This document shows positions 1-64,000 of a stretch of 64,000 nucleotides of DNA, in pieces. How positions within the stretch are numbered: position 1 is the stretch's first letter; the number at the start of each line of letters is the position of its first letter. Source of the stretch: a virus; the IMG/VR virus record IMGVR_UViG_3300037042_003932, positions 62,001 to 126,000 of that record; one strand, written 5' to 3'. A program made the translations under genes and the position numbers. The notes beneath the pieces are model-generated. The model saw nothing but the letters and a program-made list of their open reading frames with translations. It searched no databases and had not been told where the DNA came from.

Positions 1-330
1 CAAGCAGATACTTTGGGACAAGTACGTGGAGTCATCTTGGTAACCTTGGAAAATCTTGGAGCCGTAGTTACTGTCGTACCACCAACAACCCTTAAGAAGT
101 TCGCGACCCGGAGTGGCTCCGCAGATAAAGAAGATATGATTGCAGCGGCATTTACCAAATGGAACGTCGTGTTAAAAGATGATGCCGCTGACGCTGCTTG
201 GTTAGCACAATTAGCGTATTCGTTAACAACTAATAAGATAGACACGCGAGAACAACTTGAGGTAATCTCTGGTATAAGGTCACCCAAAGCTAAACCAGTA
301 TTGCGTTTCAAACGAAAACCAAACGTCTGA
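1..330 (+). CDS. RuvC-like Holliday junction resolvase, C-terminal part
   Basis: The reading frame is open from base 1, so the gene starts upstream of the window and the TTG at 13 is internal. The visible 109 residues carry the C-terminal half of a phage RuvC-type RNase H fold: a PPTTLKKFAT segment, an ADKEDM segment and the acidic DDAADAAWLA motif, which in this family supplies the last catalytic aspartates on the helix that binds the metal ions. Such enzymes resolve branched DNA before packaging. The gene is followed after 12 nt by nrdJ with its own AAGGAG site, so the two probably share a transcript. The N-terminal catalytic Asp cannot be checked. Confidence 0.72.
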   Translation, partial: QADTLGQVRGVILVTLENLGAVVTVVPPTTLKKFATRSGSADKEDMIAAAFTKWNVVLKDDAADAAWLAQLAYSLTTNKIDTREQLEVISGIRSPKAKPVLRFKRKPNV

Positions 331-342
331 AAAGGAGAATTT

Positions 343-3018
343 ATGACGCTGACTCTGGCTAATCGTGTGTACACGACGCAGGGAACAAATCCGTATGACT
401 CCGTAAGATGGGAAAAGACACCGGTAAAGATTACAGACGAAGTTGGAAACACAATTTACGAATTGAATGATGCTGAGTTCCCATCGTCATGGTCCAAGAC
501 AGCTCGAAAAATCACAGCGAACAAATACTTCAGAGAGTTCAGAGACTCAAAAGAGAAAGAGACCAGCCTTCGAGACACCATCACCCGTGTTGAAAATTTC
601 ATAACGAACAAGGGCATAGAGCATGGGTACTTCGAGAATCATAGTGAGAGCGCAGCGATCTATGCTGCTGAACTAACTCACATCCTCCTGCATCAGATAG
701 CCGCGTTCAATAGCCCTGTGTGGTTCAACGCGGGTGTTCCAGGGGTTGAGAAGCCTCTTCTCAGCGCTTGTTTCATTAACAAAGTCGAAGACAACATGGA
801 CAGTATCCTCGACTTGGCTAAGACCGAGGGTCTCATATTCAAAGAGGGTGCTGGTTCCGGCGTAAATTTCAGCAATCTCCGCGCATCCACCGAACGCATC
901 CGTGGTGGTGGTACTGCCTCTGGTCCCGTGTCGTTCATGCAGGGTTACGATGCCTTTGCCAACGTCATTATGTCTGGAGGCCGCACACGCCGCTCGGCTC
1001 GGATGTGTATCCTCAACGCCGACCACCCAGACATTGAAAAGTTCATCACGTGCAAGAATGAGCAAGAGGTCATAGTTGAGCGACTCATAAAGAACGGAAT
1101 GTCTGCGCGGTTCAACGACCTCGAGGGTGCCTACTCCTGGGCTAAGCACCAGACGGGCAACAACAGCATTCGGGTGACTAACGAGTTCATGGAGCGTGTT
1201 CGCCAACACATGTACTACGGTAAAGAGGAGAAGTGGAATCTCACCAACCGTTCGGATGGCAGCACCGCTAAAACTGTGGATATTGGTGAGTTATTTACAC
1301 TGATTGCCACATGCGCTCATAGTTGTGGTGACCCTGCCTTACAGTTTCACGACACCATCAACGGCATGAACACTTGCTCGAGTGACTTTGTAATCGAGGG
1401 ATCGAACCCATGCAGTGAATTTATGTGGGTAAATAACTCAGCTTGTAATTTGAGCAGCATAAACCTCGTTAAGTTTATGCGCGACGATAACACATTCGAC
1501 ACAAAGTTGTTTAAGCATGTTGTACGCATGCTCATCATCGCACAGGACATCATTGTCGAATCTGCAAGCTACCCCACCAAAGACATCGAGATTAATAGCC
1601 TCAAGTACCGTCCTCTCGGACTCGGGTACGCCAACCTAGGTGGACTCCTCATGCGTTGGGGCATTCCTTACGACAGCGACAAAGGTCGTGAAATTGCTGC
1701 GTCTATCACTAGCCTCATGACAGCGCAGGCGTATGTAACAAGCGCGGAGCTCGCAGCTGTAAAAGGCCCATTCAGCGCCTACGAGTCCAACAAATCCAGT
1801 ATGGAAGAAGTGCTCAACAAGCATCGAGCATTCACGAAAAAGATACCCGAATCTCACCTGCAACTAGTCGCGTACAAAGCCTGGGGAGAAGCTATCTCAG
1901 TAGGCTTAGGGAAAAAGAAAGAAGACGGCGCAGGTTACAGAAACGCACAGGTCACAGTGCTGGCCCCCACGGGAACAATTGCCTTCATGATGGACTGCGA
2001 CACCACGGGCGTAGAGCCTGCCATGGGCCTTGTCGCGTACAAGGACATGGTCGGTGGCGGAACAATGAAAATCACAGTGGATGCCGTCCCCGAATCCCTC
2101 ATGACCTTGGGGTACTCCACGCTGTCCATTCCCAAAATCATGCAGTACATCAGTGACAACGGCTACGTAGAAGGGTGCCCCGACTTCAAGGAGGAACACC
2201 TGAACGTATTCGACTGCGCATTCTCGGCCAAAACACGCATGGTGTCCGTGGAAGGACACATCAACATGTGTGCAGCTGTTCAACCGTTCTTGTCTGGAGC
2301 CATCTCCAAGACCTTCAACATGCCAAAGACAGCAACGGTAGACGAAGTCAAACGGGCCTATGTGATGGCGTGGGAACGCGGGCTCAAGGGTGTGGCCATC
2401 TACCGGCAAGGTTCCAAGTTCAGCGAACCCATGCGAGCCCGTGAAGTACTAGAGTCTATCGAAGAAACAAAATCGATTGTTCCTAGCCGACGCAGTCTCC
2501 CCACTACGGTTGTGGGAATACGCCACGCGTTCACGGTAGGAGCACACAAGATCTACCTGCACTGTGACTTGGACCCCGAGACGAGTGAAGTCGCTGAGAT
2601 ATTCATCCGTGCCGGTGGCTTTGGGTCCACAGTCGGAGGTCTACTCGACACGTACGCGACGTTGTTCTCGAAGTCCTTGCAGTACGGGATACCCCTCGAT
2701 GTTTGCCTGAAGCACATGGAAGGATCTAACTTCCCACCAGCTGGAATTACGTCCAACCGAAACATCCCAATGGTCAAGTCCATCATGGACTACATAGCCC
2801 GATGGATGAAACAGGAGTTCATCGACAAGAGAACATCCCCGATGGTTCTGGCCCACCCCGATACGGAGAACGGCGTCTCCTACGTTCCACACGCAGACGA
2901 CGCAGAAGTATCGAATCTCGGAGAGGACACCTGCCCCAAGTGCGGACACCTTATGGTTAGGACAGGCTCTTGTACGATGTGCAAGAACTGCTCGCACAAC
3001 TCAGGCGTCTGCGGCTGA
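343..3018 (+). CDS. nrdJ: adenosylcobalamin-dependent (class II) ribonucleotide reductase
   Basis: An 891-residue enzyme that reduces ribonucleotides to deoxyribonucleotides using coenzyme B12. Seen: the NSPVWFNAG segment of the nucleotide-binding region, a Gly-rich GAGSGVNFSNLR block, the active-site NPCSE motif with the thiyl-radical Cys at residue 357, APTGTIAFMMDCDTTGVEP in the barrel, then a TSCPD-type domain (about 690-800) and a C-terminal four-Cys ribbon starting CPKCG at 864 and ending NSGVCG, which in NrdJ supplies the redox-active cysteines. No separate radical-generating subunit gene is beside it, as expected for class II. An AAGGAG site lies 8 nt before the ATG. It pairs with the dNMP kinase and ThyX further on for dTTP/dNTP supply. 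Confidence 0.93.
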   Translation: MTLTLANRVYTTQGTNPYDSVRWEKTPVKITDEVGNTIYELNDAEFPSSWSKTARKITANKYFREFRDSKEKETSLRDTITRVENFITNKGIEHGYFENHSESAAIYAAELTHILLHQIAAFNSPVWFNAGVPGVEKPLLSACFINKVEDNMDSILDLAKTEGLIFKEGAGSGVNFSNLRASTERIRGGGTASGPVSFMQGYDAFANVIMSGGRTRRSARMCILNADHPDIEKFITCKNEQEVIVERLIKNGMSARFNDLEGAYSWAKHQTGNNSIRVTNEFMERVRQHMYYGKEEKWNLTNRSDGSTAKTVDIGELFTLIATCAHSCGDPALQFHDTINGMNTCSSDFVIEGSNPCSEFMWVNNSACNLSSINLVKFMRDDNTFDTKLFKHVVRMLIIAQDIIVESASYPTKDIEINSLKYRPLGLGYANLGGLLMRWGIPYDSDKGREIAASITSLMTAQAYVTSAELAAVKGPFSAYESNKSSMEEVLNKHRAFTKKIPESHLQLVAYKAWGEAISVGLGKKKEDGAGYRNAQVTVLAPTGTIAFMMDCDTTGVEPAMGLVAYKDMVGGGTMKITVDAVPESLMTLGYSTLSIPKIMQYISDNGYVEGCPDFKEEHLNVFDCAFSAKTRMVSVEGHINMCAAVQPFLSGAISKTFNMPKTATVDEVKRAYVMAWERGLKGVAIYRQGSKFSEPMRAREVLESIEETKSIVPSRRSLPTTVVGIRHAFTVGAHKIYLHCDLDPETSEVAEIFIRAGGFGSTVGGLLDTYATLFSKSLQYGIPLDVCLKHMEGSNFPPAGITSNRNIPMVKSIMDYIARWMKQEFIDKRTSPMVLAHPDTENGVSYVPHADDAEVSNLGEDTCPKCGHLMVRTGSCTMCKNCSHNSGVCG

Positions 3019-3045
3019 CGTTACACGGTAAAGAAGGAGAACCCC

Positions 3046-3510
3046 ATGCCCTTAGCAAACACTACGCAGTTTATCAAAGACCTAATCGCAAATGACGCCC
3101 TGAACTTTGCGACGGTCGAAGAAGCTGCGGCAGCGTTTGCTAAGGCATTTTCCTCTTATTTTGGTAACGTGTCTGCGCCTCCACTCAGCTTATTAAGTAA
3201 CCTGGACCCCGGAGCTGTAGCGAAGCTGACCACAGGACTAATTCCCGCGTTCAACGCGACGGACCCTGCGTCAGTTTGCGCAGGGATACAAGCCGCTATT
3301 CTCGCCTACATGAACCCCCCAACACTCATGTTTGGACCAGCGGCAAGCGCTGCGGCATCCACAGCACCCCTGGCCAGTACGCTAGCGTCTGCGATGACTG
3401 TAGTTCAAGATGACTCAGCTACTGCTAAGACGATCCTCGCTACTCAGCTTTCTTTGTGGTTACAGACGACGACGGTGACGATTGGGACGGTGGTTACGGC
3501 GCTGGTTTAG
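3046..3510 (+). CDS. unknown Ala-rich protein
   Basis: A 154-residue protein that I do not recognise. It is rich in Ala, Thr, Leu and Ser, with no charged clusters and two mildly hydrophobic stretches (about 60-90 and 105-125), and no signal peptide. GAAGGAG precedes the ATG by 7 nt. The gene ends convergently with the leftward tail operon, its stop overlapping the last tail gene by 4 nt, so no terminator can fit between them. The amphipathic helical look is compatible with a structural or virion-associated protein, but nothing specific supports that. Confidence 0.6.
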   Translation: MPLANTTQFIKDLIANDALNFATVEEAAAAFAKAFSSYFGNVSAPPLSLLSNLDPGAVAKLTTGLIPAFNATDPASVCAGIQAAILAYMNPPTLMFGPAASAAASTAPLASTLASAMTVVQDDSATAKTILATQLSLWLQTTTVTIGTVVTALV

Positions 3511-6500
3511 AGGGTGATTCCGCTGACGTTACAGCGGTCCCACATAAAGCCGAGGGTTCTGAGGTTAACGCGGAAAGTGTCCGGGTTGGTCACGTGGTAT
3601 TTCACACCTACGCGAACGATGCCAACCGCTGCAGCAGTGAGATCTGTTGCTGCTACAGGGTACATAACAACGTCATCGTAGTTTGCGCTGGCGTGCGTGG
3701 ACCCGTGAGTCATGAGAGACCGCGTAAAGAGAGAATTGCTGTAGTAAGCCGATGGAGGAGAACTTCCGTCTATCGGGTCAAACACCACGTCATAGTCCTC
3801 GTGGATCACAGGAGATACCACGTCAACTATTCTAGGTGGAGCAACCAAAGTGGACGTATACACTCCGACGTCGTCGAAGACACCGTAGTTGTTATGCAGC
3901 AAGAAGACTTCGGCTGAGTGGCCCGTTGTCTCCAAGTGTGCATACATACCAACTCCAAGGATCGCCATCGTCGTAATAGCAGCCGGAACTCCTGGCAGCG
4001 CAAGGTCTAGACCGTATTTAGCGTTGTAGTGAGTATGCGGTAAGTAGATCTTCTCCATATCTACGGTTCCACTCGTACCTGTGTGATTAAGGGTAAAGAA
4101 CTTATGGTCAATGTAATCAGACCACGTGACCGGCGAACCATAGTCTCCAAGACGTGCTTGGTGGTACATCCAGACATTACCACCCATGTGCATGATACCT
4201 GCAAATCGAATCTGACCAGCAAGGTTACCTTGGTAGGACCAAACAAGATTTATGAGCGTGTAATCATGTTGGTCAAACGTGGATTCCGCATTGGCACTCG
4301 GCAACATGTATTGCGTGTGACCCGGAACACCAAGACCAAGATTGTACTGGGGCAACGGACCAACGCGGTAAACGCCGTCTACTCGCAGCCACAACCCGTA
4401 CCACTTCATGTCGTCAGCAGCAGCAGGCAGAGCCGTACCCGGTAGGAAGTAGTTGTTAACCACACTAGTCATAGTGCGGATCTCTGGAATCGTGACGATC
4501 TTACCCGCTACAATCGCCCGGCCACCCATGACACCAATAGCATCAACAGGGTACTGGCCTGAGGAGTATTCCACACCTCCGTAACTGACTAGAGGCGCAG
4601 GAACCGTAGCGAAACCCTCGAGGACCCTGTTGAAGTATGCGTGCTTATGTGCGCCCAGAATATTGGTGGTAACTGCTACGAGAGTCGGAGCGGGGTGAAT
4701 CGCCATAGCGGCCCCGGTAGTTATGGCCTCGTGAGTAGGCGTATACGACATCGTAGAGACAGTAGTCACTATGTTAGTGGCCGTAATATACGCTGTAGTC
4801 GTGTTAAGCGTAAAAACAGTAGCCCATATCATACGCATATCCCCGGAATAAATGTCCCCAGACAAACTGTCAGCGAACCAGTTCGTGGGGAACAAATCGT
4901 ACCGAGTGTTGGCCGTAGCGTTATAGATCCTGCGAGACCCACGTACGTTAGCGTTCGCCTCGTGTCCTGTGGGAGAACCAACGGAGTCAATGTTAACGTA
5001 AACATTGCCCGTCCCAGTACCCGGCGTATGGATCACAAAATGGTCAACGTAATACTCAATATACCCACCCTGGATTGTGAGGTGAAAAACTTCGTTTTGA
5101 AAAAAGATCCCGTATCTTGAAATCGTGTTCCAACCAACTTGAGCGTCAGCTGGTCGAAGATTGCTTATGTGACCAGTACGCCAAACAAGTTGGACTCCAT
5201 ACGTTAAAAACGTAAAAGTAGGATCATACGTGTATATAGTATCCCCAAATACCCACTCACCCTCAACTAGCTCCGATGCGTCCAACGACGCTTTGTCGTT
5301 AATGAACGTTTGGAGCAACACGAGAGTTGCTTGGAGCGTACCAGCAGCAATGTCGAAAGTGTCGTAAGACTTATGACCACCTGCATGGGTATTCGCAGAA
5401 ACACCAATGAGAGTTGCTCCCGAAGGTGCTGTGACGCTGTTGAACGTCTGTGTAGTGTACCCATTCATCCCGAAGTAAACGGTACCCCACTCATCTCCAC
5501 GTACGAGCGTGCCGTCAATGAAGAGCAAGTCATCACCTAAGCGTCGACAGATCGGAATAGAAAGAGGCAAACGATCTGGGTGCGCGTCAGCCAAGAACAA
5601 CTGACCCGGCAAACTGACCGTCGAAGTACCCGAGGACTCCGTGGCTTGCCTGCGTCCGCTGTACGTGACGCCGTCAGGGTTCACAAGCCACTCATACGCC
5701 AGGCAGAGCGTGTCACCACTCAAGAGACTTTCAGTGGCGAAAAACGCCGCGAAGGTCGAAGCGGGGATGTGGTGCAACTCGCGGTCGTAAGTCGCGGCAA
5801 AGTCATAGAAGGGGTTCGCGATACCATCTACCAAGATATCCCCGAGCAGCACATACCCTGAACCAGAAGTAACATGGGTGAAACCACCCGCTCCTGCCAG
5901 AGTATTCAACGCTGTGGTCACGTCCCCAATAGTCGTTGTTCCGTCGTCACACAGCGTGATGACCAACGTTGGGTACGGTTCAAACAACGTCTCAGCCGTG
6001 ACCCGCAAGGGCAACGTACTGGGGTCAGCTTCCTGCCACCGAATAGAGAGCTTGTGTCCCTCTTGGAATCGGTACAGGTCGGTGCTCAACGTAATGGACC
6101 AGTTCGCCGCTTTTACGTAGGTGATCGAGCCCTTCTTGTCCGTCTTGGGACCCGCGATGGGCTGGAGAACGATGTCCGCAGAAATAGTGAATTCGTTATT
6201 AGCGGGCACCCATGTGACAGAAGGTTGGCCATGGCCTGAAACGAGACCAGCAGCTGTTCCTCCAGTGATGATCCACCGCATGTCGGTATCTTGAAGATAC
6301 TTCTGCGTCGCAGTCTCGACCTTCAGCGTCTCTGTTCTTTTGCGAAGGTTCTCAAGTGGCCTGTTGAACACAACAGCACGGACGCGCTCTCCCGGGCTAA
6401 ATACCTTTGTAGCCGCAATTCCCGCTGCCGCGTCGGGATAAATGGTTCCTGGGTTACCTGAGTCGTTGGTACCGGTACCATCACCAACTTTGAAATCAAC

Positions 6501-6515
6501 ATCTTGAGTTGCCAT
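3507..6515 (-). CDS. tail fibre-like structural protein
   Basis: A 1002-residue protein, last gene of the leftward tail operon. The N-terminal 130 residues contain an NRPLENLRKRTETL segment followed by a YLQDTDMRWII stretch, a layout common in baseplate-attached phage fibres; the rest is Thr/Ser/Gly/Tyr-rich beta sequence without enzyme motifs. Position after the baseplate J-like gene, a 1080-residue protein and a 190-residue protein resembles the J-I-H order of P2-like phages, which suggests a receptor-contacting fibre (inference). AGGAAGAT lies a few bases before the ATG. Confidence 0.7.
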   Translation of the reverse strand: MATQDVDFKVGDGTGTNDSGNPGTIYPDAAAGIAATKVFSPGERVRAVVFNRPLENLRKRTETLKVETATQKYLQDTDMRWIITGGTAAGLVSGHGQPSVTWVPANNEFTISADIVLQPIAGPKTDKKGSITYVKAANWSITLSTDLYRFQEGHKLSIRWQEADPSTLPLRVTAETLFEPYPTLVITLCDDGTTTIGDVTTALNTLAGAGGFTHVTSGSGYVLLGDILVDGIANPFYDFAATYDRELHHIPASTFAAFFATESLLSGDTLCLAYEWLVNPDGVTYSGRRQATESSGTSTVSLPGQLFLADAHPDRLPLSIPICRRLGDDLLFIDGTLVRGDEWGTVYFGMNGYTTQTFNSVTAPSGATLIGVSANTHAGGHKSYDTFDIAAGTLQATLVLLQTFINDKASLDASELVEGEWVFGDTIYTYDPTFTFLTYGVQLVWRTGHISNLRPADAQVGWNTISRYGIFFQNEVFHLTIQGGYIEYYVDHFVIHTPGTGTGNVYVNIDSVGSPTGHEANANVRGSRRIYNATANTRYDLFPTNWFADSLSGDIYSGDMRMIWATVFTLNTTTAYITATNIVTTVSTMSYTPTHEAITTGAAMAIHPAPTLVAVTTNILGAHKHAYFNRVLEGFATVPAPLVSYGGVEYSSGQYPVDAIGVMGGRAIVAGKIVTIPEIRTMTSVVNNYFLPGTALPAAADDMKWYGLWLRVDGVYRVGPLPQYNLGLGVPGHTQYMLPSANAESTFDQHDYTLINLVWSYQGNLAGQIRFAGIMHMGGNVWMYHQARLGDYGSPVTWSDYIDHKFFTLNHTGTSGTVDMEKIYLPHTHYNAKYGLDLALPGVPAAITTMAILGVGMYAHLETTGHSAEVFLLHNNYGVFDDVGVYTSTLVAPPRIVDVVSPVIHEDYDVVFDPIDGSSPPSAYYSNSLFTRSLMTHGSTHASANYDDVVMYPVAATDLTAAAVGIVRVGVKYHVTNPDTFRVNLRTLGFMWDRCNVSGITL

Positions 6516-6536
6516 TTGTTATCTTCCTCACTGTTA

Positions 6537-7109
6537 TCAGGCGGAAACAGTCATCCCTAGAGTCCACTCATAAACCACACGCATAGTCGTCGCTTTGACG
6601 AAAGCCGGGTACGTTTGGCGTGCATACATTCTGCGAAAGGGGATTGATTCCCAAGTGGTGTATACACCGTCAATCTCATCTTGAGAACCACGGGTAAATA
6701 GCCCTGCTTCCGCCAACTCAATATTGTCGGCGATACCTGCGGGTACTTCCGCAATTATCCGCACTTCAAACGCCTCTTCCACCTTCACCCGCTCAGAAGC
6801 TCGGTCTAACTTTTTTGTGTATACTGAGTTAAGAAGCGCGTAATCCGTGGCAGTAGCCGGGACAACGCCATCACCAATGCTCAAGGACCAAATTTGGTTA
6901 TACTCTGGGTACATCTGAGCGGTGACTGGTGTCGTTGGTGTTATCTGAGCGAGCAAATCGAGCACGACAATCCTGCCGTGGTTTGTCACCTGATTTTTCT
7001 TTACGGAGTGATACACTCGCTTTCCAGAAATAGTGTCATACGCACTCACTGACAATACTCCGTAAAGCTTACCTACGTCGGCGTGACCGTAACCGTTTAT
7101 CTTGTGCAT
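6537..7109 (-). CDS. tail/baseplate-associated protein
   Basis: A 190-residue protein. The ATG at 7109 is chosen because it follows GTGAGGAAAC at good spacing and lies 7 nt after the previous gene; a longer frame reaching 7184 would overlap that gene by 68 nt. The sequence (KINGYGHADVGKLYGVLSV, then LVLDLLAQ- and SIGDGVVPAT-like segments and an AEAGLFTRG motif) resembles tail fibre or collar proteins that present a beta fold with an E-A-G-L-F turn. It sits between the 1080-residue wedge-like protein and the terminal fibre, so it may be an adaptor or fibre connector. No catalytic motif is visible. Confidence 0.62.
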   Translation of the reverse strand: MHKINGYGHADVGKLYGVLSVSAYDTISGKRVYHSVKKNQVTNHGRIVVLDLLAQITPTTPVTAQMYPEYNQIWSLSIGDGVVPATATDYALLNSVYTKKLDRASERVKVEEAFEVRIIAEVPAGIADNIELAEAGLFTRGSQDEIDGVYTTWESIPFRRMYARQTYPAFVKATTMRVVYEWTLGMTVSA

Positions 7110-7116
7110 TGTTTCC

Positions 7117-10100
7117 TCACGGGTAAATATACGAGACTCCAGCAGGATAGTTCGAGTCAATGGTAATGCCAAGAGCACGCTCAACGAATTCTGTACGTGT
7201 ATACGGCGTTGGCAACGTTACCCTAACATACCCAGGCTCCAGACCGTCCAACATTAACGGCGTAAACCCTAGAGTCGTATCCGGCTGGGGTCCGCTGCCC
7301 TCATTAAGGATTACGACAGTTCTAGCCGTGAACGTGATGTCTGCGGCGACGTCCCACGTAGTAATCGGGGTAACGAGGCCATGGTCGAGGGACTCTGGGT
7401 CGAGATCGATAGTGTAGTCTCGTCCTTCCAAAGCATCAATGCCCCCTACGGTTGCATGGATGGTACACTGAACAATTCTCTCACCCACGCCAACTCCCAA
7501 AACGAAAGGAGCAGCTGGAGGTGATGCCAGTACCTGAGATGTCCGGTCGTAGACCTGATACCTATAAAAATCATCGAGACAATAAGGCTGATCCAAGTAC
7601 AGACCACAGTCTGGGAATTGAATCCCGTCTAACCCCGAGAAGTCATACCCGAAATCCAACTGGAGAGTATCCCACAGCTCTTGGGAATCGATGAAGATAT
7701 CTCCGGACTCAACGTACGGATACGTGTACGAAGGTTTGACAATCAGAATGATATTAGCCAAATCATCCTGGAACTCCTGCGTCATCTCAACGTTAGGATC
7801 AATAGAGATAAAGAACATATGAAATTTCAAGTACTGGTCCATCAAACAGAAAGCAGCTCCGTGCCTAAAAATATCAACCTCGGTCGAACCTAAGCCATCT
7901 GTGGGTGTGAGAACCATCCCGGTATCGTCTGCGTCCAAGAACAAACCTGGGTCATCGATACACGAAAAGTCTTCAGAATCTAGAATACTTGCGTACAACC
8001 TGGTCGTAGCGAATCTTCGGTCTGGACCAGCGTTAGGCCAAAGAATACTTGGGATGTACTTGTTGTTCCACCACTCAGGGTCTTCCACGTAATCCGTAAC
8101 GGTAAACGCTGTCGTAAGAATCTCGAAAGCTTCAAACGACAATTTGTTATAGTTTGAAGGGTCCTCAAGGTCCGCACGAACAGGGATATTAAATGGATAC
8201 GAATAGGTCCGTGTGATTCCGAGGGTGTTCACCGTAGACACCACTTTTGCGTAGTCCCACGAGACTATCCAAGCCAACGAGGATTCCGACACCATTGGGA
8301 ACTCTGATGATAGCACCAGCGTATGCGCGTCCGTCACGCTCGATATTTGATACTTACCGTCATTTGCGTCGTTGCCTGTGTTGGAGAAAACAATCCATCC
8401 ACCTACATCAGCAGAGGAAAACGACGCAGACGCCGACGTAAATATTTTCGAGGTACCCACAGCCGTAAGCACACCGTCAGAGCCTGACGCGTTGACCCCG
8501 TTGCTATACCCCGTAAATACTTCACCGTCGCTTCGGATGACCGGGTAGCCCGCAGCCACGTTCAAGGCCGCTTCCACGATGTAGAGCTTCGGTCCAGAGG
8601 TGTACAAGTACATCACACCGCGCAAAAAGTTCTTGTACGTTTCGGACGAAGCTGCAAATCGGTTCAGCAAGTACCCATAATTGTTGTACAAATCAAAACG
8701 ATCAACCAACACCTCCGGAACCCAGAGGCTTAGTTCTCGAACGTTGTTGGAAGCTAGCTCCTCAGTCCTACCACCTGCGGATAAAAAGACCTCAGTCATG
8801 TACTCATATGAACAGAAACGTATCAGGGATGACGGACTCCAGTACGGAATACTCAACTGTCGAATGTATGTCCAATGGATATCAGCCTCCGACGTCACAC
8901 CCGTAAGTGTAACACCCGCAGAGTCCACGAGGGTTAACCCGTAAAAAGTAGGGGCCGAGGCATCAATAGCTGTAATGGTGTACTCACCGAGTGGATAGAG
9001 AACGGATTCTGTAATTTGAATCTTTGAACCTATATCCGCTATCGGGTCTAGCTCGATACCTGTTGGAGCCCATGGGTACCTAGCCACCTGGAGTACATCA
9101 GTACTTGCGTTAAAAAATCCATACTCAGAGAAGGGGTTAACGTTATTCACGTACGGCAAGGGCTGTATGATTCCCTTGGTGTAGTTCACCGTGTAATCAA
9201 CACCTTCAGTAACAGGTCTACCATCGACTCTGGTCGCATACACCCTAACAGTTCCAGGGATCAAATGCTTCACACCTAGACTTGTTGCTCCATATGAGGG
9301 TGACGAACCATCGTAATTTTGGATTAGGTTCGAGCCTTCATAGTCGTAGTCTCTACGAATTACAGCGTAAACTAAAGGAGCCGAGTAACCTAGTGGAAAT
9401 GGAGTGTTGTAGTTACCGATGATATTCACACCGTCGAAATAATCGACCTCATACTGCTCTTCTTCCGCGTCAAAATAAATCGCTTTATAGTGCCTCCACC
9501 TAAGGTCAGCAGCCGACGTCGCTGTCGGAAGGTTGAACAGCAAGTTGCCGATAGCATTAGGGAGGTAGACGGTAGTGTTCACAGACAAGTGTTGTCTGTC
9601 GACCAGATAAAAACCAACATACGCTGGGTTAGATGGAGACGCGTACACCTCGATGATGTCCCCAACGTGCGTATCGTCAAACATAGTGGTGGACACGTCC
9701 CCTACAAAGGCAACGTCACCAGTAACAACAAACTGTCCGGTGTTACCTTCCTGAACTAGGGGGCCACGGTAGGCCAATATATTGAGTGTATCACCCTTTC
9801 GTACTGCTGTGTCCTGCTCCCAATTACCTGTGGTGAAGCCAGAATCAACAAGCCTATTGCCTACTTGGATGTTCGTGTAACGCCACGCTACACCCGACAG
9901 GGGAACCTTGATTCCTAGGTTCGGGTCAACGACCTCGTTGAAGATATCCCGATTGAAGTAAACAAATCCGTCGTCATCTTTGAGAGTGAAATCGACGTCA
10001 TTCTCGAACGTAACGGAGGGGTCAAAGATAGAATTCTGCATGAGTACCAGCGATACTTCAGAACCTGGCATGTCATACTTGTACTTGTCGTCTATCTCGT

Positions 10101-10359
10101 ACTGACCCTCAACGAACGAGAGCTCATTCTCTTTGATGAGAAAGAGCTTCCAGTACTCTTTATTGAACACAGGCGTATCAACAAGCCCGGTGCTGAGAAC
10201 GCTCCCTAAGAGGTCAAGGTACACTTGCCCGAGGTACTGTTCCGAGGCTTTGTAGTACGCGTGCAGGTCCTTAGTGTCTCGAAAAAATTTCTGCCAGAAA
10301 CCTGACAAACCACCGAATAATGAGGAGTTATAGTCGTCGACTTCGAACGGTTGAGGCAT
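7117..10359 (-). CDS. large baseplate wedge/tail protein (P2 gpI or T4 gp7 position)
   Basis: A 1080-residue structural protein. The N-terminus is helical and acidic (FEVDDYNSSLFGGLSGFWQK, then a YYKASEQYLGQVYLDLLG segment), followed by long beta-rich regions with many aromatic residues and several GTVRVYATRVDGRPV-type strand modules, and a C-terminal repeat of the same strand type. No enzymatic motif is seen. It begins 4 nt after the baseplate J-like gene, the place taken by tail protein I in P2 and by the gp7 wedge in T4, which is the basis for the call. It may link the baseplate ring to the fibres downstream. Confidence 0.68.
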   Translation of the reverse strand: MPQPFEVDDYNSSLFGGLSGFWQKFFRDTKDLHAYYKASEQYLGQVYLDLLGSVLSTGLVDTPVFNKEYWKLFLIKENELSFVEGQYEIDDKYKYDMPGSEVSLVLMQNSIFDPSVTFENDVDFTLKDDDGFVYFNRDIFNEVVDPNLGIKVPLSGVAWRYTNIQVGNRLVDSGFTTGNWEQDTAVRKGDTLNILAYRGPLVQEGNTGQFVVTGDVAFVGDVSTTMFDDTHVGDIIEVYASPSNPAYVGFYLVDRQHLSVNTTVYLPNAIGNLLFNLPTATSAADLRWRHYKAIYFDAEEEQYEVDYFDGVNIIGNYNTPFPLGYSAPLVYAVIRRDYDYEGSNLIQNYDGSSPSYGATSLGVKHLIPGTVRVYATRVDGRPVTEGVDYTVNYTKGIIQPLPYVNNVNPFSEYGFFNASTDVLQVARYPWAPTGIELDPIADIGSKIQITESVLYPLGEYTITAIDASAPTFYGLTLVDSAGVTLTGVTSEADIHWTYIRQLSIPYWSPSSLIRFCSYEYMTEVFLSAGGRTEELASNNVRELSLWVPEVLVDRFDLYNNYGYLLNRFAASSETYKNFLRGVMYLYTSGPKLYIVEAALNVAAGYPVIRSDGEVFTGYSNGVNASGSDGVLTAVGTSKIFTSASASFSSADVGGWIVFSNTGNDANDGKYQISSVTDAHTLVLSSEFPMVSESSLAWIVSWDYAKVVSTVNTLGITRTYSYPFNIPVRADLEDPSNYNKLSFEAFEILTTAFTVTDYVEDPEWWNNKYIPSILWPNAGPDRRFATTRLYASILDSEDFSCIDDPGLFLDADDTGMVLTPTDGLGSTEVDIFRHGAAFCLMDQYLKFHMFFISIDPNVEMTQEFQDDLANIILIVKPSYTYPYVESGDIFIDSQELWDTLQLDFGYDFSGLDGIQFPDCGLYLDQPYCLDDFYRYQVYDRTSQVLASPPAAPFVLGVGVGERIVQCTIHATVGGIDALEGRDYTIDLDPESLDHGLVTPITTWDVAADITFTARTVVILNEGSGPQPDTTLGFTPLMLDGLEPGYVRVTLPTPYTRTEFVERALGITIDSNYPAGVSYIYP

Positions 10360-10363
10360 CAGA

Positions 10364-12505
10364 TTAACTCCTCAGGTAGACAGTGATCAGTTCAGGGCGG
10401 CTCCGGTACACCACAGTTCTATCAGAGATTCCACTGTAGTTATAGAGCTCCAACAAATCATTGCCCGTGGAGATCGACGTGATTCCTTTACTCTGTAAAG
10501 CAGCGGGAACGACGATCTCGTCTCCGTTGGTAAGAGTAACCCCGTTCGTGTCAGTCACCAAGATGGATACGATGTCCGTGGTCGAAAACTCTGCTACCTG
10601 TCCATCAGGCAGGTTAAGAGCGTAAGTGATGTCAAAAGGAAACACAGTGCTAATCTGGTTGTAGTTGACACGCAACTCCGTCATCAGGTCAGACATGTCG
10701 AGGTAATCGTTAGCATCGAACGCGTTAATGAACGCTGAGATGCTCGATTGTATCTCTTCAAAAGACGACGAAGCCGCGACAGTTGGCTTGTACCGAACAG
10801 GAATCATCGCGGATATCCAGATGTTATGTCGGGCTCGCACTAGATGATTCGCAGCCAATACTCGATCCGAGATATTCTTTGTGTAGTTATGGACACTCAT
10901 GAAGCCTGGGAGCGTCTTGTAACGAACACGCAGATTCTTTTCGTTGAAGGCTGCTGATACTAACCCGGTGTCTGGGTCGTAATAGCCAACGTTTACGCCG
11001 ATGACCGCTTCAGCCGACTGACTCTTCTCTGGGTTAAGAACTGTCACCTGATACTGAGAAGTACCAACAACGGACCCCTGGATAGGTGGAAGATTCGTTC
11101 TGTTTTGGAACTTTATTGTTCCGCTCGTAGGGTCTTTAAACGGGTCAGAGCTATCCGGGTTTGTTAACTCGACACTCAAGATGTCGAGAATAGGATTCCC
11201 CGATAAATAAATCCCACCGGACGTTCGTAGTCGTCGAGAGGTTCCCGCTGTGACATATGACAAGGTAGGGTTCGCACTGACTGCTGCCGTACGCACAAAC
11301 GAATATGCTGGTAGATTGTCAAAGTTGACGTTGTCGAAGTAGGGAGACAGCCACCCAATGGAATACTCTACCGCATTCGTCGTGAGTTCATCTGACGCCT
11401 GCGTGAATGGCGTTGCTTCAGACACATGGAGCTCGTCGTCGAATACTCCATGGATGGTATAGCCACGCGGAGACCCTACGATCCCTGAGCGAATGTACAG
11501 CACATGACCAGGCTGAACACCGAGGTCTGTGAACTTCTTGCTCGTGCCGTCGTACGTAAGCTGCGGGTCGCGGAACACCATCGCTTTACCATCTGGTCGC
11601 GGGAAAAGACGGCCAATGGTTGCGTTCTCTTCTTTAACGCCCTCGGGCATCTCGATATACGTGTCGTAATGACCACCCACATGAAGTTCAATATGTTCCG
11701 CTACTTCCAGCCTCTTATCCCGAAGCATCTCAGGTTCACCCATACCAACAGTAAGGGTTGTCCAGATGTCAGGAAACTCATTCTGCAAAACGGTATCAAT
11801 GGACCGGTTGTTAATCAGATTCCTGACGGTCACTACGTTCTGAGCTCTCTCAATCAGGTCAGCAGTAGTCTCGACTACACTTCCGTCAGAACTACCGACC
11901 GAGTGATTCACATACGACAAGTAAGGGATTCCCGAAGGAGATTCCACACGAGTGAATCTGCCAGCAGACAGGTTGTAACTGTCGCCCGTACGAGCCGCTT
12001 TCAACGGGATATCCGCCACGTAGTCGATGAGACGACCCTTCGTGTCGTACACGGGCCGCATGCTGTCACTCGGTATGACCAGAGAGCCATCAACGATATC
12101 CAGGTAGAATACCAGAGATGGTGTACGCCAGAACTTGATGTCACTACGCAGCGTGACTGTCGCACGTTGCGTAAAGTGAATCTGCGCAGTCATCTTGGCA
12201 TGGGTTCCTGAGTTCCTAGAGACGAACCAATTCGACAGAATCTCATCGACCATCTGAGACACGTCGGGTGAATCCAGGTCACCATCGACGTCTGCTTCAT
12301 CTTGCACCTTCTTCAGCGATTGCATCTTCGACACGTGCGCGACTTCACCACGTAAAAAAGCAAAGATGTTCGCAAAGGCTTGAACCGCTAAATCGCGAAG
12401 GGCGCTTCCTGGCTGAAACGAACCTTCCGGAACAGCTTCTGTCAGGTATTCAGTGAGAAAGTTTTCAGCAGCAGTGACATCTTCGGTTGAGATATTAATA
12501 CGCAT
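10364..12505 (-). CDS. baseplate J-like / gp6-like wedge protein
   Basis: A 713-residue protein with the features of the baseplate J family: a helical N-terminus ending in a PGSALRDLAVQAFANIFAFLR segment, a middle part with RATVTLRSDIKF strands typical of the 'value must be set' domain, a TVRNLINNRSIDTVLQNEFPDI helix and a VGMGEPEMLRD segment, then long beta domains. In contractile tails this protein forms the inner wedge ring that changes shape when the sheath fires. It starts 3 nt after the gp25-like gene, which is its usual partner. Longer than P2 gpJ (about 300) and similar in size to T4 gp6 (about 660). Confidence 0.72.
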   Translation of the reverse strand: MRINISTEDVTAAENFLTEYLTEAVPEGSFQPGSALRDLAVQAFANIFAFLRGEVAHVSKMQSLKKVQDEADVDGDLDSPDVSQMVDEILSNWFVSRNSGTHAKMTAQIHFTQRATVTLRSDIKFWRTPSLVFYLDIVDGSLVIPSDSMRPVYDTKGRLIDYVADIPLKAARTGDSYNLSAGRFTRVESPSGIPYLSYVNHSVGSSDGSVVETTADLIERAQNVVTVRNLINNRSIDTVLQNEFPDIWTTLTVGMGEPEMLRDKRLEVAEHIELHVGGHYDTYIEMPEGVKEENATIGRLFPRPDGKAMVFRDPQLTYDGTSKKFTDLGVQPGHVLYIRSGIVGSPRGYTIHGVFDDELHVSEATPFTQASDELTTNAVEYSIGWLSPYFDNVNFDNLPAYSFVRTAAVSANPTLSYVTAGTSRRLRTSGGIYLSGNPILDILSVELTNPDSSDPFKDPTSGTIKFQNRTNLPPIQGSVVGTSQYQVTVLNPEKSQSAEAVIGVNVGYYDPDTGLVSAAFNEKNLRVRYKTLPGFMSVHNYTKNISDRVLAANHLVRARHNIWISAMIPVRYKPTVAASSSFEEIQSSISAFINAFDANDYLDMSDLMTELRVNYNQISTVFPFDITYALNLPDGQVAEFSTTDIVSILVTDTNGVTLTNGDEIVVPAALQSKGITSISTGNDLLELYNYSGISDRTVVYRSRPELITVYLRS

Positions 12506-12508
12506 TGG

Positions 12509-12949
12509 TTACCTGTCTGCCAATTCAACCAGTTTTACTGTTAGAGACTCATTCAGCTTATTCGAAATCTCAACCCAGATACTCACGGTAGACGACGAAG
12601 CATCATACGAAATAGACGTCAGCCTGGCATAACCCAAAGATTCATCTTCAGGATACCCACCGCCTGACTCTTGGTCCGCGAGTTGGTCGTTCGTGTCGTC
12701 TATAGCCAAGACAACAGCGTCTTCGATATCCGGGTTGTCCTGGTTTACGTTAACGCCAATTAGCGAGGCAAAAGAAGTCCCAGAATCCTGGTGCAATGGA
12801 TCGCTACCTACGGGGGTCATGAACGTCTTGATCCATCTATTCACAAGGGCTTGCAACCCCCAGACCTTTAGAGACGAAACAAAACCAAAGGTAAATGCCT
12901 TACCTCCGTACGTCTCATTTGCTGCCGTAGGCTGAAAATGGATGTCCAT
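12509..12949 (-). CDS. gp25/GpW-like baseplate wedge protein
   Basis: A 146-residue protein with the pattern of the gp25-like family: a FVSSLKVWGLQALVNRWIKT helix, a TPVGSDPLHQDSGTSF loop and a LIGVNVNQDNPDIEDAV segment, followed by a beta hairpin C-terminus. These proteins join the baseplate wedge to the first sheath ring. In the operon it lies between the virion amidase (3 nt away) and the baseplate J-like gene (3 nt away), matching the gp25-gpJ pairing of other contractile injection systems. The family is sometimes called lysozyme-like but has no lytic activity. Confidence 0.82.
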   Translation of the reverse strand: MDIHFQPTAANETYGGKAFTFGFVSSLKVWGLQALVNRWIKTFMTPVGSDPLHQDSGTSFASLIGVNVNQDNPDIEDAVVLAIDDTNDQLADQESGGGYPEDESLGYARLTSISYDASSSTVSIWVEISNKLNESLTVKLVELADR

Positions 12950-12952
12950 CGA

Positions 12953-14326
12953 TCACACCGTCCCTTCCGAGTCCAACGGGATAATTTTAGGCGTAGCGGG
13001 CTTGGCGTTAGCCGCTTGCTCCAAAACTCTACCTACGCTCGCTCTAGCAGCTTGCAACGAGCTTTCTTGCCCACTACGAACAGCTGCCTGGTACCTGTAC
13101 GCAGAAGAATCTTGTTTCGCCTCTAGGTTCGAACGATAAGCTCCCGCGATAACCGCAACCGCTGGGTTACCGGTCATCTGCTTGTTCAAACCCATGGCGT
13201 CAGGACCTATAGCGTTCGCCGCTTCTTCAGCCCAAGACATGTACGATGCGTACGAGTCATCGTTGGGTTTCCAAACATTAAACAACGCTACCGCTGACTG
13301 TTGCCCAGCTATCAAGCTATAAAGGGACGCCCACTCTTCCTCAACCTGTAAATGCGGAGAGACATCCACTAGGTCTGCAGACGTTCCTTGGATGTGGCTA
13401 CGCATCGTAATCCCAGTGAACGACGCAGACACCGACCGCGCAGAAGAAGAGTGAGTTTCGCTGTTCAAATCGGGGTATGCAATGCGCAGTTTAGCCACCA
13501 AGGTAGCCAACGTTACGTACTGCATAGGTGAGTAATCCCAGTACTTTAGGTTACCCTCAGTCCCTAGGGGGTCTCCTCCTGGTAACCATGTCGCGGGAAC
13601 GACCTCAAAAGATGACAGATCAACATCCAAGTACAACGCTTCTTCAAGCGCTATCGACACACAAGTCTCGCTAAGACTCCCAGCTGACCCGTAGATATTG
13701 TTCGTGTCTCCTAGGATGTAAAGATCTCCATTCCGGCTAATAACGAAATGGACACCTTCTTTACGATCCGGGGGATTCAAAAAATACTGCAGGCTAGAAG
13801 ACAACCGCCTAGAGTTGTACATCCCGTTCTCGGGGACAGTACCCTTGGGAAGCCACACCTGCACGATGCTACTCTCAGACACCTGCTGCGCAAAGTACTC
13901 CCTGCCACCTGGGACGTTCATAGCTCCCTTCCACTTCCCAGAAGCCTTGAACGCGTGCCAGGTAGACCCGAAAGAATGAAGAACAATCTGCTTCACTTCG
14001 CGTGCTGTGTCTTTGGACCACGGGACAAATGAGTTGGGGGACGCAAAGGTATAGTAGACCTTCGACGTAGGTGGAAACCCTTCGGCAGACAACAGCCGCT
14101 TACTCAGAGTTGTCGCTGGGACATCGTACGTGCTCGTGTTCGTCTGGACACCTACAACCCGGTCGTGGTGTCCGCTGACATTACCGAGTAAAGAAAGCCA
14201 ATCAGACGCCTTGGCTTCTTCAGTCTCGTACGTAGAATCCGCAGGGGAAGAAGCTGTCTTTCTAGCTGATGTGTTCTCTGCTGCCTGCTGAGACAACTGC
14301 GATTTCTGTTTTCCAGAGATGGGCAT
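12953..14326 (-). CDS. virion-associated N-acetylmuramoyl-L-alanine amidase
   Basis: A 457-residue protein with a central Amidase_2/PGRP-like domain (about 105-325). Seen: zinc-ligand His117 in KQIVLHSFGS, a VHFVISRNGDLYIL strand near 193, a SLSETCVSIALEEAL strand and a second ligand pair in SHIQGTSADLVDVSP with His311 and an Asp near 319. The enzyme cleaves the bond between muramic acid and the stem peptide. The first 60 residues are low-complexity and the last 110 are Ala-rich helix, so the enzyme is probably held in the virion. It sits between gp25-like and the sigma-like gene inside the baseplate operon; its ATG overlaps the sigma gene's stop by 1 nt (TGATG), implying coupled translation. 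Confidence 0.82.
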   Translation of the reverse strand: MPISGKQKSQLSQQAAENTSARKTASSPADSTYETEEAKASDWLSLLGNVSGHHDRVVGVQTNTSTYDVPATTLSKRLLSAEGFPPTSKVYYTFASPNSFVPWSKDTAREVKQIVLHSFGSTWHAFKASGKWKGAMNVPGGREYFAQQVSESSIVQVWLPKGTVPENGMYNSRRLSSSLQYFLNPPDRKEGVHFVISRNGDLYILGDTNNIYGSAGSLSETCVSIALEEALYLDVDLSSFEVVPATWLPGGDPLGTEGNLKYWDYSPMQYVTLATLVAKLRIAYPDLNSETHSSSARSVSASFTGITMRSHIQGTSADLVDVSPHLQVEEEWASLYSLIAGQQSAVALFNVWKPNDDSYASYMSWAEEAANAIGPDAMGLNKQMTGNPAVAVIAGAYRSNLEAKQDSSAYRYQAAVRSGQESSLQAARASVGRVLEQAANAKPATPKIIPLDSEGTV

Positions 14327-15027
14327 CAGTGACCTCCACGTTGTATTCTCTGGAGATCGTCGATGAACTTTCTCTTCTTGTAGCTAAGCTGACCCTGAGT
14401 CATGTTGTACTTCTTCATCAGCTGGCTGTTGGACATAGCAGACTTACCCTTGTAGCCAATAATGTCCTCGAACAGAGGCTTATCCATGGGTGATAGCCCG
14501 AAGTGATAAAAATCCACCATGCCGTCGTCAGCGTCAGCATCGAAGGAGGCTCCCTCGGACTCCACGAGCTCACGGCGGTCAAACGCTCGCTGGAATGTGA
14601 CAACCCTCTTAGGTGTCCACCCTAAGTGGTCTGCCATCTCATCCGTAGTCGGGTCTCTACCAAGCTGGTCAGATAGCGACGTCTTCCCTACGTTGTACGC
14701 GTGATAGAAGAGCTGCTGGTTCTCCGGGATTCGAGCTACGTTCATGTGTGGGTACACACTGCGAGAGAGCTTACGCAGCCGACTCGTAACGTGTGTGCCA
14801 ATCGTGGCTCCCATGTTGGGGTTGTAATTATCAAGGGCTTCCACCGCCAACAGTCTCGCCTTGGAGTTCAACGCTACTGGCGGAACTGCTTGACCCCACT
14901 TATTGACTTCGTTCTGAATGAGAGGTTGCAACTGGTTCAAGAGCTTCTCAAGAGTCTGTGGATTTCGAGTTTGCTTCCACTCTTTCCAAAGCTCTAAGTC
15001 CGTAACCTGTCGAGAAGTCATTGCCAT
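14326..15027 (-). CDS. RNA polymerase sigma factor-like protein
   Basis: A 233-residue protein with sigma-70-like organisation. Residues 10-65 form a helical region with a core-binding look, a YNPNMGATIGTHVTSRLRK segment (68-86) resembles the end of region 2, LSDQLGRDPTTDEMADHLGW (118-137) is a clear region 3 signature, and 185-230 resembles region 4 with a helix-turn-helix (SQLMKKYNMTQGQLSYKKRK). No region 1.1 is present, as in alternative sigma factors. It would direct host RNA polymerase to phage late promoters. Oddly, it lies in the baseplate operon between the hub and the amidase. AGAGGAT lies 8 nt before the first ATG. Confidence 0.78.
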   Translation of the reverse strand: MAMTSRQVTDLELWKEWKQTRNPQTLEKLLNQLQPLIQNEVNKWGQAVPPVALNSKARLLAVEALDNYNPNMGATIGTHVTSRLRKLSRSVYPHMNVARIPENQQLFYHAYNVGKTSLSDQLGRDPTTDEMADHLGWTPKRVVTFQRAFDRRELVESEGASFDADADDGMVDFYHFGLSPMDKPLFEDIIGYKGKSAMSNSQLMKKYNMTQGQLSYKKRKFIDDLQRIQRGGH

Positions 15028-15039
15028 GGAGTAATCCTC

Positions 15040-18000
15040 TTATTCCGAGAGTCTCTTGGAGCGAACGAACTCTCGATACGCTTTTAGCACTTTATCCCAG
15101 TTACGTCGCGTCTGCGGTACTTGGAACATGTTATCTCTCACCGCTGTATCTAAGCGCTCCCAGTCGGCCAAAATGATATTTCCAAGAGGATCATCGATAG
15201 CTGTAACGTCCGCGCCTGTAATTTTTGATATCGTAGCAGGGTCCATGATATTCCCCGGACCTTGACGAAGCTCAAAGAGGCGCTTGTAGTACACCGCACC
15301 CTTCTTAGAATTCTTATCCTCGCTGTTGTAAGCTGTAACCGTGTTATCAGCGCTGCTATCCGACTTCGTGATGCTATTAAGATCAGTGCTGTTCTTTAGG
15401 TCTCGGAACTCTGTGATAGTCACTGCAGGTCTTGCCACGTAATGCATGGCGTCGTCATAGTTCTTAAACAAATGCCTGAATTTGGGCTTAGGCTCCGTGT
15501 ACATACCCTCTTCCCAAACCCAAGATTCGAGTGCTGCCTTCGGGATAGGTTCTCCATTTGTCTGATAGAGATCTAGCATCTCTTCCCAGTTAAAGATGGA
15601 AGTCTTTCCAGTGTCGTTCACAGTTGGGTACAGCAACGTGGTGTAAAACTCGTCAGTCTCGTCTACTGTCTGCATGATACGCGCAACTTCAGCGACAGGG
15701 TCTCTAGGAGCCGAGAGATACCCCTCATCGCTATCACGCATATAATGGTCGAGGTCCAAATCTCTATCCCGCTCTTTATACACATTCAGGAACTCAGGGA
15801 ACGACCTCAGATACCCAAGCGTCACACTTGTCGAGATTTCAGGAGATTCAACATTCCACGTATGCGACACCGATTGTACGTACCCAAAGATATCAAATTT
15901 ACTGTCTCTAGAGTCAAAAACAACAGCAGGGAAACCAGGTACAATATACGGGTCAAAAGCTAAACGAAGTGACGCTGCTCGAGGTTCGTACCGGGAACGG
16001 AAGTACTCGTACTTCGCGTACAAATCAAACAAACCTCCGAGTATCTGGTTGGTATCGCTGTCTGACTCTACGGGAGCTGCGGCGTCAGCTTCTTTTTCCG
16101 CTGTAGATGGGTCAGCAGCTTTTGCACCTGGCGTTGTTCCAACCTTCTTTACGTTCTCCGCGTGTTGCTGCGCCGCATATTCGTCGCTAACGGCATACGG
16201 AGTTTCCGCTACCTTTGCCTGAGCCGGTGTCTGGATAACAGCAGACGGAACGGCATAACCTTTAGCCTGCGGTGACCCACTTGTGCTCGCAGCACTCGCA
16301 AGAGTAACTGCTCCATCAGCCTCGGCTAACTTCTTCCACCGGCTGTATATCTTAGAGGAACGTTTACGCCACCACTCCATTGGTGTTTTTTGGTCTTCTT
16401 TTAGGAAGGATTTCTTTACCGCCGAGTTTACGTCGTTAACATCTACTCGCAAATTCCGAGACTTGATAACACCATCTTTGTACGTCTTAGTGTCAACTAG
16501 GTTCTTTAGCTTCTTAGCCGACCCTGAGCCCTCACCGTAGGCATACGCGACTAAATGCATCTTGTTCGGTACAGCAGGTAAGTCATGCTCGGGGTCTGCG
16601 TACATATCAGAAAGAATGAAATCTTTATTTTTAGCGCCTACAGCCCAAGCACACTGAGCGAGATACATACAACTCGCAGCGATGTTCAATTCAGGGTTGA
16701 AGATGTTAACTCCACCTAAACTAGCAATGTACGAATCAGTCAGTAGACGCCTCTTCTTAAGCGTCTCTATACCCTTGTCAAAAGTGCTCTGTAATGTTTG
16801 ACCCAATCCTTTTGAACTCGAGTGAGTAGACGCTACCGTAGGGTCACCACCAGACTCAGCGGCTAACGTGGACAACATAACGTAAATAGCGTCAGGGAAT
16901 CCTAGAGGTGTCAAATACTTTAGAGCTAATTCCTTATACGTAGTAAGCATAAGAGTAGTAAGCGTTCCTGCTTTTCCTTTGTAAACCTTTGGGGTGTAGC
17001 TGGGTGTATACGCAGCTCCCGTAGACGTAGCAGGCTTACCATCGACGGCTACACCAGTCCCTAGAGCCTTATAATATTGCTCCAACATCACAGCCCACGG
17101 TGGAACTCCTATATGACGGGTTACTGGACCCTTATGGAGCTCTTCAGGATAGATGAGAAAGTTCTTAGTGTTGGGCTTATCCGTCAATAGGAAAGACTTC
17201 ATCCACAGCTTAACGATGTGCGGATATCCTGTGGTCGTCATCGACTTGGTAAGCTCACCTATCTGTGCGTCGGAACTAGCCGTGAGAATCTTATTGAGGA
17301 AATCCTCACCCAGGTACACCCGAGTAGGTTGAGCCATGAAGTTTTCATTGAAGCTGTAGGACTCGATCATACTCGGGAATATGATGTTACATCGAGGCGG
17401 AACAGCAAAAATACATTGAGGCTTTACGTAGTGCGCGAGGATTGAACCTTCAGAATTGTTAGCCTTGACGTTACGCTTAGTGAAAGAACCCTCGAATAGC
17501 CGTGTGTCCTTGTTAACACTCGCAATTGGTGGAGCAGGAGTAGTCCCAATCTCCATGAGCATCACGCCCATAACCTTCTGCAAGATTTCCCACGCCGTCC
17601 CCGAATCACCAACACTGACACCAATCTGGTCAGCAAGGGCGTTCATCACGTTGACGCTCGTCACTTGATTGAGAAGCGGGAACGCACCAGTGGTCGGGTC
17701 CTTCTGGAGCTCGTCGTCGAACCCGTACAAAGCCGTCCAACGCCGCACGAAGTCCGTCTTACGCAACCAGCGACCAAAGAAATTACGACCAGGAACGGCG
17801 CAAGCAGACCTAGGGACTGTCCCTTGGGGCTCAGAGGTCAGCTCAGATTCCCCTACAGATACCTCACCCTTTAAAGCTTTGAAAATATTCCAAATGAACT
17901 CTGACGGGCTCTTAATGACCTCAAGAGGATCTTCAATATTTTCGCTTCCAGTTACGGGAACAGCTGTGGGGACCAAGCCATGACGGAATAACGACAAGGG

Positions 18001-18474
18001 GTATGACACCATCGGGGTGACTACAGTCTCGCTCGAGGTTCCGACAACGGCGCTGTTCGCGGTAACGATGTCATCAACCGACGACATATAGTAGAACTTC
18101 AGCTGCTCAAAAATCTGTAGAGTAGAACGCAGGCTGAAGTTCACCGCTCGTCCCATGCCTGTGTTCGTGTATCCCCACTCTATGATCTCGTATTCACCCA
18201 TCATCCTGAACTGTGGATTGTTGGGCTGGTAGAACTCGTCCAGATAAAATATCTCAACGAGAATTCGGTCCTCAAACCCCAAACGCTGAAGCATGACGTG
18301 AGGAGGAACAGTAATCTGAGCAGTCGGAATCTGCCAAACACCAAACTGGACGTTTACAGAGTTTACAGGTATCTCGATGCCGTCGATGTAAACAAGCCAC
18401 ACAGCGGTATGCGGCCTATTAGTGGAATAATTTTCGGTAGTAGCCGCAAGCGGATTCTGCTTCTTCTTTGGCAT
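15040..18474 (-). CDS. baseplate hub protein with inserted lytic transglycosylase domain
   Basis: A 1144-residue protein. Residues 1-300 look like a hub/gp27-type beta structure (PHTAVWLVYIDGIEI, later FRMMGEYEIIEWG). Residues about 510-690 are a soluble-lytic-transglycosylase domain: catalytic Glu540 in AAESGGDP, a GLGQ motif at 556-559 and a late AYAYGEGSG segment that matches the family's third motif. The remainder (about 800-940) returns to hub-like strands (FDPYIVPGFPAVVFDSRD and a VSHTWNVESPEISTSVTLGY segment) typical of tail hub proteins. A linker of Ala/Glu/Lys repeats separates the parts. The protein would sit at the tip of the tail tube and open a hole in peptidoglycan at injection. 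Confidence 0.78.
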   Translation of the reverse strand: MPKKKQNPLAATTENYSTNRPHTAVWLVYIDGIEIPVNSVNVQFGVWQIPTAQITVPPHVMLQRLGFEDRILVEIFYLDEFYQPNNPQFRMMGEYEIIEWGYTNTGMGRAVNFSLRSTLQIFEQLKFYYMSSVDDIVTANSAVVGTSSETVVTPMVSYPLSLFRHGLVPTAVPVTGSENIEDPLEVIKSPSEFIWNIFKALKGEVSVGESELTSEPQGTVPRSACAVPGRNFFGRWLRKTDFVRRWTALYGFDDELQKDPTTGAFPLLNQVTSVNVMNALADQIGVSVGDSGTAWEILQKVMGVMLMEIGTTPAPPIASVNKDTRLFEGSFTKRNVKANNSEGSILAHYVKPQCIFAVPPRCNIIFPSMIESYSFNENFMAQPTRVYLGEDFLNKILTASSDAQIGELTKSMTTTGYPHIVKLWMKSFLLTDKPNTKNFLIYPEELHKGPVTRHIGVPPWAVMLEQYYKALGTGVAVDGKPATSTGAAYTPSYTPKVYKGKAGTLTTLMLTTYKELALKYLTPLGFPDAIYVMLSTLAAESGGDPTVASTHSSSKGLGQTLQSTFDKGIETLKKRRLLTDSYIASLGGVNIFNPELNIAASCMYLAQCAWAVGAKNKDFILSDMYADPEHDLPAVPNKMHLVAYAYGEGSGSAKKLKNLVDTKTYKDGVIKSRNLRVDVNDVNSAVKKSFLKEDQKTPMEWWRKRSSKIYSRWKKLAEADGAVTLASAASTSGSPQAKGYAVPSAVIQTPAQAKVAETPYAVSDEYAAQQHAENVKKVGTTPGAKAADPSTAEKEADAAAPVESDSDTNQILGGLFDLYAKYEYFRSRYEPRAASLRLAFDPYIVPGFPAVVFDSRDSKFDIFGYVQSVSHTWNVESPEISTSVTLGYLRSFPEFLNVYKERDRDLDLDHYMRDSDEGYLSAPRDPVAEVARIMQTVDETDEFYTTLLYPTVNDTGKTSIFNWEEMLDLYQTNGEPIPKAALESWVWEEGMYTEPKPKFRHLFKNYDDAMHYVARPAVTITEFRDLKNSTDLNSITKSDSSADNTVTAYNSEDKNSKKGAVYYKRLFELRQGPGNIMDPATISKITGADVTAIDDPLGNIILADWERLDTAVRDNMFQVPQTRRNWDKVLKAYREFVRSKRLSE

Positions 18475-18495
18475 CGAGACCCTCTGGAGACTCAG

Positions 18496-18990
18496 TTAGC
18501 CGCGCATTTCAATAATGGCTGACATGATTACAATGGCACAGCGAGCAGCCACACGCAACACAGCGTTTGTAGACTTCAAAGACGCGATGAGCATGTTCAC
18601 GTACTCTTCGTTTATCCGGTAGTTTACAAAAGAGGCAGCAACATTCTCGTACAGTAGGTCGTACTGCCGTAACTCAGTATCTATGGGTATGCTATTACGC
18701 TTCTCACAGATAAGGACCTCTAGCGTCTTTTGCTGGTTAACCAAATCGACGAAGATCGCGGATAGATTACTCCGTAAAGTACGAAGGATAACTTCCCGGG
18801 TCTGCACCTCTCGGAGCTCAGTATTAGCTATATGGTCCAGCGTTCTGTTTCTCAAGAGTTCCGCATTAGGCACTCTGAGAAACCTCGCAGCCATCACCTC
18901 TTCTAGCGGTATCATCTTCCCTCGGTGACACCTCCGGTACTCGGGTTCAGGGAGACGCCCTGCTGTCTCAAATTCCCAGACGTATGTCAT
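18496..18990 (-). CDS. unknown helical protein of the tail operon
   Basis: A 164-residue protein, start set at the ATG at 18990 because that ATG overlaps the previous stop as ATGA; the further GTG at 18996 is less likely. The protein is largely helical with many Arg/Glu and a hydrophobic C-terminal helix (about 140-160, AARCAIVIMSAIIEM). The N-terminus has a CHRGKMIPLEEV segment. I do not recognise the family. It lies between a Cys-rich structural gene and the hub, so a role in hub assembly or as a baseplate component is possible but unsupported. Confidence 0.62.
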   Translation of the reverse strand: MTYVWEFETAGRLPEPEYRRCHRGKMIPLEEVMAARFLRVPNAELLRNRTLDHIANTELREVQTREVILRTLRSNLSAIFVDLVNQQKTLEVLICEKRNSIPIDTELRQYDLLYENVAASFVNYRINEEYVNMLIASLKSTNAVLRVAARCAIVIMSAIIEMRG

Positions 18991-19541
18991 CCCCACACCA
19001 GCGCATTCGTTTTAGTCGCCTGTTGTCCGAACTCGTCATGACCCGTGTAGCGTATGTACACCTTCTGAGCCGTGGGCCATGGAACCGTACTCTGGATATA
19101 GAACGTAAGTTCATGCCCTTGGGTTCGTCTAACCTTGCTTAGAGTCCCGTCATACGGAGGATAAAAAGCCTCGGTTTCAACAAAGCCATTGTACGCAATG
19201 TCAAAAGTGAGACCGCCATCCACGCTGATCTCCACGACCGACACTTCTTGACTGATCCAACTCGAGTAGCAGTAGGTTATGAACTTGAGCACCTGAGTGA
19301 GAGACACATTCCTCTGTCCGTCCAACGGACGAGAGAACAAGAATCGAGGCTCAATATCGCTCTTGGGTGTTCCACACTCACATTGCCCACACGGGTCAAT
19401 CCCACAACCCCCGGCCATAACCCCGACTTCCGGAGACGGAGGAGTCCCCAAAGGACCTGTCTTCCAGAACTCTTGCGAACGGAAACCGTCATCAGAGAAA
19501 CTTCCGATATTGAGGTTTCGTGGTGCTACTACAAATGGCAT
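18987..19541 (-). CDS. unknown structural protein with cysteine cluster
   Basis: A 184-residue protein. Residues 46-56 hold four close cysteines (C46, C51, C54, C56 in a GGCGIDPCGQCECG context), which could bind a metal or form disulphides. The remaining 120 residues are an Ig/fibronectin-like beta sandwich (VEISVDGGLTFDIAYNG, then a VYIRYTGHDEFGQ strand at the end). Gene pair: 3 nt after the 194-residue two-domain protein, 4-nt overlap with the next gene. Beta folds of this kind decorate tails. The Cys cluster is unusual within this operon. Confidence 0.64.
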   Translation of the reverse strand: MPFVVAPRNLNIGSFSDDGFRSQEFWKTGPLGTPPSPEVGVMAGGCGIDPCGQCECGTPKSDIEPRFLFSRPLDGQRNVSLTQVLKFITYCYSSWISQEVSVVEISVDGGLTFDIAYNGFVETEAFYPPYDGTLSKVRRTQGHELTFYIQSTVPWPTAQKVYIRYTGHDEFGQQATKTNALVWG

Positions 19542-19544
19542 CTA

Positions 19545-20129
19545 TCACACCTTTGTAAACCCGAGGTTGCTACTCCAAGAACCAAAAGGAGTGGTACGCT
19601 CAGCTAGGATCGACAAGTAGTACTCGACATCCGGCGAAAAGAGACTCGCGGAGCAAGTGAACTTGAAAACACCTTGAGAAGTATCCGTAGTTTCAGGACC
19701 AAATGGGTATACCAGTGCTCCCGCAGTACTGTACGCAGCCAGAGTCATACTCGTGAGGTCCGTAACGCGTACACCGTCTTTCGTCATCCAGACCCCAAAG
19801 GTTGCAGTCACGCCGTTGTCCGATGCCGTCATCTCAAACTTGACGTTGCTCACAGCTACAAGTTGAGACCCACCGTACACGTCGTCGTTGTATGTGTTCG
19901 TGATTTCCCAAGTCCAGTAGCCCGCGTCTAACGCGGTAAATGAAAACTTGTACTCACCTGATGTTCCGATTTCCACGACAGCTTGGTCCAACAGAGGAGA
20001 CGCAACGACTCCGTTAAACCAAATAGTGATTGTAAAACCAGTCACACCTGTATGCTTGGTGACACCATCCGGCTCATAAAGAGGAAAGGTGTCTACAACG
20101 CTGAAGTTCAAAGTGGTAGGAGGAGCCAT
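19545..20129 (-). CDS. two-domain beta-sandwich tail protein
   Basis: A 194-residue protein that reads as two similar beta sandwiches of about 95 residues each: the first has TITIWFNGVV and GTSGEYKFSFTALDAGYW, the second ATFGVWMTKDGVRV and SQGVFKFTCSASLFSPDVEYY. The shared order (strand, W-x-x-G turn, G-E/V-Y/F-K-F strand) indicates an internal duplication. No catalytic residues. The gene lies 10 nt after the M14 protein and 3 nt before the Cys-cluster protein. Likely a fibre or decoration component. Confidence 0.64.
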   Translation of the reverse strand: MAPPTTLNFSVVDTFPLYEPDGVTKHTGVTGFTITIWFNGVVASPLLDQAVVEIGTSGEYKFSFTALDAGYWTWEITNTYNDDVYGGSQLVAVSNVKFEMTASDNGVTATFGVWMTKDGVRVTDLTSMTLAAYSTAGALVYPFGPETTDTSQGVFKFTCSASLFSPDVEYYLSILAERTTPFGSWSSNLGFTKV

Positions 20130-20139
20130 GGTTTACCTC

Positions 20140-23100
20140 TCAGTCCGTGATTCTAATTTTGTTAGTGCCGCGAACTTCTGCTCGCACGCTGTCCAGGTAT
20201 ACGTACCGAGAGCTGCTTGTGGTCTCTCCACAGATACCAAACGCACCCGGCATGATATGATTTGTGTCCACGGTGGTGCATGTAGCGAGCACTGTTTCTC
20301 CTGAACGAGCAATGAGAGTCAGGGTGCTACCCACAGCCTCAAACTCAAGCTCAACAGTATCTCCTACAGTATAGGGGCACGCAATAGTAGCCAGGGAAGT
20401 TCTACCTTGCGTTCCTGCGCTGTCAAAGACACGCTCTATCTGCAACAAGGTATTCCCCGTTGAGATGTGATACAGCGTCCCCAAGTACCCATGCGCAATT
20501 CCAGTTCCAGCTGTGGCCCAGTGAATTCGTGTGAAGAATCCAATGCGGCCACCTGCGTACCCAACACGCGCATCACCTAAGATAGAGACATCCCTCAAAT
20601 AGGGATAAGCGTCCCAGCGCTCCCAACCAACTTCAGAACAACGCGCCGCATTGGAATAGATATCCCATCCGTCACCTGTCTGAGTGATGACGTCCCAGAA
20701 GTCACCAAGGTTCGTAGCGTCTGCCCGCGTGAATCTCTCGATGTACTTAAACGTGGAACGTTGACTCACTTGTCCCCAAGTAGCGTCACGATCTCCGAGT
20801 AGCAGAGCGCCGTTGGGTTCCTGTTTCGCTGCGTACTCAACAACCCACGCGTCAGTTATCTCGTGCACGATGGGTTCCGCCCACCATCCACCACCCTTTA
20901 TGCGCAAGTCTGCGGGAGCTGCCCACAAAGATTGATTGATAGGTCCCGGAATCCACGCTTTACCGATAGCGCCAGCGTTGTTCACGATTATCCCGCAGCC
21001 ATAACTGACATGCTGCCAAAAATCGATTATAATCGGAGTATCGAATCGTGCTCGTGCTGTGTCCTTGTGATAACCACCCCAGAATAACGGCACTTCACAC
21101 GTCTGCGTTCCACGTTCAGAGTCGTAGATTGCTAACCTTATTGTGGGGTCCGCTATTCCGTGAACCTGGTCTCTTACATAAGTTCTAGCGACGTCGTCAC
21201 CGCTATTATAGAAAGAGAGCGTAAACCGATTTGTGATAACTAACCCTGCACATTGCACGTCAACTAAAAGTAACTCGTCGGTCTTACATAGAAAACTTGC
21301 TTGGGGCATCATGGTCATCGATACGTGCATCCACCTAGGATCAAGACAATCATCCCATTGGATCTCTTCCGAACCCATAGTTGTTCCTTCCGGAACCCAG
21401 CTATGAGGCCACAATGTTCCAATGTTCAGCATGGGTGCGTCCCACCCTACAGCCTGAGAGTCCTGGTAAACACGAACATACGCTCGCCACTCGTCCTCAA
21501 GGTCTAATGGGTTTCCTCCGGCGAGATCCAAAGCGGCGTGCTCACGCCACCACCATCTTGGTGGATGCATATAGTACGTACGATTACGTCGTGTAGTCAG
21601 CGTACCTGTTGCCGTTGAACCAGGAGCATTGTTGATCCTGATGTAACCTGAAGTAGTCTCTGGACCTGCTTTGGCGCTCCAGCTCGTACACACCTTCGTA
21701 TAACCAGCTACAGAGAAACGAACATTCGTCCTCGAGTATGCGTAGTTTTGATTTTCTGGTTTTGTGAGAGTACCATCGGTGCTGTCGTGTAAAAAACCAC
21801 CTGTGTACGGGCCAGGTAACGGAAGTCCCGTACTCGCGTCCTCTTCAACACCACCTAACAACAAAGTAAAACTATACCCTGTGTCTAGGTAATAGGATCT
21901 AGCTGCTCGCCAACGCGACCACAAACGATTCCAATACGAAGTCCCACCGTAATCTTCTGGATCTCCAGCGTCACCAGCATCAGCCAAAAGCTGTTCGTCG
22001 TTAACAGACCAAGCAGACCCTGACCACTGAAGAGTCCATACACCAGGGTGCACAGCGCCTGTAGCCGGGTCTTCACCGCCGTATACCCAAATGGTGTCTA
22101 CCCCGTCATAACTCAAGGCACACGACACCAGGTTACGAGGTAAAGTAGATCCCGTAAGCGTTACAAGATACTCAGTCGCTACGGGGGTTGCTGGGTTAAC
22201 GATAACCACACGAAGTTTAGACGAGTGTACTTCTTTACCTCCAACGACTACAGCCATTCCGTCGAGGGACCCTCCAGAACAAAAGACAGCTTCCCCTCCG
22301 GAGTCTGCAGTAGCCAAAAGGTTCGTACCGAGCTCTGTGATAGTCCCCGCGCCGCTTGTGTCTACAACCAAGACAGTTCGAGAGTACACACCTGTCGTGG
22401 CTTCGCCTCCCAAGATGTACAACTTTTTGTTAGCCGGGTCCCACGCGGTAGCTGCGTTCATACGAGCTGACGCGTACGTTGCGGGGGTAGTTTTAACTCC
22501 ACCGTTCCAATAGGTTAACAAAATACCTACTAAGTCAGTGCCTAAAAGAACATACCGATAACTGAGAGTATCAGTTACGCCCGCAAATCGAAGTTGTTGT
22601 GTCGTGTCAGCTACTGAGTCTGCTCCAGTGATAGTTAAGTTTGTAGAACCACTCCAAGTAGAAAAATAGAAATCACCTGTAGGTGACACAGAAGCAAGAA
22701 CAAACATATGTGTGACATCGGTAGCCACCTGAACATCATGTACGTCACTAGGCCCGACCGTAGACTCTAGAGGTACTTCTAGCTTAAGAGTCGGATTGAT
22801 TACTATGTTTCTACCTTGGTAATCGATATGCCGCTCTTCTCGGCTACTCTCTAACATTTCACTTCTAGCTTTATCCCAGTAACTTGGACGGTAGGATTCT
22901 ACTGTACTCGGACCAGCCTTCTCGTTCCATATAGTGAATCCCGCGTTATTAAAATAATTAATCGAAGGTGAGCCGTACGTATTTTCAACAAGAACAGCGT
23001 CTCGAGGTGTGCAATAATCCCCTTGCATAACTAGAGCGCAACACAAGGCATAATCCAAAGTGTAGTTACATGCGCTCTGGTATGTCTCAGGGTCCGTATC

Positions 23101-24132
23101 AACCGTGACGTACGCCACCTTGTTGTACTCGTTGACCATCGACACAATTGGAATACCGCCGTTCTCTTCACGAGTTCGCGTAGAGTTCCACGTGTGCCAA
23201 TGCGGGACATACCTACTTCGGAAGTAGTTGACGAAGAGATCAGGGTCTCCGTCCTCTTGAACTCTTTTTGCCTGTGTCGCTTTCAGATATCTGTAAATTA
23301 TGTAGTCGGCCCAGCACGTGAACCAATCGTACTCGTCAATCTCTCGGAAGGTCCTGTCCCTACTCTGGTACCGCGCCCCATCACCCGCTGTGGAGTGCTG
23401 GTCCATGAGAAACGCTACCGGAGTGGGTTGTCCTCCGTTACCTGTGGTACGCCAGGTGTACATCGCCTGAGCCTCAGGGCAGTCAAGAGGAACTGCACCT
23501 TTGGACTCATTCGCAGTAGGTGTGAACTCATCCCAGTACCAAGGCCACACACGGTTCAGGTTGATGTACTTGTCCACACCGCTAGGGTGTGGTCCCAACT
23601 TCCGGATATCACGAGTACCAAAATAGAAACCATCCGGATTACAGCATGGCATGAAGAAGAGAGTGAAATCGTTACGAAGCTTCTCGAAGTCAGGATGCGT
23701 AAGGAGGATCTCCATCGCCTTGAGCGATCCTGGAAGACCATCAGATTCATTACCGTGGATCATACAATCAATAACAAAATGTTTACGATCTGCTGGACCC
23801 AACCTTAAAGCTTCTAACGGTCTGCCTTCGTAACTCGAACCTAGAAGAATACGTTCGACGCTGGGGTTACACGCCTCTAACACGTCCATCCAATCAACAA
23901 GGTAATCTGTAGTGTTCCCTGGGATGTTAAAACACGCAGGGTCGTCGTTATACGCGGTAAAACCTTGTGTCGCTTCAAAGCGATGATATATGCGTACAGG
24001 TAACTGAGGTTCAAGAATAAAATTAGAAACTATGCGAGGTTCGTGGGCCTTTACCGCTTTCCCTGTAACCGGACACCACGCAACGGATGAGCGATAGAAC
24101 TCGGAGTCAGCAAACTTTAGGTACCGCGTCAT
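20140..24132 (-). CDS. tail protein with N-terminal M14 zinc carboxypeptidase, Kelch propeller and C-terminal ConA-like domain
   Basis: A 1330-residue protein with three parts. (1) About 60-370: a complete M14 peptidase set: zinc ligands H126 and E129 (IHGNES), NPDG at 165-168, NLNR with R194, zinc ligand H246 in MDQHST and catalytic E335 in VNEYNK. (2) About 460-790: a Kelch-type beta propeller, with YILGGEATTG, VVVGGKEV, IWVYGGEDPATG and LLLGGVEED blades. (3) About 1140-1330: a concanavalin-like domain. M14 enzymes remove C-terminal residues or cut D,L/gamma-glutamyl bonds. In a tail this could trim wall peptides or a surface polymer. It has a 4-nt ATGA overlap with the gene before it. No signal peptide. 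It is in the fibre section of the operon. Confidence 0.85.
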   Translation of the reverse strand: MTRYLKFADSEFYRSSVAWCPVTGKAVKAHEPRIVSNFILEPQLPVRIYHRFEATQGFTAYNDDPACFNIPGNTTDYLVDWMDVLEACNPSVERILLGSSYEGRPLEALRLGPADRKHFVIDCMIHGNESDGLPGSLKAMEILLTHPDFEKLRNDFTLFFMPCCNPDGFYFGTRDIRKLGPHPSGVDKYINLNRVWPWYWDEFTPTANESKGAVPLDCPEAQAMYTWRTTGNGGQPTPVAFLMDQHSTAGDGARYQSRDRTFREIDEYDWFTCWADYIIYRYLKATQAKRVQEDGDPDLFVNYFRSRYVPHWHTWNSTRTREENGGIPIVSMVNEYNKVAYVTVDTDPETYQSACNYTLDYALCCALVMQGDYCTPRDAVLVENTYGSPSINYFNNAGFTIWNEKAGPSTVESYRPSYWDKARSEMLESSREERHIDYQGRNIVINPTLKLEVPLESTVGPSDVHDVQVATDVTHMFVLASVSPTGDFYFSTWSGSTNLTITGADSVADTTQQLRFAGVTDTLSYRYVLLGTDLVGILLTYWNGGVKTTPATYASARMNAATAWDPANKKLYILGGEATTGVYSRTVLVVDTSGAGTITELGTNLLATADSGGEAVFCSGGSLDGMAVVVGGKEVHSSKLRVVIVNPATPVATEYLVTLTGSTLPRNLVSCALSYDGVDTIWVYGGEDPATGAVHPGVWTLQWSGSAWSVNDEQLLADAGDAGDPEDYGGTSYWNRLWSRWRAARSYYLDTGYSFTLLLGGVEEDASTGLPLPGPYTGGFLHDSTDGTLTKPENQNYAYSRTNVRFSVAGYTKVCTSWSAKAGPETTSGYIRINNAPGSTATGTLTTRRNRTYYMHPPRWWWREHAALDLAGGNPLDLEDEWRAYVRVYQDSQAVGWDAPMLNIGTLWPHSWVPEGTTMGSEEIQWDDCLDPRWMHVSMTMMPQASFLCKTDELLLVDVQCAGLVITNRFTLSFYNSGDDVARTYVRDQVHGIADPTIRLAIYDSERGTQTCEVPLFWGGYHKDTARARFDTPIIIDFWQHVSYGCGIIVNNAGAIGKAWIPGPINQSLWAAPADLRIKGGGWWAEPIVHEITDAWVVEYAAKQEPNGALLLGDRDATWGQVSQRSTFKYIERFTRADATNLGDFWDVITQTGDGWDIYSNAARCSEVGWERWDAYPYLRDVSILGDARVGYAGGRIGFFTRIHWATAGTGIAHGYLGTLYHISTGNTLLQIERVFDSAGTQGRTSLATIACPYTVGDTVELEFEAVGSTLTLIARSGETVLATCTTVDTNHIMPGAFGICGETTSSSRYVYLDSVRAEVRGTNKIRITD

Positions 24133-25490
24133 ATCTGTCCTCGCGCAATGGTCTTCATATAGGCTGAAAGAACCCGAGCATCTTTACGTTGTAAAATGTT
24201 ATTTCCCATCGCTACTTTCGACATGTAACAGTCTGCCGCAGTTGAACCTTCTCCGGTTGTAGAATCTGTTCCTATACGCAACTGTGCAGGAGTCACACCT
24301 CTAGGAAACCATCCAGTAACTGGGTTTGCGACACTGTCTAATTTTCGACCGTTAACATACAAAGATGCGTACTTAGACCCATTATTGATCTCCCAACACG
24401 CAACGATACCCATCGCCGCAAAACCATCCCAGTCGGAGAGACAATCGAGATACGCGTAGTACACGGGAACAGTGTCTCCGAGGATAACAATCAATCGATC
24501 ATTGCTATCGCTCATCGTGACTCTGATTCTTTGAAGGTCGCTATCAAGATTCAGAAGGTACGCTGATTTATAGGAGCCAACTCCCGCGTAATTCAAATGT
24601 CCTCGGGACACAGAGGGGTCAGGTAACACAACGCTCATAGCTAACCAACCAGACTGCTTTATAGCTATCTCGGCGTTAGTGCTCTTCAGGTACCATAAGC
24701 CACGGCTGTACGTCGTAGGACCAAGATCAATGGGGATAGGTGCCCGAGTGATATTCTCAAAAGAAGACCACTGAGAGTAGCTCATGGGGCAAGCCACGAA
24801 CCATCGCCCTGTTCCGGCGGTTACGTTAAGAGAAACGTACACCGGAGTGACCAAGGGAGCTGTTAGCATCACTGCCCACCAGCCACGAGAACCCGGCAGT
24901 TTACGCCACCAGGTACTCGCACTGGACGTACGCGTACCTGCAGTAACATTTATCCCTATGGTTACGACGCCTACCGGCGATGTTCCGTCTTCACTCTTAA
25001 TGAGAAACTGGTACACGCGAGTATACGCTGCGCTGTTGGAACACGATTTCTCGATGACAGCATCGTTAGCGTCGACCTCTGTATCTATTACTGTGACATC
25101 CCCCATGGTGGTACCCACCATGATGTCTGCTACGACACCTGTCTCCTGATACAAAGAGCCAACAGGTGTAGGTGCAACAACGTCAAAGGCAAGGTTCACA
25201 GCATTCCATGTAGCTGTCCAACGCTGTTCAACATACCCATCCGAAAAATATCCAGCCGTTCCAAAAACCTCTTCTGGGTTTGCTGCAGGCGTGACTACTT
25301 TGAAACGTTCATTCCCTGAATCCCATACAGAAAAAGCTTCAGTCGTTACGGTGGCGTCAGCATCAATCGTATCGAACTTAAGGTTACCATCGCCCTCAAT
25401 ACCCTTACCTACCGCTCTATTTCGAATAGGGTCCCAAACAAAAGTTGGGTTGAGTTGCGTTAAGAGAGCTCGTCCAGTTCCTGATATCAC
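24129..25490 (-). CDS. tail fibre/decoration protein with LamG-like C-terminus
   Basis: A 453-residue protein. The first 100 residues are coil and beta (TQLNPTFVWDPIRNRAVGKG), followed by an Ig-like strand region and, from about 280, a LamG/concanavalin-like domain (YLKSTNAEIAIKQSGWLAMS, YASLYVNGRKLDSV, AQLRIGTDSTTGEG) of the kind that binds carbohydrate. ATGA overlaps join it to both neighbours, so the M14 protein, this one and the 538-residue protein are translationally coupled and may assemble together. No enzyme motif is visible. Confidence 0.66.
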   Translation of the reverse strand: MISGTGRALLTQLNPTFVWDPIRNRAVGKGIEGDGNLKFDTIDADATVTTEAFSVWDSGNERFKVVTPAANPEEVFGTAGYFSDGYVEQRWTATWNAVNLAFDVVAPTPVGSLYQETGVVADIMVGTTMGDVTVIDTEVDANDAVIEKSCSNSAAYTRVYQFLIKSEDGTSPVGVVTIGINVTAGTRTSSASTWWRKLPGSRGWWAVMLTAPLVTPVYVSLNVTAGTGRWFVACPMSYSQWSSFENITRAPIPIDLGPTTYSRGLWYLKSTNAEIAIKQSGWLAMSVVLPDPSVSRGHLNYAGVGSYKSAYLLNLDSDLQRIRVTMSDSNDRLIVILGDTVPVYYAYLDCLSDWDGFAAMGIVACWEINNGSKYASLYVNGRKLDSVANPVTGWFPRGVTPAQLRIGTDSTTGEGSTAADCYMSKVAMGNNILQRKDARVLSAYMKTIARGQI

Positions 25491-27103
25491 GGCGTCACCT
25501 GAGGAACAACGCCCATGCTGTACACCATAGCTTGGACATAGAAAGTGAGATCAGGGTCTCCTACAAGACCATCGTGCCTAACCTCGATAAAGATGGTGTT
25601 CTTCTTCGCGGGATTACCGTCCTTATTAATCCACGGAACCATCCACCATGATGTAACCGGGAGTACTCGAGTACCAATATCCCAGCTACCCGCGTCAACT
25701 AAGGCTTCTGATATGTTAATATACCCTGTGAGTCTACTACTGCACAGTGCATACTCTTTTCGGGAGTCATCTTCGAAGATCATCAAGCCCTCGTCTACTT
25801 CGATAAGATCATTCGACGCCACTTCCAAGTACGTCTGTGGAGACGTCATCGCTACGGTCAAAGCAGTCTGCCTAGCTATCCCAATTCCCTGCCACACAAG
25901 CTCTTTGCCTAGAGCACTACTCGTCTCGTAGACGCGAACACGAAAAGGAATTTCTGTGTCTGTCTTTGCCACAGGAAATCCCCAAGCTCGGAGCCAGAGA
26001 AGAACTCCTGAATTACCAGTCGCAGGTACCTCAAATAAGTACGTGGCTCCCACAGCCACAGCAGTGCTGTAGGTTGCGACAGGTTCATCTAGGACGTTGT
26101 CTACTAGTACCCAGGTACCCGGAGTACCTCCAGCGGTACAACGCCACTTGATGCCTGCAGAGTCTAGTATCTCAGCCCCTGTAGCGTATGTGCCTGTTAT
26201 TGGGTAACCGGCAGCTATCGTTGGGATGCACCCAACAGAGTCAAAGACTTTATTCGCAGCGATAGACTGTAACGTGGAGTCGTCAACGGCCCCATGAACA
26301 ACCGCCCCAAGGGCTGTACCAGCCACGTGTACCGGGGCTGTCTCGTCAGGGGAGATGACAAGTTTCCCCAACGAGAAAGCCAACCCACTCGTGGAAGACA
26401 GAGCTACCCGGGGTTTCCCGGTACCGTCGTCCTCGATACCGTCGCCATACGGAGTCGGGATGATCGTCGGGACTCCTCGGGGAGATGCTGTTACGGCGGA
26501 AAGTAGGAACGTCGCAGTCTGGTCAGCAGGCACACCACTACAGTACAAGGTGCAATAGAGCGACCCGGCTGTCTCAGCGTTGAAACCAAAAGAGTACGAT
26601 GACCTCTTCGTGGGAGATGCTAAATCAACGACATGCGTACATACACGAAGAGTCTTCGCTACGTCGTCATAGATCTCAACAGTCAGCTGTCCTACAGACG
26701 TCGTCGGTGTAACCGTTAAAAGGTATCCAATACCCTCAACGGTATACGCGTCTATCTCGGCCAAGACGAATTCAGTACCGTCCAGTAGAGTAACAGCATG
26801 AGCAACATAAGAAGTATCGTATGCCCCACTCCATTCACCGCCGAGTTCATCGAGGACCCAATGAGAATTAGTGATACCATCGATCAATGTGTAAAAGGCT
26901 CTAGTACCGTCTCCTCGGTCAAGAACACGAACAGGCATTCCAATACGCCGTCTATCCGACGTGATAGCATCTCGTTCGGTTAGAGTAGCTACCGTGCGCC
27001 AACCACCTCTGCCGTAAATCTCGTCGTGGACTGCATACGTGTCTTCACTGTCCGATGGGGCGATAAAGCCTGTGAAGCGAACTGATCCCGGAATAGCCGC
27101 CAT
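25487..27103 (-). CDS. tail fibre-like protein
   Basis: A 538-residue protein. Residues 30-85 contain a module often found near the N-terminus of phage fibres (GRGGWRTVATLTERDAI, RRRIGMPVRVL and FYTLIDG). The middle (about 90-330) is beta-rich with a TPTSVGQLTVEIYDD-like stretch, and the end (about 350-530) has a further sandwich with LWLRAWGFPV and FRVRVYETS strands. The N-terminal module probably mediates attachment to another virion protein. Next gene overlaps by ATGA. Confidence 0.66.
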   Translation of the reverse strand: MAAIPGSVRFTGFIAPSDSEDTYAVHDEIYGRGGWRTVATLTERDAITSDRRRIGMPVRVLDRGDGTRAFYTLIDGITNSHWVLDELGGEWSGAYDTSYVAHAVTLLDGTEFVLAEIDAYTVEGIGYLLTVTPTTSVGQLTVEIYDDVAKTLRVCTHVVDLASPTKRSSYSFGFNAETAGSLYCTLYCSGVPADQTATFLLSAVTASPRGVPTIIPTPYGDGIEDDGTGKPRVALSSTSGLAFSLGKLVISPDETAPVHVAGTALGAVVHGAVDDSTLQSIAANKVFDSVGCIPTIAAGYPITGTYATGAEILDSAGIKWRCTAGGTPGTWVLVDNVLDEPVATYSTAVAVGATYLFEVPATGNSGVLLWLRAWGFPVAKTDTEIPFRVRVYETSSALGKELVWQGIGIARQTALTVAMTSPQTYLEVASNDLIEVDEGLMIFEDDSRKEYALCSSRLTGYINISEALVDAGSWDIGTRVLPVTSWWMVPWINKDGNPAKKNTIFIEVRHDGLVGDPDLTFYVQAMVYSMGVVPQVTP

Positions 27104-27112
27104 GGACTCCTC

Positions 27113-28069
27113 CTAAGAAACGACGATGTTGATGGCTGAGCCAATAATGTTGGTGGAACGATGAACTCGGTAGCTAGTCGTCTGTGAGAAACCATTGGTC
27201 ACGTTTACGGTGTAACTTGTCTCAAATGGGACATCAAGATTCGTGCTCGCATCTTTGAAAGTTGAAGCCGTTCCAAAAGATGCCGGGTAGCCTAGGTACT
27301 TATGGCCACCAGCGCTGAAAGCGTACGTGCCAGCAAAAGCATTAGACAAACCACCCACACGAAGAGTCTCAATATCCCCTTCAATGAGAGGGCCTGCATT
27401 TACCGATTCTCCATAGAACTTTTTCCACTGCCAAGTTACCGTGAATGTATTCGTGAAGGTACCTGAGTTAGTGTTAACACCGTTTATCCGAAACACATGG
27501 GTTGTAGCGCTTGTTTTGGTGATTAGGGAAGCGGGGTAACTGGTAACCTGTACCCCATCATTAGCCGTCCCACTTAGAATCGTGACATCACCACTAGTGA
27601 CGTCTACCAGGTCAATCGAATTGGTAGCGACGTTAGCGCTGTTCGAGGTGGTCCATACGAAAGTTCTATTCGTGGAGATTGAATCTCCGACCTCCAACAA
27701 TATAGATTGTCCCGAAATCGAAAACGCAGTGAACGCCGGGTACTGATACGGGTAGAGTAAGCCATCGAACATGGCCGACATTGTCGCAGCATCAAATGTG
27801 GACCCAGCAGGCCACCCACCTACCGCTGTGGGCATAGGCGTTGTGTTCGTGTAAGTGTCACCGCCGCCACCCCCACCGCCCATGGCCTGGACTATCGCGT
27901 TTATCAGGCTGACCGTTCCGAAGGAATCCACATAGTCTTCCCACTCGGTATCGGCAGAGCTCAATGGGATAGCAGCAAAATTGGAGGGGACGAGAGCCCC
28001 GTCAACCGCTTCCAACAAGTTACCATCTCGGAAAGTCTGGTTGCCTAGGGTTCTCGTCTCTCGAGACAT
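27113..28069 (-). CDS. tail fibre-like protein with Gly-rich hinge
   Basis: A 318-residue protein. It opens with a short structural N-terminus, then an uninterrupted seven-Gly hinge at about 64-71, then a conserved-looking fibre module: a VGGWPAGSTFDAATMSAMFD segment and a LLYPYQYPAFTAF segment. The C-terminal 180 residues are Ig-like strands (EVGDSISTNRTFVWTTSNS) rich in Thr, Asn and Ser. Such modules occur in fibres of many tailed phages. The gene is 3 nt from the helical 171-residue gene. Confidence 0.66.
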   Translation of the reverse strand: MSRETRTLGNQTFRDGNLLEAVDGALVPSNFAAIPLSSADTEWEDYVDSFGTVSLINAIVQAMGGGGGGGDTYTNTTPMPTAVGGWPAGSTFDAATMSAMFDGLLYPYQYPAFTAFSISGQSILLEVGDSISTNRTFVWTTSNSANVATNSIDLVDVTSGDVTILSGTANDGVQVTSYPASLITKTSATTHVFRINGVNTNSGTFTNTFTVTWQWKKFYGESVNAGPLIEGDIETLRVGGLSNAFAGTYAFSAGGHKYLGYPASFGTASTFKDASTNLDVPFETSYTVNVTNGFSQTTSYRVHRSTNIIGSAINIVVS

Positions 28070-28071
28070 AT

Positions 28072-28587
28072 TTACTCCTTCAGGATGCCACAGCGTAACA
28101 GCATAAGCATAGTCCTGCCGTCAAATACGCTTTCGTCAGAATCGCTCCTAATTTTAGTATTTTCTACGCTGATGGTGTACGGCTCAAAATCGTGGTCTTC
28201 CTGTAGGAGTTCCTGCTCCTTTTTGGCCAACGCCTTCCTGTCTTCTTGCGCCTGGGGATGTTCTTCAACGAGAATTTTCATATCAGCGCGAAAAGCATCC
28301 ATATCTGCAATCGTGTACGCTCGTCCTCCTGGTTGTTGAGGGTCCGCGTGCGTCATAGGGTTACCATTCTCATCCTGTTGCGCGTGTCTCTCTGCTACAC
28401 TTTTTCTCGCGACCTCATAAATCGCCATAGCAGGAGACTCATGCAGCAGACTCTGCATGAGCTTAGCGTGTTCCAAAATTCCATGGAGGTTTTTCGCCGC
28501 CATCCACGCTACTTTTAAATTGTTGCTGTTCAGCGAAGGAGTCAATACGGTACGGAGTTCCAGCAGTTCATGGTTTTTCAACTTCAT
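28072..28587 (-). CDS. unknown helical protein
   Basis: A 171-residue protein, almost entirely predicted helix: an N-terminal KLKNHELLELRTVL segment, a region with HAKLMQSLLHESPAM, then a Lys/Glu/Gln-rich coiled-coil-like stretch around 110-135 and a hydrophobic end (TMLMLLRCGIL). Unlike its beta-rich neighbours it may be a fibre assembly chaperone, but the sequence has no recognised signature. An AGAGGACC site precedes the ATG. About 95 nt of noncoding DNA lie upstream. Confidence 0.58.
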   Translation of the reverse strand: MKLKNHELLELRTVLTPSLNSNNLKVAWMAAKNLHGILEHAKLMQSLLHESPAMAIYEVARKSVAERHAQQDENGNPMTHADPQQPGGRAYTIADMDAFRADMKILVEEHPQAQEDRKALAKKEQELLQEDHDFEPYTISVENTKIRSDSDESVFDGRTMLMLLRCGILKE

Positions 28588-28681
28588 TTTTGGTCCTCTA
28601 TGCGTGTGTGATTTCTAAAGTACCTTATGACTTTTTGGGGGATTACGCAATGGTCGTTAGCTATAACAGGGGAAGCGTTCG
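28588..28681. other. noncoding gap in the fibre operon
   Basis: This is one of the few gaps within the leftward tail block. On the minus strand it reads as a C-run followed by an A-run and a TAAGGT-like hexamer 17 nt after TTGCGT, a poor promoter match. I see no hairpin with a T-run and no open frame. It may hold a weak promoter or processing site for the downstream fibre genes, but nothing decisive is visible. Confidence 0.3.
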
Positions 28682-29701
28682 TTAACCGACGATTATCGGT
28701 GAGGGCTTGTACACAGAAGTAGCTGCGGGAGTATACGTAATGACTAACTTCGGGTCAGAAGCTGTACCTGTGTAATCCACCCATCGGACTCCTACAGCCA
28801 AATCAGCGTCCGCTTTCCATGTGATACCCGTCCCCGAGATATCAGACCCGATACGAACACCTAAAACGCTTATTCCCGTTTTGCTTAGAGCCGCTATGCC
28901 CGTAGCATCAAGGGTAAAAGTCTTATAGCCATTTGAAACTACGTAGTCAGCATACGACTTCGTTACGAAAACCGTAGTCCCAAACGAATTGAAATCAGTC
29001 GTCGCAATATTACCAGGGTCTGCAGGCGTAAAAGCAACTACGTTCAGGCTACCATCCACGGTGTCGTACGTGTTTACGTGATACGTATCGGTCGAGTACA
29101 GATGCAGGATAGCCTCTGTTATCGTAGCACCAGCTCCTAGGGCAGCAGTATCAAAAGAAAAACCAGCACGTCTCACTGCGTAATACTCATCCGTATCAGC
29201 GTGGCATGTGATACGCGACAGAACACCCGCTGTGGTCGTATTGGACTTAGACGTTCCGCTACCTGTGCGTATGCTGGACAACGTAGTCCCTACAGTAACC
29301 ACCCGAGCAGCATAACCGTCACAAGTAGTTCCACCTTCACCGTCAGCAGGAGCGACCGTGAGTTCAGCCAATCCAAAAGAATGCTGTGGCAGCAAGCGAT
29401 CTACTACGAGCCAGTCTAAGAAATGCAAAAACCACCAATAAAAGAACAACGAATAGTAGATACGTTTTGCGTACTTCGAGTGACTTCTAAAATCAGCCCG
29501 GTACACGTTGTCGCCCAGGGTTACTACGTAATGTTTGGGAGTTATCTCAACGAGGTGCTCAGGAGCGTCAATCCTGAGAGCGTGCCTGGAAATCTTTCGT
29601 TTAAGCCACGAGCCATTCAACCAGGATAACAAAGTGCCCTGGTGTTTTTGAAACCAATCGTCGTTAAATACCTTCCAAGGGCCACTATGCAATTGTGCCA
29701 T
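28682..29701 (-). CDS. tail fibre-like protein with C-terminal carbohydrate-binding-like sandwich
   Basis: A 339-residue protein. The ATG at 29701 is preferred because GAGGA lies 8 nt upstream; it overlaps the small gene before it by 17 nt. Residues 1-110 are basic and aromatic with a hydrophobic YYSLFFYWWFLHFLDWLV stretch (about 80-100) that could be a membrane or trimer-core segment. From about 160 the protein is a single sandwich (AGFSFDTAALGAGATITEAI, then VRWVDYTGTASDPKLVITYT) resembling the DNRLRE/CBM type found in surface proteins. Function unknown; carbohydrate binding is inferred. Confidence 0.6.
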   Translation of the reverse strand: MAQLHSGPWKVFNDDWFQKHQGTLLSWLNGSWLKRKISRHALRIDAPEHLVEITPKHYVVTLGDNVYRADFRSHSKYAKRIYYSLFFYWWFLHFLDWLVVDRLLPQHSFGLAELTVAPADGEGGTTCDGYAARVVTVGTTLSSIRTGSGTSKSNTTTAGVLSRITCHADTDEYYAVRRAGFSFDTAALGAGATITEAILHLYSTDTYHVNTYDTVDGSLNVVAFTPADPGNIATTDFNSFGTTVFVTKSYADYVVSNGYKTFTLDATGIAALSKTGISVLGVRIGSDISGTGITWKADADLAVGVRWVDYTGTASDPKLVITYTPAATSVYKPSPIIVG

Positions 29702-29900
29702 TACGGACATCCTCAACAATCTGGTCTACTTTTTCTTTTGAATCTATCCCTGTGAAAGCATACTGAATACTACCGTGTGGTACCAGTCCCTTGGTATCAG
29801 ACTGTTTGATGACGCCTCGGGTAAAAACCTGAATGAAAAGCATGTCATCGTGCCAATGGTACCAACGTATTTTACGTACTATAGCTATCTCAGGTTTCAT
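29685..29900 (-). CDS. small unknown protein
   Basis: A 71-residue protein with several aromatic residues near the start (IRWYHWHDDMLFIQVF) and an acidic, amphipathic C-terminus (SKEKVDQIVEDVRN). Its ATG overlaps the stop of the 1208-residue fibre by one base (TGATG), and its end overlaps the next gene. This coupling argues that it is real. A dedicated chaperone or adaptor for the adjacent long fibre is plausible, but this is inference from position only. Confidence 0.55.
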   Translation of the reverse strand: MKPEIAIVRKIRWYHWHDDMLFIQVFTRGVIKQSDTKGLVPHGSIQYAFTGIDSKEKVDQIVEDVRNGTIA

Positions 29901-32900
29901 CAGTCAGTCCAACTATTTACGGTGTATTCCAAACGTAGACCCAGAACGTACGCGTCTAACGATGTGGTGTCATGCGCAGTGTCTGTGGGGTCTCTCTGCA
30001 ACTTAAGAACCAGCAGCTTTCCACCAGCAGGAGTCCCACTCGGAGTAACACCTGTACTCCACGTGCCTATCTTAAGATCTTCAGCGGTGTCACCAACAAC
30101 AGTCTCCAACTCTTGAACTGTTCCCATGGTGAGATCAAGAGGGTTTCCGTCCGTTGCACAACCAGCAGATAACGAGAACAAGAAGTTATTAGTGCTGTCT
30201 GTGGCCACATTCATATACGTGATCTTGGCGTTAATAACGCCACCATCGTATGAGTCAGGGAGCAAGAACGACCACCAGGCTATACAAACACCTGCGTGAG
30301 CAAATTTAAGAACGTCAAGAACCTGTTTATTAGTGGTCAGCTCTCGCGTCTCTCGCGTCGCGGGGGTTGTGGTACCAAGAGCTGCTGACGCCGCAGGGAG
30401 AATTATCGACTTCGCTGGGTAAGCAGTTAAACCGGTTCCACCTACAGACACACCCAAAGAAGACCAACTCGTCACACCCGCGTCAGTAGACGTGAATACC
30501 TGCCCACTAACTGTAGGCATCGCTGTCGGCAGGGTGTACGTTGCATTCGCTGTCTGAGTTCCTGCTGTGAACGTTGTGTAATATGCATTGTCCCCAGCAG
30601 AGAACATCTTCAAATAACCAGCAGTGTTGCCAGTTGGAGTAGTTGCATCAAAACCTAAAACAACACCAGCAGGAATACTAACTAAGCCAACGTTAGAAAT
30701 AGTTAAGGCCGTGTTACTGATGCCCGTGTACGTATTCGACGTACCAAACATCATCTCTGTACCGACAGCCGTCCACTTAACGCCGATGCCTGCATTACCA
30801 CCAGCACCCCCATAAGAAGGAGTGCTGAACGTAATCTTCGTAACCGTATCCGCCGATGCGCTCGGACTAGAAATCGTTACCTGACCATTATTGCCGTCCT
30901 GGAAAACAGTTCTTGCTGCTGTGTCTCCACTTACACTCAGAAGGCTCAACGGATTCGTGGTGCCAATACCAAAGTTACCTGCGTGGTACGCTTTTGATGT
31001 ACCAGTAGAATAGATGGTCCAATGATTTGTGGGCTTCGTAAGCGTTGGGATGTACAGCGCATAAAAGTTGGTAACAACACCAACACCCGCGTAGTCATAA
31101 ACTCTGAACGCCGTAGAGGCTGTTACTGCTCCGCTTGTGGTAAGTACATACGTGAAACCAACGCTATCTGTGAGCGTCCCACCACCTGCGTACCGATGCC
31201 GAGACTGGAACGACACAATGTGGTTGTAAGTGATGTCCCCGTTAAGAACTGGAATAGAGTCAAACGACGCATACGCACCCGTATTCAGACTGGTAAACGT
31301 ACTCTCATCCCGGAATGCGTGTGAGAACAAATCTGTTCCGGCTACTGCGCGACAAATAAGCAAAGCCGAGTCATCACCGCTTGGGGCATTCGTTCCAAGG
31401 AACATACGTGGTAAACCAGAAGTAGCCGTCCCTGTTCCCGTATAAGCGTGAGCTGTGCTCAGACCCCAACCTGAACTCGTCTTAGGGCCTAAATCTCCCG
31501 TGCTGGCTGTTACGAGAAGAGGGAAGCTGCTTATGTCTGTAGCTTCAGCAGCCACGGTAATCGTGGTGGGCACCGCATGGGTGTGGAGGGTTGTTGCCCC
31601 GCCACCAGTCAACGCAGTGTGGTTAGCATCCGTAAGATGCTGATAGTTACCCCCTACCGCGTTGAGCCCCGACATGTTGTTGTGCAACGTAATGAGTGGC
31701 GTTCGGAAGTTACTCGCGTTCACCTCACCGTTGTGTACATAATAGATAATACGACTCGTGCTCGTTGAACGACCAAAAACAATCTCACCCAATCGGTCAC
31801 TACCATCAGCGGTTAAGGCGTGTACGCCCTGCACAGACTGCTTAGGTATCAACCCGTAATTCGTACTTAAATACGCAATGTTCCCGGTGTTGACTCCGAA
31901 TAGTCTCTTCCAAACCTTCCAATCGCCTGCCGGGATCGGCGTCGAGCTTCCCTCGTTGGTATACCCCACTAACGTTGTGACAGCGGCCACCTTAGCATCG
32001 CCACCTACAGCCCCCGTCGTTATAGGAAAGATGCCATCGGGCGTTTGGAGATAGCCACAAGTGCTAACGTCTGCTGTACCATCTCCTGCAGCAAAAGGAG
32101 TCCCTGTGCTAGCAGTTGCTGTACGCGTTGTGCCTGTACTGGACATTACCAGCGTACCGACACCTTGAATCACACGATACACGTTTCTATCTATCTGGGG
32201 AGTGCCACTCGCGCCATTTACTGAGCAATAAGTATTTACCGTCCACGTCCCAGCATCAAGCTGGGTGCGACCAAGCGCTGAGTTGTAAAGGTAACACTCA
32301 ATTATTTTTGGGGAAGTCGTTGTTGTCGTAGCTTCAACTACTTGAGGCTGCTCAGCAATAGTACGCGGAATCTTCAACAATGCCTCAACGGCATAAGCGC
32401 TCTGCCCCGGTCCCGTGCTAATAATCGAGGCATCGTCCGCAAAAAAATCAATACCAGCAGACCCAGATACTGTGACGCCAGTCCGCGATATCCAGTTCAT
32501 ACCATTCCAGACCAACTGGTCATCTATAGCTGGAGAAGGGGCACTCACGTCAGACAGATCGTTTATGCGGTACCCCTGGTAAATACGGATGTTCACCCTC
32601 CCCACAGTAGCCGACTTCGTAATGAGTCGTCCGACGCGGATCTCCAGGTTTGGTGAATCAGGAACCCCAACCCTCAACTTACCCGGCACTGCCGCCGATA
32701 GGTAGAGAACATCTCCCGCAGTCGTAGCTACGCCACCTCCAAAGGGAAGCACACTAGCAACGATCACATTGCCCGCTGTCTCCACGTGGACCTGAATATA
32801 CGCCGAGGGCGTGGTAGTGTTGATGAGGGTCGCAACCTGCGCCCGCGTCGGCGTCGTGCCGCCGAGGTCCACAATGATGGCCCCGCCAACCTCGGTATAG

Positions 32901-33526
32901 GTGAGTCCCCCCGAGGTCGTATCAACCACCGTGAAGGTGTACGCATTTCCAGCCGTCCCGCCAACAAGACCGTCCATCACCATTCCCTGCGTGGACAGAT
33001 AGGCGCTACCGATGTGATTCGTGTCTAGACCATTGATGTGCCCACGGACCGTCACGAACCCGTAATCGTTGTTGGAGATGTCCTGCGTAGAGCAGCCCAC
33101 TACGAAAGCCGTAGTAGCTGAATCCGCCTTGGCCAAAGCCACCGTGATGACGTTATTCGTCCCGCCACTATATACACCTGTAGCGTAGACAGCTTGGCCG
33201 TTGTAAATAGTAACGCCCGTGTTGTTGTACACCCGGCGCAGGTCCTCTTGCCCAATCTGGAGCGTGACGTCGCGGCCAATCTCAGCAGAAAGCGTCTTCC
33301 ACGTAGCATCGTAGAAGAGATGACCCTCCGCGTAATCCCCAACAGTTGGAGCTAGAGCAAGCTGAATACTATCGACCGTGGCCTTAAACGCCGTCAGGTC
33401 CGCATAAGCGTTGTTAGCGTTATTTTTTACTTCAACAACACCCGCTGCGTTGTTTATTTTGGGGCCACCCTTGCCAAGTTCAACGAGGGTACCAACGCCA
33501 TCTATGCCATAGTGCTTACTTGACAC
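29900..33526 (-). CDS. long tail fibre protein with SKHY-VELGKGGPKI docking module
   Basis: A 1208-residue fibre. Residues 1-45 (MSSKHYGIDGVG, then a VELGKGGPKI motif) are repeated at the start of the next-upstream gene (33575-34390), marking a shared virion docking module. Residues 100-330 are a beta module with RRVYNNTGVTIYNGQAVYA and VVGCSTQDISNNDYGFVTV, well known in phage fibres. The middle carries Gly/Thr-rich fibre repeats, and the C-terminal part includes a NPLSLLSVSGDTAARTVFQD segment of the type that precedes intramolecular chaperone or trimer domains. Local composition is uneven: 32780-33060 is visibly GC-rich, a sign of mosaic origin. Confidence 0.72.
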   Translation of the reverse strand: MSSKHYGIDGVGTLVELGKGGPKINNAAGVVEVKNNANNAYADLTAFKATVDSIQLALAPTVGDYAEGHLFYDATWKTLSAEIGRDVTLQIGQEDLRRVYNNTGVTIYNGQAVYATGVYSGGTNNVITVALAKADSATTAFVVGCSTQDISNNDYGFVTVRGHINGLDTNHIGSAYLSTQGMVMDGLVGGTAGNAYTFTVVDTTSGGLTYTEVGGAIIVDLGGTTPTRAQVATLINTTTPSAYIQVHVETAGNVIVASVLPFGGGVATTAGDVLYLSAAVPGKLRVGVPDSPNLEIRVGRLITKSATVGRVNIRIYQGYRINDLSDVSAPSPAIDDQLVWNGMNWISRTGVTVSGSAGIDFFADDASIISTGPGQSAYAVEALLKIPRTIAEQPQVVEATTTTTSPKIIECYLYNSALGRTQLDAGTWTVNTYCSVNGASGTPQIDRNVYRVIQGVGTLVMSSTGTTRTATASTGTPFAAGDGTADVSTCGYLQTPDGIFPITTGAVGGDAKVAAVTTLVGYTNEGSSTPIPAGDWKVWKRLFGVNTGNIAYLSTNYGLIPKQSVQGVHALTADGSDRLGEIVFGRSTSTSRIIYYVHNGEVNASNFRTPLITLHNNMSGLNAVGGNYQHLTDANHTALTGGGATTLHTHAVPTTITVAAEATDISSFPLLVTASTGDLGPKTSSGWGLSTAHAYTGTGTATSGLPRMFLGTNAPSGDDSALLICRAVAGTDLFSHAFRDESTFTSLNTGAYASFDSIPVLNGDITYNHIVSFQSRHRYAGGGTLTDSVGFTYVLTTSGAVTASTAFRVYDYAGVGVVTNFYALYIPTLTKPTNHWTIYSTGTSKAYHAGNFGIGTTNPLSLLSVSGDTAARTVFQDGNNGQVTISSPSASADTVTKITFSTPSYGGAGGNAGIGVKWTAVGTEMMFGTSNTYTGISNTALTISNVGLVSIPAGVVLGFDATTPTGNTAGYLKMFSAGDNAYYTTFTAGTQTANATYTLPTAMPTVSGQVFTSTDAGVTSWSSLGVSVGGTGLTAYPAKSIILPAASAALGTTTPATRETRELTTNKQVLDVLKFAHAGVCIAWWSFLLPDSYDGGVINAKITYMNVATDSTNNFLFSLSAGCATDGNPLDLTMGTVQELETVVGDTAEDLKIGTWSTGVTPSGTPAGGKLLVLKLQRDPTDTAHDTTSLDAYVLGLRLEYTVNSWTD

Positions 33527-33574
33527 GTTCTACCTCCGAAATACGTTTCGTAGTAAACCAAAGAAAGGATAGGC

Positions 33575-34390
33575 TTACGCCTCAGACCACTCAACGAAGA
33601 TCGTAGCGGCACCCTGGCTAGAGCTATCCGCCGTATATGTTGCTGTAATCTGAGTCTCAGCAGGCAACATGTAAAAAGTGTCAATACAACACGGACCAAG
33701 CGCTTTCAGGTTGTTCTCTGCAATCGTCATGAACCGATCAGCGTCTCCAGAGTCTCCAACAGTCACAGTAGGAGCTGTTCCGTTAAACGTTTGTGTTACG
33801 TTTACACACACACGGAGAATACGTCCGTAAATTGGGATAACGGCTCCAACGTTCAAAGTTCCAGCTGAACCAAATACCAATGATACTTCTCGAGTCTTCG
33901 TGATCTTGGCAAGAGACGTAGATGTCGATGGACCTAGGTCTACCCACGTAGAGCCATCAGCATCCCACAAGTACGAATGGTCTGCGTCAAACGTGAGTGT
34001 TCCACCCGTAAGTGCGTCTGTTACCGCAATCGAAAGACCTTCAGACGGGATAATCTCTTCCCAAGTAGCCCCATTGTCATAGTAGAGATACTTTACAGTG
34101 TAACCACCACCTGTCGTAGTACACACATACATGCGTCCTGCTACACCTGCGGCAGGAGGAGAACCTCCATTAATCTGTCCGATGATGACCACAGCACCCT
34201 TGGTCTGTAAATACTTAAGGGTCACAACATCATTGGCGTCTACAGGATGACCAGCCCGAAGCTTAGCAAAAGCCGTTCCTGCCTGATCACGCGCTTCGAT
34301 AGTTCCAGAAGCGTCAACGATCTTCGGCCCACCCTTACCGAGCTCTACAGTCCCGTTAAGGCCGTTTACGTCGTAATGTTTTGAAGTCAT
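33575..34390 (-). CDS. short tail fibre sharing the SKHY-VELGKGGPKI module
   Basis: A 271-residue protein. Its N-terminus (MTSKHYDVNGLNG, then VELGKGGPKIVDASGTIEAR) is a clear paralogue of the start of the 1208-residue fibre. Then follow a YLQTKGAV segment, a Gly/Pro linker, a YYDNGATWEEIIPSEG segment and a C-terminal sandwich (LVFGSAGTLNVGAVIPIYGR, ending IFVEWSEA). It may share a docking partner with the long fibre, giving two fibres of different length on one attachment site, or be an adaptor for it. Confidence 0.68.
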   Translation of the reverse strand: MTSKHYDVNGLNGTVELGKGGPKIVDASGTIEARDQAGTAFAKLRAGHPVDANDVVTLKYLQTKGAVVIIGQINGGSPPAAGVAGRMYVCTTTGGGYTVKYLYYDNGATWEEIIPSEGLSIAVTDALTGGTLTFDADHSYLWDADGSTWVDLGPSTSTSLAKITKTREVSLVFGSAGTLNVGAVIPIYGRILRVCVNVTQTFNGTAPTVTVGDSGDADRFMTIAENNLKALGPCCIDTFYMLPAETQITATYTADSSSQGAATIFVEWSEA

Positions 34391-34413
34391 CTCAAAATCC
34401 TCCTACCTGTGTC

Positions 34414-34809
34414 TCACACAGAGGCTGGTACGCGAGTAATACGATACCTAAAAGACAAATTTTCATCTACGCCACTGGTCACGATGGTCCAATTAACGTT
34501 TCCACCTGTGAGAGTAGTACCAAAAACAATCCCCGTGAAGGGAGAAGCTTCAAAGTAGTTGAACTCATGCGACGTCAGGTACGACGCTATCCCATCATGC
34601 GAAATTGTGATTGTACCGTCTTCTTTGTGGTGACTTGTCACCTTATCAACCATGTACTCAATCTTGAAAGAACTGTACGAAGCAGCAGCTCCCAAAACGA
34701 TGGACACAGAATCACTAGAGCCTGTTACGTCCTCTTGTGCATACGCTGATGCAGCCTCATACAGCTGGTCTGCACGTGATTTAGTGAGAGCATTTTTGAG
34801 TTGAGACAA
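34414..34809 (-). CDS. small tail-associated beta protein
   Basis: A 131-residue protein with a short helical start (SQLKNALTKSRADQLYEAA) and then a sandwich of strands: SVSIVLGAAASYSSFKIEYM, a KEDGTITISHDG segment, a TGGNVNWTIVTSG strand and a final SFRYRITRVPASV. This design occurs in tail fibre heads and tail-tip accessory proteins, but I do not recognise a family. It precedes the paralogous short fibre by 23 nt. Start ATG at 34809 follows GGAGAACG. Confidence 0.58.
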   Translation of the reverse strand: MSQLKNALTKSRADQLYEAASAYAQEDVTGSSDSVSIVLGAAASYSSFKIEYMVDKVTSHHKEDGTITISHDGIASYLTSHEFNYFEASPFTGIVFGTTLTGGNVNWTIVTSGVDENLSFRYRITRVPASV

Positions 34810-34831
34810 CGACGTTCTCCTTTGGATTGCG

Positions 34832-34860
34832 ATACCCCAAAAGTATAGACCTTGGGGGAT
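34832..34860 (-). promoter_or_regulatory. intercistronic hairpin with embedded TATACT
   Basis: In the 122-nt gap between the 34932 and 34809 genes lies a palindrome: ATACCCCAA at 34832-34840 pairs with TTGGGGGAT at 34852-34860, one mismatch, loop of 11 nt. The loop holds a TATACT hexamer on the minus strand. No T-run follows on either side, so a Rho-independent terminator is unlikely; an operator, attenuator or promoter overlap is more plausible. A TTACGGAGTAA palindrome-like string lies just upstream (about 34874). Confidence 0.35.
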
Positions 34861-34931
34861 ATCCTATAGCAATTTACTCCGTAACGCTAAGATCACACCA
34901 CAAAATAGAAGTAGACAGAAGTACCGAGACT

Positions 34932-35303
34932 CTAAGGAAGAACATCAACCGGTGGTAGTGGTTCAGGTTCAGGAATGGCTAGACCTACCTGGACCGAATC
35001 ATCAGGAATGATCACAGGACTCCCTGGAGAATACAATGTCCCACCAAACACGATGGTCGGGATGTCTTTGTCTTTGCCTTCTTTGTCCTTGATCTTTTTC
35101 TTCGCCTTGGTCTTTGTAGCCCACGTCTCGAGAATGCCCTCGGCGCTCCAGTGGCGATACTGATCCTCGGTCACGCGACAGAGATATGTGACGAACTTAT
35201 CCTTGTCGTCGTACACCGGCACTCGGGCGTAGATTTGATCAGGGGCGTGGCCCTCAGAAATGGCAGAAGGGTCATCGATGTAGCAATCCAAAAAAGTCGT
35301 CAC
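34932..35303 (-). CDS. small unknown tail-operon protein
   Basis: A 123-residue protein. The first half has the pattern TTFLDCYIDDPSAISEGHAP and CRVTEDQYRHWSAEGILE; the middle is a strongly charged run of Lys/Glu (KAKKKIKDKEGKDKD, about 68-82), and the end is Pro-rich (EPEPLPPVDVLP). Its ATG is coupled to the previous gene by a 4-nt overlap. I do not recognise it. It has the look of a small assembly or scaffolding protein rather than a fibre shaft. Confidence 0.55.
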   Translation of the reverse strand: MTTFLDCYIDDPSAISEGHAPDQIYARVPVYDDKDKFVTYLCRVTEDQYRHWSAEGILETWATKTKAKKKIKDKEGKDKDIPTIVFGGTLYSPGSPVIIPDDSVQVGLAIPEPEPLPPVDVLP

Positions 35304-38300
35304 TTATCACCTCGAAACAACTTCACGCCTCCAACCAGGCAGGTCGGCTGATAGGTGCCATCGTGAAACTGGCCCACGAACACCTTTGATTGTCCTGCGG
35401 GAAGTTCACACGAGGCGTCTGTCACTTCCGTGGCGTTATCCACCTTGAGAGAAACCTGATTCGATCTCTCCTGAGTCACCAGCCGATGGTCGACCCCGTT
35501 ACAGACATCCGTTGACGCTGCGCCCGACCACTGCGCCGCTCCGTTGGCTCTGCCTTCGGAATACGCTACGTCATTCGGGGAAATCGCGGTGTAGTTATAG
35601 TCCGACGCATTCCCGCACGATAGGACGATTGAGAAGCCCTGCCGGTTCACGTTCGGGTGCAGGATCTCGCAGCCCAACCGGCACGACTGATACCGGAAGG
35701 GCTGGTTGAACCGCGCCCGCGCTATCGCGCCCATCACGGCCTGGTTGGTGGCGGCTCCGGGCCACACGGCCCCGCCGAGATCCCAAACAGCAGCCATAGA
35801 TACTATAGAAGTAGAAGCACTACTACCAACAGGAGAAGCTGCAACTGTTAACTTTGATTCTGTTATATCTCCGGTAATTCCTGATATATCAGATGAGGCA
35901 TAATAAACTCCATTGACAAACAAATACATCTTTTCAGATCTGTCAAAACAGATCATAAAGTGAGTAGTTACACCTGAAGATGCAGGACCGACCACACTTA
36001 CGGCTGTTCCTGCACCATTGTCTAAATAGCATCTAAACGTTCCACCATTACAATAACAAGTATATCCCTTCTCTGTTCCTGAGGATGCAGCATTTGTTGT
36101 TAATACATATCCTAAAGATGTATCATGATTAAGTATGATTTCAATTGCTCCATCATTTGCTGCAAATGTCCCCCAAGAAGTATCGGCTGCTTGATGATAA
36201 TTACTTGCCCAATATTTTATTGATCTATTTGCTCGACTAACAGCATCCCAATTTGGTGTAGGGTTTGTTCCTGCGCCAACAAAAGCCAATTTTGCTTCGC
36301 TCTCTAGCGTTATATCGTCCCACTCGCAATAAGTGGTGCCAGAACTAGTATTAACCCAAAAATATGGCGCAAGTCCCACCGCAACGTAGGTTGCATCAAA
36401 AGCTTGCCATGATGTTGACGTTGTGCCTGTAAATAACAATACTGCGCCAGAATCATAAACTAGAGGAATTGCCGTTCCATCGCTTCTGACATATCCGCGA
36501 ATTCTATAGGTCTTGCCAATAATTGTTGTTCCTGTTTTTACGAAATACGGATTATTTGTTCCGTTTCTTGCGCAACGCAAACACAAAGAACCGCCGTGAG
36601 GGGTTCCCGCTTCTTTACTTAGGGTCGAACTATTCCCTGAAGCCCAATATGAAGTGTCAGCGGCTTCCATGTTTCCATCGATTAGGATGTTCGCATGGTA
36701 GGTTGACCTGCTTAACCATGTACCGTCTGCCTGACAATCATCGGCTACCAAATAAGCGCATGGGTCGTAATCCGTCCCGCCGATGGTGAGCGCCTGCGGG
36801 AGGTCGTTGAGGTTCCCGACGATGGGCAACCTGACATTGTAGCTCAGCTCATCCTTGTTCCGCGCCACAGCTGCGGCAGCGGTAGGTATGTAGCTAGAGG
36901 GGAACAGCTCAGCAGTGGCCTCGATTTGGATGCCCCACACCCAAGTATTCGCAGTGGTCGTATCCCCCGAAAAAGTGTTATCACCATCTGCTTGTGCAGT
37001 ACGCACCCCATAATTTTTAGCATCCGCTGACCCCGTGAAGCAAATCCACACGCGGTATATACCACTCACTCCCTTGTAGGACTGCGCGTCTACCCCTGCT
37101 GCTGTTACTGCTGCTCCCGCCGTGCCCACCACACCGTTGGAGATGTCAAAGTAGCAACTCACGTTGGTGATGCTAGAGTAGAGCTCCACCCATCCCTTGT
37201 TACCGTACTCGACAAACGCTGATAAACAGTGGTTTGTCGCGGGCAGCGTGTACGCCCCATAAATCCCGTGAGTGGTATCCGTAGCATTGGCCACAATGCC
37301 ATCGGCAGTCGTCGTGCCGTTCGCTGCGACCTGCCCGTTAGCCGTAATCGTAGTCAGGTTCTCCGCTGTCCACGTCGTTGCTAGGTCCTCCGAGTTAGTC
37401 GCCAAGTTAGTAACCTGTGGCTCACAAAGCGCCCGCGTAACTACCTTGCCATTGGCGTCCTTACGCTGGCAAACGCGAGGCCACCCAGAAGAAACTCGGT
37501 GAAGCCACCGAGCAGTGCTAGTCGGAGTCTCATACTTATCCAAGTACGCAGGCGTGGCCCGCGTGAACGTGTGCGCCCCCTGGCGGCGGTCCTGGATACC
37601 CGCGACAAGGGCGAAGCGCTCGCGGGCGATCTTATCGAAGTAGGTGCGGTTCTTTAATGCGCCGGGAAATGGGTTGGTGGTGAGGTCCCACACGCCAAAG
37701 GAGATAATCTGCGACGAACCGTTACCTATCAGCAAAACTCCGCTGCCGGTGGACAAATTACCGGATACACCAGTCAGCGCTCGCGTGTCAGAAAAGACAC
37801 CATTGAGATAACCATATAAGTTCTCGCTGCGGTCACCGAGGATTAGGAGGTGATAGATCGCTCCTGTCACGGGCACTAAGTTCACCAGGCTCTGAACAGA
37901 AGACGACCCATCATTAAAGTAGAACGTCGTCTGATTAGCGCCGTTATTATAAAGTGCGTACCCCTTCGTCCCATTCCACGTTTTAAACGGTAGGTTTTCA
38001 AGATATGGATCGTGAACGTAGACTATCTCAATTGCAAAGTCTTTGTCCGATAGCTGCGCCCAAGTAGTGTTCGCTGCGGTGTGATACTTATTCGATACAG
38101 TATAAATAGCCGACAAGTTCTCAATCGCCGTGACATTCCCATAAGTCGGAGCAGCACCAGACCCTGCTACACTCAACGTCTTAGTGACGTCATGCCGCGA
38201 GGCCCACGCCCCTGTCGCCGGGTTAATGTCGCCTGCCACCAAAAACGCGCACGGCGCAAACCGCACATCGTCGATAGTGAGGTGCGTGTCCAGGCGGTCG

Positions 38301-38374
38301 ATGTTGCCCAAGCACCCTGGCACGTCCAGGTCAAGATTACTCGTGCGCGATTGAACAATACGACGAGAGAGCAT
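35300..38374 (-). CDS. large tail fibre with two LamG-like domains and inserted CBM-like module
   Basis: A 1024-residue fibre. Residues about 30-260 and about 525-890 share the same plan: a PCAFLVAGD/PCAYLVADD segment, W-A/L-S-R, YHTAANTTWAQLSDKDFAIEI versus YHQAADTSWGTFAANDGAIEI, and a CFDRSEKMYLFVNGVYY- or LGDRSENLYGYLNGVF-type LamG core. Between, about 555-680 is an extra sandwich (LIDGNMEAADTSYWASGN, RIRGYVRSDG) resembling carbohydrate-binding modules. The DNA of residues 553-860 (35795-36715) is clearly AT-richer than the GC-rich flanks, so this block was probably imported. It overlaps the neighbouring small gene by 4 nt. Confidence 0.72.
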   Translation of the reverse strand: MLSRRIVQSRTSNLDLDVPGCLGNIDRLDTHLTIDDVRFAPCAFLVAGDINPATGAWASRHDVTKTLSVAGSGAAPTYGNVTAIENLSAIYTVSNKYHTAANTTWAQLSDKDFAIEIVYVHDPYLENLPFKTWNGTKGYALYNNGANQTTFYFNDGSSSVQSLVNLVPVTGAIYHLLILGDRSENLYGYLNGVFSDTRALTGVSGNLSTGSGVLLIGNGSSQIISFGVWDLTTNPFPGALKNRTYFDKIARERFALVAGIQDRRQGAHTFTRATPAYLDKYETPTSTARWLHRVSSGWPRVCQRKDANGKVVTRALCEPQVTNLATNSEDLATTWTAENLTTITANGQVAANGTTTADGIVANATDTTHGIYGAYTLPATNHCLSAFVEYGNKGWVELYSSITNVSCYFDISNGVVGTAGAAVTAAGVDAQSYKGVSGIYRVWICFTGSADAKNYGVRTAQADGDNTFSGDTTTANTWVWGIQIEATAELFPSSYIPTAAAAVARNKDELSYNVRLPIVGNLNDLPQALTIGGTDYDPCAYLVADDCQADGTWLSRSTYHANILIDGNMEAADTSYWASGNSSTLSKEAGTPHGGSLCLRCARNGTNNPYFVKTGTTIIGKTYRIRGYVRSDGTAIPLVYDSGAVLLFTGTTSTSWQAFDATYVAVGLAPYFWVNTSSGTTYCEWDDITLESEAKLAFVGAGTNPTPNWDAVSRANRSIKYWASNYHQAADTSWGTFAANDGAIEIILNHDTSLGYVLTTNAASSGTEKGYTCYCNGGTFRCYLDNGAGTAVSVVGPASSGVTTHFMICFDRSEKMYLFVNGVYYASSDISGITGDITESKLTVAASPVGSSASTSIVSMAAVWDLGGAVWPGAATNQAVMGAIARARFNQPFRYQSCRLGCEILHPNVNRQGFSIVLSCGNASDYNYTAISPNDVAYSEGRANGAAQWSGAASTDVCNGVDHRLVTQERSNQVSLKVDNATEVTDASCELPAGQSKVFVGQFHDGTYQPTCLVGGVKLFRGDK

Positions 38375-38686
38375 CTACGCCCCTCCACCCATAGTCAGGC
38401 GCGTAATCGTCAACGTGCCCGTGTTGATCATGCCCTTCGCACCGATGAACGTTGGCCCATGAATGGTGTAAGGCATGAGCACATCCTTAGGAAGCTTGTG
38501 CGTGGTTGCCGCCGCTGCGGGAGCAATCGCCCCGAAAGCGATATAGCAATCCTCCGTTGCAAACAACTGCACCTGCGTACCGTGAGGAATAGCCGCTGCA
38601 GTAACCGCCGTGGCCCCCGTAGTGAAAGTGAGGATCTCGGGGTCTGCGTAGGTCGGCATGCCGTAGTCAATGCTGGTGATAATCAC
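38375..38686 (-). CDS. small structural protein
   Basis: A 103-residue protein ending directly at the next start (TAGATG). It is Thr/Ala/Gly-rich with alternating strands (SIDYGMPTYADPEILTFTTG, VQLFATEDCYIAFGAIAP) and an APAAAATTHKLPKDVLMPY loop. The TEDCYIAFG pattern resembles the small head-tail or fibre-associated beta proteins of other phages, but the assignment is only by general resemblance. It sits between two LamG-type fibre genes, probably as part of the same assembly. Confidence 0.6.
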   Translation of the reverse strand: MIITSIDYGMPTYADPEILTFTTGATAVTAAAIPHGTQVQLFATEDCYIAFGAIAPAAAATTHKLPKDVLMPYTIHGPTFIGAKGMINTGTLTITRLTMGGGA

Positions 38687-38695
38687 GATGACCTC

Positions 38696-39460
38696 CTATG
38701 ATGGCGACGTTAGAGTCAAGCCGTTAGCGACCACCAATGGGAAGCTCGCGGTCGGAAGCACCTTTCGGGCCTCTCGGTACAAATCGGCATATACCTGTTC
38801 GTCGGCAAGATAGCTGTTCCACATTCTCAAGCCATAAACTGGCGCGACTAACGTATGGTTGAACAGCGTGGTCGTCGGCGCTTCAATCATACTGTGGTCA
38901 ACAACAGAGGTGCTAGCAGTGTCATAAACACCATTGACCATCGTCACCACCTCAAGTAGTGGCCCTCCAACTGTGTATTTAGCACTCATGATGATGTGCA
39001 GAGGAGAACCCTTATGTAATGAAGTAGCCACCGCCGCGCTAGTCAGCTTCTGGTCGATATAGTAGCCTCCACCCCCGATGTCACCACCGTTAAAGCTGGC
39101 CCATATCGCAACGTTAGAAGTCTCCCCTGCGGCAGGACTCTGGTACAGCCCAAGATTCCAATCCCCATCGAGAACACGTGCACTTTTCGCCTCAGTACCA
39201 GATTCTCCCAGGTGAAACATGTCCAACGATAGGAGAGCCTCAATCGTGACCGCTGTTTGCGACGTCGTCATCCACGATTGATCCGCAGGTGCGCCACAGT
39301 ACGTCAACGCTGGAACGCCATGGGTCGGCTGAATCGTTGGAGCAAACCCAGAACCAGCAAGAGTCCAGGCGGTATTGGCATAGTTACGAACGTCACCTCC
39401 GTGAAAGCGGAAGTCCACTACTGCGCTCTTGATAAAGTCTCGAGCTGGTGTTTGCGCCAT
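38696..39460 (-). CDS. tail fibre-like protein with LamG-like fold
   Basis: A 254-residue protein that reads as a single LamG/concanavalin-like domain: WTLAGSGFAPTIQ, ALTYCGAPADQSW, QTAVTIEALLSLDMF, then a HIIMSAKYTVGGPLLEVVTMV core and APVYGLRMWNSYLADEQVY. The opening resembles the LamG parts of the 1024-residue fibre nearby, so these could be related by duplication. The last 25 residues are a hydrophobic tail after a helix (YADLYREARKVLPT). Binding of host surface glycans is inferred. Confidence 0.65.
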   Translation of the reverse strand: MAQTPARDFIKSAVVDFRFHGGDVRNYANTAWTLAGSGFAPTIQPTHGVPALTYCGAPADQSWMTTSQTAVTIEALLSLDMFHLGESGTEAKSARVLDGDWNLGLYQSPAAGETSNVAIWASFNGGDIGGGGYYIDQKLTSAAVATSLHKGSPLHIIMSAKYTVGGPLLEVVTMVNGVYDTASTSVVDHSMIEAPTTTLFNHTLVAPVYGLRMWNSYLADEQVYADLYREARKVLPTASFPLVVANGLTLTSPS

Positions 39461-39469
39461 AGAATCCTC

Positions 39470-41425
39470 CTACTTTCGGAAGCGTGTCATATAGACCGCA
39501 ATGCTGTCCGTGTGACCATCAATAACCAACTTTACCCACTGGAACATCAACGGCTCAGCGGTCTGGTAGGCCCCGTCAACCGTAATTGCTTGCACACCTA
39601 AGGCGAGCGCCGTGACATCATAGTATCCAGTGGTACCTGCAGGATCATTAGTGGCGAGCACTGTTAACTTATCTCCAGCCGCGCCAATGTTCACACTGAG
39701 AGAAAAGGCGTTGTATCCATCCAATAAAAGAGGCTTAACGATCTCCACAGAGTCGCTAGTAAGATCAGCAATCAACCCATCATTACAGTAATGCAGCGCA
39801 TTAGTAACCATCGTCTTTGACGAGTCTGTCGCGGCATGATAGCCCTTAGGTGGTCCGTCGATCTCAATGATATACTCGTCCGTAGTCACCAACGTACCAA
39901 ACGAGGTCGTCGTGATAACTCCTGCCAGCGGAATCGACCCATCAGGCGTCCAGGTACACACCAAATCCGTACCCCGAGTCTTGATAACACTCGCAGCTGC
40001 ACCCGTAGGTTTACGCGTAATGCGTTTGATTTGAACAGCGTTGATATTCTCAGGAAGCCCAAAGATGTTGATCTCGTCAGCATCCTTCCAAGTAACCTGG
40101 AAATCCCCGGCGATGTTGCTGTAAACCGTCATATCGCTGCCTCCACCGTCCCCGCCAGCGGGGAGTAGGTGCCAGCCCTTGGTGCCGCTGGCGTTAGTAC
40201 CATAATAGTACAAGTTACCCGGACTCGCGCTATCGTTAGCTAACGTAACCGTGTCCATTGCACGACTAATAGAATCGCTAAAGGTGAGAGGCACCTCAAA
40301 TGAGTCTGAGCTAATCCCACCATCTTGGATGTTTCCATACTCATCAATTGTGACGATATTATCCTGGACACCATCTTTGATATTGCCGTCGCAGCAGTAA
40401 GTCGTGTTTCCAGTCCAAGTACCCGATAAGTCCGTAGCCACCCAATCCATACCATTACTTACGAGGCGTACAGATGCAAAGTATTGCATCGTAGCAATAC
40501 TTTCAACGCCCACAGAGCTCCCGTGCCAGATTATCTTAGGTGATGCTCCTTCATTTGACATACCCACGAATAGATACGCAGGTCCAACGTACGTGCTTAG
40601 GCTAAGAATCCTAAGCCAATAACCGGAACCAAAAGCCGAAGCTTCAGGCAGTGTGATCGTAGTACTGAGCTCTCCACCTTCGCCGTCTGTATGAAAAACT
40701 GCGAGATCTCTATTTCGGTCAATCTCAGTTACGATGTACGAGTACCCTTCAACATACTTGTAGTAGTCAGGGATATCACGAATGTTTGGGACAGGAGGAA
40801 CGTTAAAATCAAATGCTAAAGGTTGGCTGAAGCTGTACGTACAAATCGGACCATCGCCAACCTCAATTACGCCTGTGGTTATCCGACCAATACAGACCAA
40901 GTTTCCTACGAGGTTGTACGTAGCAACCGTACCTCCAACTGGCGTAGCTTCAGTCAGAGGCAAATACTCGGATTGGGCTTCACGTTCTGTTAAGTAGAGC
41001 GTGTTGCCAAGAACACACAGGAGCGAAGCAACGTCTTCAGTCCCTGTGTCTCCTCCCAATACGGCGTAAAGCCACAAATTGGCGTAATAGCCCTCGGGTA
41101 TACTTTCAGGTTCTACTTGTGCCGGGAATAACCGATTAGGGTTATCCCACACGACAGGAACGTAATCAAAAGTTGAGTAAATAACATTCCCCAAAGTGTC
41201 GCCGTAGCAATACGGAATAGACGAGGAGTACGAAGGGATCGAATACCTCTTAGTTCCGTATTGGAGTTCTCCTTGGTCAATAGTGAGAAGTCCGTCTGTT
41301 ATCACAATCTTACACGAATGCACACCCAGACGAGCACCATCAGTGTACTTAATAGCCCCGTCAACTTTGTTCGGAATATCCTTATGGTTATCCCGCATAT
41401 CAGAGATCTTCAAAAGTTCAGTCAT
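39470..41425 (-). CDS. tail fibre-like protein
   Basis: A 651-residue protein. Residues 1-60 form an attachment-like start with KDIPNKVDGAIKYTDGAR; about 100-260 and 300-420 are strand-rich, with TDLSGTWTGNTTYCCDGN, a FEVPLTFSDSIS segment and a Gly-rich hinge (AGGDGGGSDM, about 425-435) separating the C-terminal 215-residue part, which has several TYCC/HYCC-type Cys. No catalytic residues are seen. A module of the same type as in other fibres here is evident but the tip is unique. AGGAGCAAACC precedes the ATG. Confidence 0.66.
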   Translation of the reverse strand: MTELLKISDMRDNHKDIPNKVDGAIKYTDGARLGVHSCKIVITDGLLTIDQGELQYGTKRYSIPSYSSSIPYCYGDTLGNVIYSTFDYVPVVWDNPNRLFPAQVEPESIPEGYYANLWLYAVLGGDTGTEDVASLLCVLGNTLYLTEREAQSEYLPLTEATPVGGTVATYNLVGNLVCIGRITTGVIEVGDGPICTYSFSQPLAFDFNVPPVPNIRDIPDYYKYVEGYSYIVTEIDRNRDLAVFHTDGEGGELSTTITLPEASAFGSGYWLRILSLSTYVGPAYLFVGMSNEGASPKIIWHGSSVGVESIATMQYFASVRLVSNGMDWVATDLSGTWTGNTTYCCDGNIKDGVQDNIVTIDEYGNIQDGGISSDSFEVPLTFSDSISRAMDTVTLANDSASPGNLYYYGTNASGTKGWHLLPAGGDGGGSDMTVYSNIAGDFQVTWKDADEINIFGLPENINAVQIKRITRKPTGAAASVIKTRGTDLVCTWTPDGSIPLAGVITTTSFGTLVTTDEYIIEIDGPPKGYHAATDSSKTMVTNALHYCNDGLIADLTSDSVEIVKPLLLDGYNAFSLSVNIGAAGDKLTVLATNDPAGTTGYYDVTALALGVQAITVDGAYQTAEPLMFQWVKLVIDGHTDSIAVYMTRFRK

Positions 41426-41461
41426 GGTTTGCTCCTGGGTAATTCATCGAACGAATCATAC

Positions 41462-42361
41462 TCATGGCACGGCAATGCACTCGATTAACAGAGTACCTTC
41501 TATGGCGTCTATCGTAGCCGTGATCGTAGAACTACCCCCTATAGATTCACCCCAAGCTTCTCCCGTAGGATTAACACTTACGTGATTTGTCACGTTATAG
41601 TCAGAGGTCCATGTAACTTGGTTAGTTATGTCTACAGGGTCAACCAAGTTTGTATACGTACCCCACGCGGTACATTGAGTTCCAGACCCAACAGTCACCG
41701 GGTTAGCTACAGTCTCAACCACAATGCTCTCAAGGGTATACACAACTGGTCCAGCATCGTCGTAGATAGACAGCATGTACAGGAGAGCACACGTCATGTC
41801 GTCAGTAGCATTCCATGTGTTCGTCGTATTTATGATTGGGCCAACTTCACCCGTAGGATCAATAAACACGTAGCAAATCGGACCAGTCGCATAAACAGTG
41901 TCACCCGCTACGTGCATTGTGAGTATTGGGGCATTGGGATCGGCAAAAATACGTAAACAACAGTCACCTTCAGCGAGAGTTATTTTGTACGTGAGAGGCA
42001 TTGGATCTTCACGGTCATCAGGAATAGCCTCAGTAATGTCAAAACCACTGAGCACTGAAGAAGAGTACGAGAGGTTAAACCACTCGTCTCCTCTATCCAT
42101 TGTTGTCTGACCCTCGCCGAAGACAGGCATGACAACGTCAGACAATAGCGTTGAGCTAGACCCACCGTTCTCCCACGCATCATTAAGCGCCTTGAGCAAA
42201 CTCCCAGTAGTCCCGTAATTTGTCTCAAAGAGTACCCACTCATCAGCTGATTCACTGATCGTAAGAGCCGGAATAGTTACGGGAGATCCTCCACCTTGAG
42301 CAGCACTGAGGTAACCATCGATCCAACCGAATGCTTCTTTGGTTCTTACTATCTTACTCAT
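41462..42361 (-). CDS. tail protein with C-terminal bacterial Ig-like (Big_2) domain
   Basis: A 299-residue protein. The first half has a fibre-like structure (SESADEWVLFETNYGTTGSL, a GDCCLRIFADPNAP segment). The last 90 residues match a Big_2 immunoglobulin-like domain: ESIVVETVANPVTVGSGTQC, a DITNQVTWTSDYNVTNHVSV core and a GGSSTITATI strand. Such domains are common on phage tails and are thought to bind surface sugars weakly. It lies 8 nt after the YadA-head protein in the operon. Confidence 0.7.
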   Translation of the reverse strand: MSKIVRTKEAFGWIDGYLSAAQGGGSPVTIPALTISESADEWVLFETNYGTTGSLLKALNDAWENGGSSSTLLSDVVMPVFGEGQTTMDRGDEWFNLSYSSSVLSGFDITEAIPDDREDPMPLTYKITLAEGDCCLRIFADPNAPILTMHVAGDTVYATGPICYVFIDPTGEVGPIINTTNTWNATDDMTCALLYMLSIYDDAGPVVYTLESIVVETVANPVTVGSGTQCTAWGTYTNLVDPVDITNQVTWTSDYNVTNHVSVNPTGEAWGESIGGSSTITATIDAIEGTLLIECIAVP

Positions 42362-42369
42362 TTGTTACC

Positions 42370-43587
42370 TCAGGATAACATGCCAGGAATGGTGGATACG
42401 ATTGCAATATCCAAATAACCTGACCATATAACGTCCGGTGTGTGATTAGTTGCATCCTGCACAATGAGTATATCCAAGCTATTGAGGTCTGGGCTCGTAG
42501 CAGGTAAGTAAATATCCCATAAGTCTTCTTCATACACTGTCGTACTCGAGATATTCTTAGTAATCGTCCAATCCTGGTACGTGATTTCAGTAGCATTCGC
42601 GACTGCTTGGATCTCTCCGTCAAACGTTACCAACGCAGGCAAACTACCGTCAATGGCATCGCATTTTGCGACAACATGAAGCTGAATATTCAGGAACGAA
42701 TACTCTGGGACTGGACCAAGGCTAAAGAAACCAGCAGGGTCAATTGTGAGCTGTGACACAGCGCCGCTAGACGAGGTAACTCCGCTGACAGGTATTCGTA
42801 CCGTTTGAGGGTTGGATACCGAGTCACTCGAGGAATTATCATACCCTATGGCCAATGACCGATGGAATACGTTTTGGTACCCTTCACCAAAACAAGTAGA
42901 CCCTGCTAGAGAGGTCACATTAGACCCAAAGACAAAAGAATTGTCACCCGCCGCAGCGCTATACTCACCGAAAGCAATGGCTGAGACGCCCGTTGCTACT
43001 GAGTCTTTACCGAGTGCCCAGGCATAATCACCTACCGTCGTGGAGTTCAGACCCAAAGACCAGGAGTAGTCACCCTGGGCAGTTCCAAAATCTTTACGCT
43101 GTAACGACTCCGTGCCTGACCCGGATTCGAAGAAGGTGTCTCCTCCACCGCCTGTCCCAGCAAGGGATGCTAACTCACGCAAGAACGCATACAGCTTTTC
43201 CCACCACCCCCACTCTGGATGACCAATGCTGTTATCCTGAATGGTTTCATTTAGGGCAGGCAGGCAGAAAAGCGTTCCATTGATGTCAGTGCCGATGCCA
43301 AAGTACAGAGAGTCAACATCCTCGTCAGCCGACCCCGGATTAACAGTCAGCTTCGCAATGTAACCACCGTCGATCTCCGCAGAGAACGTAGCAGTCTGCG
43401 AGGTTGTTCCTCCGATGATTACATTCGACCCTGGGGGTTGAATCACTTCCCACAGGTACACGAGGCCAGCGTTCTCGGCTTCGAACTGTACATCTACGGA
43501 CCCAGAAGTAGGAAGGATGTCCCGACGAGCATAACCAAAGGTGCCCGTGGTCGATTGATTGATTCTGAAGCGAGCAAGATTTGCCAT
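42370..43587 (-). CDS. tail fibre with Ig-like start and YadA-type head repeats
   Basis: A 405-residue protein. Residues about 25-100 resemble a PKD/Ig-like domain (VYLWEVIQPPGSNVIIGGTT). After a Gly hinge (TGGGGDTFFESGSG) follow, at about 165-240, at least three head-type repeats of the trimeric autotransporter class: GDYSWSLGLNSTTVG, DYAWALGKDSVATG and SAIAFGEYSAAAGDNSFVFG. These build a left-handed beta roll, so this fibre is probably trimeric. The C-terminal 140 residues are a separate sandwich. In YadA the head binds collagen; here any ligand is unknown. Confidence 0.7.
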   Translation of the reverse strand: MANLARFRINQSTTGTFGYARRDILPTSGSVDVQFEAENAGLVYLWEVIQPPGSNVIIGGTTSQTATFSAEIDGGYIAKLTVNPGSADEDVDSLYFGIGTDINGTLFCLPALNETIQDNSIGHPEWGWWEKLYAFLRELASLAGTGGGGDTFFESGSGTESLQRKDFGTAQGDYSWSLGLNSTTVGDYAWALGKDSVATGVSAIAFGEYSAAAGDNSFVFGSNVTSLAGSTCFGEGYQNVFHRSLAIGYDNSSSDSVSNPQTVRIPVSGVTSSSGAVSQLTIDPAGFFSLGPVPEYSFLNIQLHVVAKCDAIDGSLPALVTFDGEIQAVANATEITYQDWTITKNISSTTVYEEDLWDIYLPATSPDLNSLDILIVQDATNHTPDVIWSGYLDIAIVSTIPGMLS

Positions 43588-43610
43588 CGATACTTATTCT
43601 CCGCTATTGG

Positions 43611-44795
43611 CTATGGAGCCATCGGTGAATTAGGAGAAACAGGCTTTCCTCGAAGCATTATAGCGTCTCGAGACGGCGGTGTCTCTTTGTATGAGTCCAA
43701 CAAATCCTGGTCGCTGGCCGACAACGTCTGTGGTCCACTCCCACGCGCCTCTTGAGCCGAAACAAATCCTTCATCCAGTCTACGAGCGTTCGCGTCAGAA
43801 ACTATCGATACCGTCTGCTGATTCGGGGTCATCTTGGACAAATCATCGAAGCTAGTAGCCTCAGGCATCTGCGCTTCTTGTTCGTTGATCTCAGCATCTT
43901 TGGACGCTTGTGTAATCGTAGCCATATACGACGCGTCTTCACGATTAAACTGCGTATTATAGAAATTGTCATAGTAATCTGGCAGCTTAGTAGGCACGTT
44001 CTTCGACCCGCGAAGAATTGTGCGCGACCTTACCAAGAAGTTAAACGAGAAAGCTGTGAACAATTCGTTCGAGGATGCCAGATCCCAGCGGAAGTTGAGC
44101 ATACACCCACCGACGATCAGTGAGTCATATCGAAGATGAAGCAACAGCCCACGTTTAGCTAGCTGTGAACCTCTCCCGAGCTCTGAGTACAGCCGAAGCA
44201 TGTTCATGGTCCAGTCATCCTGGTATGTGTTCATCAGGATGCCACTGTAAGACCACGTAGGAGCTCGCTGACCAAAAAAGAATACCGCGTAATTATCCTC
44301 CAGGACCTCAGACACCTGGTACTTCTCGTCCAAAGACTGAGACACACCCTGAAGAACAAAATCGATGTAGCCTTTTCCGGTGTTCTCGCTTCCGGATGAC
44401 TCTCCCAAGAGACGTCTAGCAACTTCAACCAGCTGCGGGTCTTTTCTTCGTTTCAGCCCTTCAATTATTCGGTCTACGGCTTGAGGGCTACCCACGGGGA
44501 TGTACATCCTCGCGAGATTATGTAACCGACCTGCTGTTGTGTGTGAAGGATGACGCGCATACTTGGGCGTCATCATGGGGAAAGCAGAGTAAACTCCAGT
44601 CGCTAACTCAGGGTAACCACCAGCAGCATTCGCTCCTACGCCACGGTTGAGTGGGTCATAAGCGTTGTATCGCTCAGTCAACGAACCGCTGGTGACACTC
44701 TTGCCAGTGTTTACGTACTCGTAACGCCCAACGATGCCCGTGTTCTCAAACTGAGAAGTACTGGAGGAGCCTGACTGATTGGAGTTGTCTGCCAC
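43611..44795 (-). CDS. baseplate/tail structural protein
   Basis: A 394-residue protein placed directly after the tape measure and an 86-residue protein. The core (about 145-275) has the pattern QGVSQSLDEKYQVSEVLEDN, FFFGQRAPTWSYSGIL, then a conserved-looking DDWTMNMLRLYSELGRGSQL and LRYDSLIVGGCMLNF segment, like tail tube or hub-adjacent proteins of large myophages. The C-terminus (about 285-394) is a disordered Asp/Ser/Gln-rich tail. Function is inferred from position: a likely initiator component between tail tube and hub. Confidence 0.62.
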   Translation of the reverse strand: MADNSNQSGSSSTSQFENTGIVGRYEYVNTGKSVTSGSLTERYNAYDPLNRGVGANAAGGYPELATGVYSAFPMMTPKYARHPSHTTAGRLHNLARMYIPVGSPQAVDRIIEGLKRRKDPQLVEVARRLLGESSGSENTGKGYIDFVLQGVSQSLDEKYQVSEVLEDNYAVFFFGQRAPTWSYSGILMNTYQDDWTMNMLRLYSELGRGSQLAKRGLLLHLRYDSLIVGGCMLNFRWDLASSNELFTAFSFNFLVRSRTILRGSKNVPTKLPDYYDNFYNTQFNREDASYMATITQASKDAEINEQEAQMPEATSFDDLSKMTPNQQTVSIVSDANARRLDEGFVSAQEARGSGPQTLSASDQDLLDSYKETPPSRDAIMLRGKPVSPNSPMAP

Positions 44796-44798
44796 TAT

Positions 44799-45059
44799 TT
44801 ATTGCCTCGTCTGAAATTGTACGTCTGAAGAGTAGTCGGCTACGTCCATCAGCGAAGTCTCGTTAACAATGGTAAACGCTGTAGAAACAATAGGCGGTCT
44901 CATAGAGGGCACGTCATACGCGAAGGTTTTTCGTAGACTCGCCAGCATTGTATCGTTGACATGACGCAGCAAGAACTCCGCACGCGGCGGGATTTTCTTT
45001 GTTCTGGGGGTTGCAGGCTGTGTAACCTGCGACTGGATAAGCTGGATGTCGGTAATCAT
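44799..45059 (-). CDS. small unknown protein after tape measure
   Basis: An 86-residue protein between the tape measure (6 nt away) and a baseplate-type protein (3 nt away). It is basic in the first half (TPRTKKIPPRAEFLLRHVND) and neutral after, with no transmembrane segment. Small genes in this position in other phages encode tail tip or tape-measure-associated parts, but no signature supports a specific name. Confidence 0.55.
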   Translation of the reverse strand: MITDIQLIQSQVTQPATPRTKKIPPRAEFLLRHVNDTMLASLRKTFAYDVPSMRPPIVSTAFTIVNETSLMDVADYSSDVQFQTRQ

Positions 45060-45065
45060 CTAGTA

Positions 45066-48000
45066 TCACCCGTCCGTTGTGTTACCTTGGGTTTGCGGAT
45101 TAACTTGTGCGTTCTTCTCAGCTTGTTGACGCGCAAACGCTGCGAGGGCTTTTGCACCAGTAGCGAAGTCTTTGGTCGCAGGAGCAAAATTCTCAAACGC
45201 TCTTTCCATAGAAGCAGCTACCGAGTCAATAGCAGCCATGGACCCAGCTAACTGGTCCGCTTCAGATCCCGTAGCCTCGAGCATGCTGATATCTTTACCA
45301 GCAGCACCCGTGGCACCCGCGACTCCCTCTTTTTCGAAAGAAGCTTTAGCCTTCTCCATCTCGCCCGAGGAATCCATCTTCTTAGCCGCTAAATACCTCC
45401 TAGCGGCTGCTGCTTGTCGCGGGTTAACACGCTCTATGGCCTTTATATCCACCTCGGTAATGTTAGCCAGTTTATCTCGACCAAAAGATGTACCCGTGAA
45501 ATCTGAAGTTAGCGCATCACCCATAGTTTCAATCGCGGCGTCAGTTCTTTCAGATACCTTTATAAGCTGTCTCCCAAGAGTCTCAGAAGTACCACCTATA
45601 GATCTGTTATATTCTCCGGCTCTACGGAGTTGTGCTTTAGCTTCCGCCGAAATAATCGTCTTACCGTTAGAGTCAGTACCTAACGCAACTTCCTCTAGCG
45701 TCTTGTCAGCCATAGCCTGTAACTGTTTAGCTGTAGCCTTAGGATTCTCCCGTTGCAGAGTGCTTATAAGTAAAGCTCTGTCTTTTTCGGTAGGTGTGCC
45801 CGCGCTACCACCATAAACTATACCCATAGCTACTTGCTGAGCTGCTGATGTCCCCAACAAAGAATCCTGGAGTGCTTGGGAATCTGTCCCGAATAAACCT
45901 CCACCCTGTATAGCAGAAAGAGAGAAGTTAATCGACTCTTTGGTATCTCGTATCTTTTGTTGAACATCTTCAAGATTACCCATTCCAGAACCCGTATTAA
46001 ATTCAGCTTCGCTAGTGGCTAAAATATTGGCCCCCTTCTCATTAGCCGCTACATCCTTGGCAAAGCGCACACCTCCACCTGTAATGGCAGATTTATCCTC
46101 AGTCGATAACGTATCATAAAACTTCTGAGCTGCGTTCCACGCCCCCGTTGGATTCGTTTTGACCATAGCCGCAAACTCAGGTTTAGCGTTCATCAATTTC
46201 TTTATCGCGAGGTTTCGTACATCCTTAGACGTCACCTGACCATTGAACCCTACTCGCGTATACTTACTCTCAGCGTAGCGACCAACATCATGTCCTAAAC
46301 CCATAATGAAATTCGTGCTGTTAATGCCTAATCTCTGCGATAGCGCCTCTTTAGCGTCCATTGATTTTTCATCTGACGCTAAGGTGTTAGCTTTATTGGC
46401 GTCTACGTATACCGCCCCCGCTTCTTTCCTGGCAGCTGCTGCTACTTTCTGTTGGTTGCGAATCTCATCAGGCGACAACCTCTGCTTCATAAGCCAACCC
46501 ATGCCTTTTTCCGCTGTGCCGTAGTCAATGTCAGCCCCAGCCACAGCCAAAGCTACACTCGCACCGCCAGAAGCAAAAGCTATAGGGATATTCGCCAATG
46601 GAGAAACCACACGTAACGCTTTCTCACGCCACCCCATTTCTCCCTGGTTATCACCTCTAGCTAAGAAAGCAGCGTCACGCCAGACATCAGCACCACTACG
46701 CCCCGAAGGGTCAGACGAGGTAATAGACATACCCTTGGTCCCACGAACACGTTTTCTGCTAGCCCACGCGTCTACTTGGGAAGTAGAAAGACCTCCGTAG
46801 GGAGACTCACTCACATAATAGTCCCCACGCTCCCGAGCTTCTTCTTTTCGCTTAGTGTCAGCCCAACTCTCAGTAAGAGCACCAATACTCCGTCCGATCC
46901 CAAGTCCACCACCAGTGCCAGAACCAACCATGTTTCCAACAGTTCGTCGGACGTCATCCCACATGCCCGGCGTTCTATCTTTGATATCTTTGTACTGCTG
47001 ACGCGCCAACTCATCACGTTGCCGGTGATTACCTTCGCGTAACGACTTCCAGAACTCAGGACTAGATGCCATCTTCAGCATATCCGACGCCACTTCACTT
47101 CCGTACATCTTCGTAGCGCCAACAGCAAAAGCTCCAGCTCCCTTCAAGCCGAATTGCTGCCCTAGGCTCAAAGCACTTTGATACCGCATGGCCATCTGTT
47201 GTTCTGGGGACATCGACCTGGAAATCTCGTCGTTCATATCCCGAGACTGCAAGCCATAGAGAGCCAAAGCACCAACACCACCACTCTGAGCAGCACGAGC
47301 GAGATTGTTCGCCGCGCCCATCACAAAGCCTGTAGCTCCACCACGACCACTCATCTGACCTGCCATCTGGCCGTAGTTCACACCCCAAGAGCCATTCTGG
47401 AAGGACGACATCGAAGCCCCAACGATGGGCATCGACATCATCGCCGCTTGGGCTTGCATGTTTCGCTGAGCCACACCAGAAACACCACCACGAAGAGCCA
47501 GTTCTGCGGGACTAAACACACCAGCAGAGACAGCCTGCTTCGCAGCCATAGCCGAAAACATCCCAAAGTTCATACCCGAAGCTCCGGATAAGCCCATCCC
47601 CTGATACAGCATGGAGCCCGCGCCACCGGCCTCCATAATTCCTTCGATAGTTGTACCTGCAGAACGCGAGTACCTGCGCATATTTCCGGCAGCAGCCGTC
47701 ATGTCGTTCATAGAGAAACCCATGTTCTGCATGGACGCCATTCTACGAATAAGGCTATTCATATCAGGATCGTTAGTCAGCTCCATGAACTTCTTAACGC
47801 TGATCGCAGCTTTTCGGAGTTGCTCCTTAATCTGGTCAGTGTTCTGCGCGAAGTCCATAAGCCCAGCCTGTCCACCTGTGGATAACATCTGCATCATGTC
47901 GCCACGGGAGAACATGCCTCCGGTCTGTTGCTGGAACGACCGGCTATCAACCATATCCATGATTCCCGTAGCTAATTGACGTGATGCTCCACGAGTAAGA

Positions 48001-48782
48001 CCCATCCCCGACTGATGCAGCTGGGAACCACCAACCACAAAGTTCTGGGACATGTGCTGGATACCAGCTCCCATCTGTCGAGCTTCCAACTGTGGACGGA
48101 AGGGCATCATGGCAAGGTCGCCCATACCCCCTGAGAGACCCGACACTCCTGCCCCTATCATACCGATAGCCGCGCCCAAGAGTGGCGAACCCATACGCCC
48201 ACCCATGGCCGCTCCCGCAAACGCACCTATCCCATACCCAGCCATGTTACCGCCTGCTCGAGGCGCTTGCATCGCGTAGCTGTAAATAGCATCTGCTCTG
48301 TAATCCCTCTGGCGCATCTCCTGGTCCCAGGCTGTCTGGAACATCGGCCTGGGAATTTGCGGCGTAAAGGGAGTCTGGATGAGCGGCATCGAGTACATCG
48401 GGGGAATAGGAGCATAATTCGCACTCTGCATAGGTGGACGGAAGACGCCCATGCTCGCAGGAGTCATCATGATGGGTGAGGGTAAGTTCATCTGAGGACT
48501 ACCCATAGCCCCACCCATCATGTTGGCCATGTACGGGTTAAACGACTGCATCGACTGTGCAGCAGAGAACTGGTGCTGGAACTGCTGACCAAAAGCCATG
48601 AGCTGTGGCATGTTACGCGCCACTTGGGGGCCAATAGTCGAGGCGTACTGTAGATTCGCGGTCGCTTGTGCCGACAACTCAGCTGCTATCTGTGCCGGTG
48701 ACTTTATCGGACCGGCCATCGTCGGCTGACCAACGCCAGGGAACAAACCCAAGTTCGCCTGCATACTATTGAAGTCAGACAT
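45066..48782 (-). CDS. tape measure protein
   Basis: A 1238-residue protein. The first 250 residues are strikingly Met/Gln/Pro/Gly/Asn-rich (many MGG and MNLPSPIMM-like stretches). About 170-240 is a glycine zipper-like hydrophobic segment (GIGAFAGAAMGGRMGS), which in tape measures can contact the membrane. The rest is largely long helix with heptad spacing and Ala/Lys/Gln. Position just after the two chaperone genes is diagnostic. Length sets tail length, about 1.5 Angstrom per residue in helical form, giving roughly 185 nm (family rule, estimate). The start at 48782 overlaps the preceding gene by 8 nt. Confidence 0.83.
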   Translation of the reverse strand: MSDFNSMQANLGLFPGVGQPTMAGPIKSPAQIAAELSAQATANLQYASTIGPQVARNMPQLMAFGQQFQHQFSAAQSMQSFNPYMANMMGGAMGSPQMNLPSPIMMTPASMGVFRPPMQSANYAPIPPMYSMPLIQTPFTPQIPRPMFQTAWDQEMRQRDYRADAIYSYAMQAPRAGGNMAGYGIGAFAGAAMGGRMGSPLLGAAIGMIGAGVSGLSGGMGDLAMMPFRPQLEARQMGAGIQHMSQNFVVGGSQLHQSGMGLTRGASRQLATGIMDMVDSRSFQQQTGGMFSRGDMMQMLSTGGQAGLMDFAQNTDQIKEQLRKAAISVKKFMELTNDPDMNSLIRRMASMQNMGFSMNDMTAAAGNMRRYSRSAGTTIEGIMEAGGAGSMLYQGMGLSGASGMNFGMFSAMAAKQAVSAGVFSPAELALRGGVSGVAQRNMQAQAAMMSMPIVGASMSSFQNGSWGVNYGQMAGQMSGRGGATGFVMGAANNLARAAQSGGVGALALYGLQSRDMNDEISRSMSPEQQMAMRYQSALSLGQQFGLKGAGAFAVGATKMYGSEVASDMLKMASSPEFWKSLREGNHRQRDELARQQYKDIKDRTPGMWDDVRRTVGNMVGSGTGGGLGIGRSIGALTESWADTKRKEEARERGDYYVSESPYGGLSTSQVDAWASRKRVRGTKGMSITSSDPSGRSGADVWRDAAFLARGDNQGEMGWREKALRVVSPLANIPIAFASGGASVALAVAGADIDYGTAEKGMGWLMKQRLSPDEIRNQQKVAAAARKEAGAVYVDANKANTLASDEKSMDAKEALSQRLGINSTNFIMGLGHDVGRYAESKYTRVGFNGQVTSKDVRNLAIKKLMNAKPEFAAMVKTNPTGAWNAAQKFYDTLSTEDKSAITGGGVRFAKDVAANEKGANILATSEAEFNTGSGMGNLEDVQQKIRDTKESINFSLSAIQGGGLFGTDSQALQDSLLGTSAAQQVAMGIVYGGSAGTPTEKDRALLISTLQRENPKATAKQLQAMADKTLEEVALGTDSNGKTIISAEAKAQLRRAGEYNRSIGGTSETLGRQLIKVSERTDAAIETMGDALTSDFTGTSFGRDKLANITEVDIKAIERVNPRQAAAARRYLAAKKMDSSGEMEKAKASFEKEGVAGATGAAGKDISMLEATGSEADQLAGSMAAIDSVAASMERAFENFAPATKDFATGAKALAAFARQQAEKNAQVNPQTQGNTTDG

Positions 48783-49161
48783 CTTTTCTCTTTTCCAGCA
48801 TCTCTTTGAACTGCTCGTCTGTAACAGTCATCTGTTCAATTTTCCGCATCATCCGAGCCTGCTCAGCCGCTTTTCGTACTTGATCTAGTATCCGTCGTTG
48901 TCTACTAGACTTGTACTTAGAATTGTAGCGCAGCTGGTAGAGTTCTTCCTTATACTCTTCAAGGAGCCCATCTACCGCGTCATCCTTCAGCCCAAAACCA
49001 ACTGAAATCACGCGCACAAGCAACGAAACTAGCGAGAACTTTTCGTTTTTCTCCCGTAAAATACTTTCAAAGAGCAGACGTTCTTGGAACGAACCAGTTG
49101 GTGGCAGCGGTGCATTATGCATATACGCATAAGACCTCACATGGCCCGCTGCCGAATTCAA
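48775..49161 (-). CDS. tail assembly chaperone, downstream part (possible -1 frameshift product)
   Basis: A 128-residue frame upstream of the tape measure, rich in Arg/Lys/Glu helix (FQERLLFESILREKNEKF, RQRRILDQVRKAAEQARMM). Its first codon as read from 49161 is TTG, and no good Shine-Dalgarno precedes it; an ATG at 49122 with GAGG 13 nt upstream is the alternative start. The frame is -1 relative to the 208-residue gene before it and is open through the end of that gene (CAG GAT TTT TGA), where a TTTTT run would allow slippage from TTT onto TTG AAT. Pairs like this upstream of the tape measure are G/GT chaperones in many phages. It is inferred, not shown. Confidence 0.6.
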   Translation of the reverse strand: MNSAAGHVRSYAYMHNAPLPPTGSFQERLLFESILREKNEKFSLVSLLVRVISVGFGLKDDAVDGLLEEYKEELYQLRYNSKYKSSRQRRILDQVRKAAEQARMMRKIEQMTVTDEQFKEMLEKRKDV

Positions 49162-49784
49162 AAATCCTGTGGAGCGCCCTCGCCGAAGATGGCAATCATC
49201 TTCTGGTCAAAGTCAAAACAGAACTGTTGTATCTTCAAAGACACATACAGAGGTAAACGCTTGAGTAAACGAAGGCGTGGTGCAAACGCAGTCTCCATCT
49301 CTTCTTCAGTCGCGGTCAACGGGTCGGGATGCTCAAAGTAATGTTCGCCGTATCGGACCAAAGAGGCTGCGGTGTTGTACCTGTTCAAGAGCTCCTGAAC
49401 TGCCGTGGCATACTCAGGTCTCTCGTTATCCAGCATCCGTTGAGCACGAACCATATCATCGTAGACACGAGTTCTCAGAGTAAGAGTGGCTGGTCCGATC
49501 TTGAAGCTCTCTTCGTAATAGCCTTTGGTGACCATCTGCTCCATTACGTGCCGAGATTCTTTGATATCGATCTTCAGGTCAGCGAGACTTTTGAGATACC
49601 GCTCTTCCGGGGATAACACCTTCTCTTCGCCATCTGGGTCTTCTGGGGGTGCAATCTTGGCAATCTCTTCGAGGGACGCTTCGATTTTTTTACTCTGTAA
49701 AGCACTCGTGCGCGGGGCGTTGTCTTTAGGACCCACAAAGTTAGCACCGATAATAGGCATTCCGTCTTTCGTCGCGCCTGGCAT
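49158..49784 (-). CDS. tail assembly chaperone, upstream part
   Basis: A 208-residue protein, first gene of the leftward tail block. Composition is helical with mixed charge; the segment KGYYEESFKIGPATLTLRTR followed by RVYDDMVRAQRMLDNERPEY and a NTAASLVRYGEHYFEHPDPLT loop matches the general layout of phage tail assembly chaperones (short strand, turn, long helix). ATG at 49784 follows AGAGGTG at 5-nt spacing. Its stop (TGA at 49158-49160) lies in a TTTTTGA string, candidate slip site for the next gene. It follows a promoter-like TGGTATTAC on the minus strand, 34 nt upstream. Confidence 0.65.
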   Translation of the reverse strand: MPGATKDGMPIIGANFVGPKDNAPRTSALQSKKIEASLEEIAKIAPPEDPDGEEKVLSPEERYLKSLADLKIDIKESRHVMEQMVTKGYYEESFKIGPATLTLRTRVYDDMVRAQRMLDNERPEYATAVQELLNRYNTAASLVRYGEHYFEHPDPLTATEEEMETAFAPRLRLLKRLPLYVSLKIQQFCFDFDQKMIAIFGEGAPQDF

Positions 49785-49817
49785 TCATCACCTCTTTGTA
49801 GCTGAATGTTAAAACTG

Positions 49818-49826
49818 GTAATACCA
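49818..49826 (-). promoter_or_regulatory. candidate extended -10 promoter for the tail block
   Basis: On the minus strand TGG TATTAC (extended -10, TG-N-TATTAC) lies about 34 nt before the ATG of the first tail gene. It is the mirror partner of a plus-strand TGGTATAAA site 12-25 nt away, so one divergent 85-nt region may drive both the tail genes and the replication genes. No -35 consensus is evident. Confidence 0.4.
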
Positions 49827-49835
49827 TATCTTTTT

Positions 49836-49844
49836 TGGTATAAA
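49836..49844 (+). promoter_or_regulatory. extended -10 promoter for replication block
   Basis: TTTTGGTATAAAAAG on the plus strand contains TG-N-TATAAA at 49836-49844, 25 nt before the GTG start of the UDG-like gene. The same TTGGTATA core recurs at 54873-54881 and, on the minus strand, at 63474-63482, each just upstream of a gene or gene cluster. No clear -35 element is seen, as typical for extended -10 promoters. Confidence 0.5.
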
Positions 49845-49869
49845 AAGCAAACACTCCGAGGTCGTTGTA

Positions 49870-50451
49870 GTGGAAATAAGTCAAATCAAAAAGTGCACAC
49901 TCTGCCCTGAACTCGTGGCTAATCGAAAGAACGTAGTAGGTCTAGAGGGGCAATGCCCAGCTGAAATTCTTTTTCTTACGAATGCCCCGCGATCTAGGGA
50001 AGACACGCAGAAACGTCCACTCGCTGGGCTGAGTGGAAAGTTCTTTCGAGAGATTGTCGGATTCCTAAAGATAAACGAGCATTACCGCATAGCCTACATG
50101 CCTGTCGTCATGTGCATCCCACCAGAACGATTACCCACAGACCAAGAGATAACCAACTGCAGCACCAACGTCCAATCCCTCATACGTGCAGTTAAACCAA
50201 AGGTTGTGGTTGCTATGGGAATCCATACGCACAGTTTTGTTCTGGGGGTTCCTCTGCATAACATCCGTCCCACCGAGAATTGCGGCGAGACCGTCTATTC
50301 GAACTTCAACGGAGCCCTACCCCACTCAGTACCTGTTATCCTGACGTTTGACCCCAATGACGTTCTGAGAAATCGTATGAAATTCGAGGGGATGTACGTT
50401 CGACACTTGAGGGCTGCGGCTCGGCTCGTGTTCGTTCCTCCTCAAAAATAA
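49870..50451 (+). CDS. uracil-DNA glycosylase superfamily protein, Fe-S type, with altered active site
   Basis: A 193-residue protein resembling family 4 uracil-DNA glycosylases. Cysteines C9, C12, C82 and C97 have the spacing of the 4Fe-4S cluster (CxxC ... C-x14-C). In active members a GEAPG motif lies near residue 37 and an HPS-type motif near 171; here these read TNAPR and FDPND, so the residues expected for catalysis are replaced. It may be a DNA-binding relative, a superinfection or repair modulator, or an enzyme of changed specificity. Start is a GTG at 49870, following GAGG at about 8 nt. Good candidate for a degenerate or repurposed enzyme. Confidence 0.68.
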   Translation: MEISQIKKCTLCPELVANRKNVVGLEGQCPAEILFLTNAPRSREDTQKRPLAGLSGKFFREIVGFLKINEHYRIAYMPVVMCIPPERLPTDQEITNCSTNVQSLIRAVKPKVVVAMGIHTHSFVLGVPLHNIRPTENCGETVYSNFNGALPHSVPVILTFDPNDVLRNRMKFEGMYVRHLRAAARLVFVPPQK

Positions 50452-50474
50452 CCACGGCTAACAAGGAGAATTCA

Positions 50475-52814
50475 ATGAGATGTCCTAAGTGCGGACTAGA
50501 GTTGCCCCATGCTGCTAAGCTCAACACATGCACAATCTGCGGAATACCCCTGGTATATGATGTCCAAGACGTATTCGATGACCGCCTCAATGGGATCGTA
50601 AGAGAGATTCGCCCAGGCCAGACCCGAATGGCCAAGACCATCGACGCGCATCTGCGAACACCAGAGCAAACGTTCCTACTCCTCGAAGGAGGAACAGGTA
50701 TCGGAAAGAGCTTCGCGTACCTTGTCCCGTCAATCCTTCAACGTAATGAGCAACTACGCGGTACTCTTGCTGCTGACGTGCTGAAAGACTTTGAAGAAAA
50801 GACCATAATCGACGCCAATCTAAAACAGAAGATTGTTATCGCAACGACCAAAAAGGTTCTGCAGAAACAGATATGTTACGACGACCTCCGGGATAACCTC
50901 ATGCCCAAGCTGAACGCGAGCAGCTACGTCTCCGAGGTCATCCTGAAAAGCCAAAGTAACTATGCATGCACCGACCCTTCAGTGATAAGCACCCTCAAGA
51001 ATGCTATGGATCGCGAGAACCTCATGGCGTTCATCCGAAGATGCTCAGCCCAAGGACTCTACCCCGAGTCGGATGCTTGGGACGGCGATAAACCTGTGTG
51101 GTGGGATGAGATCAGCGTCGATAACTGCCCCTTTGCTCCTAAGATGGATGCATGCCCTCGGCGTAGTACTTGCTGTCCTGATATCACCAGGAGCAACTTC
51201 CTGGTATCAAACCAAGCTCTGGTATCCACGCTGTTCGCGAACAACCTATTCACATCACGGACCAAATTCGGGGAATGCAAGATCCTTATCGTAGACGAAG
51301 CGCACATGCTCGTGAACAGCTTGTACAACGCGCACACACGGAAGCTCACGTTCAAAGGTCTGAACTCTCTTCTCAAGAAAGTCCTGTACCATCCGTTCAT
51401 AGATACAGGTTGGAACCGGGGTATAGTGTCCCCTCACGTGGAAGATGCTGTTACTGGATTCAAGAAACTCCACGACCTCTGCCACAAGTGGGGTAAGGAG
51501 TCCAAGTCTGCCGGTGGCGTCTTGAAGTCAGTAGGATTCCATTGCAGTTTCCTGGAAGCTGACATCCTGGCTGAGCAGGCACGCATCGTTGAATCTCTGG
51601 AAGAGGTGCGTGGTCTCGTCGGTGGGAAAATCGGAACCTCAGGCGACGATGGCGAGTACGATGACCAAGATGAGGTATTCAAAGGAGGAGTCCTGGGGTC
51701 CAAGGTCAACAAGAACCGAGAACGGAGCGCACATCGCCTAAAGCTCAAGCGCCACTACGACAATATTGGAAACTTTAGCAATAACCTACAGACAGCGTTC
51801 AAGACGTTTGAGACCCGTCTCATTGCTGGGGCTGTACCCGTTGTCACGGAGGACGGTATCGAGATCATCCCAGAGGACATCAGCCAGATTGCCGCCGAGC
51901 ACTTCAAGGGGGTCAACAAGGTCGTCTTCTTATCTGCTACGATGTGTGTAGGCGGAACCTTCGACTATATACGAAGACAGTTCGGTCTGGATCTCGTTCC
52001 TGGAGCTAAGATAGTCGAAGAAGTCTTCGAGAGTCCGTTCGACTACAACAAACAAGCAGTCATCTACCTCCCGATCCACATGGACACAATCCCTGAGTAC
52101 GGGTCCAGCCCCGCCTTGAAGAACGTATGGTTCAGACAGATGGCCGAGGAGATCGCTTTCATGGTTGAAGCCTTCCAAGGTGACGCTCTGATCCTCTTCA
52201 CCGCTCAGTACGAAATGGACGCCATCTTCGAAATGGTCAAAGAGATAGCTGGTGTATGGAGCAACGTCACGTACATCAAGATGGAGAAGGGTCGGGGTGA
52301 ATACTTTCTGGATAAATACATGGCGACAGACAAAGCCGCGTTATTCGGTATGAAGTCATACTGGGAAGGCATCGACATCCCTGGAGACAAGCTGCGCCTC
52401 GTGGTAATCGCGAAGCTCCCGTTCCCAATGCAAAGCGACCCAACCATCGCCCTCGAGACCCAAAGAGCAAAAGCTGCAGGCTCAAACGATTTTAATACAG
52501 TGCAAATACCCCGGATGCTCTTCGATCTCCGTCAGGGAGCTGGACGTCTTATACGCCGTAAAACAGATGTGGGTATCGTAGCGGTGCTCGACGCTCGCAT
52601 GTGGACAGGGGGCGGTAAGGACAGCGTGCAGAAGCTACAAAGGCTTCGAAAGTTAAAAGAAGCAGGCCAACCCATTAGCCCAATGGGGTATGGTTTAAGG
52701 GCTTTTAACGCTATTGGGTTCAAAAACCGCATTGACACTCGAGAGAAATTCCTTAAAGTGTTGGAGAAGATAAACAATCGCCCTGGTTTACAGGGTAATG
52801 AAAAGGAAGAATAA
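50475..52814 (+). CDS. DinG/XPD-type Fe-S helicase with N-terminal zinc ribbon
   Basis: A 779-residue superfamily 2 helicase. Residues 3-21 contain CPKCGLELPHAAKLNTCTIC, a zinc ribbon not usual in DinG. Then RPGQTRMA (Q motif, about 55), Walker A GGTGIGKS with K78, four iron-sulphur cysteines (C165, C218, C227, C233 or C234), DEAH at 274-277 (motif II), a FLSATM motif III-like segment, and motif VI RQGAGRLIRR at 686-695. The helicase unwinds 5'-3' in this family and removes structures at forks or R-loops. It follows the UDG-like gene and may act in phage replication or recombination. Confidence 0.88.
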   Translation: MRCPKCGLELPHAAKLNTCTICGIPLVYDVQDVFDDRLNGIVREIRPGQTRMAKTIDAHLRTPEQTFLLLEGGTGIGKSFAYLVPSILQRNEQLRGTLAADVLKDFEEKTIIDANLKQKIVIATTKKVLQKQICYDDLRDNLMPKLNASSYVSEVILKSQSNYACTDPSVISTLKNAMDRENLMAFIRRCSAQGLYPESDAWDGDKPVWWDEISVDNCPFAPKMDACPRRSTCCPDITRSNFLVSNQALVSTLFANNLFTSRTKFGECKILIVDEAHMLVNSLYNAHTRKLTFKGLNSLLKKVLYHPFIDTGWNRGIVSPHVEDAVTGFKKLHDLCHKWGKESKSAGGVLKSVGFHCSFLEADILAEQARIVESLEEVRGLVGGKIGTSGDDGEYDDQDEVFKGGVLGSKVNKNRERSAHRLKLKRHYDNIGNFSNNLQTAFKTFETRLIAGAVPVVTEDGIEIIPEDISQIAAEHFKGVNKVVFLSATMCVGGTFDYIRRQFGLDLVPGAKIVEEVFESPFDYNKQAVIYLPIHMDTIPEYGSSPALKNVWFRQMAEEIAFMVEAFQGDALILFTAQYEMDAIFEMVKEIAGVWSNVTYIKMEKGRGEYFLDKYMATDKAALFGMKSYWEGIDIPGDKLRLVVIAKLPFPMQSDPTIALETQRAKAAGSNDFNTVQIPRMLFDLRQGAGRLIRRKTDVGIVAVLDARMWTGGGKDSVQKLQRLRKLKEAGQPISPMGYGLRAFNAIGFKNRIDTREKFLKVLEKINNRPGLQGNEKEE

Positions 52815-52815
52815 G

Positions 52816-53103
52816 ATGGCAAGAGCAGCGGGGAGCAAAATCGTGACGTGTCCCAACGTCAAGTGTGGGTCGAGAATCTGCGGTATTCCCGGGGAGTCGA
52901 TCCTCTGCAAGAAGTGCGGTACGAAGGTGCGCCTGACCAAGGCCGTCCTCGCTGCGGAGTCCGAGAAGAAGGGTGGCGCAACCGTAGCCCCCAAAGCAGT
53001 GAAGAAGATCGAAAAGAAGATCGAAAAGAAGGTCGAGAAGAAGAGCAAGAAGATGCCTGTGGCCGAGCCCGTTAAGCGCGGTCGCAGGGCGAAGGCAGCA
53101 TAG
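52816..53103 (+). CDS. zinc-ribbon protein with Lys-rich tail
   Basis: A 95-residue protein. The ATG at 52816 is used because AAAAGGAAGA lies 7-13 nt upstream; an earlier ATG at 52798 overlaps the helicase stop and has no ribosome site. Residues 10-35 form a four-Cys ribbon (CPNVKC ... CKKCG), and residues 60-85 are a lysine/glutamate repeat (KKIEKKIEKKVEKKSKK), an intrinsically disordered, nucleic-acid-binding look. It is downstream of the helicase and before a strong terminator. A DNA or RNA binding partner of the replication machinery is plausible. Confidence 0.68.
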   Translation: MARAAGSKIVTCPNVKCGSRICGIPGESILCKKCGTKVRLTKAVLAAESEKKGGATVAPKAVKKIEKKIEKKVEKKSKKMPVAEPVKRGRRAKAA

Positions 53104-53127
53104 TTAACAACAAGTCGTCTCTCGGAA

Positions 53128-53161
53128 AAACGCCGTAGCTAATCCCTACGGCGTTTTTTTT
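53128..53161 (+). terminator. Rho-independent terminator
   Basis: The stem AACGCCGTAG / CTACGGCGTT, ten perfect pairs around a short CTAATCC loop, is followed by eight T at 53154-53161. This is a textbook intrinsic terminator closing the UDG-helicase-ribbon block. Confidence 0.92.
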
Positions 53162-53166
53162 GGTTC

Positions 53167-53201
53167 TTGACAACAAGCTGTTAATTACACATAAGCTGTT
53201 A
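53167..53201 (+). promoter_or_regulatory. TTGACA box with AAGCTGTTA direct repeat
   Basis: TTGACA at 53167-53172 is followed 17 nt later by CATAAG (weak -10), which would place transcription start at about 53202, one base before the ATG of the next gene. Two copies of AAGCTGTTA (about 53175 and 53193) lie in the same stretch. These may be operator half-sites. With no Shine-Dalgarno before the ATG, a leaderless transcript is possible. Confidence 0.35.
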
Positions 53202-53202
53202 T

Positions 53203-53667
53203 ATGCGATTCACTATTGGAATTTCTACAAAACAAAAGTTGGACGGGTCCTTCATTATCTGCGCGGCTACGTGGTTTGCTCAAAAGCCATCGTTTAAACT
53301 GGCCGATGCTGATATCGAAAAAATGAAGAAGTCTCTGCTGTCCCTGGTGTTCACTGAAAGTAGAAAAGAATCCGTAGCCATAAACGCAGCAATAACCCGA
53401 AGTGTCGAACAGCTGTTCCTACAGGAGTTAATCGCAAACCCTGAGAATGGATATCCCCCCATAATCATCCATGCCCCTGCTCAATCCCGAGTAGTATCCA
53501 CGAAGTACAAGTTCACACCCGCAAGGGGGTGTTGGCTTATGAATTGTGCCAAAAACGCCATAGAGGAGTACTATGTCACTCAACTTTCCAAAGCCGGAGG
53601 ATATGCATCCACACGTAACGTCAAGGCAGTGCGGACGCTGTCGAAAACCTTTGCAGCCAGGGGATAG
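53203..53667 (+). CDS. unknown protein, possibly leaderless
   Basis: A 154-residue protein with mixed helix and strand. The middle holds LVFTESRKESVAINAAITRS and a Cys-containing FTPARGCWLMNCAKN segment, and the end is basic. I do not recognise it. It has no Shine-Dalgarno, and a TTGACA-led promoter lies immediately before. The 3' 95 nt also encode the start of the next gene in another frame, with a strong site for that gene. Confidence 0.55.
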   Translation: MRFTIGISTKQKLDGSFIICAATWFAQKPSFKLADADIEKMKKSLLSLVFTESRKESVAINAAITRSVEQLFLQELIANPENGYPPIIIHAPAQSRVVSTKYKFTPARGCWLMNCAKNAIEEYYVTQLSKAGGYASTRNVKAVRTLSKTFAARG

Positions 53668-53812
53668 AGTAACGATGGCATTCATCTTTACAAACATCGC
53701 CCTAGACCCGGTTCATCAAATTGTCCCCGGAGCTGAATTGAGTGAAGAATTCGAGCTAGTGCATATCCACTGTGGTGACACACGACTGAACATCGTAGGG
53801 ACAAGCTCATGA
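53573..53812 (+). CDS. small zinc-binding protein overlapping its neighbour
   Basis: A 79-residue protein in a +1 frame relative to the previous gene; 95 nt are shared. The start at 53573 is chosen because GAGGAG lies 4 nt before the ATG; the alternative at 53603 has no site. Residues 20-23 form CGRC with GDRV following, and HIHC at about 65-68 supplies two further ligands, consistent with a zinc finger of CxxC-x(n)-HxHC type. Function unknown. The next gene starts at its stop with an ATGA overlap. Confidence 0.62.
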   Translation: MSLNFPKPEDMHPHVTSRQCGRCRKPLQPGDRVTMAFIFTNIALDPVHQIVPGAELSEEFELVHIHCGDTRLNIVGTSS

Positions 53813-54255
53813 AAATAGGAATACACAACCCCTTCGCTAAGCGTGTAGTGAAAGAGGAGAAGATATCCAAATACGCGATTGGTGAAGTCGATACGGATGC
53901 TCCTACCCGTGTCGGCCCTAAGATACATCTCGACGGAGGACGGTACGTCATCATCATCAAGGATACTGACTCCGCACAAATTGCAGTCGAGAGACTCCTC
54001 TCGCTCATGTACACCGTCGCAAAGACTCACGAGCGCTCTCTGAACATGAACGGCGTCTACGTTGGGCCTAGGCTCGTGAACACCGACGAGAGGGCTCTAA
54101 CAAACAAAGGTCGTCAACTGACTGTGTACGCCCCCGAAGACGCCATCAGCGAAGAAGCGATATACCGAAGGATTGCTTACACACTCCTAGGTCTACCTCT
54201 GAGGACCACCTACGCCAAGATGGGCGTAGAAATCTACGAAAGGAATATCGGATGA
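53809..54255 (+). CDS. unknown protein
   Basis: A 148-residue protein. The first 35 residues are basic with NPFAKRVVKEEKI, then a strand GGRYVIIIKDTDSAQIA and a helix VERLLSLMYTVAKTHERSL follow, with a long RGPRLVNTDERALTNKGRQ-like stretch in the middle (YVGPRLVNTDERALTNKGR) and a helical end. No motif recognised. The gene is coupled by 4-nt overlaps at both ends. Confidence 0.55.
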   Translation: MKIGIHNPFAKRVVKEEKISKYAIGEVDTDAPTRVGPKIHLDGGRYVIIIKDTDSAQIAVERLLSLMYTVAKTHERSLNMNGVYVGPRLVNTDERALTNKGRQLTVYAPEDAISEEAIYRRIAYTLLGLPLRTTYAKMGVEIYERNIG

Positions 54256-54503
54256 ACACCCAACCTTGTGGACAGTGCAACGGTTACCACCCCATCGAGA
54301 AGGGTAGCAAAGGCGGGGAACGCCGACCTCTCGCGTACGGGTATTGTTTGAAGAAGAGCATCTTCGCGTCAAACAAACCAGGGAATCCTGTCTACCCGCC
54401 GAAAGCAACTGTCGCTGAGCTCCCAAACGCTGTCCATGATTTGAAGGTCGTTAAGGTCAACCAAGTGGAAAAGCACTGCAGCGACTATCTCGCAAGGAGC
54501 TAA
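54252..54503 (+). CDS. small putative zinc-binding protein
   Basis: An 83-residue protein with a CGQC knuckle at residues 6-9, His at about 13, and a GYC at about 30, which together with the later Cys (HCSDYL) could bind zinc. The end is basic. Coupling: ATGA with the gene before. The function is unknown; it is one of five small Cys-pair proteins in the replication/early-gene parts of this window. Confidence 0.55.
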   Translation: MNTQPCGQCNGYHPIEKGSKGGERRPLAYGYCLKKSIFASNKPGNPVYPPKATVAELPNAVHDLKVVKVNQVEKHCSDYLARS

Positions 54504-54506
54504 CCA

Positions 54507-54845
54507 ATGCCAGACGTCAAAGTGCCCGATGGAAAAGGTGGATGGGTCAAAGTGGAACCCGGCACCAAAGCAAACCTCGTCCCCGAGAAGACCAACACCG
54601 CGATTGAGAAAGCCGCGAGAGAAGACTTCCTTAAGCGCATAGGGGCCTGCGCTGAAGCTCTTAACCAGTATCTAAAAGTTTATGCCGCAGATTATGGGCT
54701 TAAGCCCATCGAGGTCGCAGCGGCTGTTTATCTCGAAAACTGTAATAACCGTCATTTCTTTCCAAAAGATGCCGGTGGCTCCGACGCATTCGATGTTATG
54801 ACTGGCGAAATATGGGATTGGTTCATCAAACAAGCCAAGTCATAA
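54507..54845 (+). CDS. unknown protein
   Basis: A 112-residue protein. The N-terminus is a basic strand region (VKVPDGKGGWVKVEPG) and then a long helix set (EKTNTAIEKAAREDFLKRI, CAEALNQYLKVYAADYGLKPIEV) with a conserved-looking Asn/Cys stretch (YLENCNNRHFFPKDAGGSD). No family recognised. GCAAGGAG precedes the ATG. It ends the small-gene run before a new promoter. Confidence 0.55.
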   Translation: MPDVKVPDGKGGWVKVEPGTKANLVPEKTNTAIEKAAREDFLKRIGACAEALNQYLKVYAADYGLKPIEVAAAVYLENCNNRHFFPKDAGGSDAFDVMTGEIWDWFIKQAKS

Positions 54846-54872
54846 AGTAGCTTCCAAAAATCTCCGTTATGT

Positions 54873-54881
54873 TGGTATAAT
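54873..54881 (+). promoter_or_regulatory. extended -10 promoter for lysis gene
   Basis: TG-N-TATAAT at 54873-54881 (TTGGTATAATAAG) is an exact extended -10 match. Transcription would start near 54888, giving an 87-nt leader with a hairpin CTTTCC (54919-54924) / GGAAAG (54932-54937). A strong AAAGGAGG site lies 5 nt before the start of the next gene. Confidence 0.65.
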
Positions 54882-54974
54882 AAGTTACACAACGTCCTTA
54901 CGGCCCTCTGTGTATCCGCTTTCCGGGTACTGGAAAGTCGTGAGGAAAAGTCTCTAACCCCAAAGGAGGAAGAG

Positions 54975-55571
54975 ATGAGACTAACGCTATGCTCGTTCTT
55001 GTTCACACTATCGGTAATGGTATCGCTAGATGTGAACGCAGTTGAAAGGCCCACTTCGGACGAAGCCAAGGGTGCCTGGATGACTGCGACACCAGAGGAG
55101 ATCGACACTGCCATCCAACATATTTTGGAAAAAGAGCCGGGTCATCACATGCGCCGTGATGTACCTGCTCGCCAAGAATTGGCAGCAAAGATCGTAGAAG
55201 TTGGAGAGGAACTAGGAATACCTCCAATGCTGGTTCTGACAATTGTTTTCCGTGAGTCTGACTTCGATGAGAAGGCTGTAGGGAAGTTAGGGGAGCTGGG
55301 GTTGATGCAAGTCGCAAAAATGCACGTTAGGAACCGTGAATGCGACATGACCAACGCAATCGGGCAGATGACCTGTGGCTCAGGGCTGTTAAAGGAAGCG
55401 TTCGACCTGTGCCACACGTGGAAGGGAGCGCTCACGCGCTACGCTACAAAAGCAGGACAATGCACGAGTAAGGACCCCTGGGTCCAGAGCAAGATAAAGC
55501 TCAGGCTCAAAGATTGGCAAAAGCTCTCGATGTTCGTACAATCAGTCTACGAACATGGAGACGAAGAGTAA
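54975..55571 (+). CDS. secreted lytic transglycosylase (probable endolysin)
   Basis: A 198-residue protein with an N-terminal signal-like segment (about 1-22, hydrophobic LCSFLFTLSVMVSLDVNA) and then an SLT-type domain: the catalytic Glu94 in FRESDFDEKAVG, GLMQV at 109-113, and cysteines in ECDMTN, MTCGSG, DLCHTW and GQCTSK that may form disulphides, supporting export. Cleavage of the glycan backbone of peptidoglycan is inferred. The signal sequence would avoid the need for a holin, or act as SAR. It has its own promoter. No spanin is recognised nearby. Confidence 0.82.
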   Translation: MRLTLCSFLFTLSVMVSLDVNAVERPTSDEAKGAWMTATPEEIDTAIQHILEKEPGHHMRRDVPARQELAAKIVEVGEELGIPPMLVLTIVFRESDFDEKAVGKLGELGLMQVAKMHVRNRECDMTNAIGQMTCGSGLLKEAFDLCHTWKGALTRYATKAGQCTSKDPWVQSKIKLRLKDWQKLSMFVQSVYEHGDEE

Positions 55572-55578
55572 CCTAAAT

Positions 55579-55705
55579 CGCCATGGCAAGGATCAGATGA
55601 TTGCTAGGTATACGAACGAAGTTACTTCGTTCATTTTTACGAGTGGGGTGCCCACTCTGGAGCTCGAGACGATCACGTGCCCCTCAGTGATACTTGACCA
55701 TGGCG
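55579..55705 (+). ncRNA. structured element A (tandem set of three)
   Basis: A 127-nt stretch in a gene-free gap. An outer stem pairs 55579-55595 with 55688-55705 (about 16 pairs, one bulge, one mismatch). Inside are two hairpins: GAACGAAG/CTTCGTTC around triloop TTA at 55614-55632 (8 pairs) and GAGTGGG/CCCACTC around GTG at 55641-55657 (7 pairs). A U-rich TACCTTTT follows. Similar elements B and C come next. The overlapping frame from 55555 is judged a chance ORF. Whether this is an RNA or DNA structure is unknown. Confidence 0.6.
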
Positions 55706-55714
55706 TACCTTTTG

Positions 55715-55851
55715 GAACAGAGCTGCTACTTGTTTTGGGACGATCTCAATCTTGGCTGAGTAACTCAGCTCTTTATTCGCTGCGCGTGGGTCCCGGGATG
55801 CTCTGTTCTGGAGACAGAGCCCTCAAAAGCAAAACAGTAGCAGCTCTGTTC
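55715..55851 (+). ncRNA. structured element B (tandem set of three)
   Basis: A 137-nt stretch. The outer stem is 22 pairs with a single bulged T: 55715-55737 (GAACAGAGCTGCTACTT, then GTTTTG) with 55830-55851. Inside are GCTGAG-TAA-CTCAGC at 55755-55769 (6 pairs, triloop TAA) and GCTCTGT/ACAGAGC at 55800-55820 (7 pairs, loop TCTGGAG). Next to the stem are GTTTTGGGACG on the 5' side and CCCTCAAAAGCAAAAC on the 3' side, shared with element C. A U-rich tail follows. Confidence 0.66.
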
Positions 55852-55863
55852 TGATTCTTTCCT

Positions 55864-55988
55864 AGCCTGTGTGTTTTGGGAACGTTCCTTGGAGACGCAG
55901 TAACTGCGTTCTTCTCTAGTTCCTATAAGGAAAAAGAGATTTTCTCCGGCGAGCTCCACATTTCCCTCCAAAGCAAAACACACAGGCT
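55864..55988 (+). ncRNA. structured element C (tandem set of three)
   Basis: A 125-nt stretch. The outer stem has 15 perfect pairs: 55864-55878 with 55974-55988. Inside are ACGCAG-TAA-CTGCGT at 55895-55909 (6 pairs) and TTCCT-ATA-AGGAA at 55920-55932 (5 pairs). The 5' flank GTTTTGGGAACG and 3' flank CCCTCCAAAGCAAAAC match element B. A CCTTTTCTTTTG tail follows. From 55989 to 56037 nothing else is seen except TATAAA at 56023, 15 nt before the next ATG. Confidence 0.66.
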
Positions 55989-56037
55989 CCTTTTCTTTTG
56001 CCTTTGCCTTTACGACGTAATCATATAAACTCCTCAC

Positions 56038-56319
56038 ATGTTTACAGACAATGAGAAAGTGATCGGGGTAATCGACGTCAACTCTGGTGGTATCATGATC
56101 ACTGACGTCGTCTGGAAGAGCGCACTTCCGTTAACCTCCGATCAGAGTGTTGCGCTAGACCTCGACCTGCCACAAGGGAAGATCCCAGTTATCGCTGTGA
56201 TGCGCGGAGGTAAACGCCTGCTGATTCTAGACCTCGATGGAATGTGGAAAAACACGGCCCTCGAAGAGAACGTCATTGTCGAAAACCCAGTAACGCAAGA
56301 AGAGGAGATGCCTGGATGA
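56038..56319 (+). CDS. unknown protein
   Basis: A 93-residue protein of two beta-rich halves with VIGVIDVNSGGIMITDVVWK and IPVIAVMRGGKRLLILDLDG segments, and an acidic end. No motif. A weak or absent Shine-Dalgarno (ACTCCTCAC) precedes the ATG, and a TATAAA box is 10 nt upstream, so translation may start from a very short leader. It overlaps the kinase gene by 4 nt (ATGA). Confidence 0.55.
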   Translation: MFTDNEKVIGVIDVNSGGIMITDVVWKSALPLTSDQSVALDLDLPQGKIPVIAVMRGGKRLLILDLDGMWKNTALEENVIVENPVTQEEEMPG

Positions 56320-56864
56320 TTAAGGTCATTGGGATCTATGGGAAGGCTCGGTCAGGGAAAACAACGGCACGCAAGTACCTGGAGAATAAGTACCACGTCA
56401 CGCCTATGTCTTTCGCTACAGATCTCAAAGAGGCTGTGCACAACCTATTCGGTGTCCCCATACAGGAGCTCTACTCCGATAGTAAGAGTGACCGCACTCG
56501 CTGGATTCTTCAGTTCTTTGGTACCGAATGCTGTAGGACGATTGACCCCGATATCTGGGTCAATAAGCTGAACGAACAGATCCTAATGCTGAATAACGAT
56601 GTCGATAACATAATTGTGATCGATGACGTCCGCTTCATAAACGAAGCAGGCATTCTCAAAAATAAATGGGACGCAACTCTTGTGAAGCTAGTGGGACCCG
56701 AAGACCTCGTCACCAACGACGAGCACAAAAGCCACATCAGTGAGACGCAGATGGACAGCGTTATGGATAGTGAGTACGACGCGGTGTACCTCAACACAGG
56801 TACTCTCGAGGATCTTTACGCGTTCATGGACGGCGTTTACACCATGGCTAAGAACACACCATGA
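56316..56864 (+). CDS. deoxynucleoside monophosphate kinase
   Basis: A 182-residue P-loop kinase; the ATG at 56316 overlaps the previous stop (ATGA) and follows GAGGAG. An upstream frame to 56244 is spurious. Seen: the Walker A loop GKARSGKT at 9-16 with K15, an RTRW segment (about 58), a DDVRF segment (acidic Walker B-like) with following NEAG, and a helical C-terminal half. This layout matches the phage dNMP kinases (T4 gp1-like), which phosphorylate dNMPs to dNDPs. With nrdJ and thyX it forms the dNTP supply of the phage. Confidence 0.8.
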   Translation: MIKVIGIYGKARSGKTTARKYLENKYHVTPMSFATDLKEAVHNLFGVPIQELYSDSKSDRTRWILQFFGTECCRTIDPDIWVNKLNEQILMLNNDVDNIIVIDDVRFINEAGILKNKWDATLVKLVGPEDLVTNDEHKSHISETQMDSVMDSEYDAVYLNTGTLEDLYAFMDGVYTMAKNTP

Positions 56865-57295
56865 TCACACACGAATGCCTACCGCTCAATCCGCAGCACA
56901 AAGACAGCTTCGAGATCCCTGGGGATGTCCAAGTACATGCTGGCGCTTTCGTGAGCCTGTACATTGACTCAGAACCAATCGGGGAAGCTTCCGCGTTTAA
57001 CAAAGTTCCTGTGATGTCAAATCTGTGGACACTACATAGGGTCATCACACCCAGTAGTGTGACCCTCACGATTGATACAGAAATCAACGTGCACACCGCA
57101 ATCAGGAATGCCCGGTGGGTAACGTTTGAAGATGGGTTTGGTTGGTATGTGTCCGCGTATGACCCAAATCCAATAGCGGAAACAGTGTATATAGGAAAAG
57201 TAGCTTCGGTAACAGGACCCGTATTCGCTGCTGGAAAATACAGCGTGTATGAGTTATTAGGTTTTAGAGTTACCACAAAAGGAGAACCAAAATGA
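56861..57295 (+). CDS. unknown beta-rich protein
   Basis: A 144-residue protein, all strands and turns (GDVQVHAGAFVSLYIDSEP, WVTFEDGFGWYVSAYDPNP, GKYSVYELLGFRVTTKGEP). No motif recognised. 4-nt overlaps with the kinase upstream and with the coiled-coil gene downstream mark it as a real member of this operon. Confidence 0.55.
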   Translation: MITHECLPLNPQHKDSFEIPGDVQVHAGAFVSLYIDSEPIGEASAFNKVPVMSNLWTLHRVITPSSVTLTIDTEINVHTAIRNARWVTFEDGFGWYVSAYDPNPIAETVYIGKVASVTGPVFAAGKYSVYELLGFRVTTKGEPK

Positions 57296-57924
57296 TGCCA
57301 CGTATGCCCCAGCAAAATCAACCCCGAGTAGAAATGACACCTGAGCAGCGCGAGATGATGAAAGCACAGCGGCTTCAGTCGCTCAACCCTCTTCCGTCCG
57401 ATAAGACGCTCATCGGTACTCTGCGAGAAATCCATCAGTGCCCCGTGGCCATGGAACAGAAGCAGATGACCATGTTCATCGGCAAGCTCGTAGAGTTCGG
57501 CGACGAGACCACGGTTCCTCTCATCGCAGAGGGCGTCACCGCAGGATTGAATGCAGAGTTCGTCTGCCGTAAATCCCTCGAGGAGCGCACGGTCGTACGG
57601 ATGGAAGAAGACCCCAACCTCCAAGAGAAGCTCAAACTCCTCAAGGAAACCGAGGAGACCGTTCTCAGACTTCAAGCTGAGCTCGACGTAGCCGCCAAGA
57701 ACATGGAAGAGCTGTCCAAAGGAATGTGGGCAGACATCGTAAAGAACTACGGGCTGTCTGTGACCCAACGCTGCTACACCGTGGACGAAGAAAGCGGAGT
57801 AGTGAAGCAAGTGTCCCTGGACTGCGACAAGTGCTCGGCGAAGACCGCCATGCAAGAAACCAGGAAGAAGATGACTGAAGCCATCTTCAAAGCACAAAAA
57901 GGTGTGAAGGGTGCCAATGACTGA
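57292..57924 (+). CDS. unknown coiled-coil protein with CxxC
   Basis: A 210-residue protein: a Met/Pro/Gln-rich start (PRMPQQNQPRVEMTPEQREM), a structured middle, a coiled coil at about 110-145 (LQEKLKLLKETEETVLRLQA) and a DCDKCSAK motif near 182-186. An AAGGAGAACC site precedes the ATG. The antisense strand carries a 413-codon open frame here, which is a shadow. Function unknown. Confidence 0.55.
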   Translation: MMPRMPQQNQPRVEMTPEQREMMKAQRLQSLNPLPSDKTLIGTLREIHQCPVAMEQKQMTMFIGKLVEFGDETTVPLIAEGVTAGLNAEFVCRKSLEERTVVRMEEDPNLQEKLKLLKETEETVLRLQAELDVAAKNMEELSKGMWADIVKNYGLSVTQRCYTVDEESGVVKQVSLDCDKCSAKTAMQETRKKMTEAIFKAQKGVKGAND

Positions 57925-58174
57925 CCAAACACCCCGGGTCATGAAGTGCGCCATCGAATACGACATCGTCGAGGGTGTCGGCATCGACCCTAGCTCGTTT
58001 ATTATGACCGTAGATGGAAGGGTCATAGGAAAAGTGGATAACTTCGAGTTGAGCGTGTCTTCTGACCAAAACAAATGCATGATGTTCATTCGTGGCCCTG
58101 AAGAACCCGCAGAGATTCTGTTTAATCATGAGCGGGTAAAACAGCTCACAAGAAAAACAGGAGAACTCAATTGA
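57917..58174 (+). CDS. unknown small protein
   Basis: An 85-residue beta-rich protein (EYDIVEGVGIDPSSFIMTVD, GKVDNFELSVSSDQNKCMMF). The ATG at 57917 overlaps the upstream gene by 8 nt; the GTG at 57911 is a less likely start. It looks like a small structural or inhibitory protein. Next gene starts with TTG overlapping its stop. Confidence 0.52.
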   Translation: MTDQTPRVMKCAIEYDIVEGVGIDPSSFIMTVDGRVIGKVDNFELSVSSDQNKCMMFIRGPEEPAEILFNHERVKQLTRKTGELN

Positions 58175-58551
58175 CCGACAACGAAGTACGCCTCGAGCAT
58201 ATCCGGCTAAACCACAGTCTCTATCGCGAGATGCAGCACTCGGCGTTCAAGAGCAAGAAGTTCTTGGCGTTCTTCATCTACGAAATTCTGTCAGCGGGTA
58301 TGGCCATCTTCACAGCGTGGAAGCAGCCCGACCTGAACTGGCCCTTGGCTGGATACATGACAGGTATCGCTTTCTCCATGGGCGCTGCGGCCATGTGGTA
58401 TCTCGGCAAACAAGCAGCGACGGATATGTACATCCGAGGGTTCGCTATGGTTGCTGGGAAGCCTGGGGTGACACGTGAAGAAGTAGAAGAGCAGATCAAG
58501 AGCTCTATCCCGCCACCTTTTGTTACGACGTATACCTCACCGAAGCTCTGA
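58171..58551 (+). CDS. two-TM membrane protein (holin-like?)
   Basis: A 126-residue protein starting with TTG at 58171 that overlaps the previous stop (TTGA); AGGAG lies 8 nt upstream, so TTG is credible. Two hydrophobic segments (about 31-50 and 58-79) with a short loop between, and a soluble tail with EEVEEQIKSS. The size and topology fit class II holins, but it is 2.6 kb from the endolysin and has no family match I can name. It ends before a bidirectional terminator. Confidence 0.58.
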   Translation: MTDNEVRLEHIRLNHSLYREMQHSAFKSKKFLAFFIYEILSAGMAIFTAWKQPDLNWPLAGYMTGIAFSMGAAAMWYLGKQAATDMYIRGFAMVAGKPGVTREEVEEQIKSSIPPPFVTTYTSPKL

Positions 58552-58555
58552 GACC

Positions 58556-58586
58556 AAAAAGAAAGGGAGCTGTTGGGCTCCCTTTC
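58556..58586. terminator. bidirectional terminator between convergent genes
   Basis: GAAAGGGAGC (58561-58570) and GCTCCCTTTC (58577-58586) form a 10-pair stem with loop TGTTGG. Minus strand transcripts from the right end in TTTTT (58556-58560 as A5 on plus). The plus strand side lacks a long T-run, so it works best for the leftward genes. Confidence 0.8.
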
Positions 58587-58607
58587 TCGCTTACATCTCA
58601 CACTGTA

Positions 58608-58781
58608 TTAGTACTTGAACTCAAACCAATTCTGACTCATGTCTGTTGACCCACAGTTATCGTCGGGGGTGACTGGGTCACCACATACGATACACATAAG
58701 ATTAACGGCGTCGAAGTTGCTACACTCGCTACACGTCTGTTTTCCCCACTTGTCTAACATCTCTTGTTTCTCTGAGCCCAT
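58608..58781 (-). CDS. small zinc-ribbon protein
   Basis: A 57-residue protein; the ATG at 58781 follows GTGAGGTTGCG, and a longer frame to 58874 would overlap the upstream gene without a site. Cysteines at CSEC and CIVCGDPV plus a last NCGS give a four-Cys or more ribbon. It is the last gene of the leftward block. Zinc-binding only is supported. Confidence 0.6.
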   Translation of the reverse strand: MGSEKQEMLDKWGKQTCSECSNFDAVNLMCIVCGDPVTPDDNCGSTDMSQNWFEFKY

Positions 58782-58788
58782 CGCAACC

Positions 58789-59199
58789 TCACTTGTGGTT
58801 GTACGCAGACAGGAACTGCTGACCATCAGTGCCAGGGCGTTGCATAACAAACCCCCAACTCCAGACCAGAGCATCGACTATAGCTACCACAGCCCATGGA
58901 AGGAACCAGCTATGACGCGCTGTGGCCTGGGCCAATATCAAACACATAGCCATCTCAAAACAAGCCATAAGCAGGGGTGCAGCGTGTCGCCACGCTGGCG
59001 ACCCCAGCAACTTAGTAGCAGGACCACACTCGTAACGAGAGAAGTAAAACTTCCCTCCAAACTTGTGGGGCCAGGGTATCATCTTTGTAGGTTTTCGGCC
59101 TTCGACGACCCAACCCAGCATCAAGTGCGACACCTCATGCAGTACGTTCTGCATGAACCACGCAACAATGAATAGTCCTGCTAGTAAGTACCAGTTCAT
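58789..59199 (-). CDS. integral membrane HExxH protease-like protein (S2P/M50-like)
   Basis: A 136-residue protein with three hydrophobic segments (about 4-30, 75-95 and 98-118). The first contains HEVSH (H21, E22, H25), the zinc site of M50 site-2 proteases. Near the end RPGTDGQQF gives an Asp-Gly that could be the third ligand, in the place of the S2P D-G motif. Intramembrane cleavage of a host or phage protein is inferred. The gene starts inside the ThyX stop (4-nt overlap). Confidence 0.62.
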   Translation of the reverse strand: MNWYLLAGLFIVAWFMQNVLHEVSHLMLGWVVEGRKPTKMIPWPHKFGGKFYFSRYECGPATKLLGSPAWRHAAPLLMACFEMAMCLILAQATARHSWFLPWAVVAIVDALVWSWGFVMQRPGTDGQQFLSAYNHK

Positions 59200-59822
59200 T
59201 CGGGCCTCTCGGGTTTATCTTTGATGATATCCTCAAAGAATACGTGATGTGATGCTGGAATAGCCTTGTACATATCCCAAGCAAGTTTACGATATTCAAG
59301 AAGCACATCCTTGTTTAGGCGGGTATTGAACAGGTTACGCAGGCTGCGAGCGTTGATTGTGAAGATGAGCTGGGTAAGCATGGCTTCGGGGATTGCGTAC
59401 TTTGCAAGGTCATTGGGGATTCCCAGCTGTACTAGAGATTTCAAATGCATCATCTGTACGTGTGAAGCGGTGTCCACATCCGAATTTCCCGTGTGATAGT
59501 ACAGCTCGTCGATGTCCTGTTCTTTACGGAGTAACTTCCCCAAAGTGAACCTAGAGCTCTGAACACTCTCCACAGCGATACGCGTCCGCGAGAACTCCTG
59601 CAAACACGCACGAGAAAGCTTAACCTCGAAAGTGAACACACAGTGCTCGAGGACGCTGGTGTGCCCGCTGTTGATGCAGCGAGTGACTAAGTCGTGATCT
59701 TTGGGACCAAGATACAAACTGAGGTCTTCCGTATCCGACTTATCTTGAGAGGCTTTGCACATACGTATCGCTTCGACAACTGCGATGACGGGTGTACAGC
59801 GGAGTAATTTGGCGACTGTCAT
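59196..59822 (-). CDS. thyX: FAD-dependent thymidylate synthase
   Basis: A 208-residue enzyme making dTMP from dUMP with flavin. Seen: GHTSVLEH at 53-60, the ThyX signature R79-T-R81-x7-S89 (RTRIAVESVQS, with the usual middle His replaced by Thr), and the C-terminal NARSLRNLFNTRLN helix that contacts substrate. The enzyme is a little short but complete. It overlaps the gene before and after by 4 nt. The His to Thr change is noted under findings. Confidence 0.85.
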   Translation of the reverse strand: MTVAKLLRCTPVIAVVEAIRMCKASQDKSDTEDLSLYLGPKDHDLVTRCINSGHTSVLEHCVFTFEVKLSRACLQEFSRTRIAVESVQSSRFTLGKLLRKEQDIDELYYHTGNSDVDTASHVQMMHLKSLVQLGIPNDLAKYAIPEAMLTQLIFTINARSLRNLFNTRLNKDVLLEYRKLAWDMYKAIPASHHVFFEDIIKDKPERPE

Positions 59823-60046
59823 CGGCGCTCCTCTAACTGTTTTAGTAGGTCATCACGCTCATCAATAGCGTCACGAGCAAGAAGTAGGGCACCGATAAGC
59901 TCTTCATACGTGAACCCAGGTGTAATCTGGTCATCTACGCTAAGCTTATCTGACTCATAAAGGTTGCTTAGGCAGTACTCAACGCACTCCCGATCTGTAG
60001 AATCGGGACGAGCGGCTTCAAGCTGTTCCTTGGAATACGTTTTCAT
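59819..60046 (-). CDS. small unknown acidic protein
   Basis: A 75-residue helical acidic protein (EQLEAARPDSTDRECVEYCL, ALLLARDAIDERDDLLKQLE). Coupled by ATGA to thyX. Two Cys near residue 21 and 25 (CVEYC) are noted. Function unknown. Confidence 0.52.
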   Translation of the reverse strand: MKTYSKEQLEAARPDSTDRECVEYCLSNLYESDKLSVDDQITPGFTYEELIGALLLARDAIDERDDLLKQLEERR

Positions 60047-60084
60047 CTGTCACCTTCTTTCGTGCTTAGCGGGGTCATCTTCTA

Positions 60085-61095
60085 TTAAAGCCGACACAGC
60101 AGCTTCTCCATCAAGAACTCCCAACTCGTCTGGAACCCTGCAGCTCCCTTGTGCCCACCACCCCCAGGGAAAGGCCCAGCCTCACCGCAGCGCTTTGCAA
60201 TATCGCCGCAGTCGATGTCTGGGTCGATAGAGTAAAGACTAACCGTGACTTTACCGGTGTTCTCGTACGCGAAGCCAAGCATGATCTCGTGCTTCTCATG
60301 GTCATAGACACTTGCGAAGCGGTCGCTGCCACGTGCTCCAAAGTTTGCAGCGATGACCGAGTACACATGGCGTCCATGGATAGAAGCAGGGTACGGAACG
60401 GTGAGCTCAGCATCGAACGCCCGGCTCTTCATGAGGGCTGCGCTCTCAGAGACCTCGAACATCTTAATGCTGGTGCCTACACGGACAGCTTCGTCTACTT
60501 TTGCCATCGTCGTGTAGCCGGAATCGGAACGTAAGATATCGAGAGTGTAGCAGTAGAACCACTCAATGATACCCTCGGGGACCATGGTATCAAAGTACAT
60601 CTTAAAGAACGGGGCCTTGCTGTCGACTATGTTCTTATGACGCCAGGTGTCCCAATCTCCAACAAGCCTTATAGCATCTGGAGCACCATTCGCACACAGC
60701 TCCGCAACTTGCATAAGGCTTTTACCTGGCAGGTTAAACCACGCCCACGTCAGCTCTGCTCCACAAACACCATCGAGTCTCACACCATCATAACCCCAAC
60801 CAATCCCCTTCTCTTTCTGAAGGAGTTCATACGCGCTAATGCTGCTTGCGTGGTGATCAATCCAGATGAACTTAGCTACCCGGTTTGCAAGGGCTTCCAT
60901 ACCCTCGTCAAAAGGCTGCAGCGAAAAGTCCAGCATGTAAACGGTATCCTCAGGACCAAATACGTCTGGCAGAGTCATACCGTAATTCATCTCGATTAGC
61001 TTGGGGTAGATACCCTGCTTATCAAGGAACGCTCGGGCTACACCAGCGCTGGCATATCCGTCTAAGTCGTTGTGATGAATGATGTAGGTTGTCAT
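60085..61095 (-). CDS. DHH-family phosphoesterase
   Basis: A 336-residue protein with the DHH superfamily motifs: HHNDLDGYAS (7-16), a MLDFS Asp near 56, WIDHHASS with the DHH triad at 80-82, GDWDTW (about 146), and a C-terminal DHHA1-like GGGGHKGAAGF at 311-321. These enzymes hydrolyse short oligonucleotides (nanoRNase) or cyclic dinucleotides. Which of these applies cannot be decided. A phage could use it to recycle RNA or to destroy host defence signals (inference). Confidence 0.85.
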   Translation of the reverse strand: MTTYIIHHNDLDGYASAGVARAFLDKQGIYPKLIEMNYGMTLPDVFGPEDTVYMLDFSLQPFDEGMEALANRVAKFIWIDHHASSISAYELLQKEKGIGWGYDGVRLDGVCGAELTWAWFNLPGKSLMQVAELCANGAPDAIRLVGDWDTWRHKNIVDSKAPFFKMYFDTMVPEGIIEWFYCYTLDILRSDSGYTTMAKVDEAVRVGTSIKMFEVSESAALMKSRAFDAELTVPYPASIHGRHVYSVIAANFGARGSDRFASVYDHEKHEIMLGFAYENTGKVTVSLYSIDPDIDCGDIAKRCGEAGPFPGGGGHKGAAGFQTSWEFLMEKLLCRL

Positions 61096-61280
61096 ACCTC
61101 GTCAGCTGCTCCTTTCTTTTTCTCTATTTCTTTTGCTAAGGCTTGCTTAAGCGCCTCGATCTCTTCGCGCTGAAGAGCCACTGTGTTGATTAGACCTTGG
61201 ACGTAGTCCTGGTCTGGGTACGTAGACGCTAGAGTGGTGATGTTGATGTCAGGTCTTTTGGGGGAGCGAGAAGAAGTCAT
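61092..61280 (-). CDS. small coiled-coil protein
   Basis: A 62-residue protein with a Ser/Arg/Lys-rich start and a helix with heptad pattern (TVALQREEIEALKQALAKEI, then EKKKG). 4-nt overlaps to both neighbours. No function known. Confidence 0.52.
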   Translation of the reverse strand: MTSSRSPKRPDINITTLASTYPDQDYVQGLINTVALQREEIEALKQALAKEIEKKKGAADEV

Positions 61281-61711
61281 TCGACGACTTCGAGGGTCAT
61301 CTTACACAAGACCCAACCTGCGTCGGGATCTCCAGCTTCGACCAATCCTTTACGAGCCGCGTCTGGAGTCTTGAACAACAGGTCAAATGGGAACTCGTAC
61401 TGCCTCGGGTTAGCCCACGGAGTCAACAAGCGCACTTCACCTGTCTCGTCTATGACCGATCTCTGCTTCCAGGTGTACCACGTTTCGCTGTGAGTGGGCT
61501 TGGAGGTTTCCGGCGTGGTTGGCATCGCCGCAATGAGCTCGTCACGCAGGCGTAGCTTGTCTTGCACCTTATCCAAAAGAGAATCTAGCATCTCAATAGG
61601 AGGTGTAATCGCCAAGATAGTCTTTGCGATCTCCTCTAGAACTCGGGCGTCTTCTTGCGAGCACATCTCGGCATGGACAATATCGCTCGCTCTACTTTGG
61701 ATTGTCGTCAT
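61277..61711 (-). CDS. unknown protein
   Basis: A 144-residue protein, helical first half (EDARVLEEIAKTILAI, DSLLDKVQDKLRLRDELI), then a strand-rich end with a TWYTWKQRSVIDETGEVRLL segment. GAGGAAGTAG precedes the ATG; the first 20 nt lie inside the poly-Asp gene. Not recognised. Confidence 0.55.
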   Translation of the reverse strand: MTTIQSRASDIVHAEMCSQEDARVLEEIAKTILAITPPIEMLDSLLDKVQDKLRLRDELIAAMPTTPETSKPTHSETWYTWKQRSVIDETGEVRLLTPWANPRQYEFPFDLLFKTPDAARKGLVEAGDPDAGWVLCKMTLEVVE

Positions 61712-61985
61712 CTACTTCCTCTTCGTCATCATCCTCGTCCTCGTCATCCTCGTCCTCGTCGTCATCATCATCATCATCATCATCATCGTCGCAATCGTCG
61801 TCGTCCTCGAAGAAGCTCGTGTCGTCCCAGTCGTCATCCGACTCTGGGTCTTCGATGAGGTTGCAGTCACGGCTGCTGCAATGCGAGTCACCGATCTCTA
61901 CGTCCTTGCCAATCCGAGCAAGGTTGAGATCACTCGTGTCGTCCTCGGACCAAACTACGATCACCGTTTTGTAAAGCTTCGTCAT
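61692..61985 (-). CDS. small protein with long Asp/Glu tail
   Basis: A 97-residue protein. Residues 1-55 have a strand and a Cys pair (HCSSRDC); residues about 55-92 are almost only Asp and Glu. The tail is partly encoded by eight tandem GAT codons (61762-61785 on plus as TCA repeats). It overlaps both neighbours. Poly-acidic tails mimic nucleic acid or bind histone-like proteins in some phage anti-defence proteins, but no such function is proven here. Confidence 0.62.
   Translation of the reverse strand: MTKLYKTVIVVWSEDDTSDLNLARIGKDVEIGDSHCSSRDCNLIEDPESDDDWDDTSFFEDDDDCDDDDDDDDDDDEDEDDEDEDDDEEEVDDDNPK
61762..61785. repeat. trinucleotide repeat, (TCA)8 / (TGA)8
   Basis: Eight perfect TCA units on plus, read as GAT codons on minus, within a longer Asp/Glu codon run (61730-61815). 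Simple repeats of this kind can slip, changing the length of the acidic tail between isolates by whole residues. Confidence 0.9.
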
Positions 61986-62344
61986 TCGTCGTCCTCCTCA
62001 TCTGTTTCGTCAGTGTCGTCCACATCGTCTTCAACGTCCGCGCCGTCTTCTCGCACGAGTTTACTCGCAGCTCGAGCCTTGGCTAGACGTTCTGCACACG
62101 CTTGTCGCTGCTCGTCTGTCATGTTCCTAGTCGCATTTGACTTCAAAACCAACCCTGCCTTCTTCGGTGAGTACAGCTCCCACTCCCGGTCCTCTGGGAG
62201 GGTGGAATAAGGCATCCAGAAGTATAGCGAACACTTGGGATTCCGGCAGTCCCTATTTCCGCTGTCGTCATAGTGCCCCATGCAGTCATGGCACTTAGCA
62301 AGTATCGCAGCCTTCATGCTCGGCTTCTTGATTGCCACCATCAC
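61982..62344 (-). CDS. zinc-finger-like protein with acidic tail
   Basis: A 120-residue protein: a Cys block in residues 18-38 (CHDCMGHYDDSGNRDC, then KCSLYFWMPY), a positively charged middle (LAKARAASKL) and a very acidic tail of Asp/Glu (about 100-120). The Cys arrangement looks like a zinc knuckle. It overlaps the next gene by ATGA. It has the same tail style as its neighbour. Confidence 0.58.
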   Translation of the reverse strand: MMVAIKKPSMKAAILAKCHDCMGHYDDSGNRDCRNPKCSLYFWMPYSTLPEDREWELYSPKKAGLVLKSNATRNMTDEQRQACAERLAKARAASKLVREDGADVEDDVDDTDETDEEDDE

Positions 62345-62850
62345 TTGACTCCTAGCTTAGCTCTGAACGTAGTGCAAGCGTCGACATCACTATGACAACG
62401 CCGCGTGAACTTCGACTCAATAGCATCAACAGACATACGCTCCCAAATCTCCCGGGAGGTCTCTTCAGCCTCATCCTCTACCTCTCGCATATACTCTTCA
62501 ACGAGGTCACGAGCAGCATCAAGGTTATCAGCCTTAACCGAAACCGTAAAGCGAGTGGAAGCCTTTGCTTCTAGGACACAGTCAAAATAGTATTTGGGTT
62601 CGAGCGTCACCGACAGCGAAAGGGGTAGATCATTATCATTAACAACGAAGTCTAGCGAGACCTTTTCACTTCGAACAAGGGTCTCAGTGTATGGAAGATT
62701 CGCGAATTCTTTCTGCGTCGCTGCAAGTAATACTTTCGTTGTTTCCCCCAGAATCTGATTGTTATCATAGTCATCAGGGGCTTCAACCCGAATATTAAAA
62801 CATCTTTGGCGTACCGGTGGCGTGTAGGTCACTTCGAGATACTTCAGCAT
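62341..62850 (-). CDS. unknown protein
   Basis: A 169-residue protein: strands in the first half (VRQRCFNIRVEAPDDYDNNQ, SVTLEPKYYFDCVLEAKAST) and an acidic helix (ARDLVEEYMREVEDEAEETS) in the second. Three Cys. No family recognised. Coupled to the zinc-finger gene. Confidence 0.52.
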   Translation of the reverse strand: MLKYLEVTYTPPVRQRCFNIRVEAPDDYDNNQILGETTKVLLAATQKEFANLPYTETLVRSEKVSLDFVVNDNDLPLSLSVTLEPKYYFDCVLEAKASTRFTVSVKADNLDAARDLVEEYMREVEDEAEETSREIWERMSVDAIESKFTRRCHSDVDACTTFRAKLGVK

Positions 62851-62863
62851 AACCGATTTCTCC

Positions 62864-63256
62864 TCAGTCTACGTTGATAGATCTGCGTATACTAGAGCGC
62901 CTCTCACAATCAGGAGATCCCGTCTCTGTGTTGTCGTCTGTATTTTCCCCTATGCACGTGTACTCCCACTCAAGACCCAGTTCCTCTTCGGCGTATGTCG
63001 TGAGTTCTCGTAACACGGTATCAAAACCATAAAGTTTTATGCCGTCATCTTCAAAGAATAAGAAGTCTTCATACGGGACCGATTTATCAACGACAACATT
63101 CGTAATCAAGTACGAGTACCAACCGGAATAGTAAGTAGAGACCTTGTCCTTGGTTTCCTCCTCCGCTTTGGTGTTCAACCATACCCAAAGCTTTGCTAGA
63201 GCGTCTGAATCCTCTTTCCCGTGTATGATAAGCACATAGCTACTCCGGTATCCCAT
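62864..63256 (-). CDS. unknown protein
   Basis: A 130-residue protein beginning MGYRSSYVLIIHGKEDSDA, with YYSGWYSYLITNVVV and VPYEDFLFFEDDGIK segments and an acidic/polar end. The pattern resembles small conserved phage proteins, but no function is known. A GGAGA site precedes the ATG, and the end of the previous gene overlaps by 17 nt. Confidence 0.55.
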   Translation of the reverse strand: MGYRSSYVLIIHGKEDSDALAKLWVWLNTKAEEETKDKVSTYYSGWYSYLITNVVVDKSVPYEDFLFFEDDGIKLYGFDTVLRELTTYAEEELGLEWEYTCIGENTDDNTETGSPDCERRSSIRRSINVD

Positions 63257-63440
63257 CTGCTATTTTCTCCACAAATTGTAAAGTAGCGCTTGGTAGATCC
63301 CCTTCGTACCGAGGGTCACCATCGTACTCATAGTCTCCGTTCTCTATCTTCTTCTTAACCTCCTCTTCGTCGTCAGTAGGTGCGTCAACAAGAACATTCA
63401 CTGCGTATACTTCGAACTTCTTCACGATAAACTTTGGCAT
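63240..63440 (-). CDS. small acidic protein
   Basis: A 66-residue protein, strongly acidic (DAPTDDEEEVKKKIENGDYE) with an N-terminal beta strand (KFIVKKFEVYAVNVLV). Directly after the candidate promoter at 63474-63482. Function unknown. Confidence 0.52.
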   Translation of the reverse strand: MPKFIVKKFEVYAVNVLVDAPTDDEEEVKKKIENGDYEYDGDPRYEGDLPSATLQFVEKIADGIPE

Positions 63441-63473
63441 GGCTTCTCCCTTCAGAAGTCAGTGTGTCCCCTA

Positions 63474-63482
63474 CGTATACCA
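63474..63482 (-). promoter_or_regulatory. candidate extended -10 promoter
   Basis: Minus-strand TATTGGTATACGTAGG contains TG-N-TATACG, sharing the TTGGTATA core with the sites at 49836 and 54873. It lies just after the stop of a 54-residue gene and 34 nt before the 63440 gene. Confidence 0.4.
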
Positions 63483-63487
63483 ATAAT

Positions 63488-63652
63488 TCAGAAGGGTTTT
63501 AGGTCTTTGAGGTCTTCGGGCGCAATCGAGTACCCACAGTCAACACAAGTGATACGTGGTGTATCACGCTTATACCTGATGAGCATACCGCAGACACATT
63601 TTGCTAAGACGTAAACGTCGTTAGCAACGACCAACACATTCACAAGTTGCAT
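63488..63652 (-). CDS. 54-residue zinc-ribbon protein
   Basis: An additional small gene. ATG at 63652 follows TAGGAGCTTCG (SD at 5-nt spacing). The 54-residue product has C19-V-C21 and C36-V-D-C39 with Gly after each pair (CVCG ... CVDCG), a typical zinc ribbon, and a helix-forming KDLKP end. Located between two small genes in the same direction, it is probably real. Nucleic-acid or protein binding is inferred. Confidence 0.66.
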   Translation of the reverse strand: MQLVNVLVVANDVYVLAKCVCGMLIRYKRDTPRITCVDCGYSIAPEDLKDLKPF

Positions 63653-63705
63653 CGAAGCTCCTAGGAGGAAAAGAGAAGCTAAGCTTTACGCTCGCCTCTC
63701 AAAGC

Positions 63706-63942
63706 TTACTCCTGAGTTGTCGCCAATTTACTCCGTAATTCAGAGTCACAAAGCTTTCGAGTTCTGTCAGACAACTCAGCGGTAGAAATATACAAGGTGA
63801 TCCCGCACCGCTTGGCGAGTACAGCGTCAATCTCGTTAAAGCCGTGATGAGCCGCGAGCATATTCACATACTTGAGATCAGATACAGGCAAGAATCCCTT
63901 AACAAGCACACACTCTGAATGAACCATAACTTCGTAACTCAT
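63706..63942 (-). CDS. unknown small protein
   Basis: A 78-residue protein; the ATG at 63942 follows GGAGG (9 nt) and overlaps the previous stop as ATGA, so the longer frame to 63972 is rejected. It is a mixed alpha/beta sequence with VMVHSECVLVKGFLPVSDLK and a basic C-terminal helix (SDRTRKLCDSELRSKL). Three Cys. No function known. Confidence 0.55.
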   Translation of the reverse strand: MSYEVMVHSECVLVKGFLPVSDLKYVNMLAAHHGFNEIDAVLAKRCGITLYISTAELSDRTRKLCDSELRSKLATTQE

Positions 63943-64000
63943 TGCTTGGTCCCTCCGGTGTATTCCAACCATTTGTTAATAATCTCTGGGATTTTCTCGG
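63939..64000 (-). CDS. C-terminal end of a gene starting beyond the window
   Basis: Nineteen residues (EKIPEIINKWLEYTGGTKQ) read in frame to a TGA at 63939-63941 that overlaps the next ATG. The gene continues to the right of the window. Nothing more can be said. Confidence 0.5.
   Translation of the reverse strand, partial: EKIPEIINKWLEYTGGTKQ

Follow-up and report, generated by a model that had tools for sequence, protein, structure and literature searches.

The 64,000-nucleotide stretch of phage DNA analyzed here (the window; bases 62001-126000 of G000, a viral record of 143,878 bases) contains a 466-nt gap at 55572-56037 that is filled by three tandem stem-structured elements, A, B, and C. 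This locus raises the question of whether the elements are functional RNAs and, if they are, which machinery they serve. A preliminary description had taken them for structured noncoding RNA in which the structure is kept while the stem sequence changes, with a layout without parallel among described phage RNAs. Relatives, covariation, and wobble pairs confined to one strand confirm the first claim. The second has to be given up, as the elements share the layout of a retron msr-msd RNA and a retron-type reverse transcriptase (RT) is encoded in the phage clade outside the window.

Anatomy of the three elements and their surroundings

The array is flanked on the left by a lysis-type SLT transglycosylase gene (54975-55571, + strand; Pfam SLT, 4e-9), a 38% homologue of which adjoins an element in the relative G025. 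On the right, it is followed by a small gene (56038-56319, +) that is kept in five relatives (alignment A1) and by the conserved deoxynucleoside monophosphate (dNMP) kinase gene (56316-56864, +; PHROG 139, 2e-39, and relatives). A lysis gene with its own promoter had been proposed upstream of the array; the lysis-type gene stands, while the promoter near 55514-55542 is only a 10/12 match, about the level seen in shuffled sequence. The window also codes for a ThyX-type thymidylate synthase (59196-59822), a uracil-DNA glycosylase-family protein (49870-50451), and a DHH phosphoesterase (60085-61095). In G025, a TnpB-like gene (L138:380-1381, - strand) adjoins the SLT gene and the ncRNA element.

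Measured from closing stem to closing stem, elements A (55579-55705), B (55715-55851), and C (55864-55988) are 127, 137, and 125 nt long, lie on the + strand, and are annotated here as retron-like ncRNAs 1, 2, and 3; B and C each form an inverted repeat. The features first listed for them, namely these sizes, the long outer stems, the second hairpins, the U-rich tails, the hairpins with TTA, TAA, and TAA triloops and AG..CT flanks, and the motifs common to B and C (GTTTTGGGA(A)CG and CCCTC(A/C)AAAGCAAAAC), are all present in the sequence.

In element A, an a1-like 5' arm of the closing stem (55579-55595) pairs, with bulges, with an a2-like 3' arm (55688-55705). The first nucleotide inside the stem, G55596 in a CAGA context, is the candidate priming G, a role suggested by retron biology (PMC6868368). 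Downstream are hairpin P2 with a UUA triloop (55612-55632), which is a candidate RT-recognition hairpin, a second, msd-like hairpin (55641-55657), and a conserved 3' core, CCCCTCAG (55680-55687), which adjoins a2 and is the putative start of reverse transcription. Element B has its a1-like and a2-like arms at 55715-55737 and 55830-55851, a candidate priming G at 55738, hairpin P2 with a UAA triloop at 55754-55770, an msd-like hairpin at 55800-55820, and the 3' core CCCTCAAAAG adjoining a2 at 55820-55829. The corresponding parts of element C are the arms at 55864-55878 and 55974-55988, a candidate priming G at 55879, hairpin P2 at 55895-55909 (UAA triloop), an msd-like hairpin at 55914-55938, and the 3' core CCCTCCAAAG adjoining a2 at 55964-55973.

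Against dinucleotide shuffles, the whole gap folds at z = -5.8, and on the + strand A, B, and C fold at z = -4.5, -6.2, and -6.5, respectively. The longest perfect stem closing 80-180 nt in the gap is 16 bp, as compared to at most 11 bp in 200 shuffles of the gap. Genome-wide, only three perfect stems of at least 13 bp have such spacing, those of B and C and an unrelated one beyond the window. No second sequence-level copy of the elements was found in the G000 genome. A search of 4227 Rfam models gave no match at gathering score, and the matches at relaxed thresholds were weak and far below the gathering scores. The layouts of Hammerhead, phi29 pRNA, Y RNA, and put-RNA were rejected because they had no Rfam support. 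The 16-mer CCCTCMAAAGCAAAAC was likewise discarded as a family marker; its 57 matches in viral contigs included none with a stem and are attributed to chance. Near the contig end, an AT-rich, gene-poor stretch outside the window (G000:C1:142676-142816, L063) holds a 141-nt long-stemmed structure. It is similar in span but lacks the triloop hairpin and the core motif and was rejected as a further element.

Recurrence in a phage clade, covariation, and strand

Searches with the SLT gene, with the dNMP kinase, and with the DNA itself (the latter in a phage collection) returned no near relatives. A search with the large terminase (L061:10145-11821, - strand) returned 37 viral contigs at 42-93% identity and opened the clade. 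About 30 elements of the A/B/C build were found in 13 clade contigs, as single copies or in tandem (one to four), at several gene junctions. In relatives, the home junction has the order lysis-type gene, array, small gene, and dNMP kinase, and the copy number at this position is three in G000, two in G004, three in G006, four in G022, one in G025, and three in G028. Further copies are located between the DNA polymerase and the terminase (G015, G016, G017, G018, G022, G028, and G029), near a small membrane-protein gene (G003, G018, G020, and G025), and after a helicase (G028). Wherever the neighbors are clear, the elements are downstream of a gene and in the same sense. One uncertain element (G006, 22142-22309) was left out of the counts.

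The preliminary description had proposed a check for relatives and covarying pairs, and with the clade in hand the paired positions covary strongly. In an alignment of 10 sequences taken from relatives only (A5), both sides were changed in 13 of 15 pairs, and pairing was 89% versus 65% in shuffles. A covariance model built from A5 (R1) recovered held-out elements of relatives at the expected places (G022c, E 7e-4; G025y, 4e-3; G006b, 7e-3; G006a, 0.2). When run with filters off on window positions 55500-56100, its top three matches were A (E 5e-4), B (4e-3), and C (5e-3), all on the + strand. With default filters R1 missed A, B, and C genome-wide, owing to its weakness in the variable middle. 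For 30 condensed elements (27 phage and 3 bacterial), 96.4% of cells were paired, versus 52.7% when shuffled and 31-48% when partners were slid; this count is biased for the closing stems because these were picked by complementarity, while the held-out R1 matches are unbiased.

Across 34 elements, the first nucleotide inside the closing stem is G in 31, the nucleotide before the 3' arm is G in 32, and that G is preceded by A in 28. The triloops are UUA, UAA, CUA, AUA, or CAA. The stems contain 28 G-U and a single A-C, and thus the sense-strand RNA is the functional form. This bears on readings at the level of DNA, in which the elements would be cruciforms, packaging or replication sites, or miniature transposons. 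The inverted arms of 15-22 bp that enclose ∼100 nt would suit such elements, but the G-U pairs fall on one strand only, the orientation is fixed relative to the upstream gene, and the stem sequences are unrelated between copies, with no second genomic copy by sequence. We therefore give a DNA-level origin a negligible probability; the cruciforms, packaging sites, and plain terminators listed as alternatives at the outset are disfavored.

A retron-type reverse transcriptase in the same phages

Retrons are bacterial anti-phage systems that consist of one RNA, one RT, and one effector. Since the anatomy of A, B, and C resembles that of retron msr-msd RNA, an RT was sought in the clade. It was found in 14 of 15 contigs and is carried by all 11 of the element-bearing contigs of at least 37 kb; five RT-bearing contigs (G011, G019, G023, G027, and G036) showed no clear element. 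In G000, the RT (C1:57116-58285, 389 aa) lies outside the window, ∼59-60 kb from the array (117579-117988).

In PADLOC, the phage RT matched retron RT_XIII (1e-56); the match covers the type XIII profile from position 115 onward, the N-terminal extension being missing. In NCBIfam, retron_St85 matched at 9e-36 (124 bits, which is under the curated cut-off) versus 5e-17 (62 bits) for group II, and in the PDB the RT matched retron Ec67 (7e-14) and also Ec86. An AlphaFold2 model of the G003 orthologue (pLDDT 92.6) was compared using Foldseek; the best 15 matches were all retron RTs, with a target-normalized TM of 0.82 to Ec86, and retron RTs ranked ahead of group II, DRT, and DGR enzymes. In a tree, 12 phage RTs form one clade (support 99/99).

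Two other RT-based systems were rejected. A group II intron is disfavored by the 62 versus 124 bits and by the absence of an Rfam match in the window. For a diversity-generating retroelement, the sole self-repeat of more than 100 nt in the genome is a tandem duplication of ∼237 nt (G000:C1:133612-134085, 77.5% identical) within a run of small genes, and DGR RTs rank below retron RTs.

The catalytic motif is YADD in most of the phage RTs and YSDD or YCDD in a few. In region X (NAxxH), A112 and H116 are invariant in 13 RTs and the N is replaced; this N is likewise missing in two validated retron RTs (PMC6868368). Region Y reads LLG or MLG where retron RTs have VTG, so that only the G is retained, and single substitutions in VTG are known among validated retrons (PMC6868368). 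The phage RTs also carry a C-x2-C...H-x-C insert after region X.

The RT sits in a gapless core operon that is conserved in most relatives, and therefore there is no space for an RNA in cis. The contiguous RNA and RT cassette of a canonical retron is thus absent, and for this reason, together with the absence of VTG, the system was not filed as a canonical retron. The RT neighbors are proteins of 228 aa and 468 aa without a Pfam match, and no toxic effector gene was identified. A DUF2201 metallopeptidase/VWA protein is conserved two genes upstream of the RT, and an AAA (MoxR-like) ATPase is encoded further upstream (genes at L061:11803-13050 and L061:14827-16464). Elsewhere in G000, a 1452-aa protein (27290-31648; L060:7290-11648, - strand) has RNA polymerase beta-type matches, and a phage-encoded multisubunit RNA polymerase is probable. 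A second phage group, with viral contigs of up to 190 kb (L353-L362), has related RTs (∼32-36% identity), in whose vicinity no triloop element was seen.

A split, multi-template retron as the best reading

In retrons, a G at the inner end of a1 serves as the priming site, and an 8-bp stem capped by a 3-nt UUU loop is bound by region Y of the retron Eco1 RT (PMC6868368). Elements of the A/B/C type have the complementary ends (a1/a2) and the G at the inner end of a1 that mark a retron RNA. To these they add a 7-bp hairpin with a 3-nt loop, the msd-like hairpin, and a conserved start adjoining a2, and the clade has a retron-type RT that is close to bacterial retrons of type XIII by PADLOC and to Ec67/Eco2 and Ec86/Eco1 by sequence and fold.

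The nearest bacterial RTs (L376, L377, L375, and L380) have RNAs of the same build in cis. A genome scan yielded 45 bacterial RTs, and in 365 kb of these loci the P2-type hairpin (at least 7 bp, G-N[AU]A-C) occurred 11 times on the RT strand. Five of these occurrences, from four phyla, are directly upstream of the RT (L375, L376, L377, L380, and L381). In L376 (Kofleriaceae) the element is complete, with a 17-bp closing stem, the G inside it, the hairpin, an msd-like hairpin, and CAGG before the 3' arm. R1 gave no significant match on the bacterial loci, the best being the L376 hairpin alone (E 0.07), and the link between RNA and enzyme consequently rests on anatomy and position and not on the model.

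Based on this evidence, we consider it very likely that the three elements belong to a split, multi-template retron served by the phage RT, each of them being an RNA of the msr-msd type. In one alternative, the elements have no relation to the RT, which copies another template, and are phage noncoding RNAs such as stable RNAs derived from 3'-UTRs or RNase III substrates. That they close transcription units at the 3' end and run in the sense direction, that terminators end some arrays, and that RT and RNAs are far apart would fit this. It does not account for the matching hairpin and closing stem that the nearest bacterial retron RTs have in cis, for the conserved G inside a1 and the 3' core adjoining a2, or for the RT in every larger element-bearing contig, and we judge it unlikely.

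According to the summary of Lampson and Rice (1997) in PMC6868368, Nannocystis Ne160 has repeated msr-msd-like copies that lack an RT within one kilobase. As far as that summary goes, it is like the phage arrays in having multiple copies away from an RT, and it differs in that these are duplicated repeats in a bacterial chromosome, whereas the phage copies are divergent in sequence, belong to tailed phages, and have an RT that is identified and conserved in the clade. The duplicated copies in Nannocystis without a nearby RT, again as summarized there, would also suit a second alternative, in which the phage elements are relics, that is, spread msr-msd copies that now act only as terminators or spacers, reverse transcription having been lost. 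The short msd parts and the U-rich tails point the same way. The strong covariation and the constant core in diverged copies indicate continuing selection, and the catalytic residues of the RT are intact (YADD or a variant), which makes a relic origin very improbable.

Retronphage phi-R73 and P2/186-like prophages provide retrons in phage-related genomes, as here, but these are single-RNA cargo cassettes (PMC6868368), while in the present clade the RT is a core gene and the templates are dispersed. More generally, the RNA adjoins the RT in the retron cassettes described in PMC6868368, and in the phages the two are apart. The phage system further differs from bacterial retrons in that the RT is in the core operon, the RNAs are several and in trans (one to four in tandem, plus other junctions), no effector was found, LLG replaces VTG, the Cys/His insert is present, and the N-terminal extension is missing. 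No description of a phage retron with several RNAs in trans was found in the literature searched, which covered few subscription journals. By analogy, the phage system is best read as one that would work like a retron, in a split, multi-template variant.

In the split retron, transcription of A, B, and C would run on the + strand and follow the lysis-type gene. Each RNA would fold so that the a1/a2 closing stem surrounds the 3-nt-loop recognition hairpin and one or more msd-like hairpins, and would be cut out at the closing stem. The phage RT, made from the core operon ∼60 kb away, may then bind the triloop hairpin in trans and prime from the 2'-OH of the conserved G inside a1 (G55596, G55738, or G55879), with copying expected to start at the nucleotide adjoining a2 (55687, 55829, or 55973) and to proceed into the msd part. 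Because A, B, and C look like templates for a distant RT, a single enzyme probably uses several RNAs to make small DNAs, and the predicted product of an infection is several different short RNA-linked ssDNAs (msDNAs). For the clade as a whole, we think it probable that these large tailed phages keep a core retron-type RT as a trans-acting machine, which charges operon-end templates that change and diverge in sequence and are structurally standard, giving several msDNAs per infection for the benefit of the phage.

What the msDNAs would do is a more tentative matter. Our leading guess is counter-defense or competition with other phages, in which the hairpin ssDNA could act as a decoy or a sensor. 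Since the copies differ in sequence and keep their build, a role set by shape, for instance as a decoy that occupies an ssDNA sensor or nuclease of the host, or as a sensor in superinfection exclusion, is possibly likelier than sequence-specific pairing.

This phage lineage seems to own a retron machine that has been freed from its RNA and whose templates have multiplied. If true, the finding raises the question of which uses phages have for msDNA and would provide natural cases of one RT serving several RNAs, which would be useful for the production of ssDNA in cells. It would also supply a structural signature with which RT-distant retron RNAs overlooked by cassette-based searches may be found.
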